Source: an uncultured Bacteroidota bacterium
GTDB lineage: Bacteria; Bacteroidota; Bacteroidia; Chitinophagales; Chitinophagaceae
Direction: 5' to 3'
DNA: 64,000 bases
Assembly (NCBI GenBank): GCA_903819975.1
Contig: CAIJFI010000007.1
Span: forward strand, 124,001-188,000
How positions within the stretch are numbered: the stretch's first letter is position 1; every line of letters starts with the position of its first letter. The translations under genes were made by a program, and so were the position numbers. The notes under the pieces are model-generated. The model saw only the letters and a list, made by a program, of their open reading frames with translations. It was not told the DNA's origin and ran no database searches. Positions 1 to 64,000 of the stretch are shown here, piece after piece.

Positions 1-537
1 AATATTATTAGTTGAACCATTTGGATTTGCAGCACCACCAATATTACCTTCCGCATCGCAATAACGGAACAACACTTGATTGTTATTTTCTAAATGTTCT
101 AATGTTGCTGCGTCCGCATAATACCTTCCTTCACCATGCGCAATTGGAATTTGTAATGCATTGGTGCTTTCAGATTTAATAAATACGTTCTTACATATAA
201 ATTGTTGATTCTCGTTTTGTAATAAAGCGCCTGGCAATAAACCACTCTCGCATAAAATTTGAAATCCATTACAAACACCTAATACCTTGCCTCCTTTGTT
301 TGCGAATTCAATTACCGATTGCATCATTGGACTAAATTTTGCAATGGCGCCACAACGTAAATAATCGCCGTAAGAAAAGCCTCCAGGAAGTACCACACAG
401 TCTTCGGTTGTGAAATGCGACAAGTCGCTATCCTTATGCCAAAGCATTTCCACTGGCGCTCCTAAATCCTGAGCTAAAGCGTCTTGCATGTCTCTATCGC
501 AATTTGATCCTGGGAATACAACTACACCAAATTTCAT
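1..537 (-). CDS. purQ: Phosphoribosylformylglycinamidine synthase subunit PurQ (3' end truncated by window edge)
   Basis: Reverse-strand translation [21 protein letters not shown]...[22 protein letters not shown]...[23 protein letters not shown]: glutamine amidotransferase with GVCNGFQ nucleophile motif. Confidence 0.93.
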
Positions 538-622
538 CTGATTTTATTTTACGTATTAGGGTATAAATATTGAAGGCCAAAGTTACCAAAAACCCATAAA
601 AGGAAACTGTTAAATTCTTCAC

Positions 623-1594
623 TTAACCAAGGTGGTTATACACAATAACTGCTACTGCAGACCAAAACAATAAGTTGGGAATAAACAGCCTTTTGGGCAC
701 TGAATAAGCAAAACTTATAAAACATGCCAACGGCGTCAATACAATAGCAGAGGCATAAAGGGCCTGTGCTGAGAATATAATTGGCTGAAATAAGGTTAGA
801 ATTAATACTAATAACAATACACCCCAGTATTTTCTAACCTGAATAATGAAACGGGACTGCTGTTCCTGCCAAAAATACAAGCCTACGAACAACTGTACGC
901 TTATAACTACCAAAGATAATACCACATTAGCATCGGGTCGCACTAATGGATTTTTCCAATCTAGTCTTGGTAAAAAATGCCTAAAGTCTCCTGCTCCACT
1001 AGTTAAAAAAACATAAGTGAAAATAAAATAAAAAGGAAGCATAACACCCATTAACAATACCAGCCATTCCGCTAATTTAAATGGTCTTATGATGGTTAAG
1101 GCAAACAATACCACAGGAATTAATATGGCTATTGGCTCATATAATAAAATTGAGCCCCCTAATATTAAACCAATGTTAAACTCCAAGGACTTTGGTTGGT
1201 TTTGATCGTAAAGCCTTAATAGCTTTACCATGATCCAAATAACCAATGAATTTGCAACTAAACCCGAGCTAATTACATCCCAATATGGAAACAATGCTGT
1301 TAAAATAATATAAGTGAAGCCTGGCAAATAACTAACCTGTTGAAACATTTTTAGCTTGCTCATTAATACATTCAAGCGTATGGCTTGACTCAAAATAATA
1401 ACCTGAAAAAGAATCATTAAAGCCAATGGCGACAAGGGTTTAATGTAATGGACTAAAACATAGGCCAATAATCCATCGGTTTCATTTGCAATGACAAGTG
1501 GCGGGTGCATCCAAATATGAAAGTGTAGTGCAACACTAAGTAGCACTAAAAACAGCAAGTTAATATCGGACCTATCTCTGAATAAAAAAACCAC
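623..1594 (-). CDS. Polytopic membrane protein, DUF6427-like family of Bacteroidota
   Basis: ORF of 323 aa with many hydrophobic helices; N-terminal MVFLFRDRSDINLLFL layout. Confidence 0.6.
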   Translation of the reverse strand: MVFLFRDRSDINLLFLVLLSVALHFHIWMHPPLVIANETDGLLAYVLVHYIKPLSPLALMILFQVIILSQAIRLNVLMSKLKMFQQVSYLPGFTYIILTALFPYWDVISSGLVANSLVIWIMVKLLRLYDQNQPKSLEFNIGLILGGSILLYEPIAILIPVVLFALTIIRPFKLAEWLVLLMGVMLPFYFIFTYVFLTSGAGDFRHFLPRLDWKNPLVRPDANVVLSLVVISVQLFVGLYFWQEQQSRFIIQVRKYWGVLLLVLILTLFQPIIFSAQALYASAIVLTPLACFISFAYSVPKRLFIPNLLFWSAVAVIVYNHLG

Positions 1595-1600
1595 GCTTAA

Positions 1601-3175
1601 TTATTTAATTTGGATTTTAGCAAACCCAATTCTGTTTTTATATTGATACGGAACAATAGCTTCATCGTCTCCAACTTGTTTTAACGAACGTGGCATCCAT
1701 TCATTCTTTTTCTCTGCTAAAATTACGGTTGCCCCTTTTGCTAATTGACCATTAGTTAGTAAAGTATTTATTACAAATTGACTAACACCTTTTTCTTTCT
1801 TTTGATAAACAAAAGTGGTTCCTGTATTATTTTGAATAGTACCATAGCCAATAAACTGATCAACATTAACATCTGATTGTCTTTTGTCAATAGTTTTAAC
1901 CCACTGAATATTCCCTTTTGTATCTAAGGATATAAGCGCCACTTTATCTGCATTATAAGTGACAGAATTATATCCAAAACCTGCATATGGATTCATCCAT
2001 GGACTCCACATAAACGGCGACATACCAAAGCCATACCCGAATCTAGCCCAAGGATAAAAACCAAATGGTCTATTCCAATAGCTATACATGTATGGATTAT
2101 AAAAAGCACCGCCATAATAATAATCCCATCTTGAAAAAGAATTTCTATTACTATATGTTTCTGCGTTTTCGGCAATCACTACCATGCTGCCATCCGCTTG
2201 TACATTTATTTTATCTAAATAAAAAGCGTCATATGCGTCTTTTAAATTTCGCTTTGTACTTACTGCTGCACGTAAAGCATCGGTAAACCTATTTGCGTTA
2301 CTTGCTATTTCTTTTTTAGAATTTATATCCCAGATATAAGAATAAATTCCCTCTACGTTGCCTTTTTTAGAAGTTGCATAGAAAGAATTTAAGATGACTC
2401 TATTGTTTGCATTGTCCACTTTTAAACGGATGTCATCCAATAATAAAGTATTGTTTAAAATTGGAGATTCAATTACTTCCGATCCGTCTGCTGCTAAATA
2501 TAATAAGCTTACTGCAGGTGCAGCATTAGCCAATGTCATGTTTCTTAAGCAGAATAAATTACCCTTATTGTCTATAGCAAAATCTGACAGGTTGCTTTTT
2601 TTGTTATTCGCATTTACATTAATAGAAGCTTCGTTCACAAATTCAAAGTGATTGTTTAATGCTACCACTTTTACTTTAATTGAATTTGCTTTTGTTGTAT
2701 TGACACTAAAAATTGCAAGCTTTTGATGGTCATCGCTTTGCAACAAATTAAAAACTCTTGAATGTGAGCCTGGGCGAATATGCTCGGCAGTATCTATAAT
2801 TTTTGGTGTACCAATTAATTGTCCATCAGTATTTAATTCGGCAGCCGCAGCGTACACAGTTGAATTCCCTTGAAATTGATAAAATGCAACTACTTTTTCA
2901 GTTGACACAATAAACTCTATCGAACTTATAGATGCCGGTAAAAATGCTAAATCATTTTGTTTTATTAATTGCATCTGTCCATTGTATTGCGCAATAGTAG
3001 AAATGCCTCCATTTTTTTTATAAATCCAATAATTATTGGCAACTTTTCCTAATACTTCATATTGCATATCTTCCTTGTCCGTTTTTTCAATACCAGACAA
3101 AGTATAGGATTGTGCAAAAGAGTATTGCGTGCACATTAAAAGTGTTACAATAAATCCAAATAATAACTTTTGCAT
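1601..3175 (-). CDS. Secreted protein of unknown function with aromatic/Gly-rich segment
   Basis: ORF 524 aa, signal peptide MQKLLFGFIVTLLMCTQYSFAQ; internal stretch RWDYYYGGAFYNPYMYSYWNRPFGFYPWARFGYGFGMSPFMWSPWMNPYAGFGY. Confidence 0.7.
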   Translation of the reverse strand: MQKLLFGFIVTLLMCTQYSFAQSYTLSGIEKTDKEDMQYEVLGKVANNYWIYKKNGGISTIAQYNGQMQLIKQNDLAFLPASISSIEFIVSTEKVVAFYQFQGNSTVYAAAAELNTDGQLIGTPKIIDTAEHIRPGSHSRVFNLLQSDDHQKLAIFSVNTTKANSIKVKVVALNNHFEFVNEASINVNANNKKSNLSDFAIDNKGNLFCLRNMTLANAAPAVSLLYLAADGSEVIESPILNNTLLLDDIRLKVDNANNRVILNSFYATSKKGNVEGIYSYIWDINSKKEIASNANRFTDALRAAVSTKRNLKDAYDAFYLDKINVQADGSMVVIAENAETYSNRNSFSRWDYYYGGAFYNPYMYSYWNRPFGFYPWARFGYGFGMSPFMWSPWMNPYAGFGYNSVTYNADKVALISLDTKGNIQWVKTIDKRQSDVNVDQFIGYGTIQNNTGTTFVYQKKEKGVSQFVINTLLTNGQLAKGATVILAEKKNEWMPRSLKQVGDDEAIVPYQYKNRIGFAKIQIK

Positions 3176-3259
3176 AAGAATTGATTTTAAAGTACAAATT
3201 TAATACAATAATTAGGTCTCACACCCTTTACGACCTATTATTAACATGGCTTTTAATAA

Positions 3260-4162
3260 TTAAGCTTCACTTAAGGTCACACCATCCTGGCTTATGGCCA
3301 AAGCATATACTGCGCCTTCCTTTATGGGATAATTTTGCAAAGCGTGGCTAATAGGAAAATCATAACAAACGGGATAATTAAACTCCTTAATATGTGATTG
3401 TATAATTTCAAATGCGCCTGCCCCAATATCAGATGCGTCGTCTCTCATATCACTAAATCCTCCCACTACTAATCCTGCCAAAGCATCAAAAAGTCCCGCA
3501 TTTTTCATTTGCAAAACCATTCGATCTAAATTATAGTGAAACTCCCCAATGTCCTCTATAAACAATATTTTCCCTTTCGTATCTAAGCTGTTTTTCGACC
3601 CTATTAAATGCGCAATCAAACACAAATTTCCACCAATCATTGGCGCTGATATTTCCCCGGTTTTATTATAAACATGGGAAGCGGTTTTATACTGCGTCTT
3701 TCTACCTTCTAAAATATCCTTGATTGCTTTTATATAAGGTTCGCCTTCTTGTCCCTTATTAAACGCAGCAGCCATCGGGCCATGAATACTCATAAATCCC
3801 TCCTGTTGCAATGCAGCATGCAATACAGTTATATCACTAAAGCCAATCACCCATTTAGGATTCTGTTTAAAAGCGGTAAAATCAAGTTGTTCTATAATCC
3901 TGCTTAATCCATATCCACCCCTACCACATAAAACAGCCTTGACTGTTTTGTCATCTAGCATTTCCTGTAAATCGGCAGCGCGCTCCTGATCGGTCCCTGA
4001 AAAAGTAAAATATTTACTCCCTACGGTTTTACCAAGCCTTACCTGATACCCCCATGCAGTAAGAGTTTCAACACATTTTTGAACTTTTTCCGCTGGAATT
4101 GTGCCTGCCGGACAAACCATGCCAATGATGTCTCCTGGTTGTAGGTTTTGGGGTTGAATCAT
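3260..4162 (-). CDS. LD-carboxypeptidase (peptidase family S66)
   Basis: LQPGDIIGMVCPAGT, LCGRGGYGLSRIIEQLDF, WVIGFSDITVLHAAL, PMIGGNLCLIAHLIGS: S66 motifs. Confidence 0.9.
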   Translation of the reverse strand: MIQPQNLQPGDIIGMVCPAGTIPAEKVQKCVETLTAWGYQVRLGKTVGSKYFTFSGTDQERAADLQEMLDDKTVKAVLCGRGGYGLSRIIEQLDFTAFKQNPKWVIGFSDITVLHAALQQEGFMSIHGPMAAAFNKGQEGEPYIKAIKDILEGRKTQYKTASHVYNKTGEISAPMIGGNLCLIAHLIGSKNSLDTKGKILFIEDIGEFHYNLDRMVLQMKNAGLFDALAGLVVGGFSDMRDDASDIGAGAFEIIQSHIKEFNYPVCYDFPISHALQNYPIKEGAVYALAISQDGVTLSEA

Positions 4163-4184
4163 ACCGCAATATTAAGTACTTTTG
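4154..4184 (+). promoter_or_regulatory. Predicted Bacteroidota-type promoter for metG (TTG N20 TACTTTTG)
   Basis: ttg at 4154-4156, tacttttg at 4177-4184, matching the -33/-7 TTTG...TAnnTTTG consensus; ATG follows at 4190. Confidence 0.5.
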
Positions 4185-4189
4185 CAGGA

Positions 4190-6337
4190 ATGAAGACGCC
4201 AAAACGATATTTGATTACGGCCGCCCTGCCTTATGCCAATGGTTTGAAACATATTGGTCATTTAGCGGGTGCGTATTTACCTGCCGATATATATGTGCGC
4301 TATTTAAAAGCACAAAAAAGAGACGTGGTTTTTGTATGTGGGAGTGATGAGCATGGAACCGCAATCCCTATTCAAGCAACAAAGGAAGGAACCACCGCAC
4401 AAGCTATTATTGATAAGTACCATCCTATTATTGAGCAAAATTTTAAGGACCTAGGTATTGCATTTGATATTTACCATCGTACAAGTGATCCTTTGCATCA
4501 TGAAACCGCAAGTGAATTTTTTAAAGATTTAGAAAGTCGTGGTGATCTAGAGACAAAAACAACCGAGCAATATTTTGACGAGCAGGCTAATACTTTTTTA
4601 GCTGATAGATATATTAAGGGTACTTGTCCTAACTGTGGACATAACGAAGCGTATGGCGATCAGTGTGAAAAATGCGGCAAGAGTTTAAGCCCCGAGGAAT
4701 TAATAAATCCAGTAAGTACTTTAAGTGGAAACGCTCCTATCAAAAAGGAAACAACACACTGGTACCTTCCATTAAATAGACATGAGGATTTTTTACGCAA
4801 ATGGATTTTAGAAGAACATGCAAATGACTGGAGGCCAGCTGTTGTTGGGCAATGTAAGAGTTGGATAGAAGGCGGCTTACAAGCACGAGCTGTTACACGT
4901 GATCTAGACTGGGGAGTGAAAGTGCCAGTTGCGGGTGGCGATGGTAAAGTATTATACGTTTGGTTTGATGCCCCTATCGGATATATTAGTGCAACAAAAC
5001 AATGGGCAATTAATAACGACAAGGACTGGAAGCCTTATTGGAATGATCCAGAAACTAAATTGGTTCACTTTATTGGCAAGGATAATATTGTTTTTCACTG
5101 TATCATTTTCCCAGTGATGTTAAAATTGCATGGCAATATTTTACCAGAAAATGTTCCTGCTAATGAGTTCATGAATTTAGAGGGTGATAAGATGAGTACT
5201 TCAAGAGGTTGGAGTATTGAGATGGATGACTATATCAACAAATGGATTAAGAAAGAAAACGGTGGTGAATCATTAGCCGATTGTTTACGTTTTTATTTAA
5301 ACTCTATTGCTCCAGAATCTAAGGATAGTGAATTTACATGGAAAGGTTTTCAAGATGCAGTAAATGGAGAACTAGTAAGCATCTTTGCTAACTATGTGAA
5401 TCGCACTTGGGTGTTAATGCATAAACTTTGTAATAGCAAAGTCCCTAAGATTCATATTGAGCATTTGGATGACGATGACAACGCATTATTATTATCTGTT
5501 AAAGAGACTAAGGAAAAAGTAACTGCTTTAATGGAGCAATACAAATTTAGAGAAGCACAATTTGAGGTAGTTAATTTAGCACGTATTGGTAATCAGTACA
5601 TGCAAAAGAAAGAGCCTTGGATTTTAGCAAAAAATATTGATACGGATCCAACAGCACAAGCTAAGATTGATAATTGTATGCATGGCTGTTTGCAATTATC
5701 AGCAAACCTTGCAATTTTAATAAATCCTTTCCTGCCATTTACTGCTAAGAAAATGTGTCACTTAATGAAAGTGGTGCCAAAAATGTTAGAGTGGGAAAAT
5801 GCGGGCAACTTTAACCTATTAAAAGTGGGTTATACATTACGTCCGCCAGAATTATTATTTAGAAAAATAGAAGATGAAGAAATTGCTGCAGAATTAGCGC
5901 AATTAAAAACAAACGCAGAAGCTAAAAAGACAAAGATGGAAAATACAACAACACCGGCTGCAACAGAAGGTGCCGATGGCGCTAACCAAAACGGGATTGC
6001 CCCATTAAAACCTGAAATTGTTTTTGATGATTTTGGCAAGATTGATTTACGTGTGGGAACTATTATAGAAGCGAAGAAAGTAGAGAAAGCTGATAAATTA
6101 TTAGAATTATTAGTGGACCTTGGCTTTGAGCAAAGAACTATTTTATCTGGTATTGCAATGCACTTTAAACCTGAAGATATTGTTGGAAAGCAGGTTACAA
6201 TTGTTGCAAATTTAGCGCCTCGTAAAATGCGTGGCATAGAAAGCAAAGGAATGATTTTAATGGCCGAAGATGCACAGGGTAAATTATACTTTGTGAGTCC
6301 TAGCGAAGCAATTGCTAGTGGAAGTACTATTGCATAA
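4190..6337 (+). CDS. metG: Methionyl-tRNA synthetase with C-terminal tRNA-binding domain
   Basis: MKTPKRYLITAALPYANGLKHIGHLAGAYLPADIY; CPNCGHNEAYGDQCEKCG zinc knuckle; C-terminal FGKIDLRVGTIIEAKKVEKADKLLEL (Trbp111-like). ORF track starts at 4148; ATG at 4190 is preferred. Confidence 0.97.
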   Translation: MKTPKRYLITAALPYANGLKHIGHLAGAYLPADIYVRYLKAQKRDVVFVCGSDEHGTAIPIQATKEGTTAQAIIDKYHPIIEQNFKDLGIAFDIYHRTSDPLHHETASEFFKDLESRGDLETKTTEQYFDEQANTFLADRYIKGTCPNCGHNEAYGDQCEKCGKSLSPEELINPVSTLSGNAPIKKETTHWYLPLNRHEDFLRKWILEEHANDWRPAVVGQCKSWIEGGLQARAVTRDLDWGVKVPVAGGDGKVLYVWFDAPIGYISATKQWAINNDKDWKPYWNDPETKLVHFIGKDNIVFHCIIFPVMLKLHGNILPENVPANEFMNLEGDKMSTSRGWSIEMDDYINKWIKKENGGESLADCLRFYLNSIAPESKDSEFTWKGFQDAVNGELVSIFANYVNRTWVLMHKLCNSKVPKIHIEHLDDDDNALLLSVKETKEKVTALMEQYKFREAQFEVVNLARIGNQYMQKKEPWILAKNIDTDPTAQAKIDNCMHGCLQLSANLAILINPFLPFTAKKMCHLMKVVPKMLEWENAGNFNLLKVGYTLRPPELLFRKIEDEEIAAELAQLKTNAEAKKTKMENTTTPAATEGADGANQNGIAPLKPEIVFDDFGKIDLRVGTIIEAKKVEKADKLLELLVDLGFEQRTILSGIAMHFKPEDIVGKQVTIVANLAPRKMRGIESKGMILMAEDAQGKLYFVSPSEAIASGSTIA

Positions 6338-6380
6338 TATAAATACTTACAAAAGTAGAAAGTATAAAATTCGAGCAACT

Positions 6381-6412
6381 AAAAAGCCCCTCCAAACGGA
6401 AGGGCTTTTCTT
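6381..6412 (+). terminator. Intrinsic terminator after metG
   Basis: aaaaagcccctccaaacggaagggcttttctt hairpin. Confidence 0.7.
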
Positions 6413-6460
6413 ATTAAGCAAGCAATTGTGCATGGAAATGCTCAAATTGAAAAAAAACGA

Positions 6461-7102
6461 TTAGAAACTAATACACTCTTTCAATTCTTTTTCTGTGTAT
6501 GCAAAACCATGATGCTTTAAAACATCGTCTGGCACTCCATTCCACTGATTGGGCGTGTTTCCCATATACCCTAAATCCTTAACGCCAATTTCGGCTGTAT
6601 AAAATCCAGTTGTAACTAAATCTCTCATTTTATTAAAGAAGCTAACTCCTTGTGCTACCTCTGGTTTTGCTTTTTTAGGATAAGCAATCTCGTCTACGAT
6701 CCCAATTTGCTCTTGCTTTGAACAAGACACAAAGGACTTGCCATGTTTTTTAAAACTATGCAAATCCAACCATTTTAATCCTCCTCTTACAGGCACTTGA
6801 TGTTCCGTCATGTCTTTAACAATGAACTCAATAAATTCAGGCACTTTTGCTTCAGATGCCGATCCACTAACTGCATCCTTTGGAATAATAATATCCCCAA
6901 GCACAGTAATGGTTGCCATTTCATGCTCGTCAAAAAACTTTGGTTCTGCTTTTATCTTCACCAAGTAGTCTTTCTCTTCTTGCATCCTATCATCGTCTGC
7001 TGCCACTGCTACAGTTGTGCTCGCATTTTTACAAGCCTCAATTAAGACACTTGCAGAAACTGTTCCGATGAACATGGCTTTGATGGAATCTCTTCTGTCC
7101 AT
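6461..7102 (-). CDS. Gluconate 2-dehydrogenase subunit 3 family protein
   Basis: MDRRDSIKAMFIGTVSASVLIEAC twin-arginine/lipobox-like leader; ITVLGDIIIPKDAVSGSASEAKVPEFIEF; adjacent GMC oxidoreductase. Confidence 0.85.
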   Translation of the reverse strand: MDRRDSIKAMFIGTVSASVLIEACKNASTTVAVAADDDRMQEEKDYLVKIKAEPKFFDEHEMATITVLGDIIIPKDAVSGSASEAKVPEFIEFIVKDMTEHQVPVRGGLKWLDLHSFKKHGKSFVSCSKQEQIGIVDEIAYPKKAKPEVAQGVSFFNKMRDLVTTGFYTAEIGVKDLGYMGNTPNQWNGVPDDVLKHHGFAYTEKELKECISF

Positions 7103-7146
7103 AATATGTTAATTTAAAAAATTATAATTTTAATAAGTGGATTTAA

Positions 7147-8889
7147 TTATAGATTTTGCTTCTGTAGCTGATCCAAGATATATTCTGAAGTACGCATTGA
7201 CAATGCTAAAATTGTCCATGTTATATTCTTATCTGCTTGCGATGTAAATACCGATCCATCCACACAGAATAAATTACTACAATCATGCGCTTGTCCCCAT
7301 TTGTTTAAGGCAGATGTTTTTTTATCATTTCCCATACGAACAGTTCCAGCTTCATGAATAATATTTCCCGGATTTGATAAACCATATTTATTGCTAGCAT
7401 CGTCTTGGTCACCCCATGTAATTACTGCACCCATTTCGTGCATGATTTCACGGAAGGTCTCTTTCATATGTTTTGCTTGGTTAATTTCATATTCCGAATT
7501 CTTACAATCAAATTTCAAAACAGGAATACCATATTTATCAACTACATCTGGATCAATCTTACAATTGTTCTCAAAACGTGGAACTGCTTCTCCACGTCCA
7601 CCCATTCCTACACTCGCACCATAAAAGAAACGAACATCTTCTTTTAATGATTCTCCGTATCCACCTGCTTCTTTGGTTTTACCATTCACTTCAAATTTCC
7701 CATTCAATCCTTGCATACCCATACCAAATCCATAATTTGGTTGACTCATGCCACCCCAATATTCAATATGGTATCCGCGAGGGAAATCTAATTTTTTATT
7801 ATCCAACCACCATGGCGTATATACGTGCATACCGCCCACTCCGTCTTCATTATAACGCTTACGTCCAAACAAACTTGGTATAACACCACCTAATGCGGCA
7901 CCTGTTGAGTCATGTAAATAATGACCTACTACACCACTGCTATTAGCCAATCCATTTGGATGTTTTTGTGATTTTGAATTCAATAATAAACGTGCAGTTT
8001 CGCAAGTACTCGCACCAAGTATTACTACTTTAGCGTTTACTTGATACTCTTGCTTATCATCTTTGTTTACATAAGAAATACCAACTGCTTTTCCTTCCTT
8101 ATCTGTTAATACTTCACGTGCCATTGCACCAGTAATTAAATCAACATTACCTGTCAATACAGCAGGGCGCACAAGTACAGATGAAGAAGAAAAGTCTCCG
8201 TATACTTTACAAGAACGATTACATTGTCCGCAATAAAAACATGCGCCACGTTCGTCATTTATTTTTTTAGTTAAAATAGATAAACGAGAAGGGATCACAG
8301 GAATATTAATCCCCGTTGCCGCTTTCTTAAACATCAATTCGTGTAAACGAGGTTTTGGAGGAGGTAAGAAAATTCCATCAGGATCATTTTCTAATCCTTC
8401 GTTCGTACCATATACACCAATTAATCTGTCAATCTTATCATAATAAGGTTTTACATCCTCATATCCAATTGGCCAGTCATCACCTAAACCATCTATACTT
8501 CGTCTTTTAAAATCTCTTGGTCCAAAACGAAGTGATATACGCCCCCAGTGATTAGTACGACCTCCAACCATTCTAGCTCTCCACCAATCAAAATGATCAG
8601 ACCCTTTTGTTTGTGTGTAAGGTTCACCATCTATTTCCCAACCCCAGTAGCAACCATCAAATTCGCCGAATGGACGATACTTTGAACTTGCTCCTCTGCG
8701 TGGAGAATCCCATGGATTTTTTAATTGCGCTGAATTTTTTGCTGGATCATAATCGGGACCCGCTTCCAATAAACAAACTTTAAGACCAGCTTTCGCTAAT
8801 ACATACGCAGCCATACCACCACCAGCACCTGATCCTACTATAATAGCATCATATTTTTTAGGCGCTACTTTAACTTGAAAATCTGACAT
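7147..8889 (-). CDS. GMC-family FAD-dependent oxidoreductase with Cys-rich motif
   Basis: YDAIIVGSGAGGGMAAYVLAKAGLKVCLLEAG Rossmann FAD motif; C-terminal GTVRMG...NLFCVDGSVF; CFYCGQCNRSC. Confidence 0.92.
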   Translation of the reverse strand: MSDFQVKVAPKKYDAIIVGSGAGGGMAAYVLAKAGLKVCLLEAGPDYDPAKNSAQLKNPWDSPRRGASSKYRPFGEFDGCYWGWEIDGEPYTQTKGSDHFDWWRARMVGGRTNHWGRISLRFGPRDFKRRSIDGLGDDWPIGYEDVKPYYDKIDRLIGVYGTNEGLENDPDGIFLPPPKPRLHELMFKKAATGINIPVIPSRLSILTKKINDERGACFYCGQCNRSCKVYGDFSSSSVLVRPAVLTGNVDLITGAMAREVLTDKEGKAVGISYVNKDDKQEYQVNAKVVILGASTCETARLLLNSKSQKHPNGLANSSGVVGHYLHDSTGAALGGVIPSLFGRKRYNEDGVGGMHVYTPWWLDNKKLDFPRGYHIEYWGGMSQPNYGFGMGMQGLNGKFEVNGKTKEAGGYGESLKEDVRFFYGASVGMGGRGEAVPRFENNCKIDPDVVDKYGIPVLKFDCKNSEYEINQAKHMKETFREIMHEMGAVITWGDQDDASNKYGLSNPGNIIHEAGTVRMGNDKKTSALNKWGQAHDCSNLFCVDGSVFTSQADKNITWTILALSMRTSEYILDQLQKQNL

Positions 8890-9013
8890 AATGCAATCGT
8901 TTTTCTAATGAGAATTGAACTATGAATTTAATGAAATTTTTCAATCAAATAGAAAAATAAATTTGAACTGTCCTAACAAAATGACATTCATTTTTAACAA
9001 AAAAAACAAATGA

Positions 9014-9182
9014 GACAAATGTATTTTGATTCTGAACTTTGAGCCATAGCGTTAAACAATCTCTAAATTCGAACGTTAAAAAAGTCTGCATGTTTGAGCA
9101 CGAAGTGCGAGTTCAGACTTTTAGTTCGGATTTAGAGATTTTAGCGTAAAATGGCGATAGAGAAGAATAAAATTCATTTGTC
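9014..9182. repeat. Large imperfect inverted repeat (palindromic intergenic element)
   Basis: gacaaatg...catttgtc ends; aatctctaaattcgaac / gttcggatttagagatt arms; aaaagtctg / cagactttt arms; central gcacgaagtgc hairpin. Confidence 0.65.
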
Positions 9183-9192
9183 TAATTAATTG

Positions 9193-9225
9193 GCAAAAAA
9201 ATACCCACTCGATAGAGCGGGTATT
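9193..9225 (-). terminator. Intrinsic terminator downstream of the class II RNR gene
   Basis: aatacccactcgatagagcgggtatt stem with T-run on the minus strand. Confidence 0.65.
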
Positions 9226-9251
9226 AAAGATTAAAGTTATAAGGTTAAGGC

Positions 9252-12200
9252 CTAGCTGCAACCCATGCTTGTTCCACAGTTCAAGCATTTGTAACAAGTA
9301 CCGCTACGAATAGTGATATGTCCACAAGTGCTACATGCTGGCGCATCGCTTTGCATGCTTTTTGCTGCTGCAGTTACATTATCCATTGAACCACCTTCGC
9401 TAACCGTTGCAACTACATTTGCTTTTGCTGCTGGAGCAGGAGCAGATGCTGCAGGCGCTGTTACGCGGATGCTACTTAATTCAGGCTTTCCCACTAATGT
9501 AATATCACTAGCGTCACCTAAATTTTCGACAGTTGGCTTGTCTAATACATGTACTAAATCGGTTCTGCCTAAATATTCATAAGCTAATGAACGGAAGATA
9601 AAGTCCACGATAGATGTGGTTGTTTTAATATTTGGATGATCCACCATACCTGATGGTTCAAACTTGGTAAATACGAATTTGTCAACGAACTCTTCTAATG
9701 GCACACCATATTGTAAACCAACAGAAATAGAGATTGCAAAACAGTTCATCAAGCTACGTAATGTAGAACCTTCTTTTGCTAGGTCAATAAATAATTCACC
9801 TAAGGTTCCGTCATTGTATTCGCCCGTTCTTAAGAATAATACTTGGCCGCCAATTCTTGCTTTTTGTGTAAAGCCACGACGCTTAGCTGGTAAGGATTTG
9901 CGCTCAACAATGCGAGATAACTGACGTTTTAAAACAGTGTCAGTTGAAGTATTCATACGCTTTTGAACTTCCTCTAATAATTCGTCAACAGTTAAGTTGC
10001 TTAGATCTACAAGTTGAGAAGCTTCATTTACTATTTCTCCCGCATCAGATGCATTCGCATCTTCTTCTGTTTTCTTTTTCTTATCAGACTTAGTACTTAA
10101 TGGTTGGCTTAATTTAGAACCATCACGGTATAAAGCGTTTGCTTTTAAACCTAATTCCCAACTCATTAAATAACAGTCAGCAATTTCTTCAACACTTGCT
10201 TCGTTTGGAAGGTTAATTGTTTTTGAAATCGCACCAGATAAGAATGGTTGACATGCAGCCATCATTCTAATGTGACCATGAGCGTGAATATATCTAACTC
10301 CTTTTTTACCGTTTTTGTTTGCACAATCAAATACTGGCAAATGCGCAGGATTCAATGCTGGAGCACCTTCTACTGTCATTGTACCACAAACATAGTCGTT
10401 TGCTTCGTCTATTTGATCTTCGCTAAATCCTAAAGCTTCTAACAAGTTAAAGCTCCAGTCTGCAAATACTTCTTCCTTAAATCCTAATCTTGTTAAACAA
10501 GCATCACCTAAAGTGAAGCGGTTAAAGATGAATCCAATTTCGAATGCAGATTTAGCTGCGTTATTTAATTTAGTAACTTCTTCCTGTGTAAATCCTTTTG
10601 CTAATAAAGAAGCATCGTTAATGTGTGGCGCACCTGCGAAGCTTGCATGACCTACAGCAAAATTTACTATAGCATCATTTTCCGCTTGCGTATAACCTAA
10701 GTTCTTTAATGCTTGAGGTACTGATTGGTTGATGATTTTAAAATATCCGCCACCAGATAATTTTTTAAATTTCACTAAAGCGAAATCTGGTTCAACACCT
10801 GTAGTATCACAATCCATTACTAAACCAATTGTTCCAGTTGGAGCAATTACTGTAGTTTGAGCATTTCTGTAACCATATTTTTCTCCTAATTGAACTGCAT
10901 CATCCCAAGCTTTAGTAGCCGCTTTTAATAAATAATCAGGAGTGTATTGTGCTTTAATTCCTTGTGGTTTAATTTCTAATCCTACATATGCATCAGCGTC
11001 GTATGCAGCTGCACGGTGGTTGCGCATTACACGTAACATATCTTCTTTATTTTCTTGGTACTTGTCAAAAGTGCCTAAGAAAGAAGCCATCTCTGCAGAA
11101 GTTTTGTATGCAATACCTGTCATGATTGCACTAATTGCACCAGCAATACCGCGTGCTTCTTCACTATCATAAGGAATACCGCTTACCATTAACATTGAAC
11201 CTAAGTTAGCAAAACCTAAACCTAATGTTCTGTAGTCATATGATAATTGAGCTACTTCTTTTGAAGGGAACTGTGCCATTAACACAGATACTTCTAATAC
11301 TGTAGTCCATAAACGAGATGTATATTCAAAACCTTCAACATCAAATGAGTTATCTGATTCGTCAAAGAATTTTCTTAAGTTAATTGAAGCCAAGTTACAT
11401 GCTGTGTTATCTAAGAACATGTATTCAGAACATGGGTTAGATGCATTAATGCGACCACCTTTAGGACATGTATGCCACTCGTTAATTGTAGTGTCATATT
11501 GAGTACCAGGATCGGCACAACGCCATGCAGCGTTTGCGATTTGCTCCCATACTTCTTTTGCTGGAATAGATTTCATTACACGACCATCGGTACGAGCTTT
11601 TAATTCCCAATTTCCATCTTCAGATAATGCTTTAAAGAAGCTATTTGGAATACGAACAGAGTTGTTTGAGTTTTGGCCTGAAACAGTTGCATACGCTTCT
11701 CCTTCATATCCATTATCATAACCAGCAGCAACTAATGCAGCTACCTTATCTTCTTCTTGTACTTTCCAGTTAATGAATTCTAAAACTTCTGGGTGATCTA
11801 AATCCAAACAAACCATTTTAGCAGCACGACGTGTCGTACCACCAGACTTAATTGCACCTGCAGCACGGTCGCCAATTTTCAAGAAGCTCATTAAACCACT
11901 TGAAGAACCACCACCAGATAATTTTTCGTTTGCTCCTCTAATTTGAGAGAAGTTAGTACCTACTCCAGAACCATATTTAAAAATTCTTGCTTCTCTTGTC
12001 CATAAATCCATAATACCCCCTTCGTTCACTAAATCATCGCTCACGCTTAAAATAAAACAAGCATGTGGTTGTGGACGCTCGTAAGCACTTGTTGATCTTT
12101 TTAATTCTTTATCAATTGGATCAACATAATAGTGACCTTGCGCTCCACCAGTAATACCATAGCTTTCGTGTAATCCTGTATTAAACCATTGTGGCGAGTT

Positions 12201-12608
12201 AGGCACACAAGCTTGATTTAAAATACTATATACTAATTCTTCATAAAATACTTGTGCGTCTTTTGTAGTAGCAAAATAACCATAACGCTCACCCCATACT
12301 CTCCAACAATTTGCCATACGATGTGCAACTTGCTTTACAGAAGTTTCTCTGCCTAGAGAACCATCCGCTTGAGGAACGCCAGCTTTTCTAAAATATTTTT
12401 GCGCTAAAATGTCCGTAGCAATTTGGCTCCATTGTTTTGGAACTTCTACGTTTGTCATTTCAAACACTTTTTCTCCGTTCGGATTTTTGATAACGCTATC
12501 ACGATAGTCGTATTCAAATAAATCAAATGGAGACACATTGTCTTTTGTAAATCGGCGAGAAAATTCTAGTCCTTTCTTCGCGGCTGTTTTTGTTTTTGGA
12601 TTAGCCAT
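9252..12608 (-). CDS. nrdJ: Adenosylcobalamin-dependent (class II) ribonucleoside-diphosphate reductase
   Basis: 1118 aa; [65 protein letters not shown]-terminal [27 protein letters not shown]. Confidence 0.95.
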
Positions 12609-12884
12609 GGTCGTATTCTATTTTTAATAGGGTATTATTAGTTTTCCCTTTGAGGTTTCAAAAACCTTGACGGGTATACGAAAATATCCTTCTAGTTCCA
12701 CACTTCCTTGTCCGAAATATTAACAGCTGTGGAAAATCTATGTGAATAATCTGAAAGCCCACAATACCATTGAATTCTATGATTTATCCCCATGAGATGT
12801 TAGTTTCTTAAGAAAAAAAACTTCGTTTAATCTGTTTTTTTTGTAATAAATAAGAATGTTGCTTAGATATAAGCTTAAAAATGA

Positions 12885-12892
12885 TATTTTTG
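12885..12892 (+). promoter_or_regulatory. Predicted -7 element (TATTTTTG) for the GGGP synthase gene
   Basis: TAnnTTTG match about 40 bp upstream of the ATG. Confidence 0.35.
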
Positions 12893-12930
12893 GGCATTGA
12901 GTGAAGCGAATCAATTAATTAGGATCCACA

Positions 12931-13680
12931 ATGAAGCATACGATATACGATAACATTAGCAATGGCAAAGCGCGCGCCCACAAGGCTTTTGCAGTGTTAA
13001 TTGATCCTGATAAATTAAATGAAGCTGGATTATTAATGACCATTGACTTGGCCATTAAGGCAAATGTGGACTATATATTTGTTGGAGGTAGTTTAGTGGT
13101 AACTGATACACTCGATAAAGTGGTTTCAACCATTAAAGAAAAGTCTACAATTCCAGTGATTTTGTTCCCTGGATCTCCTGATCAAATTACACCAAAGGCT
13201 GACGCCCTTTTATACCTTTCGCTCATATCTGGACGGAACCCAGAATTGCTAATTGGCCAGCATGTAATTAGCGCTCCTTTTGTAAGACAAAGTGGCCTAG
13301 AAATTATGCCTGTTGGATATATGTTAGTAGATGGCGGAACTCCTACCACAGTTTCTTATATCTCCAATACCAACCCTATACCTGCTAATAAAAATGATAT
13401 CGCATCATGTACTGCCATGGCTGGTGAAATGCTTGGATTAAAGCTAATATACATGGATGCTGGCAGTGGAGCACTTCGCGCTATTCCAACTGCTATGATT
13501 AGCCAGGTTGCCAAATACATTCAAATACCATTGATAGTTGGCGGAGGTATTACTACCGCCGAGAAAGCAAAGGAAAACTGTCTGGCTGGTGCCGACATTA
13601 TTGTAGTGGGTAATGCCATTGAAAAAGACCCTGCTTTAATTAGCGAGATCTCCAATGCAATCCATAGCCTTAACAAATAA
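12931..13680 (+). CDS. Geranylgeranylglyceryl phosphate synthase family protein (bacterial GGGPS/PcrB-like)
   Basis: FAVLIDPDKLNEAG, DYIFVGGSLVV, LFPGSPDQITPKADALLYLSLISGRNPELLIGQHV, YMDAGSGA, VGGGITTAEKAKENCLAGADIIVVGNAIE. Confidence 0.92.
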   Translation: MKHTIYDNISNGKARAHKAFAVLIDPDKLNEAGLLMTIDLAIKANVDYIFVGGSLVVTDTLDKVVSTIKEKSTIPVILFPGSPDQITPKADALLYLSLISGRNPELLIGQHVISAPFVRQSGLEIMPVGYMLVDGGTPTTVSYISNTNPIPANKNDIASCTAMAGEMLGLKLIYMDAGSGALRAIPTAMISQVAKYIQIPLIVGGGITTAEKAKENCLAGADIIVVGNAIEKDPALISEISNAIHSLNK

Positions 13681-13684
13681 GTTA

Positions 13685-14425
13685 TTAAAAGCTCATCATC
13701 TCTTTGAACTTAACTGTTTGACGACGACTAATTTCAATTTTTTCGCCTCCTTTTAATTCTACTAATAAGCCTCCGTTAAAATAAGGTTCAATTTTTTCAA
13801 TCCAGTGTAAGTTGATGATATGCTTGCGATTGGCTCTGAAAAATACTCTTTCATCCAAACGATCTTCCAAAGCATTCAATGATTTTAAGATAAGTGGCTT
13901 ATGCGTGGAAAAATAAACTTTTGCATAATTGCCTACGCTTTCGAACAATCTAATTTCTTCTAATTTCACAAACCAACATTTTTCTCCATCCTTTACAAAT
14001 ACTTGGTCCGCTTCGGTTAAAGGACCTCGGCTGGTGCCCATTAAACTTGCTTGTTCTAATTGTATTTCGGTTTGTAATTTTTGAATAGCGTCAGCTAATC
14101 TTTTTGGATCGATTGGCTTTAATAAATAATCCAACGCATTTACCTCAAATGCTTTTAATGCAAATTCGTCGTATGCTGTTGTAAATATAACTCTCGGTGA
14201 TTTTTCTATTTCAGCTAATAAATCAAACCCTGTTTTGCCTGGCATTTGGATGTCTAAGAAAATCAAATCAGGCCTAGCCATGTCAATTTTTTCAACGCCC
14301 TCTTCTACATTACTCGCTTCGTCAATAACCTGAATTTCGGGATGTTGTTCTAGTAGTTTTTTTAACTCATTTCTCGCTAATCTTTCATCGTCAACAATAA
14401 TCGCTTTGATAGGTGTTATTGGCAT
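13685..14425 (-). CDS. LytTR-family response regulator
   Basis: Receiver domain IKAIIVDDERLARNELKKLL...DLIFLDIQMPGKTGFDLL...FTTAYDEFALKAFEVNALDYLLKP plus LytTR VFFRANRKHIINLHWIEKIEPYFNGG. Confidence 0.93.
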   Translation of the reverse strand: MPITPIKAIIVDDERLARNELKKLLEQHPEIQVIDEASNVEEGVEKIDMARPDLIFLDIQMPGKTGFDLLAEIEKSPRVIFTTAYDEFALKAFEVNALDYLLKPIDPKRLADAIQKLQTEIQLEQASLMGTSRGPLTEADQVFVKDGEKCWFVKLEEIRLFESVGNYAKVYFSTHKPLILKSLNALEDRLDERVFFRANRKHIINLHWIEKIEPYFNGGLLVELKGGEKIEISRRQTVKFKEMMSF

Positions 14426-14440
14426 CTTTTTCTTGTTTTT

Positions 14441-15553
14441 CTAATGAATTGGTATAACTAATTTTGCTGTTACTTGATTCGGCTCACATTGATATATTTC
14501 AAATAAAGCCTCTCCTCCATATAAAATATTTAATCGCTCTCTAGTACTTTGTAATCCAAATCCGTCATTTCCGGCAACATGTAAAACGCCTGTATTAATT
14601 ACTTTTAATACAATTTTATTGTCTTCAATATTTGAACTTATTTTTATAATACAATCTCCAGGTTGCTTGCCCAGACCATGTTTGATAGCATTCTCAACTA
14701 AGGTTTGCAACATCATTGGAGGCAAATGATTTTGAAGTGTTGCATTGTTTATTTCATACACAATTTTAAGGCGATCCGCGAAACGAATGTATTCAAGTGC
14801 TAAATAATCTTTTACAATAGCCAATTCCTTTTCCAAACTTGTAATTTCTACTTTATCTGCCTGTATGCTACTTCTTAATATATTGCTAAGCTCCGTAATG
14901 GCTTGTCTTGCGCGTTGTGGATCCTCGTCCACTAAAGCTCTGATACTATTCAAGGCATTGAAAATAAAGTGCGGATTAATTTGCGACTTAATAGTCTTTA
15001 ATTCCAACTCTTTAATTAAGGTTTCTAATTTTACTTTTTTAATTTCTTCCTTGTTTGTAAACTCTATGTAATGCCAAAGGATGTAAATAGATATCCATAC
15101 AAAAAAGATGGGCGTGTCTAATATTACCCCTAACAATAAACGTTTAATTACCCTTGCGCTATTCCAATTTGATACAATCGCATCAATGGAGAAAACGAAT
15201 GGCTTAATTGGATTTTTTGCTGCATCTCTACCTGGTTCAAACAGTCTGAATATTTCAAATAAAGCACTTGATAACAAGCTAAAAGAAAAAGAGAAAAACA
15301 ATACAAGTATAAAAATCTTCCACCATTGACTAGATGGCGTCGGAGGTTTTAATTTATTATATACCAATGTCTTTCTTAATAAATGTGTGAATATAATGCC
15401 CAGTAACACACTTACAAATATGCGTTCAATAAATATTAAGCTTAATTGCTTTTCTAAGACATAGGCAAATAGTACAATTGTTAAGGCATAACTTACCCAA
15501 CCTCCTATTTGACAAACCCAGTATATGGAACGTAGCTTTTTCATTGTATTCAA
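14441..15553 (-). CDS. LytS-like sensor histidine kinase
   Basis: Multiple TM helices, LKSQINPHFIFNALNSIRALVDEDPQRAR His-kinase motif, LQTLVENAIKHG; adjacent to LytTR regulator. Confidence 0.92.
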   Translation of the reverse strand: MNTMKKLRSIYWVCQIGGWVSYALTIVLFAYVLEKQLSLIFIERIFVSVLLGIIFTHLLRKTLVYNKLKPPTPSSQWWKIFILVLFFSFSFSLLSSALFEIFRLFEPGRDAAKNPIKPFVFSIDAIVSNWNSARVIKRLLLGVILDTPIFFVWISIYILWHYIEFTNKEEIKKVKLETLIKELELKTIKSQINPHFIFNALNSIRALVDEDPQRARQAITELSNILRSSIQADKVEITSLEKELAIVKDYLALEYIRFADRLKIVYEINNATLQNHLPPMMLQTLVENAIKHGLGKQPGDCIIKISSNIEDNKIVLKVINTGVLHVAGNDGFGLQSTRERLNILYGGEALFEIYQCEPNQVTAKLVIPIH

Positions 15554-15694
15554 ATTTACTCTATTAGGCCAGCTTTATTACTTAATTATTAGATTAAAGG
15601 CAATATGGCTAGATAAGTGGGGCCTTAGATTTTCGACTAAACTTTTAGCGGATATTTATGTTATTAACTTACTTTTACACTACAACTGTTTTGA

Positions 15695-17617
15695 ATGCAT
15701 TTTGAGGCTGGACCATTATTAAAGACGATTAACTCACCCGAGGACTTGAAACAAGTGTCCAGGGAGAAACTTCATCAGGTTTGTGATGAATTGCGCCAAT
15801 ACATTATTGATGTAGTAAGCGTGCAAGGTGGTCATTTTGCCTCTAGCCTTGGCGTGGTCGAATTAAGTGTTGCCCTTCATTATGTATACAATACTCCTTA
15901 TGACCAATTGGTTTGGGACGTAGGGCATCAGGCTTATGGCCATAAAATCCTAACTGGTCGTCGTGATCAATTTGTAACAAACCGCAAATACAACGGGTTA
16001 AGCGGGTTTCCAAAACGTTCTGAAAGCCCTTACGATACTTTTGGTGTTGGTCACTCTTCCACTTCTATTTCAGCCGCTTTAGGAATGTCAATGGCTGCCA
16101 AATATAAAGGTGAAGACAGAAAATCGGTTGCCATTATTGGAGACGGATCAATGACTGCTGGTATGGCTTTTGAAGCAATGAACCATGCAGGTGTTGCAGA
16201 TAGTGATGTGTTGATTATACTAAACGATAACTGCATGAGCATTGACCCAAATGTGGGTGCGCTTAAAGAATATTTAACTGACATTAGCACTTCTCCTACC
16301 TATAATAAATTTAGAGATGAACTTTGGCAACTAATGGGCAAACTTCCTATTGGTAAGCATTTCACAAGAGACATGGCTTCTAAAGTGGAGGCTGGATTAA
16401 AAGGGGTGGTTTCAAAAAGCAGCAATTTATTTGAGGCATTACAATTAAGATATTTTGGGCCAATTGATGGTCATAATATTACAAAGTTGGTTGATACCCT
16501 TAAGGACTTACGCGAAATACCTGGTCCTAAGATTTTACATATCCTAACTGTTAAAGGCAAGGGATATGAACTAGCCGAAAAGGATCAAACCAAATGGCAT
16601 GCTCCAGGGTTGTTTGACAAATTAACAGGAGAGATTATTAAGAAAAAAATTGAGACGCCTCAACCTCCAAAATACCAGGATGTTTTTGGGCATAGCATTT
16701 TAGAACTAGCGGAACAAAACCCAAATATTATGGGTGTTACACCGGCTATGCCGAGTGGTTCTTCGCTTAAATTTATGATGGATGCAATGCCTCATCGTGC
16801 TTTTGATGTGGGTATTTGCGAGCAACACGCTGTTACATTAAGTGCAGGCTTAGCAACGCAAGGATTAAAAGTGTTTTGTAATATTTATAGTTCATTTATG
16901 CAACGCGCGTATGACCAAGTGATTCATGACGTTGCCTTGCAAAAATTACCAGTTGTATTTTGTTTAGACCGCGCCGGACTAGTTGGCGAGGATGGACCTA
17001 CACACCATGGTTGTTACGATATTGCATTTTTTAGATGTATCCCTAATATGATTATTGCTGCGCCAATGAATGAACAAGAATTGCGCAACCTTATGTATAC
17101 TGCACAATTGCCAGAGATAGAATTGCCTGTGGTGATTCGCTATCCTCGTGGGGAAGGTGTAATGGTAGATTGGAAAAAGCCTTTTGAAAAATTAGAAATT
17201 GGCAAGGGAAGAAAATTAAAAGATGGGAAAGACATTGCAATTCTTTCTTTAGGTCATCCAGGAAATTTCGCACAAACTGCTATACGTAATTTGAGGGCAG
17301 AAGAAATTGATCCTGCACATTATGATATTCGATTTGTAAAACCTTTGGACGAAGCTTTACTACACGAAGTTTTCCAAAACTATGATAAGATTGTAACTGT
17401 GGAAGATGCAACGGTAGTAGGGGGTATGGGTAGTGCTATTTTAGAATTCATGAATACGCATGGGTACCAAGCTCAAATTTCAATTCTTGGAATTCCAGAT
17501 GCTATTGTTGAACATGGTAGCTTAAAAGAATTACACCATGAATGTCATTACGATGCAGCTGCAATTGCAAATGCTGTAAAAACATTATTAGGCAAGTCCG
17601 TTCTTGCAGAAGCTTAA
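15695..17617 (+). CDS. dxs: 1-deoxy-D-xylulose-5-phosphate synthase
   Basis: GGHFASSLGVVELSVALHYVYNTPYDQLVWDVGHQAYGHKILTGR, GDGSMTAGMAFEAMNHAG, EQHAVTLSAGLATQGLKVFCNIYSSFMQRAYDQVIHDVALQ. Confidence 0.97.
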   Translation: MHFEAGPLLKTINSPEDLKQVSREKLHQVCDELRQYIIDVVSVQGGHFASSLGVVELSVALHYVYNTPYDQLVWDVGHQAYGHKILTGRRDQFVTNRKYNGLSGFPKRSESPYDTFGVGHSSTSISAALGMSMAAKYKGEDRKSVAIIGDGSMTAGMAFEAMNHAGVADSDVLIILNDNCMSIDPNVGALKEYLTDISTSPTYNKFRDELWQLMGKLPIGKHFTRDMASKVEAGLKGVVSKSSNLFEALQLRYFGPIDGHNITKLVDTLKDLREIPGPKILHILTVKGKGYELAEKDQTKWHAPGLFDKLTGEIIKKKIETPQPPKYQDVFGHSILELAEQNPNIMGVTPAMPSGSSLKFMMDAMPHRAFDVGICEQHAVTLSAGLATQGLKVFCNIYSSFMQRAYDQVIHDVALQKLPVVFCLDRAGLVGEDGPTHHGCYDIAFFRCIPNMIIAAPMNEQELRNLMYTAQLPEIELPVVIRYPRGEGVMVDWKKPFEKLEIGKGRKLKDGKDIAILSLGHPGNFAQTAIRNLRAEEIDPAHYDIRFVKPLDEALLHEVFQNYDKIVTVEDATVVGGMGSAILEFMNTHGYQAQISILGIPDAIVEHGSLKELHHECHYDAAAIANAVKTLLGKSVLAEA

Positions 17618-17645
17618 TAATTTCCCTTTAAAATTGTTGTAATAA

Positions 17646-18521
17646 TTAATTCAAACTTGGATCAAAGTCGCCCTCCGCTTCAGTTCCAGGCTCGTCTTTA
17701 AACGCGTCTAAGTCGGCTTTTGTTTCCCATGCATCAAAAGTATCTACATGTCCAGGTTCAAGATCTTCTTCTCTGTTTTCATTCCACTCAATGATGAAAT
17801 TGTTTTTACCTTCTCCCACCATCAACTTCATATATTTTTGTTGAGAAAGCTCTAAGATTGACAAGAACAAGAATAACGCATGTACGCGATCCTCACAGAT
17901 ATCAAAAACTTTTTCAAATGAAACAGTTTTTTCTTGTGCTACTAAATCTAACAAATGCACTCTACTTCCTTCCATAGTGTAGTTGTAACGCACTACGGTA
18001 TGAACCGGCTTAAACTGACGATCCTGTAAACGCGTCATTACTTTTTCAAAAGATTTCATCAATTTGAATAAAGTAACTGTGTGTAATTCTGTTCCTTCTG
18101 CAGCTTCCTCTCCTACTAATGACATTTCTTTTTGAATATTTCCACGCTTCATCATTAGCATTCTCAAAGATTCTAAATCGGCCATTTGTACTGCTGCTTC
18201 CTTATACTTTTTGTACTCTAAAATTTTATCAATCAATTCTTGCCTTGGGTCAATCTCATTACCTGAAGCATCAATTTCTTTTCTTGGCAATAATAATTTT
18301 GCTTTAATGCGCATTAATGTAGAAACGAATAGGATAAACTCACTACTCATTTCGATATTCAATTTGTCTTGAGCATGTATAAAATCCAAGAAGTCCTTAA
18401 TGATTTTAGTGATTTGAATATTGTAAATATCCATCTCATCTCTTTCAATAAAGAATAACAAAAGGTCAAATGGCCCCTCAAATTGGTCCACTTTAATCGA
18501 ATAATTAGCATGCTGACTCAT
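17646..18521 (-). CDS. scpA: Segregation and condensation protein A
   Basis: YSIKVDQFEGPFDLLLFFIERDEMDIYNIQITKIIKDFLDFI, STLMRIKAKLLLPR. Confidence 0.93.
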   Translation of the reverse strand: MSQHANYSIKVDQFEGPFDLLLFFIERDEMDIYNIQITKIIKDFLDFIHAQDKLNIEMSSEFILFVSTLMRIKAKLLLPRKEIDASGNEIDPRQELIDKILEYKKYKEAAVQMADLESLRMLMMKRGNIQKEMSLVGEEAAEGTELHTVTLFKLMKSFEKVMTRLQDRQFKPVHTVVRYNYTMEGSRVHLLDLVAQEKTVSFEKVFDICEDRVHALFLFLSILELSQQKYMKLMVGEGKNNFIIEWNENREEDLEPGHVDTFDAWETKADLDAFKDEPGTEAEGDFDPSLN

Positions 18522-18623
18522 AGGCTACAAAGAAAAGCAAACCTCTCTAAATTCCCCATAAATAGGCAATTATTTATCCACTTTTAGGCAAAAATGGAGC
18601 ATCTTTGAGCAAATTATAATTGA

Positions 18624-19538
18624 ATGCACTCTAAGTGGACTAATTGGCTTGTTTTTGCCCTCCTTTCGGTGGTTTGGGGTAGTTCTTTTATATTAATGAA
18701 AGAAGGCCTTAAAGCTTTTACACCCTATCAGGTAGCATCACTTAGAATGTTATCGGCAGGAGTGATTCTACTTCCATTTGCTTACAAAGCCCTAAAAATT
18801 GTCCCGCGTCAAAAATTGGCCTTGGTAATCCTGTCTGGCATTTTAGGGAATTTTATTCCTGCTTATCTTTTTTGCATTGCAGAAACTCAAATTGATAGTT
18901 CACTAGCTGGTATCTTAAATTCTCTAACACCAATGTTCACGATCATAGTGGGTGTACTGTTTTTTAATGTTCAAACCAGCATGGTAAAAGTAATTGGAAT
19001 GATAATTGGCTTTATAGGATTAAGCTTTTTATTGGCAGCAGGAAAAGATGTTAGCTTGCATAATTTATCCTTTGCTGGACTCGTTTTATTAGCCACTTTA
19101 TTTTATGGCATTAACGTAAATATTGTAGGAAGATATATGCAACAATTAGGTTCTCTAAATGTAGCATCCATTGCATTTGCATTTTTAATAATTCCAAGCA
19201 CTTGTGTTTTATATTTTACAGGCTATTTTAATAATAATTTTAATGACCCAATTGTTATTCGTTCTTTAATGGCAAGTAGTTTGCTTGGTATAGTGGGTAC
19301 TTCCCTTGCAACCATATTGTTTTACTTTTTAGTTAAGCGTGCAGGCATTTTATTTGGGTCCCTTGTTACTTATGGAATACCTGTAATAGCTGTGGCATGG
19401 GGCTTATTAGACGGAGAGTCATTAAGTTTGATGCAAGTCGCTTGCCTAGGAATTATCTTATTTGGAGTGCTTGTCGTGAATCGCGGCAACTTTAATTTCA
19501 TTCCTTTTTTTCGGAAGAAAGAAAATACCTCTTTATAA
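18624..19538 (+). CDS. EamA/DMT-family transporter
   Basis: 10-TM pattern; LLSVVWGSSFILMKEGLKAFTPYQVASLRML; SLAGILNSLTPMFTIIVGV. Confidence 0.9.
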   Translation: MHSKWTNWLVFALLSVVWGSSFILMKEGLKAFTPYQVASLRMLSAGVILLPFAYKALKIVPRQKLALVILSGILGNFIPAYLFCIAETQIDSSLAGILNSLTPMFTIIVGVLFFNVQTSMVKVIGMIIGFIGLSFLLAAGKDVSLHNLSFAGLVLLATLFYGINVNIVGRYMQQLGSLNVASIAFAFLIIPSTCVLYFTGYFNNNFNDPIVIRSLMASSLLGIVGTSLATILFYFLVKRAGILFGSLVTYGIPVIAVAWGLLDGESLSLMQVACLGIILFGVLVVNRGNFNFIPFFRKKENTSL

Positions 19539-19551
19539 AATAATACAAACT

Positions 19552-19578
19552 AAAAGGCCCTCAATTGAGGGCCTTTTA
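19552..19578. terminator. Bidirectional intrinsic terminator between convergent EamA and frr genes
   Basis: aaaaggccctcaattgagggccttttat perfect hairpin. Confidence 0.75.
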
Positions 19579-19597
19579 TATATCTTGATGACTGCAA

Positions 19598-20161
19598 TTA
19601 AACGGTCATGATTTCTTTTTCTTTAGCTTCTAGGTGTTTATCCACTAAAGCAATGTGCTTGTCGGTTAAAGCCTGAATTTCATCTTCGGCACCTTTACAA
19701 ATATCCTCACTAGTGCCATCTTTTTGTAATTTCTTTACTTTTTCAATATGGTCTCTACGAATATTACGAATTGCCACTTTACTATGCTCTCCCTCACCTG
19801 CAGCTTTCTTATATAATTCCTTACGACGCTCTTCGGTTAGTGGAGGCATGAATAATCGAATATTAATACCGTCATTTTGAGGTGTAATTCCAATATTCGC
19901 TGCCATTATAGATCTTTCAATTAATGCCAACATATTCTTTTCCCAAGGCTGAATGCTAATGGTTCTTGTATCTAATACTTGTACATTGGCAACCTGGCTA
20001 ATAGGAGTAGGTGTGCCGTAATAATCTACATTAATACCTTCTAAGATAGAAGGGGATGCCTTGCCTGCTCTAATTTTAGAAATCTCGATTTCTAAGTGGT
20101 TAATGGCTTTTTTCATGCCACTTTCCGCCTCTGTTGTGATTTTTTTTAACTCCTCTGACAT
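19598..20161 (-). CDS. frr: Ribosome recycling factor
   Basis: AINHLEIEISKIRAGKASPSILEGINVDYYGTPTPISQVANV; VAIRNIRRDHIEKVKKLQKDG. Confidence 0.97.
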   Translation of the reverse strand: MSEELKKITTEAESGMKKAINHLEIEISKIRAGKASPSILEGINVDYYGTPTPISQVANVQVLDTRTISIQPWEKNMLALIERSIMAANIGITPQNDGINIRLFMPPLTEERRKELYKKAAGEGEHSKVAIRNIRRDHIEKVKKLQKDGTSEDICKGAEDEIQALTDKHIALVDKHLEAKEKEIMTV

Positions 20162-20180
20162 AATGAATTATTTGAGTATA

Positions 20181-20188
20181 CAAAGCTA
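20181..20188 (-). promoter_or_regulatory. Predicted -7 element (TAGCTTTG) for frr
   Basis: TAnnTTTG on the minus strand about 20 bp upstream of the start codon. Confidence 0.35.
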
Positions 20189-20226
20189 AGCAAATCATAG
20201 TATTCTGCATAAGTCTTTTTTTTATC

Positions 20227-20234
20227 TATCTTTG
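20227..20234 (+). promoter_or_regulatory. Predicted -7 element (TATCTTTG) for the transketolase N-half gene
   Basis: TAnnTTTG about 20 bp upstream of the ATG. Confidence 0.35.
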
Positions 20235-20254
20235 TCGCATAGACACAAAATACT

Positions 20255-21094
20255 ATGGCAACAACCGAATTAACTAAAATTGCTTCTCAAGTAAGAAGAG
20301 ACATTGTAAGAATGGTACACGCACAACAAAGTGGTCACCCAGGTGGTTCTTTGGGCTGTGCCGACTTTTTAACTGCACTTTATTTTAAAGTAATGAAGAT
20401 TGATACCGACTTTAAAATGGATGGTAAAAACGAAGATTTATTCTTTTTGTCAAACGGCCATATCTCTCCAGTTTTTTATTCTGTTTTGTCTAGATCAGGT
20501 TATTTTGATGTGAAAGAATTATCTACTTTCCGCAAAATTAATTCTCGTTTACAAGGACACCCAACTACGCACGAACATCTTCCTGGTATTCGTATTGCAA
20601 GTGGTTCTTTAGGGCAAGGTATGAGCGTGGCAATTGGTGCTGCTCTTTCTAAAAAATACAATGGCGACGATCGCACAGTTTATTCATTACATGGTGATGG
20701 AGAATTACAAGAAGGACAAAACTGGGAAGCGATTATGTTTGCCGCTCACAATAAAGTAGATAATTACATTGCTACAATAGATGTGAATGGCCAACAAATT
20801 GACGGACCATTAAGCAAAGTGTTAAACCTTGATAATTTAGAAGATAAATTCAAAGCATTCCACTGGACTGTGTTGCATATGGATGGTCATAATATGGATG
20901 AGATTGTTGCTACTTTAGAAAAAGCAAAGTCTTTAACTGGTCAAGGTAAGCCAATTGTGATTTTAATGAAAACAACAATGGGCAAAGGGGTTGACTTTAT
21001 GGAAACAGGTCATGAGTGGCATGGCATTGCTCCAAACGATGAGCAATTAGCTAAAGCACTTGGACAATTAGAAGAAACTTTAGGGGACTATTAA
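20255..21094 (+). CDS. Transketolase, N-terminal (TPP-binding) subunit
   Basis: HAQQSGHPGGSLGCADFLTALYF, LSNGHISPVFYSVL, GSLGQGMSVAIGAAL, HGDGELQEGQNWEAIMFAAH; ends at 279 aa without PYR/C-terminal domains. Confidence 0.93.
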   Translation: MATTELTKIASQVRRDIVRMVHAQQSGHPGGSLGCADFLTALYFKVMKIDTDFKMDGKNEDLFFLSNGHISPVFYSVLSRSGYFDVKELSTFRKINSRLQGHPTTHEHLPGIRIASGSLGQGMSVAIGAALSKKYNGDDRTVYSLHGDGELQEGQNWEAIMFAAHNKVDNYIATIDVNGQQIDGPLSKVLNLDNLEDKFKAFHWTVLHMDGHNMDEIVATLEKAKSLTGQGKPIVILMKTTMGKGVDFMETGHEWHGIAPNDEQLAKALGQLEETLGDY

Positions 21095-21113
21095 TCCTAC
21101 AAAATAAATTTTC

Positions 21114-21144
21114 AAAAGCCGCAACTAACTACTGCGGCTTTTTT
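21114..21144 (+). terminator. Intrinsic terminator after transketolase N-half
   Basis: aaaagccgcaactaactactgcggcttttttat hairpin plus T-run. Confidence 0.75.
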
Positions 21145-21221
21145 ATTGTTTTGACGTTCAAGATTTTTGCAAAAAAATTTATGAACAATAGGGAATAGTT
21201 AAAAAAATAAAAAAAAGTTAA

Positions 21222-21259
21222 AATAATTAAGGGCTAATTTTTAATAGCCCTTAATTATT
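21222..21259 (-). terminator. Intrinsic terminator overlapping the stop codon of the permease gene
   Basis: aataattaagggcta / tagcccttaattatt perfect 15-bp stem, 8-nt loop, T-rich tail on the minus strand. Confidence 0.65.
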
Positions 21260-22472
21260 AAACAATTCGCTCATAAATTTTTGCAGCAGCTTTGCGCGAT
21301 GGAATCCATCCTGCTAATAATGCAATTACAATTACCAATAACATGATAGCTACATAATCTATTGCCATTGGTTGTATAGGATAATAATCAATAACGAAAG
21401 ACCCGCCGCCTAGTTTAATGAAATGGTATTTGTATTGAAGCCAGCAAAATACACTAGCCAATCCACCGCCAATGATAGCACCCAAAATGGCCATCACTCC
21501 TGATAATAATAAAAATATTTTTTGAATATCCCATTGTGTCGCGCCCATTGCATTTAACACATGAATGTCTTTTTGTTTTTCTAATACCAACATAGTTAAT
21601 GCTCCTACTAAATTGAAAGAAGCCACTATCATGATTAAAGCAAGGATACAAAATATGATCCATTTTTCTACCTGCATAATTCTATACAGGTCTATGTTTT
21701 GTTGGTACTTGTTTCTTACATCAAAACCAGTTCCCATTATTTTTTCAATCTCTTTAATGACCTCTGCTTCATTTTTCCCATTCACCGAAAACTCAATGGC
21801 AGAAACTTCATCGGACTTTAAATCAAAAAGGTATTGCGCAAAAGCTGCATTGGTAAATACATACTGATCATCAAACTCCTGCTGTACCGAAAAAGCGCCT
21901 GATTCCTGTGCATTTAATGAATTAAGTTGTCCTATTTGTGTAATGGATTTCCCAGATCTATTTACTGCAAATACTTGAATGGTATCACCAATTAATTGCT
22001 GCATCATACCTAACTTATGTTCAATCCCGATACCCATTACAAACAAAGGAGACTGCTCATTACCTAGTGTATAATCACCCCTTTTTAAATACTTTTTTAA
22101 TTGATTAATGCTGTTGTAAGAATTTTCTACCCCTTTCACATAAGCCACAGTCTGAAAACCGTTCTTCACTAACAAAGCCCTGCTTTCAATTACCTTACTA
22201 ATTGCATTTACACCCGCAGTCGACTTTAATTGTTGGTATTGTGCATCTTGAATGGTGAAAAATTTTCCTTGCTTTGGAGTAACTCGTATGTCCGCATAAA
22301 AATCGGTATACAACCCTTTCACTACCGAAGTAAAACCATTGGAAACACTAAGAATGGTAATTAAAGCAGCAGTGCCAATGGCTATCGCAAAAACACTTAC
22401 CCAAGCAATAATTTGAATTGCTTGAAAAGCGTACTTGCCTCTAAAATAACGCCATGCAAATAAGAAATGCAC
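21258..22472 (-). CDS. ABC transporter permease, FtsX/LolC-E-like
   Basis: FLFAWRYFRGKYAFQAIQIIAWVSVFAIAIGTAALITILSVSNGF; LVLEKQKDIHVLNAMGATQWDIQKIFLLLSGVMAILGAIIG. Confidence 0.9.
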   Translation of the reverse strand: MHFLFAWRYFRGKYAFQAIQIIAWVSVFAIAIGTAALITILSVSNGFTSVVKGLYTDFYADIRVTPKQGKFFTIQDAQYQQLKSTAGVNAISKVIESRALLVKNGFQTVAYVKGVENSYNSINQLKKYLKRGDYTLGNEQSPLFVMGIGIEHKLGMMQQLIGDTIQVFAVNRSGKSITQIGQLNSLNAQESGAFSVQQEFDDQYVFTNAAFAQYLFDLKSDEVSAIEFSVNGKNEAEVIKEIEKIMGTGFDVRNKYQQNIDLYRIMQVEKWIIFCILALIMIVASFNLVGALTMLVLEKQKDIHVLNAMGATQWDIQKIFLLLSGVMAILGAIIGGGLASVFCWLQYKYHFIKLGGGSFVIDYYPIQPMAIDYVAIMLLVIVIALLAGWIPSRKAAAKIYERIV

Positions 22473-22476
22473 TTAC

Positions 22477-22830
22477 TTATAAATTTTTAAGAATCTCTTC
22501 CATTTTAAATACATAATCCAATGTGTCATCTAAATAAAAATGTAATACAGGAATGCGTCTTAATTGTTGCTTCATTTCGGCACCCAATCTTTTTTTGATT
22601 TCCCACTCCTGAGCTTTAATTTTTTTAAAGCATGCTGCTTGGTCATTCACCTGAAATAAGCTTAAATATATTCTAGCTTCCAATAAATCGGGCGTCACTT
22701 TTACCGATGATATTGATACCATCCCGCCGTCCACAATTGTGAGGCCTAACTTTAAAAATATGTCATTCATTGTGGTCTGAATTGCACCCGCCACCTGTTT
22801 CTGTCTTTTACCTTCTTCCATAATAATCAA
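22477..22830 (-). CDS. rbfA: Ribosome-binding factor A
   Basis: EEGKRQKQVAGAIQTTMNDIFLKLG...VSISSVKVTPDLLEARIYLSLF...RRIPVLHFYLDDTLDYVFKMEEIL. Confidence 0.88.
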   Translation of the reverse strand: MIIMEEGKRQKQVAGAIQTTMNDIFLKLGLTIVDGGMVSISSVKVTPDLLEARIYLSLFQVNDQAACFKKIKAQEWEIKKRLGAEMKQQLRRIPVLHFYLDDTLDYVFKMEEILKNL

Positions 22831-22890
22831 AATCGTTGATTCGCTGTAAAATTAGTTACTTTGCTGATTATTCCGTGGAATAGTTTATAT

Positions 22891-24708
22891 ATGAAGAAAT
22901 TTATTAGAATCGTTAGTTATATAAAGGAATACAAGGCTTATATGGGCCTGTACACCCTATTTATTACCCTTTCCATTATTTTTAGCTTATTCTCCCTAAG
23001 TATGCTAATGCCATTTATGGATTTGATATTTGGCAGCAATGAATTAACCGGGGTAGTTAAGGCAGCAACAGCGAGCACAGGAAGTATTAAAGAGGTGGTA
23101 TATGGTTTTTTACAAACCAACATTGCAAAATATGGTAAAGTATATGCCCTAGGCTGGATTTGCTTTGGCATTATTGGAGCCGTATTATTAAAGAATTTGT
23201 TTTTATACTTGTCATTTTACTTTTTGGCACCTATCCGAAACGCAGTTACCAGAAAGTATTCAAAACTATTGTACAATAAAATTTTACAATTACCAATTGG
23301 TTATTTTACCGAGCAACGCAAGGGCGATATTTTAAGTAGGTCCTCTAATGATATTGCAGAATTGGAAACTTCAATCATTGGTGCATTAGAAGGCATGATT
23401 AAAGAGCCTTTAAATATTATTGGAATCATTATTGTTCTATTTGCTATTAGTGTGAAGCTTACATTATTCGTTTTTGTTTTATTGCCATTAGCTGGATTAA
23501 TTGTTGGAAGAATTGGAAGAAGCTTAAAAAAACAAACTAATAAGGCGCAGGTGAAATGGGGTGAAATTATGTCTCAAATGGAAGAAACATTAACTGGCTT
23601 AAGAATTATAAAAGCGTTTAACGCGGAGGGAAGAGTGAAGAAAAGTTTCTTTGGATTAGTTGACGAAATTTTCTTGATTAAGAATAAAATTTTATACCGA
23701 CGCGACTTAGCATCTCCACTTTCTGAATCCTTAGGCGTTATAATTTTATGCTGCGTACTTTGGTTTGGAGGGAGACTAGTTTTAAGCGGTGAAATATTAT
23801 CTGGTAGTTCTTTTATTGGATATGTTGCATTATTCTCACAAATCATTAATCCTGCGAAAGCCTTATCCCAAGCGGTTTATAACGTAAACCGTGGAACCGC
23901 AACGCTTGATCGTTTAAACGAAGTTTTAGAAGCACCAATAGTTGTAGAAGAACCTGCAAACCCCGTTGAACTTTCTGGATTTAAGAATGCTATTCAATTT
24001 GAAAACGTACAGTTTTCTTATCAGGACACAACTATCTTAGACAATATTAATTTAACCATACAAAAAGGAAAAACAATTGCATTGGTTGGTTCGTCTGGTG
24101 CTGGCAAAAGTACTTTGGCCGACTTAGTTCCACGTTTTCATGACGTTAGCACTGGTAATTTATTTATAGATGGAAAAAACATTAAAGATTATAGCCTTAC
24201 AAGTTTGAGGCAACAAATAAGTATTGTTACACAAGAACCTATTTTATTTAATGACACGATTGCCGCAAATATTGCATTAGGTAAGCCAGACGCAACTGAA
24301 GCGGAGATTACCGAAGCTGCAAAAATTGCAAATGCTTACGATTTTATTGTTAAGAAAGAGGATGGCTTTAATACTATTATAGGAGACCGAGGTAGCAAGC
24401 TAAGTGGAGGCGAACGTCAACGTTTAACCATTGCAAGAGCCGTGCTTAAAAATCCTCCCATTCTTATCTTGGACGAAGCAACATCAGCTTTAGATACAGA
24501 GAGTGAGAAATTAGTTCAGGATGCGATTAATAATATGATGCAAAACAGAACATCCATTGTTATTGCTCACCGCCTTTCTACGATTCGTCACGCAGATGAA
24601 ATTATCGTATTACAAAAAGGCACTATTGTTGAGCGTGGTAACCACGATGAATTACTTGCACAAAACGGTTACTACCGTAAGCTGATTGAGATGCAGGAAG
24701 TGAAGTAG
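22891..24708 (+). CDS. ABC exporter, fused TM-ATPase (MsbA-like)
   Basis: LVGSSGAGKSTLADLVPRF Walker A, KLSGGERQRLTIARAVLKNPPILILDEATSALD; ORF track start at 22861 is TTG, first ATG at 22891. Confidence 0.93.
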   Translation: MKKFIRIVSYIKEYKAYMGLYTLFITLSIIFSLFSLSMLMPFMDLIFGSNELTGVVKAATASTGSIKEVVYGFLQTNIAKYGKVYALGWICFGIIGAVLLKNLFLYLSFYFLAPIRNAVTRKYSKLLYNKILQLPIGYFTEQRKGDILSRSSNDIAELETSIIGALEGMIKEPLNIIGIIIVLFAISVKLTLFVFVLLPLAGLIVGRIGRSLKKQTNKAQVKWGEIMSQMEETLTGLRIIKAFNAEGRVKKSFFGLVDEIFLIKNKILYRRDLASPLSESLGVIILCCVLWFGGRLVLSGEILSGSSFIGYVALFSQIINPAKALSQAVYNVNRGTATLDRLNEVLEAPIVVEEPANPVELSGFKNAIQFENVQFSYQDTTILDNINLTIQKGKTIALVGSSGAGKSTLADLVPRFHDVSTGNLFIDGKNIKDYSLTSLRQQISIVTQEPILFNDTIAANIALGKPDATEAEITEAAKIANAYDFIVKKEDGFNTIIGDRGSKLSGGERQRLTIARAVLKNPPILILDEATSALDTESEKLVQDAINNMMQNRTSIVIAHRLSTIRHADEIIVLQKGTIVERGNHDELLAQNGYYRKLIEMQEVK

Positions 24709-24770
24709 CCTTTACAATTTGCGTAAAAAATAATTCCAATATAATTGTGTTGTCCTAAAAAAAGGATACA

Positions 24771-24803
24771 AAAAAGCCCCGATTAATTTGATCGGGGCTT
24801 TTT
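24771..24803. terminator. Bidirectional intrinsic terminator
   Basis: aaaaagccccgat taattt(g) atcggggcttttt, 13-bp perfect stem between convergent genes. Confidence 0.8.
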
Positions 24804-24829
24804 AAATTATATAAACTTTTAGTTTAGAT

Positions 24830-25852
24830 CTATTCTGCGTTAGTGCTGTTTTTTACATAGCCTAACTTAGCTTCTAGGCTTAACGTAGCATGTGGCACTG
24901 CACGTAAACGATCCTTGCTAATTAACAAGCCCGTTACTCTACAAATACCATAAGTCTTGTTTTGGATACGCATTAAAGCTTTCTCTAAGTGATCAATAAA
25001 GGTAATTTGACGGCTTGCCATTTGACCTAATTGCTCTCTTTCCATACTTACGCTACCATCTTCCATAGTCATGTATCTAGCGTCGTCATTGTCTCCGCCT
25101 AATTCATCCTTACGAGTGATGATGCCTTGTAAATAAACAAGTTCTTTTTTAGCTGCATCTAATTTACGAGAAATCAATTCCTTGAATTCTGCTAATTCAG
25201 CATCTGAATATTTAACTAAAGTCTCAGTTGATCTTTCTACTTCTTTTCTCTTTTCCATAGGGACATAGCCTGGTTGATATGGCACACTACTCTTACTGTT
25301 GATCTTTGGTACTTTCACATCCTTAATAGGCTCAGCAACTTTACGCACTGGCTTTACTGGAGGAGTTGGTATTTTTGGAACTGGCTTAGCAGGAGGTACA
25401 TATTTTTCAACTGGCTTAACAGGCGCAACTGGCTTTGCAGGCGCAGCAGCAGGTTTTGCTGTTGGTTTAACAGGAGCTTTAACTGCTGCTTTAGCTGGAG
25501 CTACTACTTTTTTAGCAGGTGCAGCAGGTTTTACCGGAGCTGCCTTCTTAGCAGGTGTAGCTACCTTTTTAATTGGAGCTTTTGCTGGGGCTGCCTTTGC
25601 AGGAGCTGCTTTTTTAGCTGGCGCAACTACTTTCTTAGCTGGTGCCGCTACCTTTTTAATTGGAGCCTTTGCAGGAGCTGCCTTCTTAGCAGGCGCAGCC
25701 TTTTTTACAGGTGCTGCAGCCTTTTTAATTGGAGCTTTTGCAGGAGCTGCCTTCTTAGCAGGTGCTGCTTTTTTAACAGGAGCCGCCTTTTTAGCAGGTG
25801 TAGCCTTCTTAATTGGAGCCGCTTTTTTAGGCGCTGGTTTCTTTGTAGCCAT
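24830..25852 (-). CDS. TraR/DksA-family protein with histone H1-like Lys/Ala/Pro-rich N-terminal domain
   Basis: N-terminal ~190 aa of KKAAPAK / APIKKVA repeats; C-terminal SDAELAEFKELISRKLDAAKKELVYLQG...MASRQITFIDHLEKALMRIQNKTYGICRVTGLLISKDRLRAVPHATLSLEAK. Confidence 0.88.
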   Translation of the reverse strand: MATKKPAPKKAAPIKKATPAKKAAPVKKAAPAKKAAPAKAPIKKAAAPVKKAAPAKKAAPAKAPIKKVAAPAKKVVAPAKKAAPAKAAPAKAPIKKVATPAKKAAPVKPAAPAKKVVAPAKAAVKAPVKPTAKPAAAPAKPVAPVKPVEKYVPPAKPVPKIPTPPVKPVRKVAEPIKDVKVPKINSKSSVPYQPGYVPMEKRKEVERSTETLVKYSDAELAEFKELISRKLDAAKKELVYLQGIITRKDELGGDNDDARYMTMEDGSVSMEREQLGQMASRQITFIDHLEKALMRIQNKTYGICRVTGLLISKDRLRAVPHATLSLEAKLGYVKNSTNAE

Positions 25853-25854
25853 AT

Positions 25855-28800
25855 TTATCCTTTTTGTAAAACTGAAATCCTTAATTTTTGGTCATTTATT
25901 TCGACATCCACCCCGTCTTCTAAAGCCGGAACCCAGTCAATTTGCAATGCCAGTATTTCGCGGCAAATATAATCTGAAAATTCATTAATGGAGTCCTTCA
26001 AATCTGTGTTATCCACAATTCGGAGTAAAATTTTGTCTGTAAGCTCAAAATTGGCCTCTTTTCGGATGTTTTGGACCCTATTTACCAATTCTCGAGCGTT
26101 TCCTTCCTTCAATAAGGCCGGACTAAGGGTAATATCAAGGGCAACGGTTAGCGCATTTTTCACTGCGACACTCCATCCAGGGATATCCTCGGCTATAATT
26201 TCTACCTCAGAAACCAATAATGGGATTAATGCACCTTCTATGTCCAAGTTAATACTACCATCTTTTTCAAGTTGGGTAATTTGAGCCTGACTTAGTGCAG
26301 TGATCACCGCAGAGGCCTGTTTCATCTTAGTTCCCAACTTAGCACCTAATAATTTAAAATTAGGTTTTAGCTTCTTACTAATTACACCTTCAGTCTCTGT
26401 GATATAATTTATTTCCTTAACATTTACCTCAGCCAAAATTAGTTCTTCCATTTGTTCTATGGCAGCTTTCATTTTTGGATCCAAAACTGGTATTAATATT
26501 TTTTGTAACGGCTGACGAACTTTGATATTTACTTTTTTACGAACCGATAATACCAATGAACAAATGTCTTGAGCCATTTGCATTCGCTCTTCTAATGCAA
26601 TATCCATTTTTGAAAGATCCGCTTTAGGGAAATCTACATGGTGGATAGAAGTTGCATTATGACGCTTTGTAATTCCGTTTAAGTTTCTAAATACTTGATC
26701 ACAGAAGAATGGTGCGATTGGCGCCATTAATCGAGTGATTGTTTCTAAACATTCATATAATGTTTGGTATGCTGCAATTTTATCTTGCGTATAAGTTCCT
26801 TTCCAAAAACGACGACGACATAAACGAACGTACCAGTTACTCAAATGCTCATCCACAAAGGTTTCTATTGCACGGCCAGCAACGGTTGGTTCAAAATCAT
26901 CCATTGAAGTTGTAACCGTTTGAATTAAACTATTTAATGAAGAAATAATCCATCGATCAATTTCTGGTCGTTCAGATACTGGAATATAATCTTGTTCAAA
27001 TTGGAATCCATCAACATTTGCATACAACACAAAAAATTGATAAGTATTGTATAATGTTCCAAAGAATTTTCTTTGCACTTCCTGTATTCCAGATAAATCA
27101 AATTTCAAATTATCCCAAGGCGATGCATTGGTTACCAAATACCAACGCGTTGCATCTGCACCGTAAGTATTTAAAGTATCAAATGGATTTACAACGTTTC
27201 CTAAACGCTTACTCATTTTATTACCATTCTTATCCAATACCAATCCATTACTCATTACGGCCTTGTATGCTACACTATCAAAAAGCAATACACCTAATGT
27301 ATGCAAAGTATAAAACCATCCACGAGTTTGGTCAACTCCCTCACAAATAAAGTCTGCAGGAAAGGCTTCGCCTTTATCAATCAAATCCTTATTTTCAAAC
27401 GGATAATGCCATTGCGCATAAGGCATCGCGCCAGAATCAAACCATACGTCCACTAAATCGGACACACGTTTCATTGGCTTTCCAGAAGCGCTCAATAATT
27501 CTATCTGATCCACAAATGGCTTGTGTAAATCCACGTCTAATTTGCCATCTACAATTTGCAAATTCACATCCTTATTAAATCCTTTTTCTTTTGCAGCAAC
27601 AAACAATGTTGTTAACTCTTCAATAGAACCTATACAAATTTCTTCAGCACCATCTTCGGTTCTCCAAATAGGTAATGGTGTTCCCCAATATCTACTTCGA
27701 GATAAATTCCAGTCCACCATATTCTCTAACCAGTTTCCGAAACGACCTTCACCTGTGCTCTTTGGTTTCCAATTAATGGTTTTATTTAATTCAACTAATC
27801 TGTCTTTTACAGCAGTTGTTTTAATAAACCAAGCATCTAATGGATAGTATAAAATTGGCTTATCTGTTCTCCAACAATGCGGATAATTGTGTTCGTATTT
27901 TTCAACCTTAAATGCCCTGTTTTCTTTTTTCAGTTTCACAGAGATGTCTACGTTTACATCCTGAAAATCTTTTTCGTCTTTGTAGTTCTTTACATAACGA
28001 CCACTAAACTCGCCTACTCCGTCTACAAATTTTCCTTCTCTATCTACCAATGTAATAATACCTAAATTATTTTTTTGTCCAACCTTGTAGTCATCCGCAC
28101 CAAATGCAGGTGCAGTATGTACGATACCTGTGCCATCTTCGGTTGTTACAAAATCGCCAACAACTATTTTAAAAGGATCACCTTCAAATGTTGCAGGATC
28201 ATTTGCTTCAAATGGCATTAATTGCTCGTAACGCAATCCATTTAATTGCGAACCTTTAAATTCAGCTATCACTTTCCAAGGAACAATTTTATCCCCTTCG
28301 GCAAAAGTTTCAATTGTTAAACCTTCTTCTTTAAAATATTTTGAAATTAATGCTTTTGCTAAAACCACATTCACTGGCAATGCCGTGTAAGGATTATAAG
28401 TTGCTACTAACACATAGTCAATATTAGGACCTACTGTTAAACCTAAATTAGATGGCAACGTCCATGGAGTAGTTGTCCATGCCATGTAATAAACTTCCTG
28501 ATTGTTTTTATTGGTTGCAGCTGCATCAAATAAAAATTGACTTTCACTACTTTGCAATGCTTTAAACATCACAACAGCCGATGTGTCTTTAACATCTTTG
28601 TATGTACCTGGCTGATTTAATTCATGCGAACTTAATCCTGTTCCTGCAGCTGGTGAATAAGGCTGAATACTTACGCTTTGGTATAAATATCCTTTTTTAT
28701 AAAGCGTACTTAATATCCACCAAAGTGTTTCAATGTAATTGTTTTCAAATGTGATATAAGGATTATTTAAGTCAACCCAATAGCCCATTTTATTTGTAAT

Positions 28801-29205
28801 GTCATCCCACTCTTTCTTATAACGTAATACAGCTTCACGGCATTTTTTATTATACTCTTCTACTGTGATTTTTTTACCAATATCTTCTTTAGTTATCCCT
28901 AATTCTTTTTCAACTCCTAATTCAACTGGCAAACCATGTGTATCCCATCCACCTTTTCGCTTTACCTGAAAACCTTGCATCGTTTTATAACGACACATCA
29001 TGTCTTTTAAGGTTCTTGAAATAACGTGGTGAATCCCTGGCATTCCATTGGCACTTGGAGGCCCTTCATAAAACACAAATGGTGTTTTACCTTCACGTAA
29101 ACTAACTGATTGCTCAAATGCCTGTTCTTTTTTCCAAGCTGCTAATATCTCTGCCTCAATTGTAGGCAGATGTAAGCCATTAAATTCTGGGTATTGGTTG
29201 CTCAT
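25855..29205 (-). CDS. ileS: Isoleucyl-tRNA synthetase
   Basis: FYEGPPSANGMPGIHHVISRTLKDMMCRYKTMQGFQVKRKGGWDTHGLPVELGVEKELGI; GNKMSKRLGNVVNPFDTL. Confidence 0.97.
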   Translation of the reverse strand: MSNQYPEFNGLHLPTIEAEILAAWKKEQAFEQSVSLREGKTPFVFYEGPPSANGMPGIHHVISRTLKDMMCRYKTMQGFQVKRKGGWDTHGLPVELGVEKELGITKEDIGKKITVEEYNKKCREAVLRYKKEWDDITNKMGYWVDLNNPYITFENNYIETLWWILSTLYKKGYLYQSVSIQPYSPAAGTGLSSHELNQPGTYKDVKDTSAVVMFKALQSSESQFLFDAAATNKNNQEVYYMAWTTTPWTLPSNLGLTVGPNIDYVLVATYNPYTALPVNVVLAKALISKYFKEEGLTIETFAEGDKIVPWKVIAEFKGSQLNGLRYEQLMPFEANDPATFEGDPFKIVVGDFVTTEDGTGIVHTAPAFGADDYKVGQKNNLGIITLVDREGKFVDGVGEFSGRYVKNYKDEKDFQDVNVDISVKLKKENRAFKVEKYEHNYPHCWRTDKPILYYPLDAWFIKTTAVKDRLVELNKTINWKPKSTGEGRFGNWLENMVDWNLSRSRYWGTPLPIWRTEDGAEEICIGSIEELTTLFVAAKEKGFNKDVNLQIVDGKLDVDLHKPFVDQIELLSASGKPMKRVSDLVDVWFDSGAMPYAQWHYPFENKDLIDKGEAFPADFICEGVDQTRGWFYTLHTLGVLLFDSVAYKAVMSNGLVLDKNGNKMSKRLGNVVNPFDTLNTYGADATRWYLVTNASPWDNLKFDLSGIQEVQRKFFGTLYNTYQFFVLYANVDGFQFEQDYIPVSERPEIDRWIISSLNSLIQTVTTSMDDFEPTVAGRAIETFVDEHLSNWYVRLCRRRFWKGTYTQDKIAAYQTLYECLETITRLMAPIAPFFCDQVFRNLNGITKRHNATSIHHVDFPKADLSKMDIALEERMQMAQDICSLVLSVRKKVNIKVRQPLQKILIPVLDPKMKAAIEQMEELILAEVNVKEINYITETEGVISKKLKPNFKLLGAKLGTKMKQASAVITALSQAQITQLEKDGSINLDIEGALIPLLVSEVEIIAEDIPGWSVAVKNALTVALDITLSPALLKEGNARELVNRVQNIRKEANFELTDKILLRIVDNTDLKDSINEFSDYICREILALQIDWVPALEDGVDVEINDQKLRISVLQKG

Positions 29206-29256
29206 AAAACGCTTGTCCTAGCTGATTTTTAGGGCAGGAAGGTACGAAATTTTGGG

Positions 29257-29946
29257 CTATTCTGGGCTGTTTACCTCTTCCTGAGCTGGATCTATAGGCG
29301 GCTGTTGGGCTGTATCTCCGAAAAATTTACCCTGAAACACAAATAGAGCAATAACCCCAGTACTAATTGCCGCATCCGCAAAGTTGAATACGGGGCGGAA
29401 AAACTCAAATTCCTCTCCTCCCCAAATTGGAAACCAAGTAGGGAAATGGGCATCTCGTATCATTGGGAAATAGAACATGTCTACTACTTTTCCGTACAAA
29501 AATGGAGCATAACCACCGGATTTTGGGAAAAGCATTGCAACCTGTGTTGTATATGGAACACTTTGATCAAATATGATTCCGTAAAATAGGCTATCAATGA
29601 GATTACCCACTGCACCAGCAAATATTAATGCTGCACAAAATATAAAGCCATTGTGGTACTTTTTTTCAATAAAGCCTTTAATTAAAAACGATCCCCAAAT
29701 TACAGCCCCCAAACGGAACAAAGTGAGGATAATTTTACCAAATCCACCGCCAAATTTTAAACCCCATGCCATTCCTTCGTTTTCTACAAAATGAAGTCTA
29801 GCCCATGATCCAATCATTGCATGCTCTTCGCCAATGAAATAATTAAGTTTAATATAAAATTTAATGGCTTGATCAATAAATATGATCAATGCGATTAATG
29901 AAATTACTTTTTTCCCGTTCATGCGATTGTTTAAAATTGTATGCAA
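29257..29946 (-). CDS. lspA: Lipoprotein signal peptidase
   Basis: VENEGMAWGLKFGGG, AGAVGNLIDSLFYGIIFD, FNFADAAISTGV catalytic Asp motifs; start probably at the internal Met of MNGKKVIS (29925). Confidence 0.9.
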   Translation of the reverse strand: MHTILNNRMNGKKVISLIALIIFIDQAIKFYIKLNYFIGEEHAMIGSWARLHFVENEGMAWGLKFGGGFGKIILTLFRLGAVIWGSFLIKGFIEKKYHNGFIFCAALIFAGAVGNLIDSLFYGIIFDQSVPYTTQVAMLFPKSGGYAPFLYGKVVDMFYFPMIRDAHFPTWFPIWGGEEFEFFRPVFNFADAAISTGVIALFVFQGKFFGDTAQQPPIDPAQEEVNSPE

Positions 29947-29964
29947 AGATAAGTTAGTCTTGGT

Positions 29965-30924
29965 TTATTCCTTGTTTCCCTTTGCTAGTTTTTGTTTATT
30001 AACGAAAATTGAATACATGATAGATCCCGAGATACAAAACAGAATCACTAATAATGATAGTATCACCTGTGCGTTTTTGTCCATCCACATATTAATATAA
30101 TGTTCGCCCAACATTTTTACTCCAATAAATATTAATACTATGGCAATGCCTTGCTGTAAATGTTCAAATTCATTAACAGCTCCTCTTAATAAAAAGAATA
30201 AAGACCTTAATCCTAAAACTGCAAAGATATTAGAGGTATAAATAACCATACTATTGCGGGAAATGCCCATTACAGCAGGAATTGAGTCCAACGCAAATAC
30301 CAAGTCAATAGCGGCTAGTAATACCACCACAACAAATAAACTAGTATACAAAGGTTTGTTATTATGATCTCTAATTACAAATTTACCATCCCCGTCGGTT
30401 GACCCTATTGGTAATATTTTCTTTAAAAATTTATACACTTTGGATTCATGCGGGTCAAATGCATCGTCCTCGTTTGCGACAAACATTTGGTAACCAGTAT
30501 AAACCAAAAAGATGCCAAAAATATATAACACCCAAGCAAATTTTGCTACCAGGGCAACACCAACAGTTATGAATATTACACGAAATACAATTGCAGCCAA
30601 TATGCCAATTAACAGCACTCTTGAATAGTTTTTTTCTTTTACTTTAAATGCATCAAAAATTAATATAAAAACAAATATGTTATCTATACTTAAACTCCAT
30701 TCCATTAAATAGCCGCTTAAATATTCAAGTCCAATTTTTTGACCATCCTCAATCCATAAAAAAACAAAGAAAGCCAATGCAAGCATGACCCATAAAAAAG
30801 TTTGTTTCAATGCTTGGCGCATTGTAATTACTGCACCCTTTTTGCTAAAAAATCCTAGGTCTAATATTAAGGCGCCTAAAATAACCACACCAAAAACTAG
30901 ATATACTATTTGATCTGTACTCAT
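29965..30924 (-). CDS. TerC/Alx-family integral membrane protein
   Basis: LSGYLMEWSLSIDNIFVFILIFDAFKV, FALDSIPAVMGISRNSMVIYTSNIFAVLGLRSLFFLL. Confidence 0.93.
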   Translation of the reverse strand: MSTDQIVYLVFGVVILGALILDLGFFSKKGAVITMRQALKQTFLWVMLALAFFVFLWIEDGQKIGLEYLSGYLMEWSLSIDNIFVFILIFDAFKVKEKNYSRVLLIGILAAIVFRVIFITVGVALVAKFAWVLYIFGIFLVYTGYQMFVANEDDAFDPHESKVYKFLKKILPIGSTDGDGKFVIRDHNNKPLYTSLFVVVVLLAAIDLVFALDSIPAVMGISRNSMVIYTSNIFAVLGLRSLFFLLRGAVNEFEHLQQGIAIVLIFIGVKMLGEHYINMWMDKNAQVILSLLVILFCISGSIMYSIFVNKQKLAKGNKE

Positions 30925-30947
30925 GGGATAAAGTTAATAAAGAAATA

Positions 30948-33410
30948 TTAGGCGGCAAACTGCGCTTTTCTGTAGCGGGACCAAATTGCATAAAATAGAA
31001 ACAAGCACAACAATGGCCCAATCAACAAAAGAATTTGCCAATAAATCCTTGTATTGGCTATTTTCTCCTTGTCTAACAACCTTAACACTATGGTCTTATT
31101 CCTACTATCTAAAAGACTAGCTGGTTCATTTAGGTAGGCAATTGCATTAAGATAAAAGCTTCTATTGGCAAATTGATACTCCTCAAAAGGCAACATTCCC
31201 ATTGGCAATGGTGAAGATGCACCATCTGTTGTTTTAGAAATTTTATTTGTAAGGATATCTGCGTCCGTTATAATAATTTGTTTTGAAGCAATCTGCCCCT
31301 TTGCAATAAAATCCCTGCCCGTATTTGATTTTAAACTATCTAACATTAAAGCAGACATTCTATTTGCATAGAGAGAATGAAATTCACCTTCTAATAAAAC
31401 TGCAACTGGCACTTTGTGTCTATTAAAACTTGCAATATCAGCTTCATCCTTAACACTATTTAAGCTAACCAAATTAGGGGTACTAATAAAACGAGAATTG
31501 GTATCAGTACTTAATAAAATTGTTTTTTGGATTTCCTTATTTGCAAGCGTATCTATACTTGACGGAAATTGAGATAGTACCCTGTCCATATTTTGAGTAA
31601 TAGACATGTTTTCGTTCCCATATAAAAAAGGATAATAGGGCCATGGCATTCTTTGAATCATTGGAGACCCGTCCGCTTGCTTGCCAATCACAATTGGCAG
31701 TTTCGCGCAGTTTAAATCCTGTACTAAATTGGAATTAATCCTTACGCCATATTTAAACAATAAGTCATCTAAACCCAATCCTCTATCAAATGCAATATAG
31801 GACCCATCTGTTTTTTGTAGACTATCATATTCGGCATATAATTTATCTATTGCCCAAATGATATTACCGCCTGACATTACAAACTGATCCAATTTTAATT
31901 TATCGGTCTCGGTAAATGGCATTGTTGGTTTTACAATAATTAGCGTTTTTATCTTACTTGCATTGGGGTACCCTTTCTTTAAATCAAATACAGATAAATG
32001 ATACTGATTTTTTATAGAAACCCCCATATCATTTACTGATAAATCGATTGGTTCTCCATTCCCAATTAAGTATGTAATTTGAGGAACCGATGTTCGATTT
32101 AGCAAGTAAATAGCTTGTATAAATTTGTATTCCAACAATGCTTCTGCAGCATTAGCACTTGCCTCTAAGTCCTCGGTTGGTATGTCTTTTACGACATTAT
32201 AGGGCTTAAAATATTTCTTGCCAGAACGAAGATCAATTGCATATGGTTTTTGACCTTCCACTTCTATCAATGCTCCAGGCATTAATAATTGATCTACTCT
32301 TTTATCATTATCACCACTTTGACCTTGTATACGCTCTATTGGAACTCCAAGCTTAGATAAACTGTCATAGAATTGATACAAAGCAGTGTCCTTGTACATT
32401 TTACTAGGCACTTCTAACTGCCATTGTATTTGCTTTGGATTTAATTGCTGCAACTGATTCAGTAAAGCCTCGGTTGATTGTGCGATTTTTGAATAATAAG
32501 TTGGTATATCTCCTCCTAAGTACAAATGAATTTTAACGGGCGCCCCAATCCCTTTAATAATTTCTTTTGAACTTGCACTAAGTGTATAACGATGGTCTTT
32601 AGTTAAGTCCAATTTAAACGGCAGGAAACTTGCAGAAAAATTAAGAACAAGGACTATTAAAATTAGTGCTGCATATTTTACCTTACCCTTTATTTGCTCT
32701 ACCGCACCTGCTCCAAATAATATAATAATAGATATAAAATAAACAAGGTCGATAATAGAAATTAATCCCTTGCTTGCATTTTGATAATGATAAGAAAATC
32801 CAAGTTGCTGAATGTAAAGTTCAAAACCATTATTAAAAAAAGACATTGCGCTTATCCAGTCAAACCCTTTAAAAAATAACACAGACAACAAAATAGAAAA
32901 GATGAGTGCAATCAGCCCATTTTTAGTTGTGCTACTTGCGAAAATGCCAATCACAGTATACATTGCAGACAAGCATAGTAACCCAAAATAAGAACCTAAT
33001 GTAGCTCCCCAATCTAGTCCACCTACCATACTTAAACTATCAAGTGCAACGGCATATATTAAAGTAGGAAGTATTGAGATTAATACAATCAAAAAGGAAC
33101 CCAGGAATTTTGCTGCAACTAATTGAGTAGAGCGAACTGGAAGTGTTCTTAATAATTCATAAGTACCCTGCTTGTATTCCTCCGAAAAACTGCGCATTGT
33201 TATTGCCGGAATTAACAAAAGTAGAAACCAGGGAGCAAAGTCAAAATAAACCTGTAAAGAGGTATACCCAAAATCAAAGACATTGTAATTAGGCAACACA
33301 AATAAAAACAAGCCGTTCACCAATAGGTAAAAGCCAATGATCAAATAACCTGTTAGGCTATTAAAATATTGTGTCCACTCTTTTTTACTTATTGACCACA
33401 TAGGGTTCAA
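30948..33410 (-). CDS. GldF-GldG fusion protein (gliding motility-associated ABC permease plus auxiliary domain)
   Basis: N-terminal ABC-2 permease: WSISKKEWTQYFNSLTGYLIIGFYLLVNGLFLF, MRSFSEEYKQGTYELLRTLPVR; then FKLDLTKDHRYTLSASSKEIIKGIGAPVKIHLYLGGDIPTYYSKI (GldG-like) to the C-terminal TM; one uninterrupted 820-aa ORF. Confidence 0.82.
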   Translation of the reverse strand: MNPMWSISKKEWTQYFNSLTGYLIIGFYLLVNGLFLFVLPNYNVFDFGYTSLQVYFDFAPWFLLLLIPAITMRSFSEEYKQGTYELLRTLPVRSTQLVAAKFLGSFLIVLISILPTLIYAVALDSLSMVGGLDWGATLGSYFGLLCLSAMYTVIGIFASSTTKNGLIALIFSILLSVLFFKGFDWISAMSFFNNGFELYIQQLGFSYHYQNASKGLISIIDLVYFISIIILFGAGAVEQIKGKVKYAALILIVLVLNFSASFLPFKLDLTKDHRYTLSASSKEIIKGIGAPVKIHLYLGGDIPTYYSKIAQSTEALLNQLQQLNPKQIQWQLEVPSKMYKDTALYQFYDSLSKLGVPIERIQGQSGDNDKRVDQLLMPGALIEVEGQKPYAIDLRSGKKYFKPYNVVKDIPTEDLEASANAAEALLEYKFIQAIYLLNRTSVPQITYLIGNGEPIDLSVNDMGVSIKNQYHLSVFDLKKGYPNASKIKTLIIVKPTMPFTETDKLKLDQFVMSGGNIIWAIDKLYAEYDSLQKTDGSYIAFDRGLGLDDLLFKYGVRINSNLVQDLNCAKLPIVIGKQADGSPMIQRMPWPYYPFLYGNENMSITQNMDRVLSQFPSSIDTLANKEIQKTILLSTDTNSRFISTPNLVSLNSVKDEADIASFNRHKVPVAVLLEGEFHSLYANRMSALMLDSLKSNTGRDFIAKGQIASKQIIITDADILTNKISKTTDGASSPLPMGMLPFEEYQFANRSFYLNAIAYLNEPASLLDSRNKTIVLRLLDKEKIANTRIYWQILLLIGPLLCLFLFYAIWSRYRKAQFAA

Positions 33411-33420
33411 AGCTACAAAA

Positions 33421-33450
33421 AAAATACCCCAGTTGTTACTGGAGTATTTT
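33421..33450 (-). terminator. Intrinsic terminator downstream of the iscA-like gene
   Basis: aaaataccccag ttgtta ctggagtatttt stem; T-rich 3' flank on minus strand. Confidence 0.65.
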
Positions 33451-33476
33451 GTATAAATAATTAAAGTACTATAAAA

Positions 33477-33830
33477 CTACACTGCAAAGCTTTCGCCACA
33501 TCCACAGCTTCGGCTTGCATTGGGGTTATTGAAATAAAACCCTTTGCCATTTAAACCATCCGAAAAGTCTAATTCTGTATTCACTAAGTACAAGAAGCTT
33601 TTTAAATCGGTTACAATTTTAACGCCGTTGTCCTCAAACACCTGATCCATTGGTTTAATTTCATTGTCGAAATCTAACTTATAGCTAAGGCCCGAACAAC
33701 CACCACCCACAACACCAACCCTTAAGAAGTATGCTGAGTCATTTGCGATTTCAGCATCTTGCATAAGTTGAACCACTTTTGCTTTTGCCTTTTCGCTTAC
33801 TAAAATTGTATTTTCTGCTACTGTACTCAT
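33477..33830 (-). CDS. A-type iron-sulfur cluster assembly protein (IscA/ErpA-like)
   Basis: [21 protein letters not shown] and C-terminal [12 protein letters not shown]. Confidence 0.93.
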
Positions 33831-33839
33831 ATTAATATC

Positions 33840-34256
33840 TTAGTGAATGCGCTCTTCAAATACTAATTCTTCTAAGCCATTTTTTACACGATAATCGTTG
33901 ATTGCTGATTTGATAGCATCTTCCGCTAAAACTGAACAGTGAATTTTTACTGGAGGTAAATTTAATTCTTCCACTAAATCCATGTTGTCAATTTTAACTG
34001 CTTCGTCAACTGACTTTCCTTTTAACCACTCAGTAGCTAAAGAAGAAGATGCAATTGCAGAACCGCAACCGAATGTTTTGAATTTTGCATCAGTGATAAT
34101 ACCAGTTGCTTCGTCCACTTGAATTTGCAAACGCATTACGTCTCCGCATTCTGGTGCACCTACTAAACCAGTACCTACACTTTTAGAAGCTTTATCTAAT
34201 GTACCTACATTTTTAGGATTAGAATAATGATCAATTACTTTATCTGAATATGCCAT
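33840..34256 (-). CDS. iscU: Iron-sulfur scaffold IscU
   Basis: YSDKVIDHYSNPKNVGTLD, GAPECGDVMRLQI, KFKTFGCGSAIASSSLATEWLKGKSVDEA, LPPVKIHCSVLAEDAIKSAI. Confidence 0.95.
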   Translation of the reverse strand: MAYSDKVIDHYSNPKNVGTLDKASKSVGTGLVGAPECGDVMRLQIQVDEATGIITDAKFKTFGCGSAIASSSLATEWLKGKSVDEAVKIDNMDLVEELNLPPVKIHCSVLAEDAIKSAINDYRVKNGLEELVFEERIH

Positions 34257-34320
34257 TGTTGTATGTTTTAAATGTTTTGATAATTTTTATTTCGAAAATA
34301 AATCGAATAATGAAAATGCC

Positions 34321-35538
34321 TTAGTGATGTGCCCATTGAATTGAATCAATATCTACACCTTCTTTGAACATCTCCCATAGTGGACTCATTTCTCTCAATT
34401 TTAAAACAGTATCTGTTACCGCTTTAATAGTGAAATCAATTTGCTCTTCGGTAGTATAACGACCTAGACCAAAACGTAATGAGCTATGTGCTAAATCATC
34501 GCCTAATCCTAATGCTTTTAAAACATAGCTAGGCTCCAAAGAAGCAGATGTACAAGCCGATCCAGAAGACAATGCGATATCTTTGTTAAAGCCCATCATT
34601 AAACCTTCACCCTCTACATATTTGAAAGAGATATTACTTACATGTGGTAAACGATGTGCTGGATTACCATTCACATAAGACTCATCTATTTGCTTTAACG
34701 CGTTCTCTAATTTATCTCTTAATTTAGAAATTCTTTCTGTGTCAGCAGCCATATCGGTTCTTGCAATTTCGGCAGCTTTACCAAAACCTACAATACCTGG
34801 AACGTTTAATGTACCACTACGCATTCCTCTTTCATGACCACCGCCGTCCATTTGTGCAGTTACTTTTACACGTGGATTTTTACGACGCACATATAAAGCA
34901 CCAACACCTTTAGGGCCGTACATTTTATGTGCAGTAAATGCCATGATATCAATACCATCTGCAATAACGTCTACTGGAATTTTACCAACAGCTTGAACGC
35001 CGTCAGTAAAAAATAAAGCGCCATGCTTTTTAGCAATCGCACTAATTTCTTTTACTGGTTGCACAACACCTATTTCATTGTTAGCGTACATGATAGTAAC
35101 TAAAATAGTAGTTGGTCTCATTGCTGCTTCTAATGCTTTTAAATCAACCAATCCGTCAGGTTGTACTTCCAAATAAGTTACTTCTGCTCCTAATTTTTCA
35201 AGGTGCTTGCATGTATCTAAAACAGCTTTATGCTCAGTTGTACAAGTAATAATGTGATTTCCTTTGCTTGCGTACATTTCAAATACACCCTTAATTGCTA
35301 AGTTATCACCTTCAGTAGCTCCTGAAGTAAAGATGATTTCTTTTGCATCAGCGCCAATTAATTTAGCAACTTGCTCACGAGCATAATCAACAGCTTCTTC
35401 GGCATGCCATCCAAATGAGTGGTTTCTGCTTGCTGCATTTCCGAAATTTTCGGTAAAATAAGGAATCATTGCCTCCAACACCCTTGGATCCATTGGGGTA
35501 GTTGCGTTATGATCAAGATAAATAGGTAATTTTAACAT
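34321..35538 (-). CDS. iscS: Cysteine desulfurase IscS
   Basis: [63 protein letters not shown] track start at 35568 is TTG, ATG at 35538 preferred. Confidence 0.95.
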
Positions 35539-35565
35539 ATCTGGGTTTAATTTTTTCTCAGAACA

Positions 35566-35573
35566 CAAAAGTA
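35566..35573 (-). promoter_or_regulatory. Predicted -7 element (TACTTTTG) for the isc operon
   Basis: TAnnTTTG on the minus strand about 28 bp upstream of the ATG at 35538. Confidence 0.45.
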
Positions 35574-35648
35574 AAGCTTAGCCTTGGATTATCGGGATTT
35601 CCTTAGCTTTGAACTATATTTTTTTCCCAATTCGTAAAACCAACCAAA

Positions 35649-36053
35649 ATGGGCTATAACGTAGAACACATAGGGATTGCAGTCAAAAACTTGGAACTAA
35701 GTATTCCCCTATTCGAAAGGCTTTTGAATAGCACTTGTTATAAAACAGAATCGGTAGGTTCCGAAAGTGTGAACACTGCCTTTTTCTTAAAGGAAGGTAG
35801 TAAGATAGAGTTGTTGGAAAGCAGCGACCCAGATGGTGTAATAGCCAAGTTCATAGCTAAGAAAGGGGAAGGCATGCACCATATTGCCTTTGAAGTGCCT
35901 GATATTCAAGCCGAAATGGAGCGATTAAGGTTAGAGGGATTTACATTATTAAATGATGCCCCTAAAAAGGGAGCAGATAATAAGCTAGTTTGCTTTGTGC
36001 ACCCAAAGGATAGCAACGGCGTTTTGATTGAACTTTGTCAAACAATTCAATAA
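35649..36053 (+). CDS. mce: Methylmalonyl-CoA epimerase
   Basis: MGYNVEHIGIAVKNLELSIPLFERLL; GEGMHHIAFEVPDIQAEMERL; VLIEL glyoxalase/VOC fold. Confidence 0.92.
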   Translation: MGYNVEHIGIAVKNLELSIPLFERLLNSTCYKTESVGSESVNTAFFLKEGSKIELLESSDPDGVIAKFIAKKGEGMHHIAFEVPDIQAEMERLRLEGFTLLNDAPKKGADNKLVCFVHPKDSNGVLIELCQTIQ

Positions 36054-36133
36054 GTTTCAAAATAATATTGATAGATAATTTAGACTGCACTTGACATTTT
36101 ATAAAAGTAGCTTTAACCGATAATATTCAGAAG

Positions 36134-36844
36134 CTAAATGCCTAAAGCCTCAATCGCCTTTTGAGCTGCTATTTGACTAGCATCTTTTTTTGTAAAACCT
36201 TTTTGACTTGCTACTACTTCGCCATCAAGCACTACATTTATTGTAAATAATCTGCGGCGTCCTTCTAATTGTTCACCAGCTAAAACAAAATCAATTTGCT
36301 TGCCCTGCTTCAATGCCCACCCAATTATTTTATTTTTGATATTAATATCTATTTGTTCCAAATCATCCATAAACAAATAGGGCTGTATCATTCTTTCTAC
36401 AATCCATTTTTTAGTAAAATCATATTTTTTATCTAGGTAAATGGCTCCCACCAGGGCTTCCAGCGTATTACCAAAAATTTGACTTACTCTTAACCCTCCA
36501 TCCATTTTATTAAATCTGGTCATTTTGCGAAGCCCCATTTGAATCGCAATATTATTTAATTGCGCACGGTTCACCATCTTACTGCGCATTTCGGTTAAGA
36601 AACCCTCACCCTTATATGGATATTTTTTAAAAAGATAATCCGCAACAACAGTTCCAATAACTGCGTCACCTAAAAACTCTAATCGTTCATTGTTTTCAGT
36701 AGGATTGTCTCTAACTGAGCGATGATTTAGCGCTGTCTGAAATAATAAAATATTACCCGTGTGGTAACCAATTAAATGATGCAACTCCGCTTCAAAACCT
36801 GTCTTCTTAAATAAAGAAATAAATTGGTTTAGGCGGCGCTTCAC
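36134..36844 (-). CDS. rnc: Ribonuclease III
   Basis: NNERLEFLGDAVIGTVVADYLFKKYP; FGNTLEALVGAIYLDKKY; C-terminal dsRBD FTKKDASQIAAQKAIEAL. Confidence 0.95.
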   Translation of the reverse strand: MKRRLNQFISLFKKTGFEAELHHLIGYHTGNILLFQTALNHRSVRDNPTENNERLEFLGDAVIGTVVADYLFKKYPYKGEGFLTEMRSKMVNRAQLNNIAIQMGLRKMTRFNKMDGGLRVSQIFGNTLEALVGAIYLDKKYDFTKKWIVERMIQPYLFMDDLEQIDINIKNKIIGWALKQGKQIDFVLAGEQLEGRRRLFTINVVLDGEVVASQKGFTKKDASQIAAQKAIEALGI

Positions 36845-36854
36845 TGGATTTAAA

Positions 36855-38108
36855 TTAAGCCTTGTACTTTTTCACAATCACACAGGCATTGTGTCCACCA
36901 AAACCAAAAGTATTACTCAATGCTGCATTCACAACACGCTTTTGTGCTTTGTTAAAAGTGAAATTAAGACGATTGTCTAATTCTGGATCGTCTGTAAAAT
37001 GGTTAATTGTTGGAGGAATAATATCATGTATAACCGATTGGATACATGCGATGGCTTCAATAACACCAGCTGCTCCCAAACAGTGACCTGTCATTGATTT
37101 GGTAGAACTGATATTTAAATTATAAGCATGCTCCCCAAATACTTCAGTAATTGCTTTTGCTTCTGCGATATCTCCTAACGGAGTTGAAGTTCCGTGTGTG
37201 TTGATATAATCAATTTCGGTAGCAACCATTCCTGCATCTCTTAATGCTGCATTCATAACATTTTTAGCGCCCAACCCTTCTGGATGAGGAGCTGTCAAAT
37301 GATATGCATCGGCTGTTGCACCACCACCCACAACTTCACAATATATTTTAGCACCGCGTTTAATGGCGTGCTCTAATTCTTCTAATACTAAAACACCACT
37401 CGCCTCACCCATAATAAAACCATCACGATCCTTATCATAAGGACGACTTGCAGTTTTAGGATCGTCATTTCTTTCACTCATTGCTTTCATGGCATTGAAA
37501 CCACCCATTCCAGCAACACCAATAACAGCTTCGGCTCCGCCTGTAATAATAATATCTGCCTTGCCTAATTTTAAATTATCCATTGCAGAAATAATTGCAT
37601 TAGTACTAGAAGCACATGCACTTACTACTGCATAGTTAGGTCCTCTAAAACCATGCTTCATTGAAATTTGCCCTGCAGCAATATCCAAAATCATTTTTGG
37701 AATAAAAAAAGGATTGAATCTTGGAGTGCCATCACCATGAACAAAATTGGTAACTTCTTCGGTAAAGGTTGTTAAGCCTCCAATACCGCTTGCAAATACC
37801 ACACCAACTCGGTCGTGGTCAACATTTTCTTTTGTAATTCCAGCATCTAAAACCGCTTGGTCACTTGCTACTAAAGCAATCTGAGCAAAACGATCTAGCT
37901 TTCTTGCTTCTTTGCGATCCATAAAATTCACTGGATCAAAACCTTTAATTTCACAAGCAAATCTTGTCTTAAACTTTGACGCATCAAATTGCGTTATCAT
38001 ATCAGCACCCGAAACTCCATTAATTAAATTATCCCAGTATTCGCCAAGATTGTTTCCTAATGGATTTAATGTACCAATACCAGTAACTACGATGCGTTTA
38101 GTCTGCAT
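36855..38108 (-). CDS. fabF: 3-oxoacyl-ACP synthase II
   Basis: RIVVTGIGTLNPLGNNLGEYWDNL; VVSACASSTNAI; THGTSTPLGDIAEAKAI; STKSMTGHCLGAAG. Confidence 0.96.
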   Translation of the reverse strand: MQTKRIVVTGIGTLNPLGNNLGEYWDNLINGVSGADMITQFDASKFKTRFACEIKGFDPVNFMDRKEARKLDRFAQIALVASDQAVLDAGITKENVDHDRVGVVFASGIGGLTTFTEEVTNFVHGDGTPRFNPFFIPKMILDIAAGQISMKHGFRGPNYAVVSACASSTNAIISAMDNLKLGKADIIITGGAEAVIGVAGMGGFNAMKAMSERNDDPKTASRPYDKDRDGFIMGEASGVLVLEELEHAIKRGAKIYCEVVGGGATADAYHLTAPHPEGLGAKNVMNAALRDAGMVATEIDYINTHGTSTPLGDIAEAKAITEVFGEHAYNLNISSTKSMTGHCLGAAGVIEAIACIQSVIHDIIPPTINHFTDDPELDNRLNFTFNKAQKRVVNAALSNTFGFGGHNACVIVKKYKA

Positions 38109-38129
38109 GACTTTGTTTTTTAAATTAAT

Positions 38130-38166
38130 AATCCGCCTTTAAAGCAAAGGCTCAAAAAGGCGGATT
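38130..38166 (-). promoter_or_regulatory. Intercistronic hairpin between acpP and fabF (attenuator/processing candidate)
   Basis: aatccgccttt ... aaaggcggatt perfect 11-bp arms. Confidence 0.5.
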
Positions 38167-38211
38167 AAAATATGCTGTGTTTAATTGGAAGCCGTGAAAT
38201 AATTATTAAAA

Positions 38212-38448
38212 TTATTTTGCGTGCTCATCGATATAAGCAACAGCTTGACCAACAGTAGTAATTGTTTCTGCTTGTTCGTCTGGGATAGAGATGTTGAATT
38301 CTTTTTCGAATTCCATAATTAATTCAACTGTGTCTAATGAATCAGCGCCCAAATCATTTGTAAATGATGCTTCGTTTGTAACTTCTGCTTCATCAACTCC
38401 TAATTTGTCAACGATGATTTTCTTAACTCTTGATGCGATGTCTGACAT
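38212..38448 (-). CDS. acpP: Acyl carrier protein
   Basis: [60 protein letters not shown]. Confidence 0.97.
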
Positions 38449-38471
38449 TGTAAATAGTTTTGTTTACGGCG

Positions 38472-38479
38472 CAAAAATA
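38472..38479 (-). promoter_or_regulatory. Predicted -7 element (TATTTTTG) for acpP
   Basis: TAnnTTTG on the minus strand about 24 bp upstream of the acpP ATG. Confidence 0.4.
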
Positions 38480-38663
38480 TACTTTTTGTTAAAATACTCA
38501 TATTTTATTTGCCTTTTTGTTTGCACATTTTAGCTTGTAAGCACTAATAACTGTGTTTTTGTGGTTTTTATACCCAATTTGAGCCTTTTTGGGATACTAT
38601 GATTACTTATTTTGCCCGAATTAAAAACGAACAATTAGTAGTTGCTTGAGTGAAATAATCACT

Positions 38664-39128
38664 TTACTTGTCTTTTAAGATACCTCTTATTATATGTTGA
38701 TCTTCAATACTGATCTCGGCTTTGGGAATTAAGAAAAAGCTTTTAGGTGCAAAATAGAAATGAAAGAACTCTGGGCTTTCAAAATAATGTGTCACAGTTG
38801 CCCAATCCCAACTTGCTTCTCCTAAGCTTCCTGTAAGCCTCGCAAAGGTTTCGTTAAAATCAAACTCCCAGTTTTGTTTTAATAATTCGGTCTTTTTATA
38901 AAACAAGTTTGGTAGCACGTACCAAAAAAACACCATCAATATTATCCATAGTAATGAGCCAAGCAAAAAGGGCTCCGGGCGAATTTTTTTCATAAACAAT
39001 AATACCGCAGTCACAATCGCATAAATGTTTACAATAATCATCAAAGATTTAATTTCGGCCTGTTTAATGAAGTGATACCTAAGGGCTTGTAACACAGCAT
39101 TTTTTTTATACGTAATAGTGTAGGACAT
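38664..39128 (-). CDS. YcxB-like membrane protein of unknown function
   Basis: Two central TM helices followed by WDWATVTHYFESPEFFHFYFAPKSFFLIPKAEI, typical of YcxB-like proteins. Confidence 0.6.
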   Translation of the reverse strand: MSYTITYKKNAVLQALRYHFIKQAEIKSLMIIVNIYAIVTAVLLFMKKIRPEPFLLGSLLWIILMVFFWYVLPNLFYKKTELLKQNWEFDFNETFARLTGSLGEASWDWATVTHYFESPEFFHFYFAPKSFFLIPKAEISIEDQHIIRGILKDK

Positions 39129-39285
39129 TATTGACTTTTTACTTGAATTGGCACAAAGATACGCACCGCAAAGGTTTGCGCTGAAAATTTAATGTAATAA
39201 TTGTAAAAAGCTCCCTGTAAAATAGATTCAAAAAATACAAATTGACTATATTGAGCAACGCTTTGCTTAACCAAATTTAGTTGCC

Positions 39286-40623
39286 ATGTCATTCAAACCA
39301 AGGTTGACCTTTTCGCAAATTATCAACATGAATGTTGGTTTTTTAGGAATACAATATAGTTTCGGATTACAACAATCCGCTGTAAATCCTATTTATGATA
39401 TGTTGGGCGCAAGTCCCGATCAAATACCTTTAATGAATTTGGCTGGACCCATGACTGGTTTATTAATACAACCCATTATTGGTGCTATGAGTGATAAGAC
39501 CTGGTCTCCGAGATTTGGCAGAAGAAAGCCTTACTTTATGATTGGTGCTATTCTATGTAGTTTATGTTTATTCTTATACCCGTTTAGCAGTGCACTATGG
39601 ATGGCCGTTGGATTACTTTGGATATTAGATGCCGCAAACAATACAGCAATGGAACCTTACCGTGCATTCATTGCCGATAAATTACCCCAAAGTCAACATG
39701 CTGCAGGATTTTTAACACAAAGTTTTTTCACAGGTCTAGGAATTACATTGGCTAATTTGTCTTTGTTCTTTTTTCAAAAGAAAATCACAGGGCATTATGG
39801 TAAACTTCCAATATGGGTTTATGCATCCTTCTTTTTAGGAACCATTTGTTCCATTGTATCTGTGGGCTGGTCAGTTTATAAGACACCAGAGATTCCTCCA
39901 ACAGATGAAGCGTTACAAAAATTAAAAAGTGAAAAAATTAAAATATTTACGCCATTCATTGAAATTGGAAGCGCTATAAAAAGTATGCCGAAAGTAATGT
40001 GGCAATTGGGATTGGTTTATTTATTTCAATGGTATGCCTTGTTCTGTTATTGGCAAAACGCATCAAAGAGTATTGCATTGTCGGTTTGGAATACAACTAC
40101 CTACCAAAACAATCCCGCCTATGACGAAGCTGTTGGCTGGACGGGACTTGTGAATGGCTGGTATAATGTGGTTACTTTTTTATCTGCCTTTGGTTTATTG
40201 TGGTTAGCTAAAAAAATAAGCCCAAAATTAATTCATATTATTTGTCTTGTTCTTGCTGGCGTTGGGTTATTAATATTCCCTCATATTACAGACAAGAATT
40301 TATTATTTGTCCCAATGACAGGATTCGGAATTGCCTGGGCTAGTATGATGGGGATACCTTATTTACTTGTAGTACATAAAATTCCGAAAGAAAGATACGG
40401 CGTATACATGGGTATTATTAATATGATGATTGTAATTCCAATGTTAATTCAAAATTTAAGTTTTGGATTTATTTTAAAACATTTTTTAAATAACGACCCA
40501 GGAAAAGCAATCAGTTTTGCTGGAGTATTTTTAATTATTGCATCGGTATTAACATTGTTTATTCAATCAGAGTCTGCATCGGTAGATGAAATTGAAAATG
40601 CCACAGTGGGTGCGGGACATTAA
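39286..40623 (+). CDS. MFS transporter, SLC45/sugar-cation symporter-like
   Basis: LGIQYSFGLQQSAVNPIYDMLGASPDQIPLMNLAGPMTGLLIQPIIGAMSDKTWSPRFGRRKPYFMIGA; adjacent to sugar kinase and GH13. Confidence 0.88.
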   Translation: MSFKPRLTFSQIINMNVGFLGIQYSFGLQQSAVNPIYDMLGASPDQIPLMNLAGPMTGLLIQPIIGAMSDKTWSPRFGRRKPYFMIGAILCSLCLFLYPFSSALWMAVGLLWILDAANNTAMEPYRAFIADKLPQSQHAAGFLTQSFFTGLGITLANLSLFFFQKKITGHYGKLPIWVYASFFLGTICSIVSVGWSVYKTPEIPPTDEALQKLKSEKIKIFTPFIEIGSAIKSMPKVMWQLGLVYLFQWYALFCYWQNASKSIALSVWNTTTYQNNPAYDEAVGWTGLVNGWYNVVTFLSAFGLLWLAKKISPKLIHIICLVLAGVGLLIFPHITDKNLLFVPMTGFGIAWASMMGIPYLLVVHKIPKERYGVYMGIINMMIVIPMLIQNLSFGFILKHFLNNDPGKAISFAGVFLIIASVLTLFIQSESASVDEIENATVGAGH

Positions 40624-40643
40624 TTTATTTTAATAAGTTTATT

Positions 40644-41594
40644 ATGAAAGTATTATGTATAGGTGAGGCTTTAATTGATATGATTTGTACCGACCGCGGT
40701 ACCAGTTTATCAAAGGGTCAGAATTTCTTAAAAAAGGCAGGTGGTGCACCAGCCAATGTGGCTGCCGCAATTGCTGCATTAGGCGCCAAAGTAGACATGG
40801 CTGCTAAAGTGGGTAAGGATCCATTTGGACAACACTTAATTGATTTATTGCAAGAAATGGGTGTGGATACAAAATGGGTGATTCAAGATCCTCAAAACTT
40901 TACCACTTTTGCCTTTGTCTCTTTAATGGAAGACGGAGAGCGCGATTTTTATTTTAATCGTGGAGCAGATGGTCAATTAAGTTCGGACGACTTAGCTTCC
41001 TTACAATTAAATGAATATAGTATCGTGCATTTTGGCTCAGCTACGGGTTTTTTACCAGGTCCACTACAAACAGCATACACCAACTTATTAGCAAACGCAA
41101 AAGCGAATAATTCAATAATAAGTTTTGACCCTAATTATCGTCATTTGTTATTCCAAAACAATACGCAAAGTTTTATTGACCAGTCTTGGCCATTTATTGA
41201 ACAATGTCATTTCTTTAAGCTTAGTGACGAGGAAGCAATGCTTATTACAGGTTGTGATTCGGTACAACACGCAGCTGCAGCATTAAGAAAAAAATCATCG
41301 GCAATATTTGCAATCACATTAGGAAAAGAAGGCACTTTATTGTCGGTTGGCGATCATTTGGAAATGATTGGCAGCATCGCAATTACACCAGTTGATGCAA
41401 CAGGTGCGGGGGATGCTTTTGTTGGCGCCGTATTGTTTCAACTTATTAATTACACACCTGCACAAGTAAATGCAATTAGCTTGGACGAATGGAGAAAAAT
41501 CATTTATAATGCTAATAAAGCAGGTGCGCGCACTTGCGAATATATGGGTGCCATGGAAGCATTCAAACATTTAAATAATACAATTTTTAATTAA
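40644..41594 (+). CDS. PfkB-family carbohydrate kinase, probable fructokinase
   Basis: KVLCIGEALIDMICTDRG, KKAGGAPANVAAAIAALGAKVDMAAKVGKDPFGQHLID, VDATGAGDAFVGAVLFQL. Confidence 0.9.
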   Translation: MKVLCIGEALIDMICTDRGTSLSKGQNFLKKAGGAPANVAAAIAALGAKVDMAAKVGKDPFGQHLIDLLQEMGVDTKWVIQDPQNFTTFAFVSLMEDGERDFYFNRGADGQLSSDDLASLQLNEYSIVHFGSATGFLPGPLQTAYTNLLANAKANNSIISFDPNYRHLLFQNNTQSFIDQSWPFIEQCHFFKLSDEEAMLITGCDSVQHAAAALRKKSSAIFAITLGKEGTLLSVGDHLEMIGSIAITPVDATGAGDAFVGAVLFQLINYTPAQVNAISLDEWRKIIYNANKAGARTCEYMGAMEAFKHLNNTIFN

Positions 41595-41609
41595 AATATA
41601 TTTCTCCCT

Positions 41610-43556
41610 GTGAACTCTACTGCTTTACATGCTTTTGGAAAAGAATTACTCAAAGCAAAAAATATTGACGCCGAGAAAAAGGACAAGGCATTCGCCGAAA
41701 GATTTGATCAACATATAGATGCCATTGAATCATTGTTTGATCAAATTTATGGTGGACATCCCAAACGCAATGCAAGCTTTGATACATTGCTTGAATCTCT
41801 AATCGCAAATTACCAACAAAGGCCAAGTACTTTTTTGAAAAAAGATACTGCAAAAGAAAAGAAAGGTAATTGGTATTTGAGTAACAATATTACAGGAATG
41901 AGCTTGTATGTAGACCGTTTTGCTGGCAGCCTTAAAGGCCTTACAGATAAGCTAGACTACTTTGACGAGTTGGGTGTTAATTTTTTACACTTAATGCCTG
42001 TATTTGAAAGCCCAGAAGGTGAAAGCGATGGCGGATATGCTGTCTCCAATTTTAGAAAAGTAGACGAGCGCTTTGGAACCAACGATGATTTAAATGCGCT
42101 CATTAAAAAAATGAATGCCCAAAACATGTATCTAATGTTAGATATTGTTTTGAATCATACTTCTCATCATCATGAGTGGGCACAAAAGGCAAAAGCAGGA
42201 GATAAATATTATCAGGACTTCTTTTACTTTTATGACAATCGAGACATTCCAAATCAATTAGACCAAACCATGCCGGAGATTTTTCCTGAATCTTCTCCAG
42301 GTAGCTTTACTTACATACAAGAATGCAATAAATGGGTAATGACCGTTTTTCATCATTACCAATGGGATTTAAATTACAGCAATCCGGACGTATTAGTTGC
42401 AATGTTGGATAACGTTTTACACTATGCAAATTTGGGTGTAGATATTTTACGTATTGATGCGCCTGCATTTATATGGAAACAATTAGGCACCGCATGTCAA
42501 AACTTACCTCAAGCACATACTTTATTACGCCTCATTAAGCAATGTGTTCAAGTAGCAAGTCCAGGAATGGCATTGCTTGGTGAAGCGATAGTTGCACCCG
42601 AGGAAATTATAAAATACTTTGGAACCAACGAATACACTGCAAAAGAATGTGATGTCGCTTATAATGCAACGCAAATGGCATTGCAGTGGGATGCATTAGC
42701 TACTGGGGATACAAGAGTTATGTTGTCTGCACAACACCCAATTATGCAAAAGCCATTAGGTTGTACTTGGATTTCATATACGCGCTGTCATGATGATATT
42801 GGCTTGGGCTACGATGATTATATGATCGAACGCGCCGGATTTAATCCATATCAACATCGCACTTATTTAAAAAATTATTTTGCTGGATGGCAGGAAGGCT
42901 CAGTTTCCGCAGGTGCGCTTTTTTCTGTAAACCCAAAAACTGGTGACGCGCGTATTAGTGGCTCACTTGCATCCTTATGTGGACTAGAAAAAGCTATTGA
43001 ATGGAAAAGTGAAATTGAGATTGAAAATGCTTTAAGAAAAATAATTTTAATGCAGGCCCATACTATGTTTATGGGCGGTATACCTATGTTATTTTATGGT
43101 GATGACCTAGCTTATACAAATGATTATAGTTATTTACAAGATGCCGGAAAAAGCTATGACAACCGTTGGATGCACCGACCAATTATGAACTGGGATAGAA
43201 ACGAAAAAAGAAATGAAGAAGGCTCATTTGAGCATCGTATTTTTAGTCAAACAAAAAAACTAATTGCAACAAGAAATGGCTTAGATGTTATAAGCGACAC
43301 CAAGAATGTAACTTGGATGACTCCACACAATATTCACGTTGCAGGATTTGTTCGTGCGAATGAAAGTAAAAAATTATACTGCTTATTTAACTATAAAAAC
43401 ACTGCCTCTTTTGTTACCTGGTTTGCTTTTAAGGAACATGGAGAAAGACCTTCTGTTTTACATGATCATTGGACAGGCACTGACTTTAAAGTTGGAAATA
43501 ATAATGAATACTTCGTATTACCTCCCTATAGCTTTGCAATCTTAGAAGCAGTTTAA
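41610..43556 (+). CDS. GH13 amylosucrase-like / sucrose hydrolase-like enzyme (GTG start)
   Basis: LMLDIVLNHTSHHHEWA; PEIFPESSPGSFTYIQECNKWVMTVFHHYQWDLNYSNPDVL; GVDILRIDAPAFIWKQ; ALLGEAIVAPEEI; SYTRCHDDIGLGYDD. Confidence 0.87.
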   Translation: MNSTALHAFGKELLKAKNIDAEKKDKAFAERFDQHIDAIESLFDQIYGGHPKRNASFDTLLESLIANYQQRPSTFLKKDTAKEKKGNWYLSNNITGMSLYVDRFAGSLKGLTDKLDYFDELGVNFLHLMPVFESPEGESDGGYAVSNFRKVDERFGTNDDLNALIKKMNAQNMYLMLDIVLNHTSHHHEWAQKAKAGDKYYQDFFYFYDNRDIPNQLDQTMPEIFPESSPGSFTYIQECNKWVMTVFHHYQWDLNYSNPDVLVAMLDNVLHYANLGVDILRIDAPAFIWKQLGTACQNLPQAHTLLRLIKQCVQVASPGMALLGEAIVAPEEIIKYFGTNEYTAKECDVAYNATQMALQWDALATGDTRVMLSAQHPIMQKPLGCTWISYTRCHDDIGLGYDDYMIERAGFNPYQHRTYLKNYFAGWQEGSVSAGALFSVNPKTGDARISGSLASLCGLEKAIEWKSEIEIENALRKIILMQAHTMFMGGIPMLFYGDDLAYTNDYSYLQDAGKSYDNRWMHRPIMNWDRNEKRNEEGSFEHRIFSQTKKLIATRNGLDVISDTKNVTWMTPHNIHVAGFVRANESKKLYCLFNYKNTASFVTWFAFKEHGERPSVLHDHWTGTDFKVGNNNEYFVLPPYSFAILEAV

Positions 43557-43656
43557 TCCAAGTTTAAATAGTCATATTTCCGCTGATACATAATTAATAC
43601 GTTTTTAGGTTTGAATGTCTAACTTTATGCTAGAAATTCAAACCTAAATGTATTTT

Positions 43657-44376
43657 ATGAGAAAGATATTTTATAGCCTCTTATTAATAATAGCTACAAC
43701 GAGCATTAAAGCACAAGTTTCAGGAAAACATATTGGGTCAACAGGGGTTGGTGGAGATTTGTCAATTCAAGACAATAATGGGAAAATGATTCCCATTGGC
43801 GCTCAAGAAGACACTAAAGGCAACCCTTTGTTATTGGACTATTGGACTTTTGGTACGGTGTATTTGAAAAATGGAATTAAGTTTACTGATACTGCTTTAA
43901 ACTTTTCATTATTTGAAGACAAATTGTATTTTAAAAGAGATAATCAGTTTTATATTGTTGCAGGTGTAATAAGTGAATTTGTTTTAACGCCTAGTGGAGC
44001 AGCTGCTGACACAATTCCTTTTCGTTTTATAAATGGCTACCCAGCAACTTCAACAAGTAATGAAAATTCATTTTTCCAAATTCTAAATGACGGGAAAAAA
44101 TATCAGTTGCTTAAATGGCAGCATAAAAAAATTAGAGACGCATATTCTTATGGCGGTAAGGCCGAGACCGAATATGTGAATCAGTTAGCGTATTATATTT
44201 ATGATCGATCATCACGTAAAATGTTAACTATTGGCAGTAAAGCCAATAGTGCTAATATAAAAAATACGCTTTCCGTAGATGAATCTACATGGAAAGCGTA
44301 TTCTGAAAATCACCCAGCAAATACTAAAAGCGAAAAAGCAATGATTGAATTTGCGGGTTACTTAAATTCATTATAG
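43657..44376 (+). CDS. Secreted protein of unknown function
   Basis: Signal peptide MRKIFYSLLLIIATTSIKAQ; no recognised domain. Confidence 0.7.
   Translation: MRKIFYSLLLIIATTSIKAQVSGKHIGSTGVGGDLSIQDNNGKMIPIGAQEDTKGNPLLLDYWTFGTVYLKNGIKFTDTALNFSLFEDKLYFKRDNQFYIVAGVISEFVLTPSGAAADTIPFRFINGYPATSTSNENSFFQILNDGKKYQLLKWQHKKIRDAYSYGGKAETEYVNQLAYYIYDRSSRKMLTIGSKANSANIKNTLSVDESTWKAYSENHPANTKSEKAMIEFAGYLNSL
44263..44302. repeat. Perfect inverted repeat/hairpin inside a CDS
   Basis: AATACGCTTTCC GTAGAT GA ATCTAC AT GGAAAGCGTATT: 12-bp plus 6-bp complementary arms. Confidence 0.8.
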
Positions 44377-44378
44377 TT

Positions 44379-45497
44379 TTAGAACTTATATCCCACTCCA
44401 ATGCTTATGCTATAATCAGCAAAAGCAGCATCACCTCTTGAGAATACTTTTGTGTCATTTGTTTTTAAAACATCTGGATAGCTTTGAGGACGTTCTCTTC
44501 TAACTACAAGTGGCGTATACAAGTAAAAATTAAGCTTCTTATAGCTATAGTTAGCGCCTGGCTCAATAGATAAAACGTTACCTGGTCTTCTGAACCCTGT
44601 ATTGTCTCCAATTAAATCAGATGCTGGTACACACTCATATCTAGCACCCAAAGAAATTGTTAATGCGTCTTTTGTCCAGTTAGTTCCTGCTCTTAATAAA
44701 TATTGATCTGGCACACTCATCACATCGGATGTGTACTTAATTGCCGAGGCTGCAGCAACACCACCTCTTGATGTACTCACTCCATTATTTCCTCTTGGAT
44801 TAATTAAATAGTAAGCATTACTATATAAACTCCAAGTGTTGTTTATTGCTCTGAATCCATTTAATTCAAAGGTTACACCTAAACCGCCATCACCTGGCTG
44901 TATAGATTGATCAACTGGTCCAACTCTTGTTGTAGTTAATGAAGTATGAAATTCGTCAACTGCTTTATAATTTCCTGTTGGTAATTTTAGTCCAATACCT
45001 CCTAATAAATTTCCTTTGTTTCCTTGCTTAGGAGCAATCAGCCATCTGTATGCGGTAACTCTTGCATCACCTATTCCTTCTGAAAAAGTAGAAAATCTAG
45101 GGCTTCCTTTTACGCTACTTATATGCTCATAAAGTGAAGATCGTTCATTGAAAACCACTGGTAAATCTACACCAATACTCCATTTTTCATTAATAGTTCT
45201 AACCAATGAGATGTCTATTGTGCGGCTGTAATTACGCACATCTGTTCCATCAGCAACTCTTTGTGTGTTTTCGGTGGTTCCACTAAAATGCTTGTAAGAT
45301 TTAAAATAGCGACCACTGATATTTAAATCCCATTTTGGTTCCTCCATTTTTCTTGATGCGCTATCATGCATCATTTCATGCATAGAATGCTCCATTGTGT
45401 TTAAACCGCCTACAGTTCTGATTGCTACGCATCCTTGCGCATTTACACGCGAATAAAAAGCCATTACAATTAGTAACGACAGCATATATTTTTTCAT
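44379..45497 (-). CDS. Outer-membrane beta-barrel/transporter-like protein with Met/His-rich N-terminus
   Basis: Signal peptide MKKYMLSLLIVMAFYSRVNAQ; alternating beta-strand pattern ending ISIGVGYKF; TMEHSMHEMMHD near N-terminus. Confidence 0.7.
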   Translation of the reverse strand: MKKYMLSLLIVMAFYSRVNAQGCVAIRTVGGLNTMEHSMHEMMHDSASRKMEEPKWDLNISGRYFKSYKHFSGTTENTQRVADGTDVRNYSRTIDISLVRTINEKWSIGVDLPVVFNERSSLYEHISSVKGSPRFSTFSEGIGDARVTAYRWLIAPKQGNKGNLLGGIGLKLPTGNYKAVDEFHTSLTTTRVGPVDQSIQPGDGGLGVTFELNGFRAINNTWSLYSNAYYLINPRGNNGVSTSRGGVAAASAIKYTSDVMSVPDQYLLRAGTNWTKDALTISLGARYECVPASDLIGDNTGFRRPGNVLSIEPGANYSYKKLNFYLYTPLVVRRERPQSYPDVLKTNDTKVFSRGDAAFADYSISIGVGYKF

Positions 45498-45572
45498 TGA
45501 GTTTTTGTTTTGTGTTGAGAGAGATGTTTTTGATTTAAGATATAAATAGTGTGTGGCTATTGTTTATCTTAT

Positions 45573-46904
45573 TTATTTTTTCATTTTTAAATGATCCACT
45601 ACCCAGCTACCTACTTTTTTACCTTGCTCCGTACTTACGATACAGGAATTATGGAAATGTAGGCCACCGTAAAATCTTGCCCAGTTATTTTCTTCTGCAG
45701 CCGCTCTAAATGATTTAAAGCTTCTGTTTGCAATGCCAAATTCTAATTCAGTAGAATCGGTGTAAGCAAAGTTATCGCCATAAACACTTGTCAAAGCTTC
45801 GGCAGCAGATGAAGAAATGGTTGAATGACCACATGTATATTCTGGGAATGCTGGAGTTTGTAATAAAGGTCTCCAGTTCATGTCAAAGTATTTATTAATA
45901 ACTGTTTCTGGGCGAACTGTATTGTATTCATACTTTGCATCCCAGCAATGTATAAAGGCATCAAATAAAGCAATTGCAGTTTTGGCATACGCACATGTTG
46001 CAGTTTCAAAATCGGCTTTTGCAGTTTTATTTGCAATACCAACTACACTCATCCAGTGACCCGGAGGCGAGAATTTTTTTGAACTAAACATAATGTGACC
46101 GCTTACATTTACTTTAAAAGGATTGTCATCCCAAAAGTTTGCAATATGCTTTTGTTCGTCTGTTAAACTATCCACCGCATTTTTAACCATCATAACGTTA
46201 ATGTAATATTCGCTATTCTTATCAGTTACATTAAATACAGGTGGTGCTTTAGGACGGAATTGACTTGCACTATCTAAAACCATTGTTCTAATTTCTTTCC
46301 AGTGTGGTTCTGCAGCTTGTGCATACATTGGAGGTGTTGGCACCCATCTGCCTGGCACATCTTTTACAGTGTATTTTTCAGCACTTCTTGTTTGTGCATA
46401 ATTATCTTTTTTACTCCATGCAATAATTGCAGCACCTACTTTTTTTGCATAGGCCTCTGAAGCATCAATCATTTTAGATGGCATCCCTTTTGATTGCACT
46501 AATTTGTGCAAACTGTCGGTATATTCTTTCAAGCTACCTTCTGGAAAAGTAACAGCTTCACCTACCATACAATAAGCTACCAAAGACGCATAGGGAAAGT
46601 CAATATTTGCTGTATCCTGTGGCATAGGCAACTCGCTTAAACCTTTTAACTGACCTGCTAAACTCTGATATTTAGCTGGGTTGCCAGCAGCAGTAACCTC
46701 GTATCCTGCAATGGCAGCATATGCATAATTACGAGATGCAATAATTGGGCTAAAATTATTTCCCATTACTACTTGGTTTAATTCATGCACTGTACTAGCA
46801 TACAAATCGGGGTTATGCGTAATTTGTTTGTACTCAGGCTTATTGTTACATGCTATAAAGCCAATTGCAATTATAGCAATAGAAAGAAATTTTTTCATTT
46901 TCAA
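45573..46904 (-). CDS. Vanadium-dependent haloperoxidase-like (PAP2 superfamily) lipoprotein
   Basis: Lipobox GFIACNN; KYEYNTVRPETVINKYFDMNWRPLLQTPAFPEYTCGHSTISSSAAEAL; NWARFYGGLHFHNSC. Confidence 0.85.
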   Translation of the reverse strand: MKMKKFLSIAIIAIGFIACNNKPEYKQITHNPDLYASTVHELNQVVMGNNFSPIIASRNYAYAAIAGYEVTAAGNPAKYQSLAGQLKGLSELPMPQDTANIDFPYASLVAYCMVGEAVTFPEGSLKEYTDSLHKLVQSKGMPSKMIDASEAYAKKVGAAIIAWSKKDNYAQTRSAEKYTVKDVPGRWVPTPPMYAQAAEPHWKEIRTMVLDSASQFRPKAPPVFNVTDKNSEYYINVMMVKNAVDSLTDEQKHIANFWDDNPFKVNVSGHIMFSSKKFSPPGHWMSVVGIANKTAKADFETATCAYAKTAIALFDAFIHCWDAKYEYNTVRPETVINKYFDMNWRPLLQTPAFPEYTCGHSTISSSAAEALTSVYGDNFAYTDSTELEFGIANRSFKSFRAAAEENNWARFYGGLHFHNSCIVSTEQGKKVGSWVVDHLKMKK

Positions 46905-46958
46905 TGATTGAGAAAAGTGAGGAACTAATATTTGTTATTAGTTGCAAAAAATAAAAAT

Positions 46959-46984
46959 ATCCTGCCAACACCAATTGGCAGGAT
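46959..46984 (-). terminator. Intrinsic terminator upstream of the haloperoxidase-like gene
   Basis: atcctgccaa / ttggcaggat perfect arms followed on minus strand by atttttattttttgc. Confidence 0.7.
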
Positions 46985-46995
46985 TGCTTAATAAA

Positions 46996-47559
46996 CTAAG
47001 CAATATTTTTTGGCGGTGGCGCTTGTATAGGTAAACAAACGCTTAATAAACGCTCATCAAAACGGATACCAATTACCATTTTGCGAGGCACGAAATTTGT
47101 TAAAGACCATTTATTGTCTTGGTCAATATAGTCAAAGCTAATAAGCTTTATAGAAGACTTGTTAATTGGAACTGATTTCTTGTCTGTTAACTTCTGTTCA
47201 AAATCAGAAGCTAATTTATCAAAGCTTTCTTTTGCATTTTTAATATGCAATCTATCTTGATTGGGTAATACTCTAATTTCGACACTATCATTGTAAACCC
47301 TTCTTTCTACGTATTGATAAACTACCCCCTCAATTTCCATTTCCCCGTCCACTCTCTCAAACTTTGCATTATTGGAATAGTAAGGTAAATTAATTGGCGT
47401 CTTGATTGAAACTAATTCCGACTCATTGTAATTGTTTTCCTCAATTAAGCTAACCAAATGGTCTGACGCCTTTTGATCAAAGTAATTTGACACAATGCGG
47501 TAACCGAATCCGTTAAACAGCATTATGCCCACAAATAATATGGCGGTTATCTTTTTCAA
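46996..47559 (-). CDS. Hypothetical membrane-anchored/secreted protein
   Basis: N-terminal hydrophobic segment MKKITAILFVGIMLFNGFGY; 187 aa with C-terminal CLPIQAPPPKNIA. Confidence 0.6.
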   Translation of the reverse strand: MKKITAILFVGIMLFNGFGYRIVSNYFDQKASDHLVSLIEENNYNESELVSIKTPINLPYYSNNAKFERVDGEMEIEGVVYQYVERRVYNDSVEIRVLPNQDRLHIKNAKESFDKLASDFEQKLTDKKSVPINKSSIKLISFDYIDQDNKWSLTNFVPRKMVIGIRFDERLLSVCLPIQAPPPKNIA

Positions 47560-47580
47560 GCAGCTTAAAATTACAAAAAA

Positions 47581-49629
47581 TTATTGTATCGTGTATGTTT
47601 TACCCAATACTCCAGTAATCTCCATTTTCTTCCATTTATTTGGCAATTTTATGTTGGGTAATTGGACAATCCCTTTATCTGTTATGTCCAAGCCTCCAAA
47701 ACCCATTAATAATGACTGGATTACGCCGCCTGCCCCAGTTGAGAAATAGGGATTGGTTCCGCCCTTGGTTTCTGCAATTACCCTAAACGGAGGGTTTAAA
47801 TTTGGAGTATAGGCGTCTACAAAAAAATGATAGGCTTTTTCGGGCTCTCCCAACCTTGCATACAATAATGCAAAATTAGCCTGCGTCATAGCAGGGGTGC
47901 CCTGGTTTGGAACCCTTTTTGAATAATATTCTAAATCCTTTCTAATCTGTGATTTGTCTGTAATTGATTTTAAAGGATATGCCAATAAGGTTACATCGGC
48001 TTGTTTAATGCCTTCTCCATTGTAAGTAGCATGTTCTCTTGTTACACCAACTGCTTCTCCTTCCTTGTCCGGCATTGTTAAAATTGGAATATTTTTTGCG
48101 ACATAATCCCAGTCTGGATTTACTTTAAGTCCTAATAAGTTTGCTGCTTTAATTGCAGCTTGTAAATTAGTAATTGCTGCGGCATTGGTAAACGCATTAT
48201 TGTCTACATTCTCGGCCCACTCGTCTGCTGCTACCACATTATTGATTTCAAAATGTCCTGGACTTTTTCTTTCTACTCTAGATGCCCAAAAATCGGCTGT
48301 CTCTTTTATCAAAGGCCACCCCGTTGTCTTTAACCATTCTTTATCCTGTGTAACACAATAATAATTCCAAGCAGCAAATGCCACGTCTGCTGTTATATGA
48401 TGTTCAAAAGGACCACTTAACGCCCATACTGGTGTTTCTTCAACACCCGTTCCTGCACTCTCCCATGGGAACATAGCACCTTTAAATCCATGATTAAATG
48501 CATTTCGTCTTGCAGCCTCTAAACGATCAAATCTATATTGTATCATGGACTTTGCCATTTCAGGATGCAACACTAATAATGCTGGATACATCCAAAGTTC
48601 AGTATCCCAAAACACATGACCATTGTATCCCAAGCCAGATAATCCCATTGGAGAAGGACTTAAATTAGACTCCGCTCTTACAAAAGAATATAAGTGATAC
48701 AACATACTATGAACGTCTTGTTGTGCTTGATCGTCGCCTGTAATTTGTATGTCACTTTTCCAAAGTTCGTCCCATGCTTTTTGATGATGTTCAATTAAAC
48801 GATCACGTCCTTCTAGCTTTGCAAAAATGGTCATTCGCTCTGCTTCATTTAATGGATCGTCATGATGTGCTGATGTTACCGAACTACCTGCAATAGAAAA
48901 ACGATAGCTAGTTCCTGCTTTTAATTTTTTTGCAAACTTCATTAAGTGCATATTGTTATCCCACATTTCATGTATAACTCTTGGTTCGGCACCATGTGTT
49001 TCACTAAATAAAAAAGTATTAGATGCACACATCAATAATTTTCCTGTTGGACTTTTGGCAGAAGATGTAAGTAAACTAATTACCACATGTGGTCTATCTA
49101 TTTCATTGTAATAATTTTGCACATCCTTTAATGCATCCGGCGCTTCCATTACACTTGCTGCTCCAAGATCAATATCCTTTTTAGCGATAACTTCAACATC
49201 CATTAAGACAGTAAACGGCATTTGCCTTAATGCATAATAAGTATAAGTTACTTTTGCCTTATCTCCCATATCAAAGCTGGAAGTAAAGCTGGCATTTTTC
49301 ATGTCTAATTTTTGAACAAAATTTTGTGTATTATTAGAATTAATTTGTTCTCCATTTATACTTACCTGCATGTTAAGTAAATTAAAACTACGCAAGAAAT
49401 TGCTTACCCTGCCACGACCATATAAATCATATGCGCCTGCCAACACCACATCTTTTACTTTAAATGGCTCTTGTGCCGAGACAATGCCTACCATACCATT
49501 GGCAACTGTAATCCCATAATAGTTTTTAGAATCCCAATTTTTAGCTTCAAGCTGCCATGGGCTAATAACCTGTGCCTGTATATTGGAAAAAAATATCAAA
49601 ACTAAACTGCCTAATAAAAGCTTTCTCAT
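47581..49629 (-). CDS. Secreted glycoside hydrolase, family GH65-like
   Basis: Signal peptide MRKLLLGSLVLIFFSNIQAQ; GLGYNGHVFWDTELWMYPALLVLHPEMAKSMIQYRFDRLEAARRNAFNHGFKGAMFPWESAGTGVEETP; INNVVAADEWAENVDNNAFTNAAAITNL. Confidence 0.87.
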   Translation of the reverse strand: MRKLLLGSLVLIFFSNIQAQVISPWQLEAKNWDSKNYYGITVANGMVGIVSAQEPFKVKDVVLAGAYDLYGRGRVSNFLRSFNLLNMQVSINGEQINSNNTQNFVQKLDMKNASFTSSFDMGDKAKVTYTYYALRQMPFTVLMDVEVIAKKDIDLGAASVMEAPDALKDVQNYYNEIDRPHVVISLLTSSAKSPTGKLLMCASNTFLFSETHGAEPRVIHEMWDNNMHLMKFAKKLKAGTSYRFSIAGSSVTSAHHDDPLNEAERMTIFAKLEGRDRLIEHHQKAWDELWKSDIQITGDDQAQQDVHSMLYHLYSFVRAESNLSPSPMGLSGLGYNGHVFWDTELWMYPALLVLHPEMAKSMIQYRFDRLEAARRNAFNHGFKGAMFPWESAGTGVEETPVWALSGPFEHHITADVAFAAWNYYCVTQDKEWLKTTGWPLIKETADFWASRVERKSPGHFEINNVVAADEWAENVDNNAFTNAAAITNLQAAIKAANLLGLKVNPDWDYVAKNIPILTMPDKEGEAVGVTREHATYNGEGIKQADVTLLAYPLKSITDKSQIRKDLEYYSKRVPNQGTPAMTQANFALLYARLGEPEKAYHFFVDAYTPNLNPPFRVIAETKGGTNPYFSTGAGGVIQSLLMGFGGLDITDKGIVQLPNIKLPNKWKKMEITGVLGKTYTIQ

Positions 49630-49686
49630 ATGGAATAATTTGAGAAAGTAATTTACAAATTAATTAAGATATCCGCAGATAAAAAA

Positions 49687-52600
49687 CTACTTAACAGGTT
49701 TATTGATTTGAATAACTCTTAAGCTATCCGCATTCATGGCTAATACAAAATTTTGAGAGGCTCCAATTTTTATAGGGCTTATTCTGCGTACCTGCCCTTT
49801 TATCGTAAGTCCATTAAATGGTACTGCTTCAAATTTACCTTTCCCTTTATTTAATAACACAGTGCCATAGTCGGCATCGTATCTGCCCATTTGAACATTG
49901 TTATCATAAAAATTTCCCATCATTAAAATGTCAGGAAGTCCGTCTCCATTGGCATCACAAACAGATGCAGTTTTATAAGCAGTCATTTGCGCTTCCCAAG
50001 GCAAATCAATTTCTGTAAAATTACCTTTGCCATCATTTATAAAAACAGAGTTTGCAAAATGATAAGCTTCGTAAATGGTTGACGAACTCAACTTTGCTTT
50101 AGAAAAAATATCTTCTAACTTAGCTTTAGCAAAGTCCTCTGCATATAAAAACTTTTTCTTTATAAGTGGGATTTGTCTTTGGATCTCATCCTTATTAGCA
50201 AAAGGAATTTCTTTCCCTTGTAAATAAAAACTAACTATTTGCTCCTTTGTTCCATTGTCGTCAAAATCATTATAATACATTCTTATCGGCGCTTCCTTGC
50301 TTGCTTTTAACCTTGTATTTAAACCCAAATTACCTGCAATTAAATCTAAATCGCCGTCACCATCAACATCTACGGCTAAAGTGAAATTCCACCAACCTGG
50401 CAAATTAGTAACAGTGCCTTTTGACCAATTGTTTAGTTTAGGATACACAATATCAATTCCGCCCCATTGATGTGTTAATACCAATTCCTTTGTTCCATCA
50501 TGATTTATATCCGCTTGAATTGCATTTGTAATCATTCCAATCTTACTTAAAAACGGAGCCACTTTTTCGGTCATGTCTGTAAAATGTCCATCGCCTTTAT
50601 TGTATAAAATATAGGAATCTGGCGCAAGCCCATATTGCATAGATACCGTATTGCTTGTGATAAATAAATCAGGATATCCGTCATTATTAAAATCAGATGC
50701 AATTATAGAAGAAGCTTGGTTGTAAACAGGAATTGCATTTTCCAACTTTTTTAAATGTCCAGCTCCGTCATTTAAATAAACCCTAGACTGCATGAACTGG
50801 TCTTTACCAAAATATTCATTACCGCCTGTGCCTACAATTAAATCCAAGTGCCCGTCTTTATTTACATCAGACCAAACAGCATCAACGTCCTCATAATTAC
50901 TATCTAAAGCTAATGCTGGTTGTTCAAGTTTAATAAACTTGCCGTTTTTTTGTTGCAAATAAGTAGCACTTTTATAACCTCTTGCCGATCCTATAAAAAT
51001 ATCTTCCAATGCATCATGATTTATATCTGCAATACATAAAGCAGGGCCTTCGGTTGAATTCATTTGCGGGATTAATTGTTCACGATTAAATTCTTGGAAC
51101 ACATTCTCCTTGTGCAGATATTTAATATCAGTTGATGCAGTAATATCAGTCATCGGATACCCTTTTACCGGCCAATGATTATTGATAACATTATAATTAA
51201 ACTGAGGTAGCCCTTTTTGATAAGTATATTTAACTGACTTATTAATGCAATTATTAAAATTGATACGCTGAAAACTATTGTCAGGCCAAATCAAAAAAGC
51301 GCTATCCACTTTTGTATTTTTTAAACCAACCAACAATGGCACTTCCATACTAGATAAAAATCCCTTGACTGGGTATTTTTCATAAGTCCTTACTTGATTA
51401 GGTGTGAATAAAATTACCTTTGCACCCAATGCATTAATGTTTTTATCAGACCCCTTTAACTCAATAGATACATATTTATTAGAAGTATCCTTATTGGCCT
51501 TATTCTCGTAAATAAAAGACTTGTCATTTACATTATTAACTACCAAGTCCAAATCTCCGTCATTATCCAAATCGGCATATGCTGCGCCGTTAGAGTAAGA
51601 ATTGGGATTATTTATAATTGCTTTTTCTTTGTCAGCAAATGAAAGGTTTCCTTTATTTAAATAGAATTGATTTGGAATTTTTATTTCTGGAAAACGATCA
51701 ATCAAAGCCATATCCTTCTCACCCATTTTATTGTCTCTGATTTTTTCTTGGATTTCTTGATTAGATACATAATTCACATAATCCATATCATTCATTCGCT
51801 TAGGTATGCCATTCGCAATAAATATATCTTTGTATCCATCATTATCAAAATCCATCATTAAAGTAGACCAAGACCAATCGGTTGCGAATATGCCAGAATA
51901 CATTCCTACTTCGCTAAAATGTCCATTGCGACGGTTCCATTGCAAATTGTTTCTTGTAACCTGAACACCATACCCAACCGATATTTTATATTTATAGGTA
52001 TCATAATCGTCTTCCCCCAATGACCTCTTTAAGATATAAGGATCCTTAGGCAACATGTCCATTGAAATAATTTCAGGGAATCCATCGTTATTTAAATCAG
52101 CCGCATCAACTCCCATGGAATACTGACTAGTATGCATCATCCTCTGTTCTTGCTCTTCGGAAAAGCTGCCATTCTTTTGGTTAATATATAAATAATCATT
52201 CTCATGGAAATCATTGCCAACATATATATCAGGATACCCATCCAAGTTTAAGTCACTCACAACCACTCCTAATCCGTAACTAATTTTACTGCTATTTATT
52301 TTTGTAAGCTTTGTTACATCTTCAAATTTCCCATTATTATTTTTGAAAATACGGTCCCCAGAAACTAAATCATAAGTGCCTAAGAAATTTTGCCTAGGAG
52401 CAAATGTTCCATTTTGATGTACAGAATGATTTAATAAAAAAACATCTAAGTCTCCATCTCCATCATAATCAAAGAATGTGGCCTGTGTACTGAAACCAGA
52501 GAAGTCCAAACCATATGCAGCAGCTTCGTCTTTGTAATAAGGAACACCATTACGAATACCTTGACAAATTAAAAATTGGTTTTTGCTTTTGAATTTTTCA

Positions 52601-53037
52601 AAATTGCCTAATCTGCAAATATAAATATCCAATAAACCATCATTATTGATGTCTACAACAGACACTCCTGTGTTCCAAGAAGAATCTTGGGGTATTTGAG
52701 CAGCTTTAGTTACGTTTTCAAATTGCAACCCGCCCTTATTAATATACAGTTGATTCTCTCCTTCGTTAGAAGCAAAAAAAATGTCAATTTTCCCGTCGTT
52801 ATTAAAGTCACCAGTGCCAACCCCTGCACCATTATAATAATACATATAATGAAACATATTAAAATCGGCTGTGGGCTTTAACTTGTTTTCAAATTGGATA
52901 CCCGTTTTAGTCGCATCCAACATTTCAAATAAGGGCTGTTCTTTTTGACTTGAATTACATTGAACAGATAAAATAATGGTGAAACCTATCCATAAAAACA
53001 GATTGTAGAATTTAGATATAGACAAGGTTTGGCTCAT
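49687..53037 (-). CDS. FG-GAP/VCBS repeat lipoprotein with ASPIC/UnbV domain (paralog 1)
   Basis: Lipobox LSVQCNSS; repeated DxNxDGxxDIY/DYDGDGDLDVF calcium-binding blades; NALGAKVILFTPNQVRTYEKYPVKGFLSSMEVPLLVGLKNTKVDSAFLIWPD. Confidence 0.9.
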   Translation of the reverse strand: MSQTLSISKFYNLFLWIGFTIILSVQCNSSQKEQPLFEMLDATKTGIQFENKLKPTADFNMFHYMYYYNGAGVGTGDFNNDGKIDIFFASNEGENQLYINKGGLQFENVTKAAQIPQDSSWNTGVSVVDINNDGLLDIYICRLGNFEKFKSKNQFLICQGIRNGVPYYKDEAAAYGLDFSGFSTQATFFDYDGDGDLDVFLLNHSVHQNGTFAPRQNFLGTYDLVSGDRIFKNNNGKFEDVTKLTKINSSKISYGLGVVVSDLNLDGYPDIYVGNDFHENDYLYINQKNGSFSEEQEQRMMHTSQYSMGVDAADLNNDGFPEIISMDMLPKDPYILKRSLGEDDYDTYKYKISVGYGVQVTRNNLQWNRRNGHFSEVGMYSGIFATDWSWSTLMMDFDNDGYKDIFIANGIPKRMNDMDYVNYVSNQEIQEKIRDNKMGEKDMALIDRFPEIKIPNQFYLNKGNLSFADKEKAIINNPNSYSNGAAYADLDNDGDLDLVVNNVNDKSFIYENKANKDTSNKYVSIELKGSDKNINALGAKVILFTPNQVRTYEKYPVKGFLSSMEVPLLVGLKNTKVDSAFLIWPDNSFQRINFNNCINKSVKYTYQKGLPQFNYNVINNHWPVKGYPMTDITASTDIKYLHKENVFQEFNREQLIPQMNSTEGPALCIADINHDALEDIFIGSARGYKSATYLQQKNGKFIKLEQPALALDSNYEDVDAVWSDVNKDGHLDLIVGTGGNEYFGKDQFMQSRVYLNDGAGHLKKLENAIPVYNQASSIIASDFNNDGYPDLFITSNTVSMQYGLAPDSYILYNKGDGHFTDMTEKVAPFLSKIGMITNAIQADINHDGTKELVLTHQWGGIDIVYPKLNNWSKGTVTNLPGWWNFTLAVDVDGDGDLDLIAGNLGLNTRLKASKEAPIRMYYNDFDDNGTKEQIVSFYLQGKEIPFANKDEIQRQIPLIKKKFLYAEDFAKAKLEDIFSKAKLSSSTIYEAYHFANSVFINDGKGNFTEIDLPWEAQMTAYKTASVCDANGDGLPDILMMGNFYDNNVQMGRYDADYGTVLLNKGKGKFEAVPFNGLTIKGQVRRISPIKIGASQNFVLAMNADSLRVIQINKPVK

Positions 53038-53128
53038 TTATTTTGCAATAATTTATTTGTTAAAAGTAAAGAATTTATAGCCATAAATACATTCCCATGC
53101 TGTATTTTTACAGATAAATAAACCTGCG

Positions 53129-54064
53129 ATGAAATACCTTAAAATAGCAATCGTTTTGATTGTATTATCTACAATAAGCTTTTTCTATTTGTACATCCCT
53201 TCTACGATAAAAGTGTCTACTTTTAAACTTAGTGCTTCACATGAGTTGAGCGTTTTAAGGCTAATAAATGACCAAAAGAAACTAGTTGAAAGTATGTCGA
53301 CATATTATGATAGTAATGCTCATAACATCAATGTTAATGGCATTCAGTTTACAGTAAGTGCCGCATTGTCCAACTTGGTGCAAATTGACATTATTTCTAA
53401 AGACATAAAAACTAAGAGCTATATATCAGTAAACAGTTTAAATAGAGACAGCGCAGCAATCAATTGGTTTTTTGAGATCCCAACAACTTTCAATCCATTA
53501 AAAAGATTAAGTGATTATCAGGAAGCAATAAAAATTAAAAAAGCCACAGAGCAGTTATTAATTTCCATTAATAATTATGTAGAGCATCCGATTAATGTTT
53601 ATGGATATGACATAAAGGAAGTTACATTGTCTGACACTTTGCTGATTACAACCAAATTTATCAGTAAACAACTTCCAACAAATACGCAAGTTTACAACGC
53701 CGTTGATGGTTTAAATAAATACTTGGGCAGCTTTAACCGCAAGCGTTTAAACAACCCAATGGTTACTGTTTTAGAAAATCCAACCAACGACTACACAATA
53801 ATGGTTGGCATTTCAATTGACGGAGAAGTTAAAGAAACGGATAACTACAGAATTAAAAGAATGCCTGTTAATGGAAAAATGTTTGTTGCGGATATTAAAG
53901 GAGGATTTTCAAATATTCAAAATGGATATAGCGCGCTTAAAACATATTTATTAGATGCTAAACGACCTTCCCCTGCAGTTCCTTTTGAACTATTATTAAA
54001 CGATCGCAGAAAGGTTGCAGATAGTAGTCAATGGTTAACTAGAATATACTACCCAGTAATGTAA
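53129..54064 (+). CDS. Membrane-anchored protein with GyrI-like/AraC effector-binding-type C-terminal domain
   Basis: N-terminal TM MKYLKIAIVLIVLSTISFFYLYIP; C-terminal YDIKEVTLSDTLLITTKFISKQLP...NYRIKRMPVNGKMFVADIKGGFSNIQNGYSALKTYLLDAKR...RIYYPVM. Confidence 0.55.
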   Translation: MKYLKIAIVLIVLSTISFFYLYIPSTIKVSTFKLSASHELSVLRLINDQKKLVESMSTYYDSNAHNINVNGIQFTVSAALSNLVQIDIISKDIKTKSYISVNSLNRDSAAINWFFEIPTTFNPLKRLSDYQEAIKIKKATEQLLISINNYVEHPINVYGYDIKEVTLSDTLLITTKFISKQLPTNTQVYNAVDGLNKYLGSFNRKRLNNPMVTVLENPTNDYTIMVGISIDGEVKETDNYRIKRMPVNGKMFVADIKGGFSNIQNGYSALKTYLLDAKRPSPAVPFELLLNDRRKVADSSQWLTRIYYPVM

Positions 54065-57000
54065 TTAAGGATTCAACTTGAAAAGTAAAGGAATCATGTC
54101 ATTTTGCAGGAATAACAAATTGGCTTGATGCTGATAATTTACTTTCTTAATATCCCTTACCATCCCTGTTAAATTCAATCCTGTTTTATTGGATGAAAGA
54201 GGCTCAAATCCACCCTTCCCATCCCCAAGCAATATTTGACCCTGGCTTGCATCCAGTCTGCCTAATTGCGGCTGAAAATTAAATTCATTGCCACCTATAA
54301 TTAAATCCGCATTCCCATCTTTGTTAATATCCAAGCTTAGTATGGCATTAACACTTGAAAACTGTACAAGTGCTGGCAATTCTTTTATTTCATATTGGCC
54401 ATTTCCTTTATTGATTGCAATAACTGATGAACCAAAATTCACTTCCTTAACTGTAGCTTTTGCAAATACTTCCTTACTAAATAAATCGTTGATTGATTTT
54501 TTGGCATACTCCTGATGATGCAATGAATTCTTTTTTAAAGAAGGAATCTGATCCTGCAAATCGCGTTTCATGAATACAGGAACATCTTTATTATCAAAAG
54601 TCTTGGTCATTATTTTATCAATACTGCCATTGCCATCAAAATCTGAAACAAATAATTTAATGGGTGTAGTTTTTGTTGGATGTAAATTAAAGTTTTGACC
54701 TATATTTCCCAATATCAAATCTTGCTTGCCATCATTATTTACATCTACCGATGCTATTGCTGTCCACCAACCATTGTACTGATTTAAATTAGATTTAATC
54801 TCATTAAAGCCTCCATTTTTGTATTTGAATATATGTGGACTCATCCATTCGCCTACAATCACTAACTCTTTGTCCTTGTCACCATCCATATCTGACAACA
54901 CTGCACTTCGGACCATTCCAATGGTATTTAATCCACCCAGTTTATTTGAAGGCATGTCCGAAAAATGTCCCTTTCCGTCATTTGTAAACAAATGAGACTG
55001 AGGTGTTAACCCATACCCTTTCGTCACACAGGAAGCGCCAACAAACAAATCCAAATCTCCATCCTTATCAAAATCATTCCAAACAATGGCACCAATATTA
55101 TCTTGGTTTAATGGAAAAGCAGTTGTTGAAATTTTAAAGTTACCCTTACCGTCATTTATAAATAATCTTAATTGTAATTCTCTGGAAGCAGCACTTGCAT
55201 TGTTACCGCCAGATGCTACAAATAAATCCAAGTCTCCATCTGCATCTACATCAATCAAAGCTGTTTCGGTGTCTTCGAAACTTGAAAACATTTTCAAATC
55301 CGGGATTCCCTTTTTTTGGAATCCCGCACCTTTTTGCAAATACAATTGTCCAAGTTGTTCACTTGTTCCCGCAATAAATATATCGTCAAGACCATCTCCA
55401 TTCACGTCTCCTACTGCTGCTTTAGGACCAGCATGCGAAAGCATTTCAGGAATACCGCGTTCTGCATAAAAGTCGGTATAATCAGGTTGCTTGTGTTTAT
55501 CAAAAGCAATTGGTTGCTTTGTCAAAATTGGTAATTCAATACTTGTTTTTGCCATTGGCTTATTTGCAAAAACTGAGGCTTCCCCTTTCATTGGCTGATG
55601 AAGTATATTTACAGCATCAGTTTTTAATGGCATACTAATTTTTTGATACGTATTATTTGGCCAGTAAACAATCAATGAATCAATTTTAGTCTTTGCGCCA
55701 AGCCCCATTATTAATTTATAATCTACCGAAGACTGAAACCCTCGGCTAGGTATTAACTCTCTACTAATTGTTTGATCACCCACATAAGCCACTAATTTTG
55801 TCCCAATGCCAAATTTATTATTTTCAGATCCCTCAATTTTAAATGAGATAAAATGATTTAGTCTTTTCTCTACTGTTAAATTCTTATAGATTAATGCAGG
55901 TTCATTTACGTTATTAATTACTAAATCCAAATCCCCGTCTCCATCTAAATCGGCATAAGCAGCTCCGTTTGAAAATGAATTCTGCGTAAAGCCCCAGTCT
56001 AAAGACTTGTCTTCAAATTTTAAATTCCCTTTATTGTGGAACATTTTATTAGGCACCGCAATGGATGGTATTTTACTTACTAAGTCAGTTAAATTTTTTC
56101 GGCCAGTTTGAATCATTTTTTCTTTTATCTCATTGGCATCAAAATCTAAAAAATCCTGATTGGTTAAATCTCTATAAATCCCATTGCAAATATAAATATC
56201 GTTATTGCCGTCATTATCTGCATCAAACATTAAAGCACCCCAACTCCATTCAGATGCATTTACACCACTGTAATTTGAGATATCAATAAACTTGTTCTGT
56301 TTAGTATTAAGTTGCAAAGTGTTCTGCAAAAACTGATGATGGAAGTCGTTTCTTTCCTTTAATCTGTATTGATCTATATCATCAAAACTTAGAGTTGTTT
56401 TTAGACGATAATCATCTGCAGGCAACATATCGGTTGTGAAAATATCGGGATAGCCGTCATTATTAATATCGCCAATGTCCGCACCCATGGAAGCAAAACT
56501 GGTATGTGACAACAACGTATCTAACTGGTCTTTAAATGTGCCATCCTTTTGATTAATATACAAGTAGTCTCTTTCAAAAAAATCATTGGAGACATAAATA
56601 TCAGGATAATGGTCGCCATTAATATCGCCAATTGAAATACCTAAGCCAAAACTCATTAATGTGCCATGTATTCCCGCTTGCTTGGTTACTTCCTCAAAAT
56701 GACCATTGTTATTTTGATATAAATGATCCCCACCACCTTTCATATTCATTGGAACTGCCCAATCCTTAGCTAATAAATCACGTTGTTTGGGATAACCCAA
56801 GCTATTTACAGGTATAGGACTATTGTTGATTAAAAAGCAATCTAAGTCCCCATCCATATCGTAGTCAAAGAAAGTTGCCTGAGTTGTATAACCCGTATCC
56901 GCTAATCCATATTCTGCTGCTTTGTCTGTAAATGTCAAATCGTGATTATTAATAAACAGCTGATTCGCCCTTACCTGCTCATTGTCCATACTGCCTGCAT

Positions 57001-57409
57001 TAGATACATAAATATCCAACCAGCCATCATTGTTAATATCTACAAATACAACCCCTGTACTAAACTGTTTCTTATTTACAAAGCCCGCCTTTGTAGAAAT
57101 ATCTTCAAACTTAAATCCACCTTTGTTTAAAAATAATTTGTTTGCTCCCTGATTCGCTGTAAAAAAAACATCTGGTAATCCGTCATTGTTAATATCGCCA
57201 ACTGCAACGCCGCCACCATTATAAAAATTCCTGTAGTTTAAAATATTTATCGTGTCATTGTCTACAACTTTGTTGTTAAAATTGATGCCTGAATTTTCTA
57301 CCAACTCAAATAAGGCCTCCGGTTTTTTTGATGTACCACAGGCAACTGCAAATAGCGCTGCAGCTGCAACTAAGTATTTTGAGAATAACCTATTTTTTGT
57401 GTATGACAT
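54065..57409 (-). CDS. FG-GAP/VCBS repeat lipoprotein with ASPIC/UnbV domain (paralog 2)
   Basis: Lipobox FAVACGTS; blades GDINNDGLPDVFF, DYDMDGDLDCFLINNSPIPVN; FGIGTKLVAYVGDQTISRELIPSRGFQSSVDYKLIMGLGAKTKIDSLIVYWPN. Confidence 0.92.
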   Translation of the reverse strand: MSYTKNRLFSKYLVAAAALFAVACGTSKKPEALFELVENSGINFNNKVVDNDTINILNYRNFYNGGGVAVGDINNDGLPDVFFTANQGANKLFLNKGGFKFEDISTKAGFVNKKQFSTGVVFVDINNDGWLDIYVSNAGSMDNEQVRANQLFINNHDLTFTDKAAEYGLADTGYTTQATFFDYDMDGDLDCFLINNSPIPVNSLGYPKQRDLLAKDWAVPMNMKGGGDHLYQNNNGHFEEVTKQAGIHGTLMSFGLGISIGDINGDHYPDIYVSNDFFERDYLYINQKDGTFKDQLDTLLSHTSFASMGADIGDINNDGYPDIFTTDMLPADDYRLKTTLSFDDIDQYRLKERNDFHHQFLQNTLQLNTKQNKFIDISNYSGVNASEWSWGALMFDADNDGNNDIYICNGIYRDLTNQDFLDFDANEIKEKMIQTGRKNLTDLVSKIPSIAVPNKMFHNKGNLKFEDKSLDWGFTQNSFSNGAAYADLDGDGDLDLVINNVNEPALIYKNLTVEKRLNHFISFKIEGSENNKFGIGTKLVAYVGDQTISRELIPSRGFQSSVDYKLIMGLGAKTKIDSLIVYWPNNTYQKISMPLKTDAVNILHQPMKGEASVFANKPMAKTSIELPILTKQPIAFDKHKQPDYTDFYAERGIPEMLSHAGPKAAVGDVNGDGLDDIFIAGTSEQLGQLYLQKGAGFQKKGIPDLKMFSSFEDTETALIDVDADGDLDLFVASGGNNASAASRELQLRLFINDGKGNFKISTTAFPLNQDNIGAIVWNDFDKDGDLDLFVGASCVTKGYGLTPQSHLFTNDGKGHFSDMPSNKLGGLNTIGMVRSAVLSDMDGDKDKELVIVGEWMSPHIFKYKNGGFNEIKSNLNQYNGWWTAIASVDVNNDGKQDLILGNIGQNFNLHPTKTTPIKLFVSDFDGNGSIDKIMTKTFDNKDVPVFMKRDLQDQIPSLKKNSLHHQEYAKKSINDLFSKEVFAKATVKEVNFGSSVIAINKGNGQYEIKELPALVQFSSVNAILSLDINKDGNADLIIGGNEFNFQPQLGRLDASQGQILLGDGKGGFEPLSSNKTGLNLTGMVRDIKKVNYQHQANLLFLQNDMIPLLFKLNP

Positions 57410-57421
57410 GCTTGCCCTTAA

Positions 57422-60400
57422 TTAATTCAATTGATATAGTAATGGGAAGTCGTTGTTTTGTAAAAATATAAAGTGATCCTTCCCTAGTCTATTTATTTTT
57501 TTAATATCTCTCATCTGACCTTTCAATAGTATACCTGACTGTGCAGGATCTAAAACCTCAAATTGCATATTTTGCTTTTGTAATAAAACATCTACAAAAC
57601 TGGCATCTAATCTTTCATATTGTGGCTGATAGTCAAAATGATTGCCTCCCAAAATCAAGTCTAACTTTCCATCGTTATTTAAATCCGAAACTTGAATTGC
57701 ATTAATACTGCTTAATTGCGTCATTGCTGGTAATGGCATTATTTCAAACTGTCCGCCGCCTTTATTAATTGCAATGATAGAACTTGGGAAATCGAACGTT
57801 TTAACAATTGCAGTTTTAATATCTTCAGCAGAAAAGATTTCTTGAACAGACTTATTAGCATAGTCAATATGCTTTAGGTTATGTTTCTTAATAGCTGGTA
57901 CCATTTCTTCTAATTCTCTCTTCACTACCACTGGCTTATCTTTTCCATCCACAGTATAAGTAACTACTTTGTCTTTAATGCCATTCTTGTCAAAATCATT
58001 GACAAATAATTTTGCTGGCTTTTCTTTGGTTGGTTGTAGATAAAAGTTTTCTCCAATATTTCCTATAATTAAATCCATTTTCCCGTCCTTATTAATATCA
58101 GCAACTTGTATAGTCTGCCACCATCCATTTAGTTCATTCAAATTAGATTTAAGCTCGCTAAATTGCCCATTGGAATTTTTGAAAATATGAGGAGCCATCC
58201 ATTCGCCAACAACTATTAATTCTTTTTGATTGTCTCCATCAATATCTACCCAACTAGCATCTGTTAACATACCAATGGTTGCAAGTGCAGGCGCTATACG
58301 CGCAGTTATATCTGTATAATGCCCTTTGCCATCGTTTTGCAACAAGTAGCTTGTAGGGTTCATGCCATACACAAAAGGATAATTCCTTGACCCTACAAAT
58401 AAATCTACGAAACCGTCATGGTTAAAATCATAAGGAGCTATTACAGAAACATTCATTGATACATTAGGAAATGCAGTAGCGTCAATGGTGAAATTGCCTT
58501 TGCCATCATTTTTAAATAAACGCACCTGCAACTCTCTTGTATTAATTTCGTTATTATTTCCACCAGGCCCAATTATCAAATCTAAGTCGCCATCATTATC
58601 TACGTCAACTAATTGAATCGCGACATCCTCAAAACTTTTAAATGCCTCAAATGCCGGCTGTGGCTTAAGGGTAAATTTGCCAGCCTTATCCTGCAAGTAT
58701 AATTGACCTGGATGCTCAGGAGTGCCTCCAATAAATATATCATCTAGCTTATCCCCATTCACATCACCAATCGCAGCCTTAGGGCCTTCTTTCGATAACA
58801 TTTCTGGCACACCTCTTTCTGCATAAAAATCAATCACATCGTTTTCGGTATGCTTCAAGAAACTTGTTTCAATTTTAGTTAACAATGGCTTAATCGTCAA
58901 CGCTATACCTTCAAATTTTTTACCATCTACTGGCTGACTAATATGGTGAACTTTATTAATTGCAGGAGCTATAACAGTAGACATGATTCTGTTTGGCCAA
59001 ATAATAACCATTGAATCTATTTTACTAGCGGTTCCAATTCCAATTACTTGTTTATAATCCACCGAAGACTGAAAACCTCTGCTAGGTATTACTTCCTTAG
59101 TTAATACTTCCTTGCCAATATGTAATTGTATTTTACTTCCTACTGCAAATGTATTTTGTCCAGCCCCCTTTAAATTAATGCCAATATAATTGTTGTGATT
59201 AAGCTCTCTTGAATTATTCTTATAAATAAAACTTGGCTGATTTTCATTATTGATAATTAAATCCAAATCGCCATCATTGTCTAAGTCGCCATAAGCAGCT
59301 CCATTTGAAAAAGTATTTTGACTAAGACCCCACTTATTTCCTATATCTGTAAATTTTAAATTATGTTCGTTTTTGTACACCTTATTTGGGATAGGTGTTT
59401 TTGGTATTTGCTTTAACACCTGGTCAACTTCATCTTTTCTGCCAGTCAATATCATTTTTTGAATTACATCATTTGCAAAAAAGTTCATGAAATCCAAATC
59501 AGTAACATCATGATTTACACCATTACAAGCCAAGATATCATTCCATCCATCGTTGTCCATGTCAAACATTAATGCGCCCCAACTCCAATCTGAAGCTGAC
59601 ACACCCGAGAAATTACCAATATCCTTGAAATTTCCAGAAGGCGAATTTAGCTGCAAGCAATTTTTTACATAATGATAATAGAAGCCTGCACTTATTTTTC
59701 TATTAAACATATCTATATCATCAAATGCGCCAGTTGTTTTAATTCTGAAATCAGATAGTGGTAACATGTCCGTTGTAAAAATATCACTGTAGCCATCGTT
59801 GTTGACATCTGCAATGTCTGCACCCATGGAAGAAAAACTAGTGTGCTGCATTTTCTCTTCCAACACGTCTTTAAACTTCCCGTTTTTTTGATTGATGTAC
59901 AAGTAGTCTCTTTCATAAGAATCATTAGCGACATACACATCTGGATAACCGTCATTATTTATATCCCCCACAGAAACACCCATACCAAAACTCAATAAAG
60001 TTCCATGTATTCCAGCGTCCTGAGTTACTTCGGTAAAATGCCCGTTGTCATTTCTAAATAAATGATCTCCTCCTCCCTTTAAAAAGTCACCAACTGGCCA
60101 TTTGCTTTCTAACAAATCTCTTTTGTTTGAAAACTCTAATTGATTTACAGGAATTGGACTATTGTTAATCATAAAGCAATCTAAATCCCCGTCCATATCA
60201 TAGTCAAAAAATGAAACCTGAGTGGTATACGCTTTAATATCTAATCCATATGCCGAAGCAGACTCGGTGAATGTGCCATTATGATTATTAATATAAAGCT
60301 TGTTTTTGCGATTACCTGTAGGCATGTGGCCCGAACTGCAAACGTATATATCCAACCAGCCATCGGCATTAATGTCGGCCATTACAACACCTGTATTCCA

Positions 60401-60727
60401 AATGTCGTCTACTATTATGCCCGCTTTATTAGAAATATCTTCAAACTGAAAATTCCCCTTGTTTAAATACAATTTATTAGCGCCAGTATTGGATGTTAAA
60501 AACACATCGGCTAGGCCATCATTATTAATATCTCCTATTGCAACTCCACCGCCATTATAAAAATTACGAAATAAAAAGCTGTTTTCTTTTTTGCCATCTT
60601 CCACCTGATTTACAAAATCAATTCCTGTTTTTTCCATTAATTCAAATAATGGTTTTTCCTTTTTCAAGCCACAACTTGAAGCAAAAAATAAAACTAAAAG
60701 TAGACTTTGTATGTAGCAATTTTTCAT
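57422..60727 (-). CDS. FG-GAP/VCBS repeat lipoprotein with ASPIC/UnbV domain (paralog 3)
   Basis: Lipobox FFASSCGLKK; blades as paralog 2; VGSKIQLHIGKEVLTKEVIPSRGFQSSVDYKQVIGIGTASKIDSMVIIWPN. ORF track start 60757 is TTG inside a terminator stem; ATG at 60727 preferred. Confidence 0.92.
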   Translation of the reverse strand: MKNCYIQSLLLVLFFASSCGLKKEKPLFELMEKTGIDFVNQVEDGKKENSFLFRNFYNGGGVAIGDINNDGLADVFLTSNTGANKLYLNKGNFQFEDISNKAGIIVDDIWNTGVVMADINADGWLDIYVCSSGHMPTGNRKNKLYINNHNGTFTESASAYGLDIKAYTTQVSFFDYDMDGDLDCFMINNSPIPVNQLEFSNKRDLLESKWPVGDFLKGGGDHLFRNDNGHFTEVTQDAGIHGTLLSFGMGVSVGDINNDGYPDVYVANDSYERDYLYINQKNGKFKDVLEEKMQHTSFSSMGADIADVNNDGYSDIFTTDMLPLSDFRIKTTGAFDDIDMFNRKISAGFYYHYVKNCLQLNSPSGNFKDIGNFSGVSASDWSWGALMFDMDNDGWNDILACNGVNHDVTDLDFMNFFANDVIQKMILTGRKDEVDQVLKQIPKTPIPNKVYKNEHNLKFTDIGNKWGLSQNTFSNGAAYGDLDNDGDLDLIINNENQPSFIYKNNSRELNHNNYIGINLKGAGQNTFAVGSKIQLHIGKEVLTKEVIPSRGFQSSVDYKQVIGIGTASKIDSMVIIWPNRIMSTVIAPAINKVHHISQPVDGKKFEGIALTIKPLLTKIETSFLKHTENDVIDFYAERGVPEMLSKEGPKAAIGDVNGDKLDDIFIGGTPEHPGQLYLQDKAGKFTLKPQPAFEAFKSFEDVAIQLVDVDNDGDLDLIIGPGGNNNEINTRELQVRLFKNDGKGNFTIDATAFPNVSMNVSVIAPYDFNHDGFVDLFVGSRNYPFVYGMNPTSYLLQNDGKGHYTDITARIAPALATIGMLTDASWVDIDGDNQKELIVVGEWMAPHIFKNSNGQFSELKSNLNELNGWWQTIQVADINKDGKMDLIIGNIGENFYLQPTKEKPAKLFVNDFDKNGIKDKVVTYTVDGKDKPVVVKRELEEMVPAIKKHNLKHIDYANKSVQEIFSAEDIKTAIVKTFDFPSSIIAINKGGGQFEIMPLPAMTQLSSINAIQVSDLNNDGKLDLILGGNHFDYQPQYERLDASFVDVLLQKQNMQFEVLDPAQSGILLKGQMRDIKKINRLGKDHFIFLQNNDFPLLYQLN

Positions 60728-60736
60728 GGACAATAT

Positions 60737-60774
60737 AAAAAAAAAAGAAGAGGCCAATTTTCATTGGCCTCTTC
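60737..60774 (-). terminator. Intrinsic terminator between susD-like gene and UnbV paralog 3
   Basis: GAAGAGGCCAAT TTTC ATTGGCCTCTTC perfect 12-bp stem followed on minus strand by an uninterrupted T10 run. Confidence 0.8.
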
Positions 60775-60806
60775 AAAATTAGATATTTAAATTGTAATAA
60801 TTACAA

Positions 60807-62474
60807 CTAGTATCCAGGATTTTGATGCAAGTTAGGGTTCGCCGCTAATGATTGATTAGGGATAGGGAACACTAAATATTTAGCATCATCTGTAGGCTTA
60901 TATTGCCATGGTTTCAAGAATACACCGAAACGAATTAAGTCAGTTCTTCTTTGAGCTTCCCAATAGAACTCTCTACCTCTTTCAGCCAACAAAGTTGTTG
61001 GATCAACAGGGTTACTAGGGTTAGCTAATGCCATAGAAGTTACTGTAGCTGCTTTTCTAGCAGTTCTTAATTGATTGATCAATGTTAAAGCACCAGCGTT
61101 ATCTGGAGAACCAGCACGCATTTTAGCTTCAGCAACCATTAATAAAACGTCCGCATAACGGAAGATTACAATGTCATTACCTGAAGGACCACCGTATGAA
61201 GAAGCGCCGTTTGAAAAGTCAGGAGTGTATTTAATAACACGGATACCTGTTACTTCCAAATTAGCACCAGTCTCTTTCATATCAGATGCGATAGTTGGAT
61301 CAAATGCTAAAGGAGCATTTTTTCTGTCTTTTTCAGCAACACCAGCTTCGTTATATTGTTGACCAATTAAGAAACCTGGTTTGATACCTGATTGTGGAGT
61401 AGACTTCCAGCTAAAGCGACCACCAATACGGCTATCAACAGCAGTATCAGCATATTTACCTGAAGTGTTACCAGCTTTAAATTGAGTTACACCCACCATT
61501 GCAGTTGTAGCACCAAAGCTGTTGTAGAAATCTCCTAAAGTAGAGAAACCATTCCAACCTGCGTTAGGGTTATTTGGTGTGTATGAATTGTAGTGTAAAG
61601 TTTTAGCCCAAGTACCATTTACACCGCTATTATTAGCATTAACACCAGTAGTGTTAACATAAGTAAAGATGTTCTCAGTAGAAGAACCATTGTCTACATC
61701 AAAGTTGCTAAAGTATTCAGTAGCTAAAGAGTATTTACCTGCAGCGATAATTGAATTACCGATAGAGATTACTTTTTGCATATCTGCATCAGCGAAAGAT
61801 GGAGCAGCTCTGTTAGACCAAGCACCTTTATTCAAATAACATTTCATTAATAAAACGTTACCAGAAGTTTGGTTGGCTTTATCAGCAGCAGAAGTTGCTG
61901 GTAAGCTAGGGATAATTGCAGTTAACTCAGAGATGATAAAATCAGCACCTGCAGCACCTGCATATACTTGTGGCGCATTCAATAAGTTATCACCTGGATT
62001 TCTTACTGGAAATTGACCATACAAGTCTAATAATTGAAACAATGATAACGCACGGATAAATCTAGCTTCAGCTGCTTGTTGAGCGTTTGGACTAAATGCT
62101 AATACGTTAGTTGCATCAAAGTTAATTTTATTTAAAGCGTTGTAAACGTTTAACACTTGGCTATGGTTAGCATCCCAACCATGGCTGTGTACAACACGCC
62201 AAACACCGTTATCATCCCAGTCACCACCTCTTGTAGGTACTAATGACTCGTCAGTTGTATTTTCTTGTAAAGAGAAAATCAAATCTTGTGCAGTGAATGG
62301 TCCGCCTATATCAGTATAAGCAGCTTGCAATAGCAAGCCTACACCGGCACTACCCAATGCATTAGCAGTTTGAGTATTAGTCAAAGTGCTATTCAAATGC
62401 TCGTCTAGTTTAGTACAACCAACTGCTGTAACTAATACTAATCCAAACACTTTTAATTTAAATGACTTTATCAT
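60807..62474 (-). CDS. RagB/SusD-family nutrient-binding lipoprotein
   Basis: Lipobox VTAVGCTKLDEHLN; EARFIRALSLFQLLDLYGQFPV; VIFRYADVLLMVAEAKMRAG; TLLAERGREFYWEAQRRTDLIRFG; YLVFPIPNQSLAANPNLHQNPGY. Confidence 0.95.
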   Translation of the reverse strand: MIKSFKLKVFGLVLVTAVGCTKLDEHLNSTLTNTQTANALGSAGVGLLLQAAYTDIGGPFTAQDLIFSLQENTTDESLVPTRGGDWDDNGVWRVVHSHGWDANHSQVLNVYNALNKINFDATNVLAFSPNAQQAAEARFIRALSLFQLLDLYGQFPVRNPGDNLLNAPQVYAGAAGADFIISELTAIIPSLPATSAADKANQTSGNVLLMKCYLNKGAWSNRAAPSFADADMQKVISIGNSIIAAGKYSLATEYFSNFDVDNGSSTENIFTYVNTTGVNANNSGVNGTWAKTLHYNSYTPNNPNAGWNGFSTLGDFYNSFGATTAMVGVTQFKAGNTSGKYADTAVDSRIGGRFSWKSTPQSGIKPGFLIGQQYNEAGVAEKDRKNAPLAFDPTIASDMKETGANLEVTGIRVIKYTPDFSNGASSYGGPSGNDIVIFRYADVLLMVAEAKMRAGSPDNAGALTLINQLRTARKAATVTSMALANPSNPVDPTTLLAERGREFYWEAQRRTDLIRFGVFLKPWQYKPTDDAKYLVFPIPNQSLAANPNLHQNPGY

Positions 62475-62497
62475 AAATTATAGTTTTATTAATTAGA

Positions 62498-64000
62498 TTA
62501 TAAAGAAAAGTTTACACCAGCTGAGAATGTTCTAGCAGTTGGGTAAGGCAAGTACTCAATTGATCTTGAAGGATAATTGTTACTTCCTTTGTCGATATTA
62601 ACCTCAGGATCGAATCCAGAGAACTTAGTGAATACTAACAAGTTGTTTCCAGAAACAAACGCATTCAAGTTTTTGATATACTTACCGTAGTTACCAAAGT
62701 GGTAAGATACAGAAGCATTTCTCAATTTGAAGAAATCACCGCTTTCTAAGAATCTAGAGTTAGCAGCAACTGGGCTTGAAACTCTTTCAGCAGAATTGTA
62801 AGCAGATAAGCTTATGTTTCTACCGTTAGCAATACCTGCGATGTTAGTTACACTTGTTGCAGTGTTATTATATACAGAGTAACCTGCAGATCCACCACCG
62901 TTAACAACGAAAGTGAATTTTTTATAATTAACTGTTGTGCTAATACCGAAAGTAGTAGTTGGGTTTGGATTTCCAGCCATAGAAGGGTTGTCAGCAAACA
63001 ATTGGTTACCATTCGCATCAAATCCTAAGAATTTCTTCAAATAGAATTCGTTGATTGGTTGATTGTTTGTGATAACTTGACCTAATGTACCAGATACACC
63101 TTGACCATCGATACTACCAGTTAAGATTTGAATATCTTGACCGTTTTGAGTAAACTTAGTTAACATGTTTTTGTTGAATGCTACGTAACCGTTAACATCC
63201 CATGTTAAATCTTTCTTAGTTAACAAATTAGCGCCTAATGTAAATTCAACACCAGTGTTGTTTAATTGAGCGTTTGGCAAGTTGATAAAGTAGATAGAAG
63301 CTGGGGCTGGTTGAATAGCTGTAGATTGGAACAAGATGTTTGAAGTATTCTTGTTGTACCAATCAATAGCACCATAGATTTTACCATTCTTAGTAGAGAA
63401 TTCAAGACCTAAATCAATTGATCTAGACTCTTCCCATTTAAGACTTGGGTTAGCTACGTTAACTTGACCAGCATTGTTAAATGAACCGAAATAGAATTGC
63501 TCTTGAGATGCACCAGCTGGGAACTCTTGGTTACCAGTAATACCATAAGAAGCTCTGAAAGCTAAGTTAGAGAAGTATTTATTTGCTTTCATGAAGTTCT
63601 CGTTAATGATAGCCCATTTAGCACCAACTGAAGGGAAGTAAGCATATTTGTTGTTAGAACCAAATTTGCTAGATCCATCAGCTCTTAAAGTACCAGTTAA
63701 GTAGTACTTATCTGATTGGTTCAATTGAACACGACCAAAATAAGACTGTAACTCAGTTGTTGGAGAAACATAAGTGCCTGGAGTATTCATTGTCTTAGCA
63801 TTAGCAAAAGTACTAGTGTAAGGTAATGTTAACTTGTTCGCATCTAAGTTTGTATTAAAAGTATTGCCTGAGAAAGAATTGTTTGAATAATCTGATTTCC
63901 AGTATTCAAAACCCGCTAAGGCGTCTAAGTTTAAATTAGTAGTGATATCTTTTTTGTAGTCTAGAGTATGTGTAACTGTTTGAGAAGTTAAAGCTGCATT
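62498..64000 (-). CDS. SusC/RagA-family TonB-dependent outer-membrane transporter (5' portion beyond window)
   Basis: YYLTGTLRADGSSKFGSNNKYAYFPSVGAKWAIINENFM, FRASYGITGNQEFPAG, SIDLGLEFSTKNGKIYGAIDWYNKNTSNILF; frame remains open upstream of the ORF-track Met to position 64000. Confidence 0.93.
   Translation of the reverse strand, partial: NAALTSQTVTHTLDYKKDITTNLNLDALAGFEYWKSDYSNNSFSGNTFNTNLDANKLTLPYTSTFANAKTMNTPGTYVSPTTELQSYFGRVQLNQSDKYYLTGTLRADGSSKFGSNNKYAYFPSVGAKWAIINENFMKANKYFSNLAFRASYGITGNQEFPAGASQEQFYFGSFNNAGQVNVANPSLKWEESRSIDLGLEFSTKNGKIYGAIDWYNKNTSNILFQSTAIQPAPASIYFINLPNAQLNNTGVEFTLGANLLTKKDLTWDVNGYVAFNKNMLTKFTQNGQDIQILTGSIDGQGVSGTLGQVITNNQPINEFYLKKFLGFDANGNQLFADNPSMAGNPNPTTTFGISTTVNYKKFTFVVNGGGSAGYSVYNNTATSVTNIAGIANGRNISLSAYNSAERVSSPVAANSRFLESGDFFKLRNASVSYHFGNYGKYIKNLNAFVSGNNLLVFTKFSGFDPEVNIDKGSNNYPSRSIEYLPYPTARTFSAGVNFSL

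Follow-up and report, generated by a model that had tools for sequence, protein, structure and literature searches.

An intergenic element of about 170 bp in the window (the whole 64,000-nucleotide stretch of DNA that was analysed, from an uncultured member of the Chitinophagaceae) is probably a non-coding, non-autonomous snap-back mobile repeat, fully palindromic and MITE-like, in which hairpins of one family would sit in the apices of other hairpins in the manner of Russian dolls, with conserved internal-loop motifs between the levels. The MITE-like nature put forward as one candidate in an earlier note on this DNA is supported by dispersed copies (5 in the element's own genome, at most 7 in any genome of the genus and up to 52 model matches in Clostridium sp. 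chh4-2), by occupied and empty orthologous sites (the RNR/GMC gene pair, empty in 29 sister species, and the mixed states of the asd/ligA locus) and by terminal inverted repeats, the whole element being an inverted repeat and its fully palindromic Clostridium relatives having sharp common ends and 7-bp target duplications. Within the open-access literature and Rfam the hairpin-repeat family is previously undescribed: no description was found among open-access papers, and an earlier one in a subscription journal or preprint is possible.

Architecture and covariation of the nested hairpin

The window element separates two minus-strand genes, lying after the stop of one for ribonucleotide reductase and before the start of one for a GMC oxidoreductase, past the reductase terminator hairpin as the earlier note had placed it (Table 1). 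The palindrome arms listed in that note were all recovered in place within 9014-9182, and its view that the whole element can fold as one long hairpin agrees with the predicted RNA fold, which forms one hairpin at -65.2 kcal/mol (z = -8.2; 200 dinucleotide shuffles gave a mean of -31.95 and an sd of 4.04, with 0 of 200 equally stable). The imperfections in the symmetry are regular, the mismatched spots being the conserved junctions. A 5' bulge of 4-6 nt at the place of J3 is found in several proteobacterial relatives also. The mobile unit may be slightly longer than the palindrome, running from about 9009 to 9187 (AATGAGACAAATG ... CATTTGTCTAATT), because the half-deleted asd/ligA copy of the same genome also has ...CTAATTAATT.

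Table 1. Coordinates of the window element, its substructures and the adjoining genes
Feature	Position	Strand	Sequence	Remarks
Whole nested-hairpin element	9014..9182	+		Full-length copy; one-hairpin fold; top-scoring model match of its genome (169.8 bits); 29 sister species lack it at this locus
Outer termini	9014-9021 / 9175-9182		GACAAATG / CATTTGTC	
Second arm pair			ATTTTGATTCT / AGAAGAATAAAAT	
Outer arm S1, 5' side	9014..9033	+	GACAAATGTATTTTGATTCT	Sequence varies by locus, palindromy kept
Outer arm S1, 3' side	9161..9182	+	AGAAGAATAAAATTCATTTGTC	
Junction J1, 5' side	9034..9044	+	GAACTTTGAGC	Conserved in alignment; equals 5' half of apex in short-form hairpins
Junction J1, 3' side	9154..9162	+	GCGATAGAG	From alignment and short forms
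Stem S2, 5' side, and junction J2	9044..9059	+	CCATAGCG / GCGTTAAACAA	From alignment; family consensus GCGTTAAGAAA
Junction J2, 3' side, and stem S2, 3' side	9139..9155	+	TTTTAGCGT (J2)	From alignment
Stem S3, 5' side	9058..9074	+	AATCTCTAAATTCGAAC	Variable, with compensating changes
Stem S3, 3' side	9124..9140	+	GTTCGGATTTAGAGATT	
Junction J3, A-rich 5' bulge	9075..9083	+	GTTAAAAAA	Partner TTTTAG, 9119-9124
Stem S4, 5' side	9080..9088	+	AAAAGTCTG	Partner CAGACTTTT, 9114-9122
Apical module	9089..9113	+	CATGTTTGAGC-ACGAAGT-GCGAGTT	Closing pair G9088-C9114; part common to several phyla
Tip	9098-9108		GCACGAAGTGC	
Intrinsic terminator of reductase gene	about 9195-9230	-		Context only; found in element-free sister species as well
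Ribonucleotide reductase gene	9252..12608	-		Stop-side neighbour of the element
GMC oxidoreductase gene	7147..8889	-		Start-side neighbour of the element

In the aligned copies short constant strings alternate with stems of copy-specific sequence. The near-invariant parts are the three junctions (GAACTTTGAGC, GCGTTAAGAAA and GTTAAAAAA) and the tip CATGTYTGAGC..GCGAGTT. Between loci the junction columns are 90% identical and the stem columns 51%, and within loci the junctions are 86-97% and the stems 51-88% identical (94 aligned copies). The outer arms (20-60 bp) are locus-specific, yet self-complementary at nearly every locus. With the structure applied to 20 copies, 92.7% of the cells are paired and 28 pairs have changed on both sides, giving a covariation score of 0.338 against 0.097 ± 0.010 in shuffles and at most 0.089 in slid structures; the rows of this set are related, so that the shuffle count is no probability, while the slid controls preserve the relatedness. 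On the + strand, with a symmetrically chosen pair set, G-U pairs outnumber A-C oppositions by 206 to 84 (counts that are not independent, the rows behind them being related), which is moderate evidence that the + strand is the strand that folds, RNA and single-stranded DNA not being told apart. On inspection a kink-turn was dropped as an interpretation of the TGAGC/GCGA motif, some copies having Watson-Crick pairs in place of the tandem G-A at J1.

Copies, empty sites and nesting among Sediminibacterium-type genomes

By BLAST the rest of the genome (2.3 Mb) contains 4 more matches, all of them partial; of 24 congeners 9 have matches, and 16 genomes from other families gave no match. A covariance model finds about 80 copies over 24 of the 61 genomes of the genus (freshwater Sediminibacterium-type Chitinophagaceae, placed with Sediminibacterium by the named records among the tip-pattern matches), with E-values down to 1e-38. 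The earlier note had held that a single copy, with neither covariation nor conservation in relatives, would amount to incidental symmetry. Checks on these points returned 5 copies in the element's own genome, 29 empty sister sites, covariation well above that of the shuffles and conserved relatives, and the symmetry is not incidental.

The copies occupy ~16 distinct gene neighbourhoods (asd/ligA, purC, acs/POT, fumC, guaA and others, the names being assigned by inspecting translated neighbours), the commoner of which each occur in several species. Where both neighbours are visible, 80 of 88 copies are positioned between convergent genes; counted by distinct locus and tallied by hand, about 12 of 16 are convergent, compared with 20% of the gene pairs in the window (p = 4e-6). 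The window copy is an exception and is not between convergent genes. Among the copies the same locus is occupied in both orientations, and some loci hold two copies back to back. Such pairs (minus then plus, about 35-160 bp apart) are seen at single convergent loci in G041:C17, G041:C19, G055:C67, G005:C16, G004:C47, G007:C32, G066:C86 and G063:C2. Contigs from short-read assemblies (L223, L226, L213, L008 and L021) often stop at or near the element, as is expected for long hairpins. Two contigs filed under the MAG Comamonas sp. lk (L081 and L122) carry Sediminibacterium-type elements and genes, and that bin is therefore probably contaminated or mislabelled.

At the RNR/GMC gene pair 29 sister species have 120-410 bp of ordinary intergenic DNA from which the element is absent, and the window copy is therefore a lineage-specific gain by insertion. 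Its arm GACAAATG recurs as the outer arm of a copy at a different locus in genome G002, so that the arm, or some of it, must move along with the element. Relative to the sister species, the window copy has a left breakpoint that is not clean, and no target duplication is readable at this copy or at the other Sediminibacterium copies.

The asd/ligA locus, compared in 30 species, is found in empty, short, full, extended and half-deleted states. The element is missing in L360, L363, L364, L367, L374 and others, and is full in L351, L354, L361, L370, L378 and L379; L366 and L371 have a short hairpin, with a similar one in L362, that consists of the outer level alone closed by its own apex (GAACATTTGAGC-ACA-GCGATTGAGAG). 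Because the short hairpin is the outer level with its own tip, the apex of the outer hairpin is precisely where the inner one is placed, and the apices of both contain TTTGAGC..GCGA (TTTGAGC-N3-GCGA in the short form). Short forms occur at other loci too. The window's own genome (L357) has a half-deleted remnant at asd/ligA. In L368 the full element is accompanied by about 100 additional AT-rich bases; these lie inside stem S2, are themselves palindromic and possibly represent a further nested insertion.

Relatives in other phyla and the search for a mover

The tip pattern GCATGTYTGAGC-N(3-8)-GCGAGTTC occurs in at least 81 stretches when one genome per species is searched, against a chance expectation of about 5-6 by a simple equal-base estimate, and Lachnospiraceae, Clostridium, Thiothrix, Methylobacillus and Lonepinella are among the matches listed; in these five the tip belongs to repeats present in several copies, with stems that vary. 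Outside Sediminibacterium the tip mostly caps a stem whose sequence is unrelated, and a 5'-side bulge of 4-6 nt often comes next; a minority of the matches there are in coding sequence, have no stem and look like chance. Across phyla the tip and first stem (S4) are 96.4% paired, with a covariation score of 0.785 vs 0.220. Genomes with model matches have from 1 to 52 of them, with the maximum in Clostridium sp. chh4-2, and 10 of 297 genomes in a Bacteroidota sample have any. Among the copies of other phyla the convergent-gene bias is absent, and no neighbouring gene recurs among carriers beyond the orthologous Sediminibacterium loci.

The Clostridium sp. chh4-2 repeat is a fully palindromic MITE. 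Its near-identical copies of about 250 bp are palindromic over their whole length and have sharp inverted ends (GATTCGGGTGTCAAAAGGTC). Direct target duplications of 7 bp, among them CTCTATT, CTACCAT and ATCATAG, flank four of the copies; a script located the ones at L324, L326 and L330, and the one at L331 comes from the alignment. Two of these copies (L326 and L330) sit in terminator-like hairpins, and L349 has a 10 bp inverted flank in place of a direct repeat. In this genome the inverted GATTCGGGTGTCAAAAGGTC ends stand only 77, 149 or about 241 bp apart, and the 77- and 149-bp forms look like internal deletions of the repeat. The only features that would tie the Sediminibacterium and Clostridium elements to a shared ancestor are the apex and a similar J2 motif.

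Methylobacillus and other Proteobacteria carry a palindromic unit of about 600 bp that contains two tip-bearing hairpins in facing orientation (L299, from Methylobacillus, 1000-1650; L297, 800-1700; L301, 1000-1650), with conserved stretches like CTTTTCTTTGGTTACTTTCTT in between; no published description of this unit was found. In a gammaproteobacterial MAG a TwoAYGGAY RNA (RF01731, 54.9 bits; L099, 1453-1573) is about 100 bp from a tip-bearing hairpin.

The survey for a mover covered Y1 transposases and reverse transcriptases. Y1_Tnp was found neither in the window's genome, nor in five further carriers (G002, G004, G005, G007 and G012), nor in five non-Bacteroidota carriers, and the motif is absent beside the Y1 genes at 30 loci of carriers from other phyla, the flanks of which carry different inverted repeats (e.g. 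GGGGTCAGGTC). Adjoining the Y1 transposase genes of G030 are faintly tip-like hairpins GTCCGTAGTCTGTAGC...GAGC..GCGA (L046, 1720-1880; L039, about 1215 on the minus strand), a possible distant link to REPs. Reverse transcriptase (RVT_1) was found in 0 of 24 carriers, ruling out a retroelement or group II intron. No autonomous partner with matching ends was found in the Clostridium chh4-2 genome, and Sediminibacterium may have an active partner or may have lost it, as such repeats often do. Neither the Sediminibacterium nor the other-phylum forms match Rfam 15 at gathering score, and a known RNA family was ruled out. Cargo of a phage or plasmid was dropped as an explanation as well: the window element has no phage match, 2.9 million viral contigs gave one apparently chance hit, and two other-phylum forms have no plasmid match. 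The Methylobacillus form has one match, a Variovorax megaplasmid.

Working model, rival explanations and known systems

In the model that we propose the + strand would fold to a hairpin as DNA, and as RNA if transcribed, presenting the tip CATGTYTGAGC..GCGAGTT and bulges at fixed spacing; covariation establishes this structure, and either nucleic acid could be the acting one. A transposase supplied in trans would then move the element at a low rate, the movement itself being evident from presence and absence at orthologous sites. Landing or survival, which the distribution does not tell apart, is mostly at 3' gene ends, chiefly of convergent pairs and often in or beside terminator hairpins. 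Insertion into such a hairpin followed by loss of an asymmetric piece would leave the element flanked by complementary arms peculiar to that locus, and one more level would be added when a copy inserts into the apex of another already resident; the end states are seen in the genomes, with the order of events presumed. Resident copies flip orientation at their locus, probably by hairpin-mediated template switching. Several points count against the MITE-like reading. The Sediminibacterium copies gave no readable target duplication, the left breakpoint of the window copy is not clean, and the searches above gave no autonomous partner, Y1 transposase or reverse transcriptase. Outer arms of 25-60 bp exceed most terminator stems in length, and plain neutral MITE decay would not give copies that stay in place from species to species with their junctions intact. 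This endurance suggests something other than simple decay of the resident copies.

This conservation bears on the chief rival, which we consider rather unlikely: a functional structured RNA or 3'-end element, in which the long hairpin would end, cap or insulate transcripts of either convergent gene and be kept by selection, its spread being secondary. Junctions held at high identity within loci while the stems drift with compensation are in keeping with such a role, as are the convergent-gene context, the presence of both orientations between convergent genes and the excess of G-U over A-C on the + strand, a count tempered by the relatedness of the alignment rows. The patchy distribution (24 of 61 genomes, with 29 sister species empty at the window locus) argues the other way, and the window copy stands past an existing terminator and away from convergent genes. 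The element moreover has no U-run design of its own and no Rfam match, and its other-phylum copies are without convergent bias. An RNA role, in line with the structured-ncRNA candidate of the earlier note, and a MITE-like origin can both be true together, and the element may have kept a function as an RNA or a terminator.

The remaining explanations are far less probable. A folded single-strand recombination site, attC-like or a phage attachment site used by a tyrosine recombinase, would account for a kept structure with variable stems and fixed extrahelical bases, and for copies that invert at the same locus; we think it very improbable, since inspection of the copies and their gene context gave no properly ordered pair of attC-type core sites and no cassette arrays, and the phage, viral-contig and plasmid searches point the same way. 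Slightly more improbable still, and largely refuted, is the REP/BIME candidate of the earlier note, taken here as repeats moved by RAYT (Y1 HUH) transposases, or TIRYT elements: the copies are palindromic, intergenic, multi-copy and at times in inverted pairs, and atypical structures have been reported to flank Bacteroidetes subclass 2.6 Y1 genes (PMC6006769), but the carriers tested have no Y1_Tnp, the Y1 loci lack the motif and have other inverted repeats instead, neither end has a GTAG or CGTC tag, and tandem clusters are absent. That the symmetry is incidental or that of an ordinary terminator has next to no likelihood; a real terminator does adjoin the element, but the element is multi-copy and covarying, with model E-values down to 1e-38.

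Going further than the MITE-like reading we suggest, tentatively and as a proposal more apt to fail than to hold, that the tip CATGTYTGAGC-N3-GCGAGTT may be a hairpin signal of ancient origin common to several phyla, and that a single widely conserved but unrecognised factor reads it, which would let hairpins enter the apices of other hairpins, own copies and terminators included. If true, mobile DNA that nests in itself and targets hairpins (or a kind of structured RNA) would form a class apart from MITEs, REPs and introns, and a common recognition factor would make the family more than another palindromic MITE-like intergenic repeat; the cross-phylum tip offers a handle for fishing that factor out. 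As a rule bacteria do not maintain long palindromes stably, yet these persist at the ends of housekeeping genes, with the exact internal-loop motifs kept and stem changes compensated, and the asd/ligA states in living relatives make the growth and loss of nested palindromes directly traceable, so that the family is a good case for how palindromic DNA moves and nests. Its copies also account for some contig breaks in metagenome assemblies.

REP, BIME and REPIN sequences with their RAYTs resemble the element as palindromic extragenic repeats, some in inverted pairs, and REPs measure 20-40 bp, bear a GTAG or CGTC tag and often number in the hundreds (PMC3733652, PMC2817692, PMC3116915, PMC6006769). 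The present element differs in being about 170 bp long and tagless, with at most 7 copies per Sediminibacterium genome and no Y1 in the carriers tested. Integron attC sites likewise keep a folded single-strand structure with little sequence conservation, whereas the present element has a chromosomal gene-end context, without a cassette array or correctly ordered core sites. Group IIC introns and some other elements choose terminator hairpins, and the element has a similar preference for gene-end hairpins, but it has no intron structure and no carrier has a reverse transcriptase. Closest are the snap-back or palindromic MITEs and the MITE-like intergenic repeats of bacteria, of which ERIC and Correia/NEMIS are examples: these too are short, non-coding, palindromic, dispersed and intergenic and have no transposase of their own, and the Clostridium relative is alike in its terminal inverted repeats and 7-bp target duplications. 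The present element departs from them in stems that covary without sequence conservation, in several nested levels with conserved internal loops, in locus-specific palindromic outer arms and in a tip, but not ends, common across phyla.
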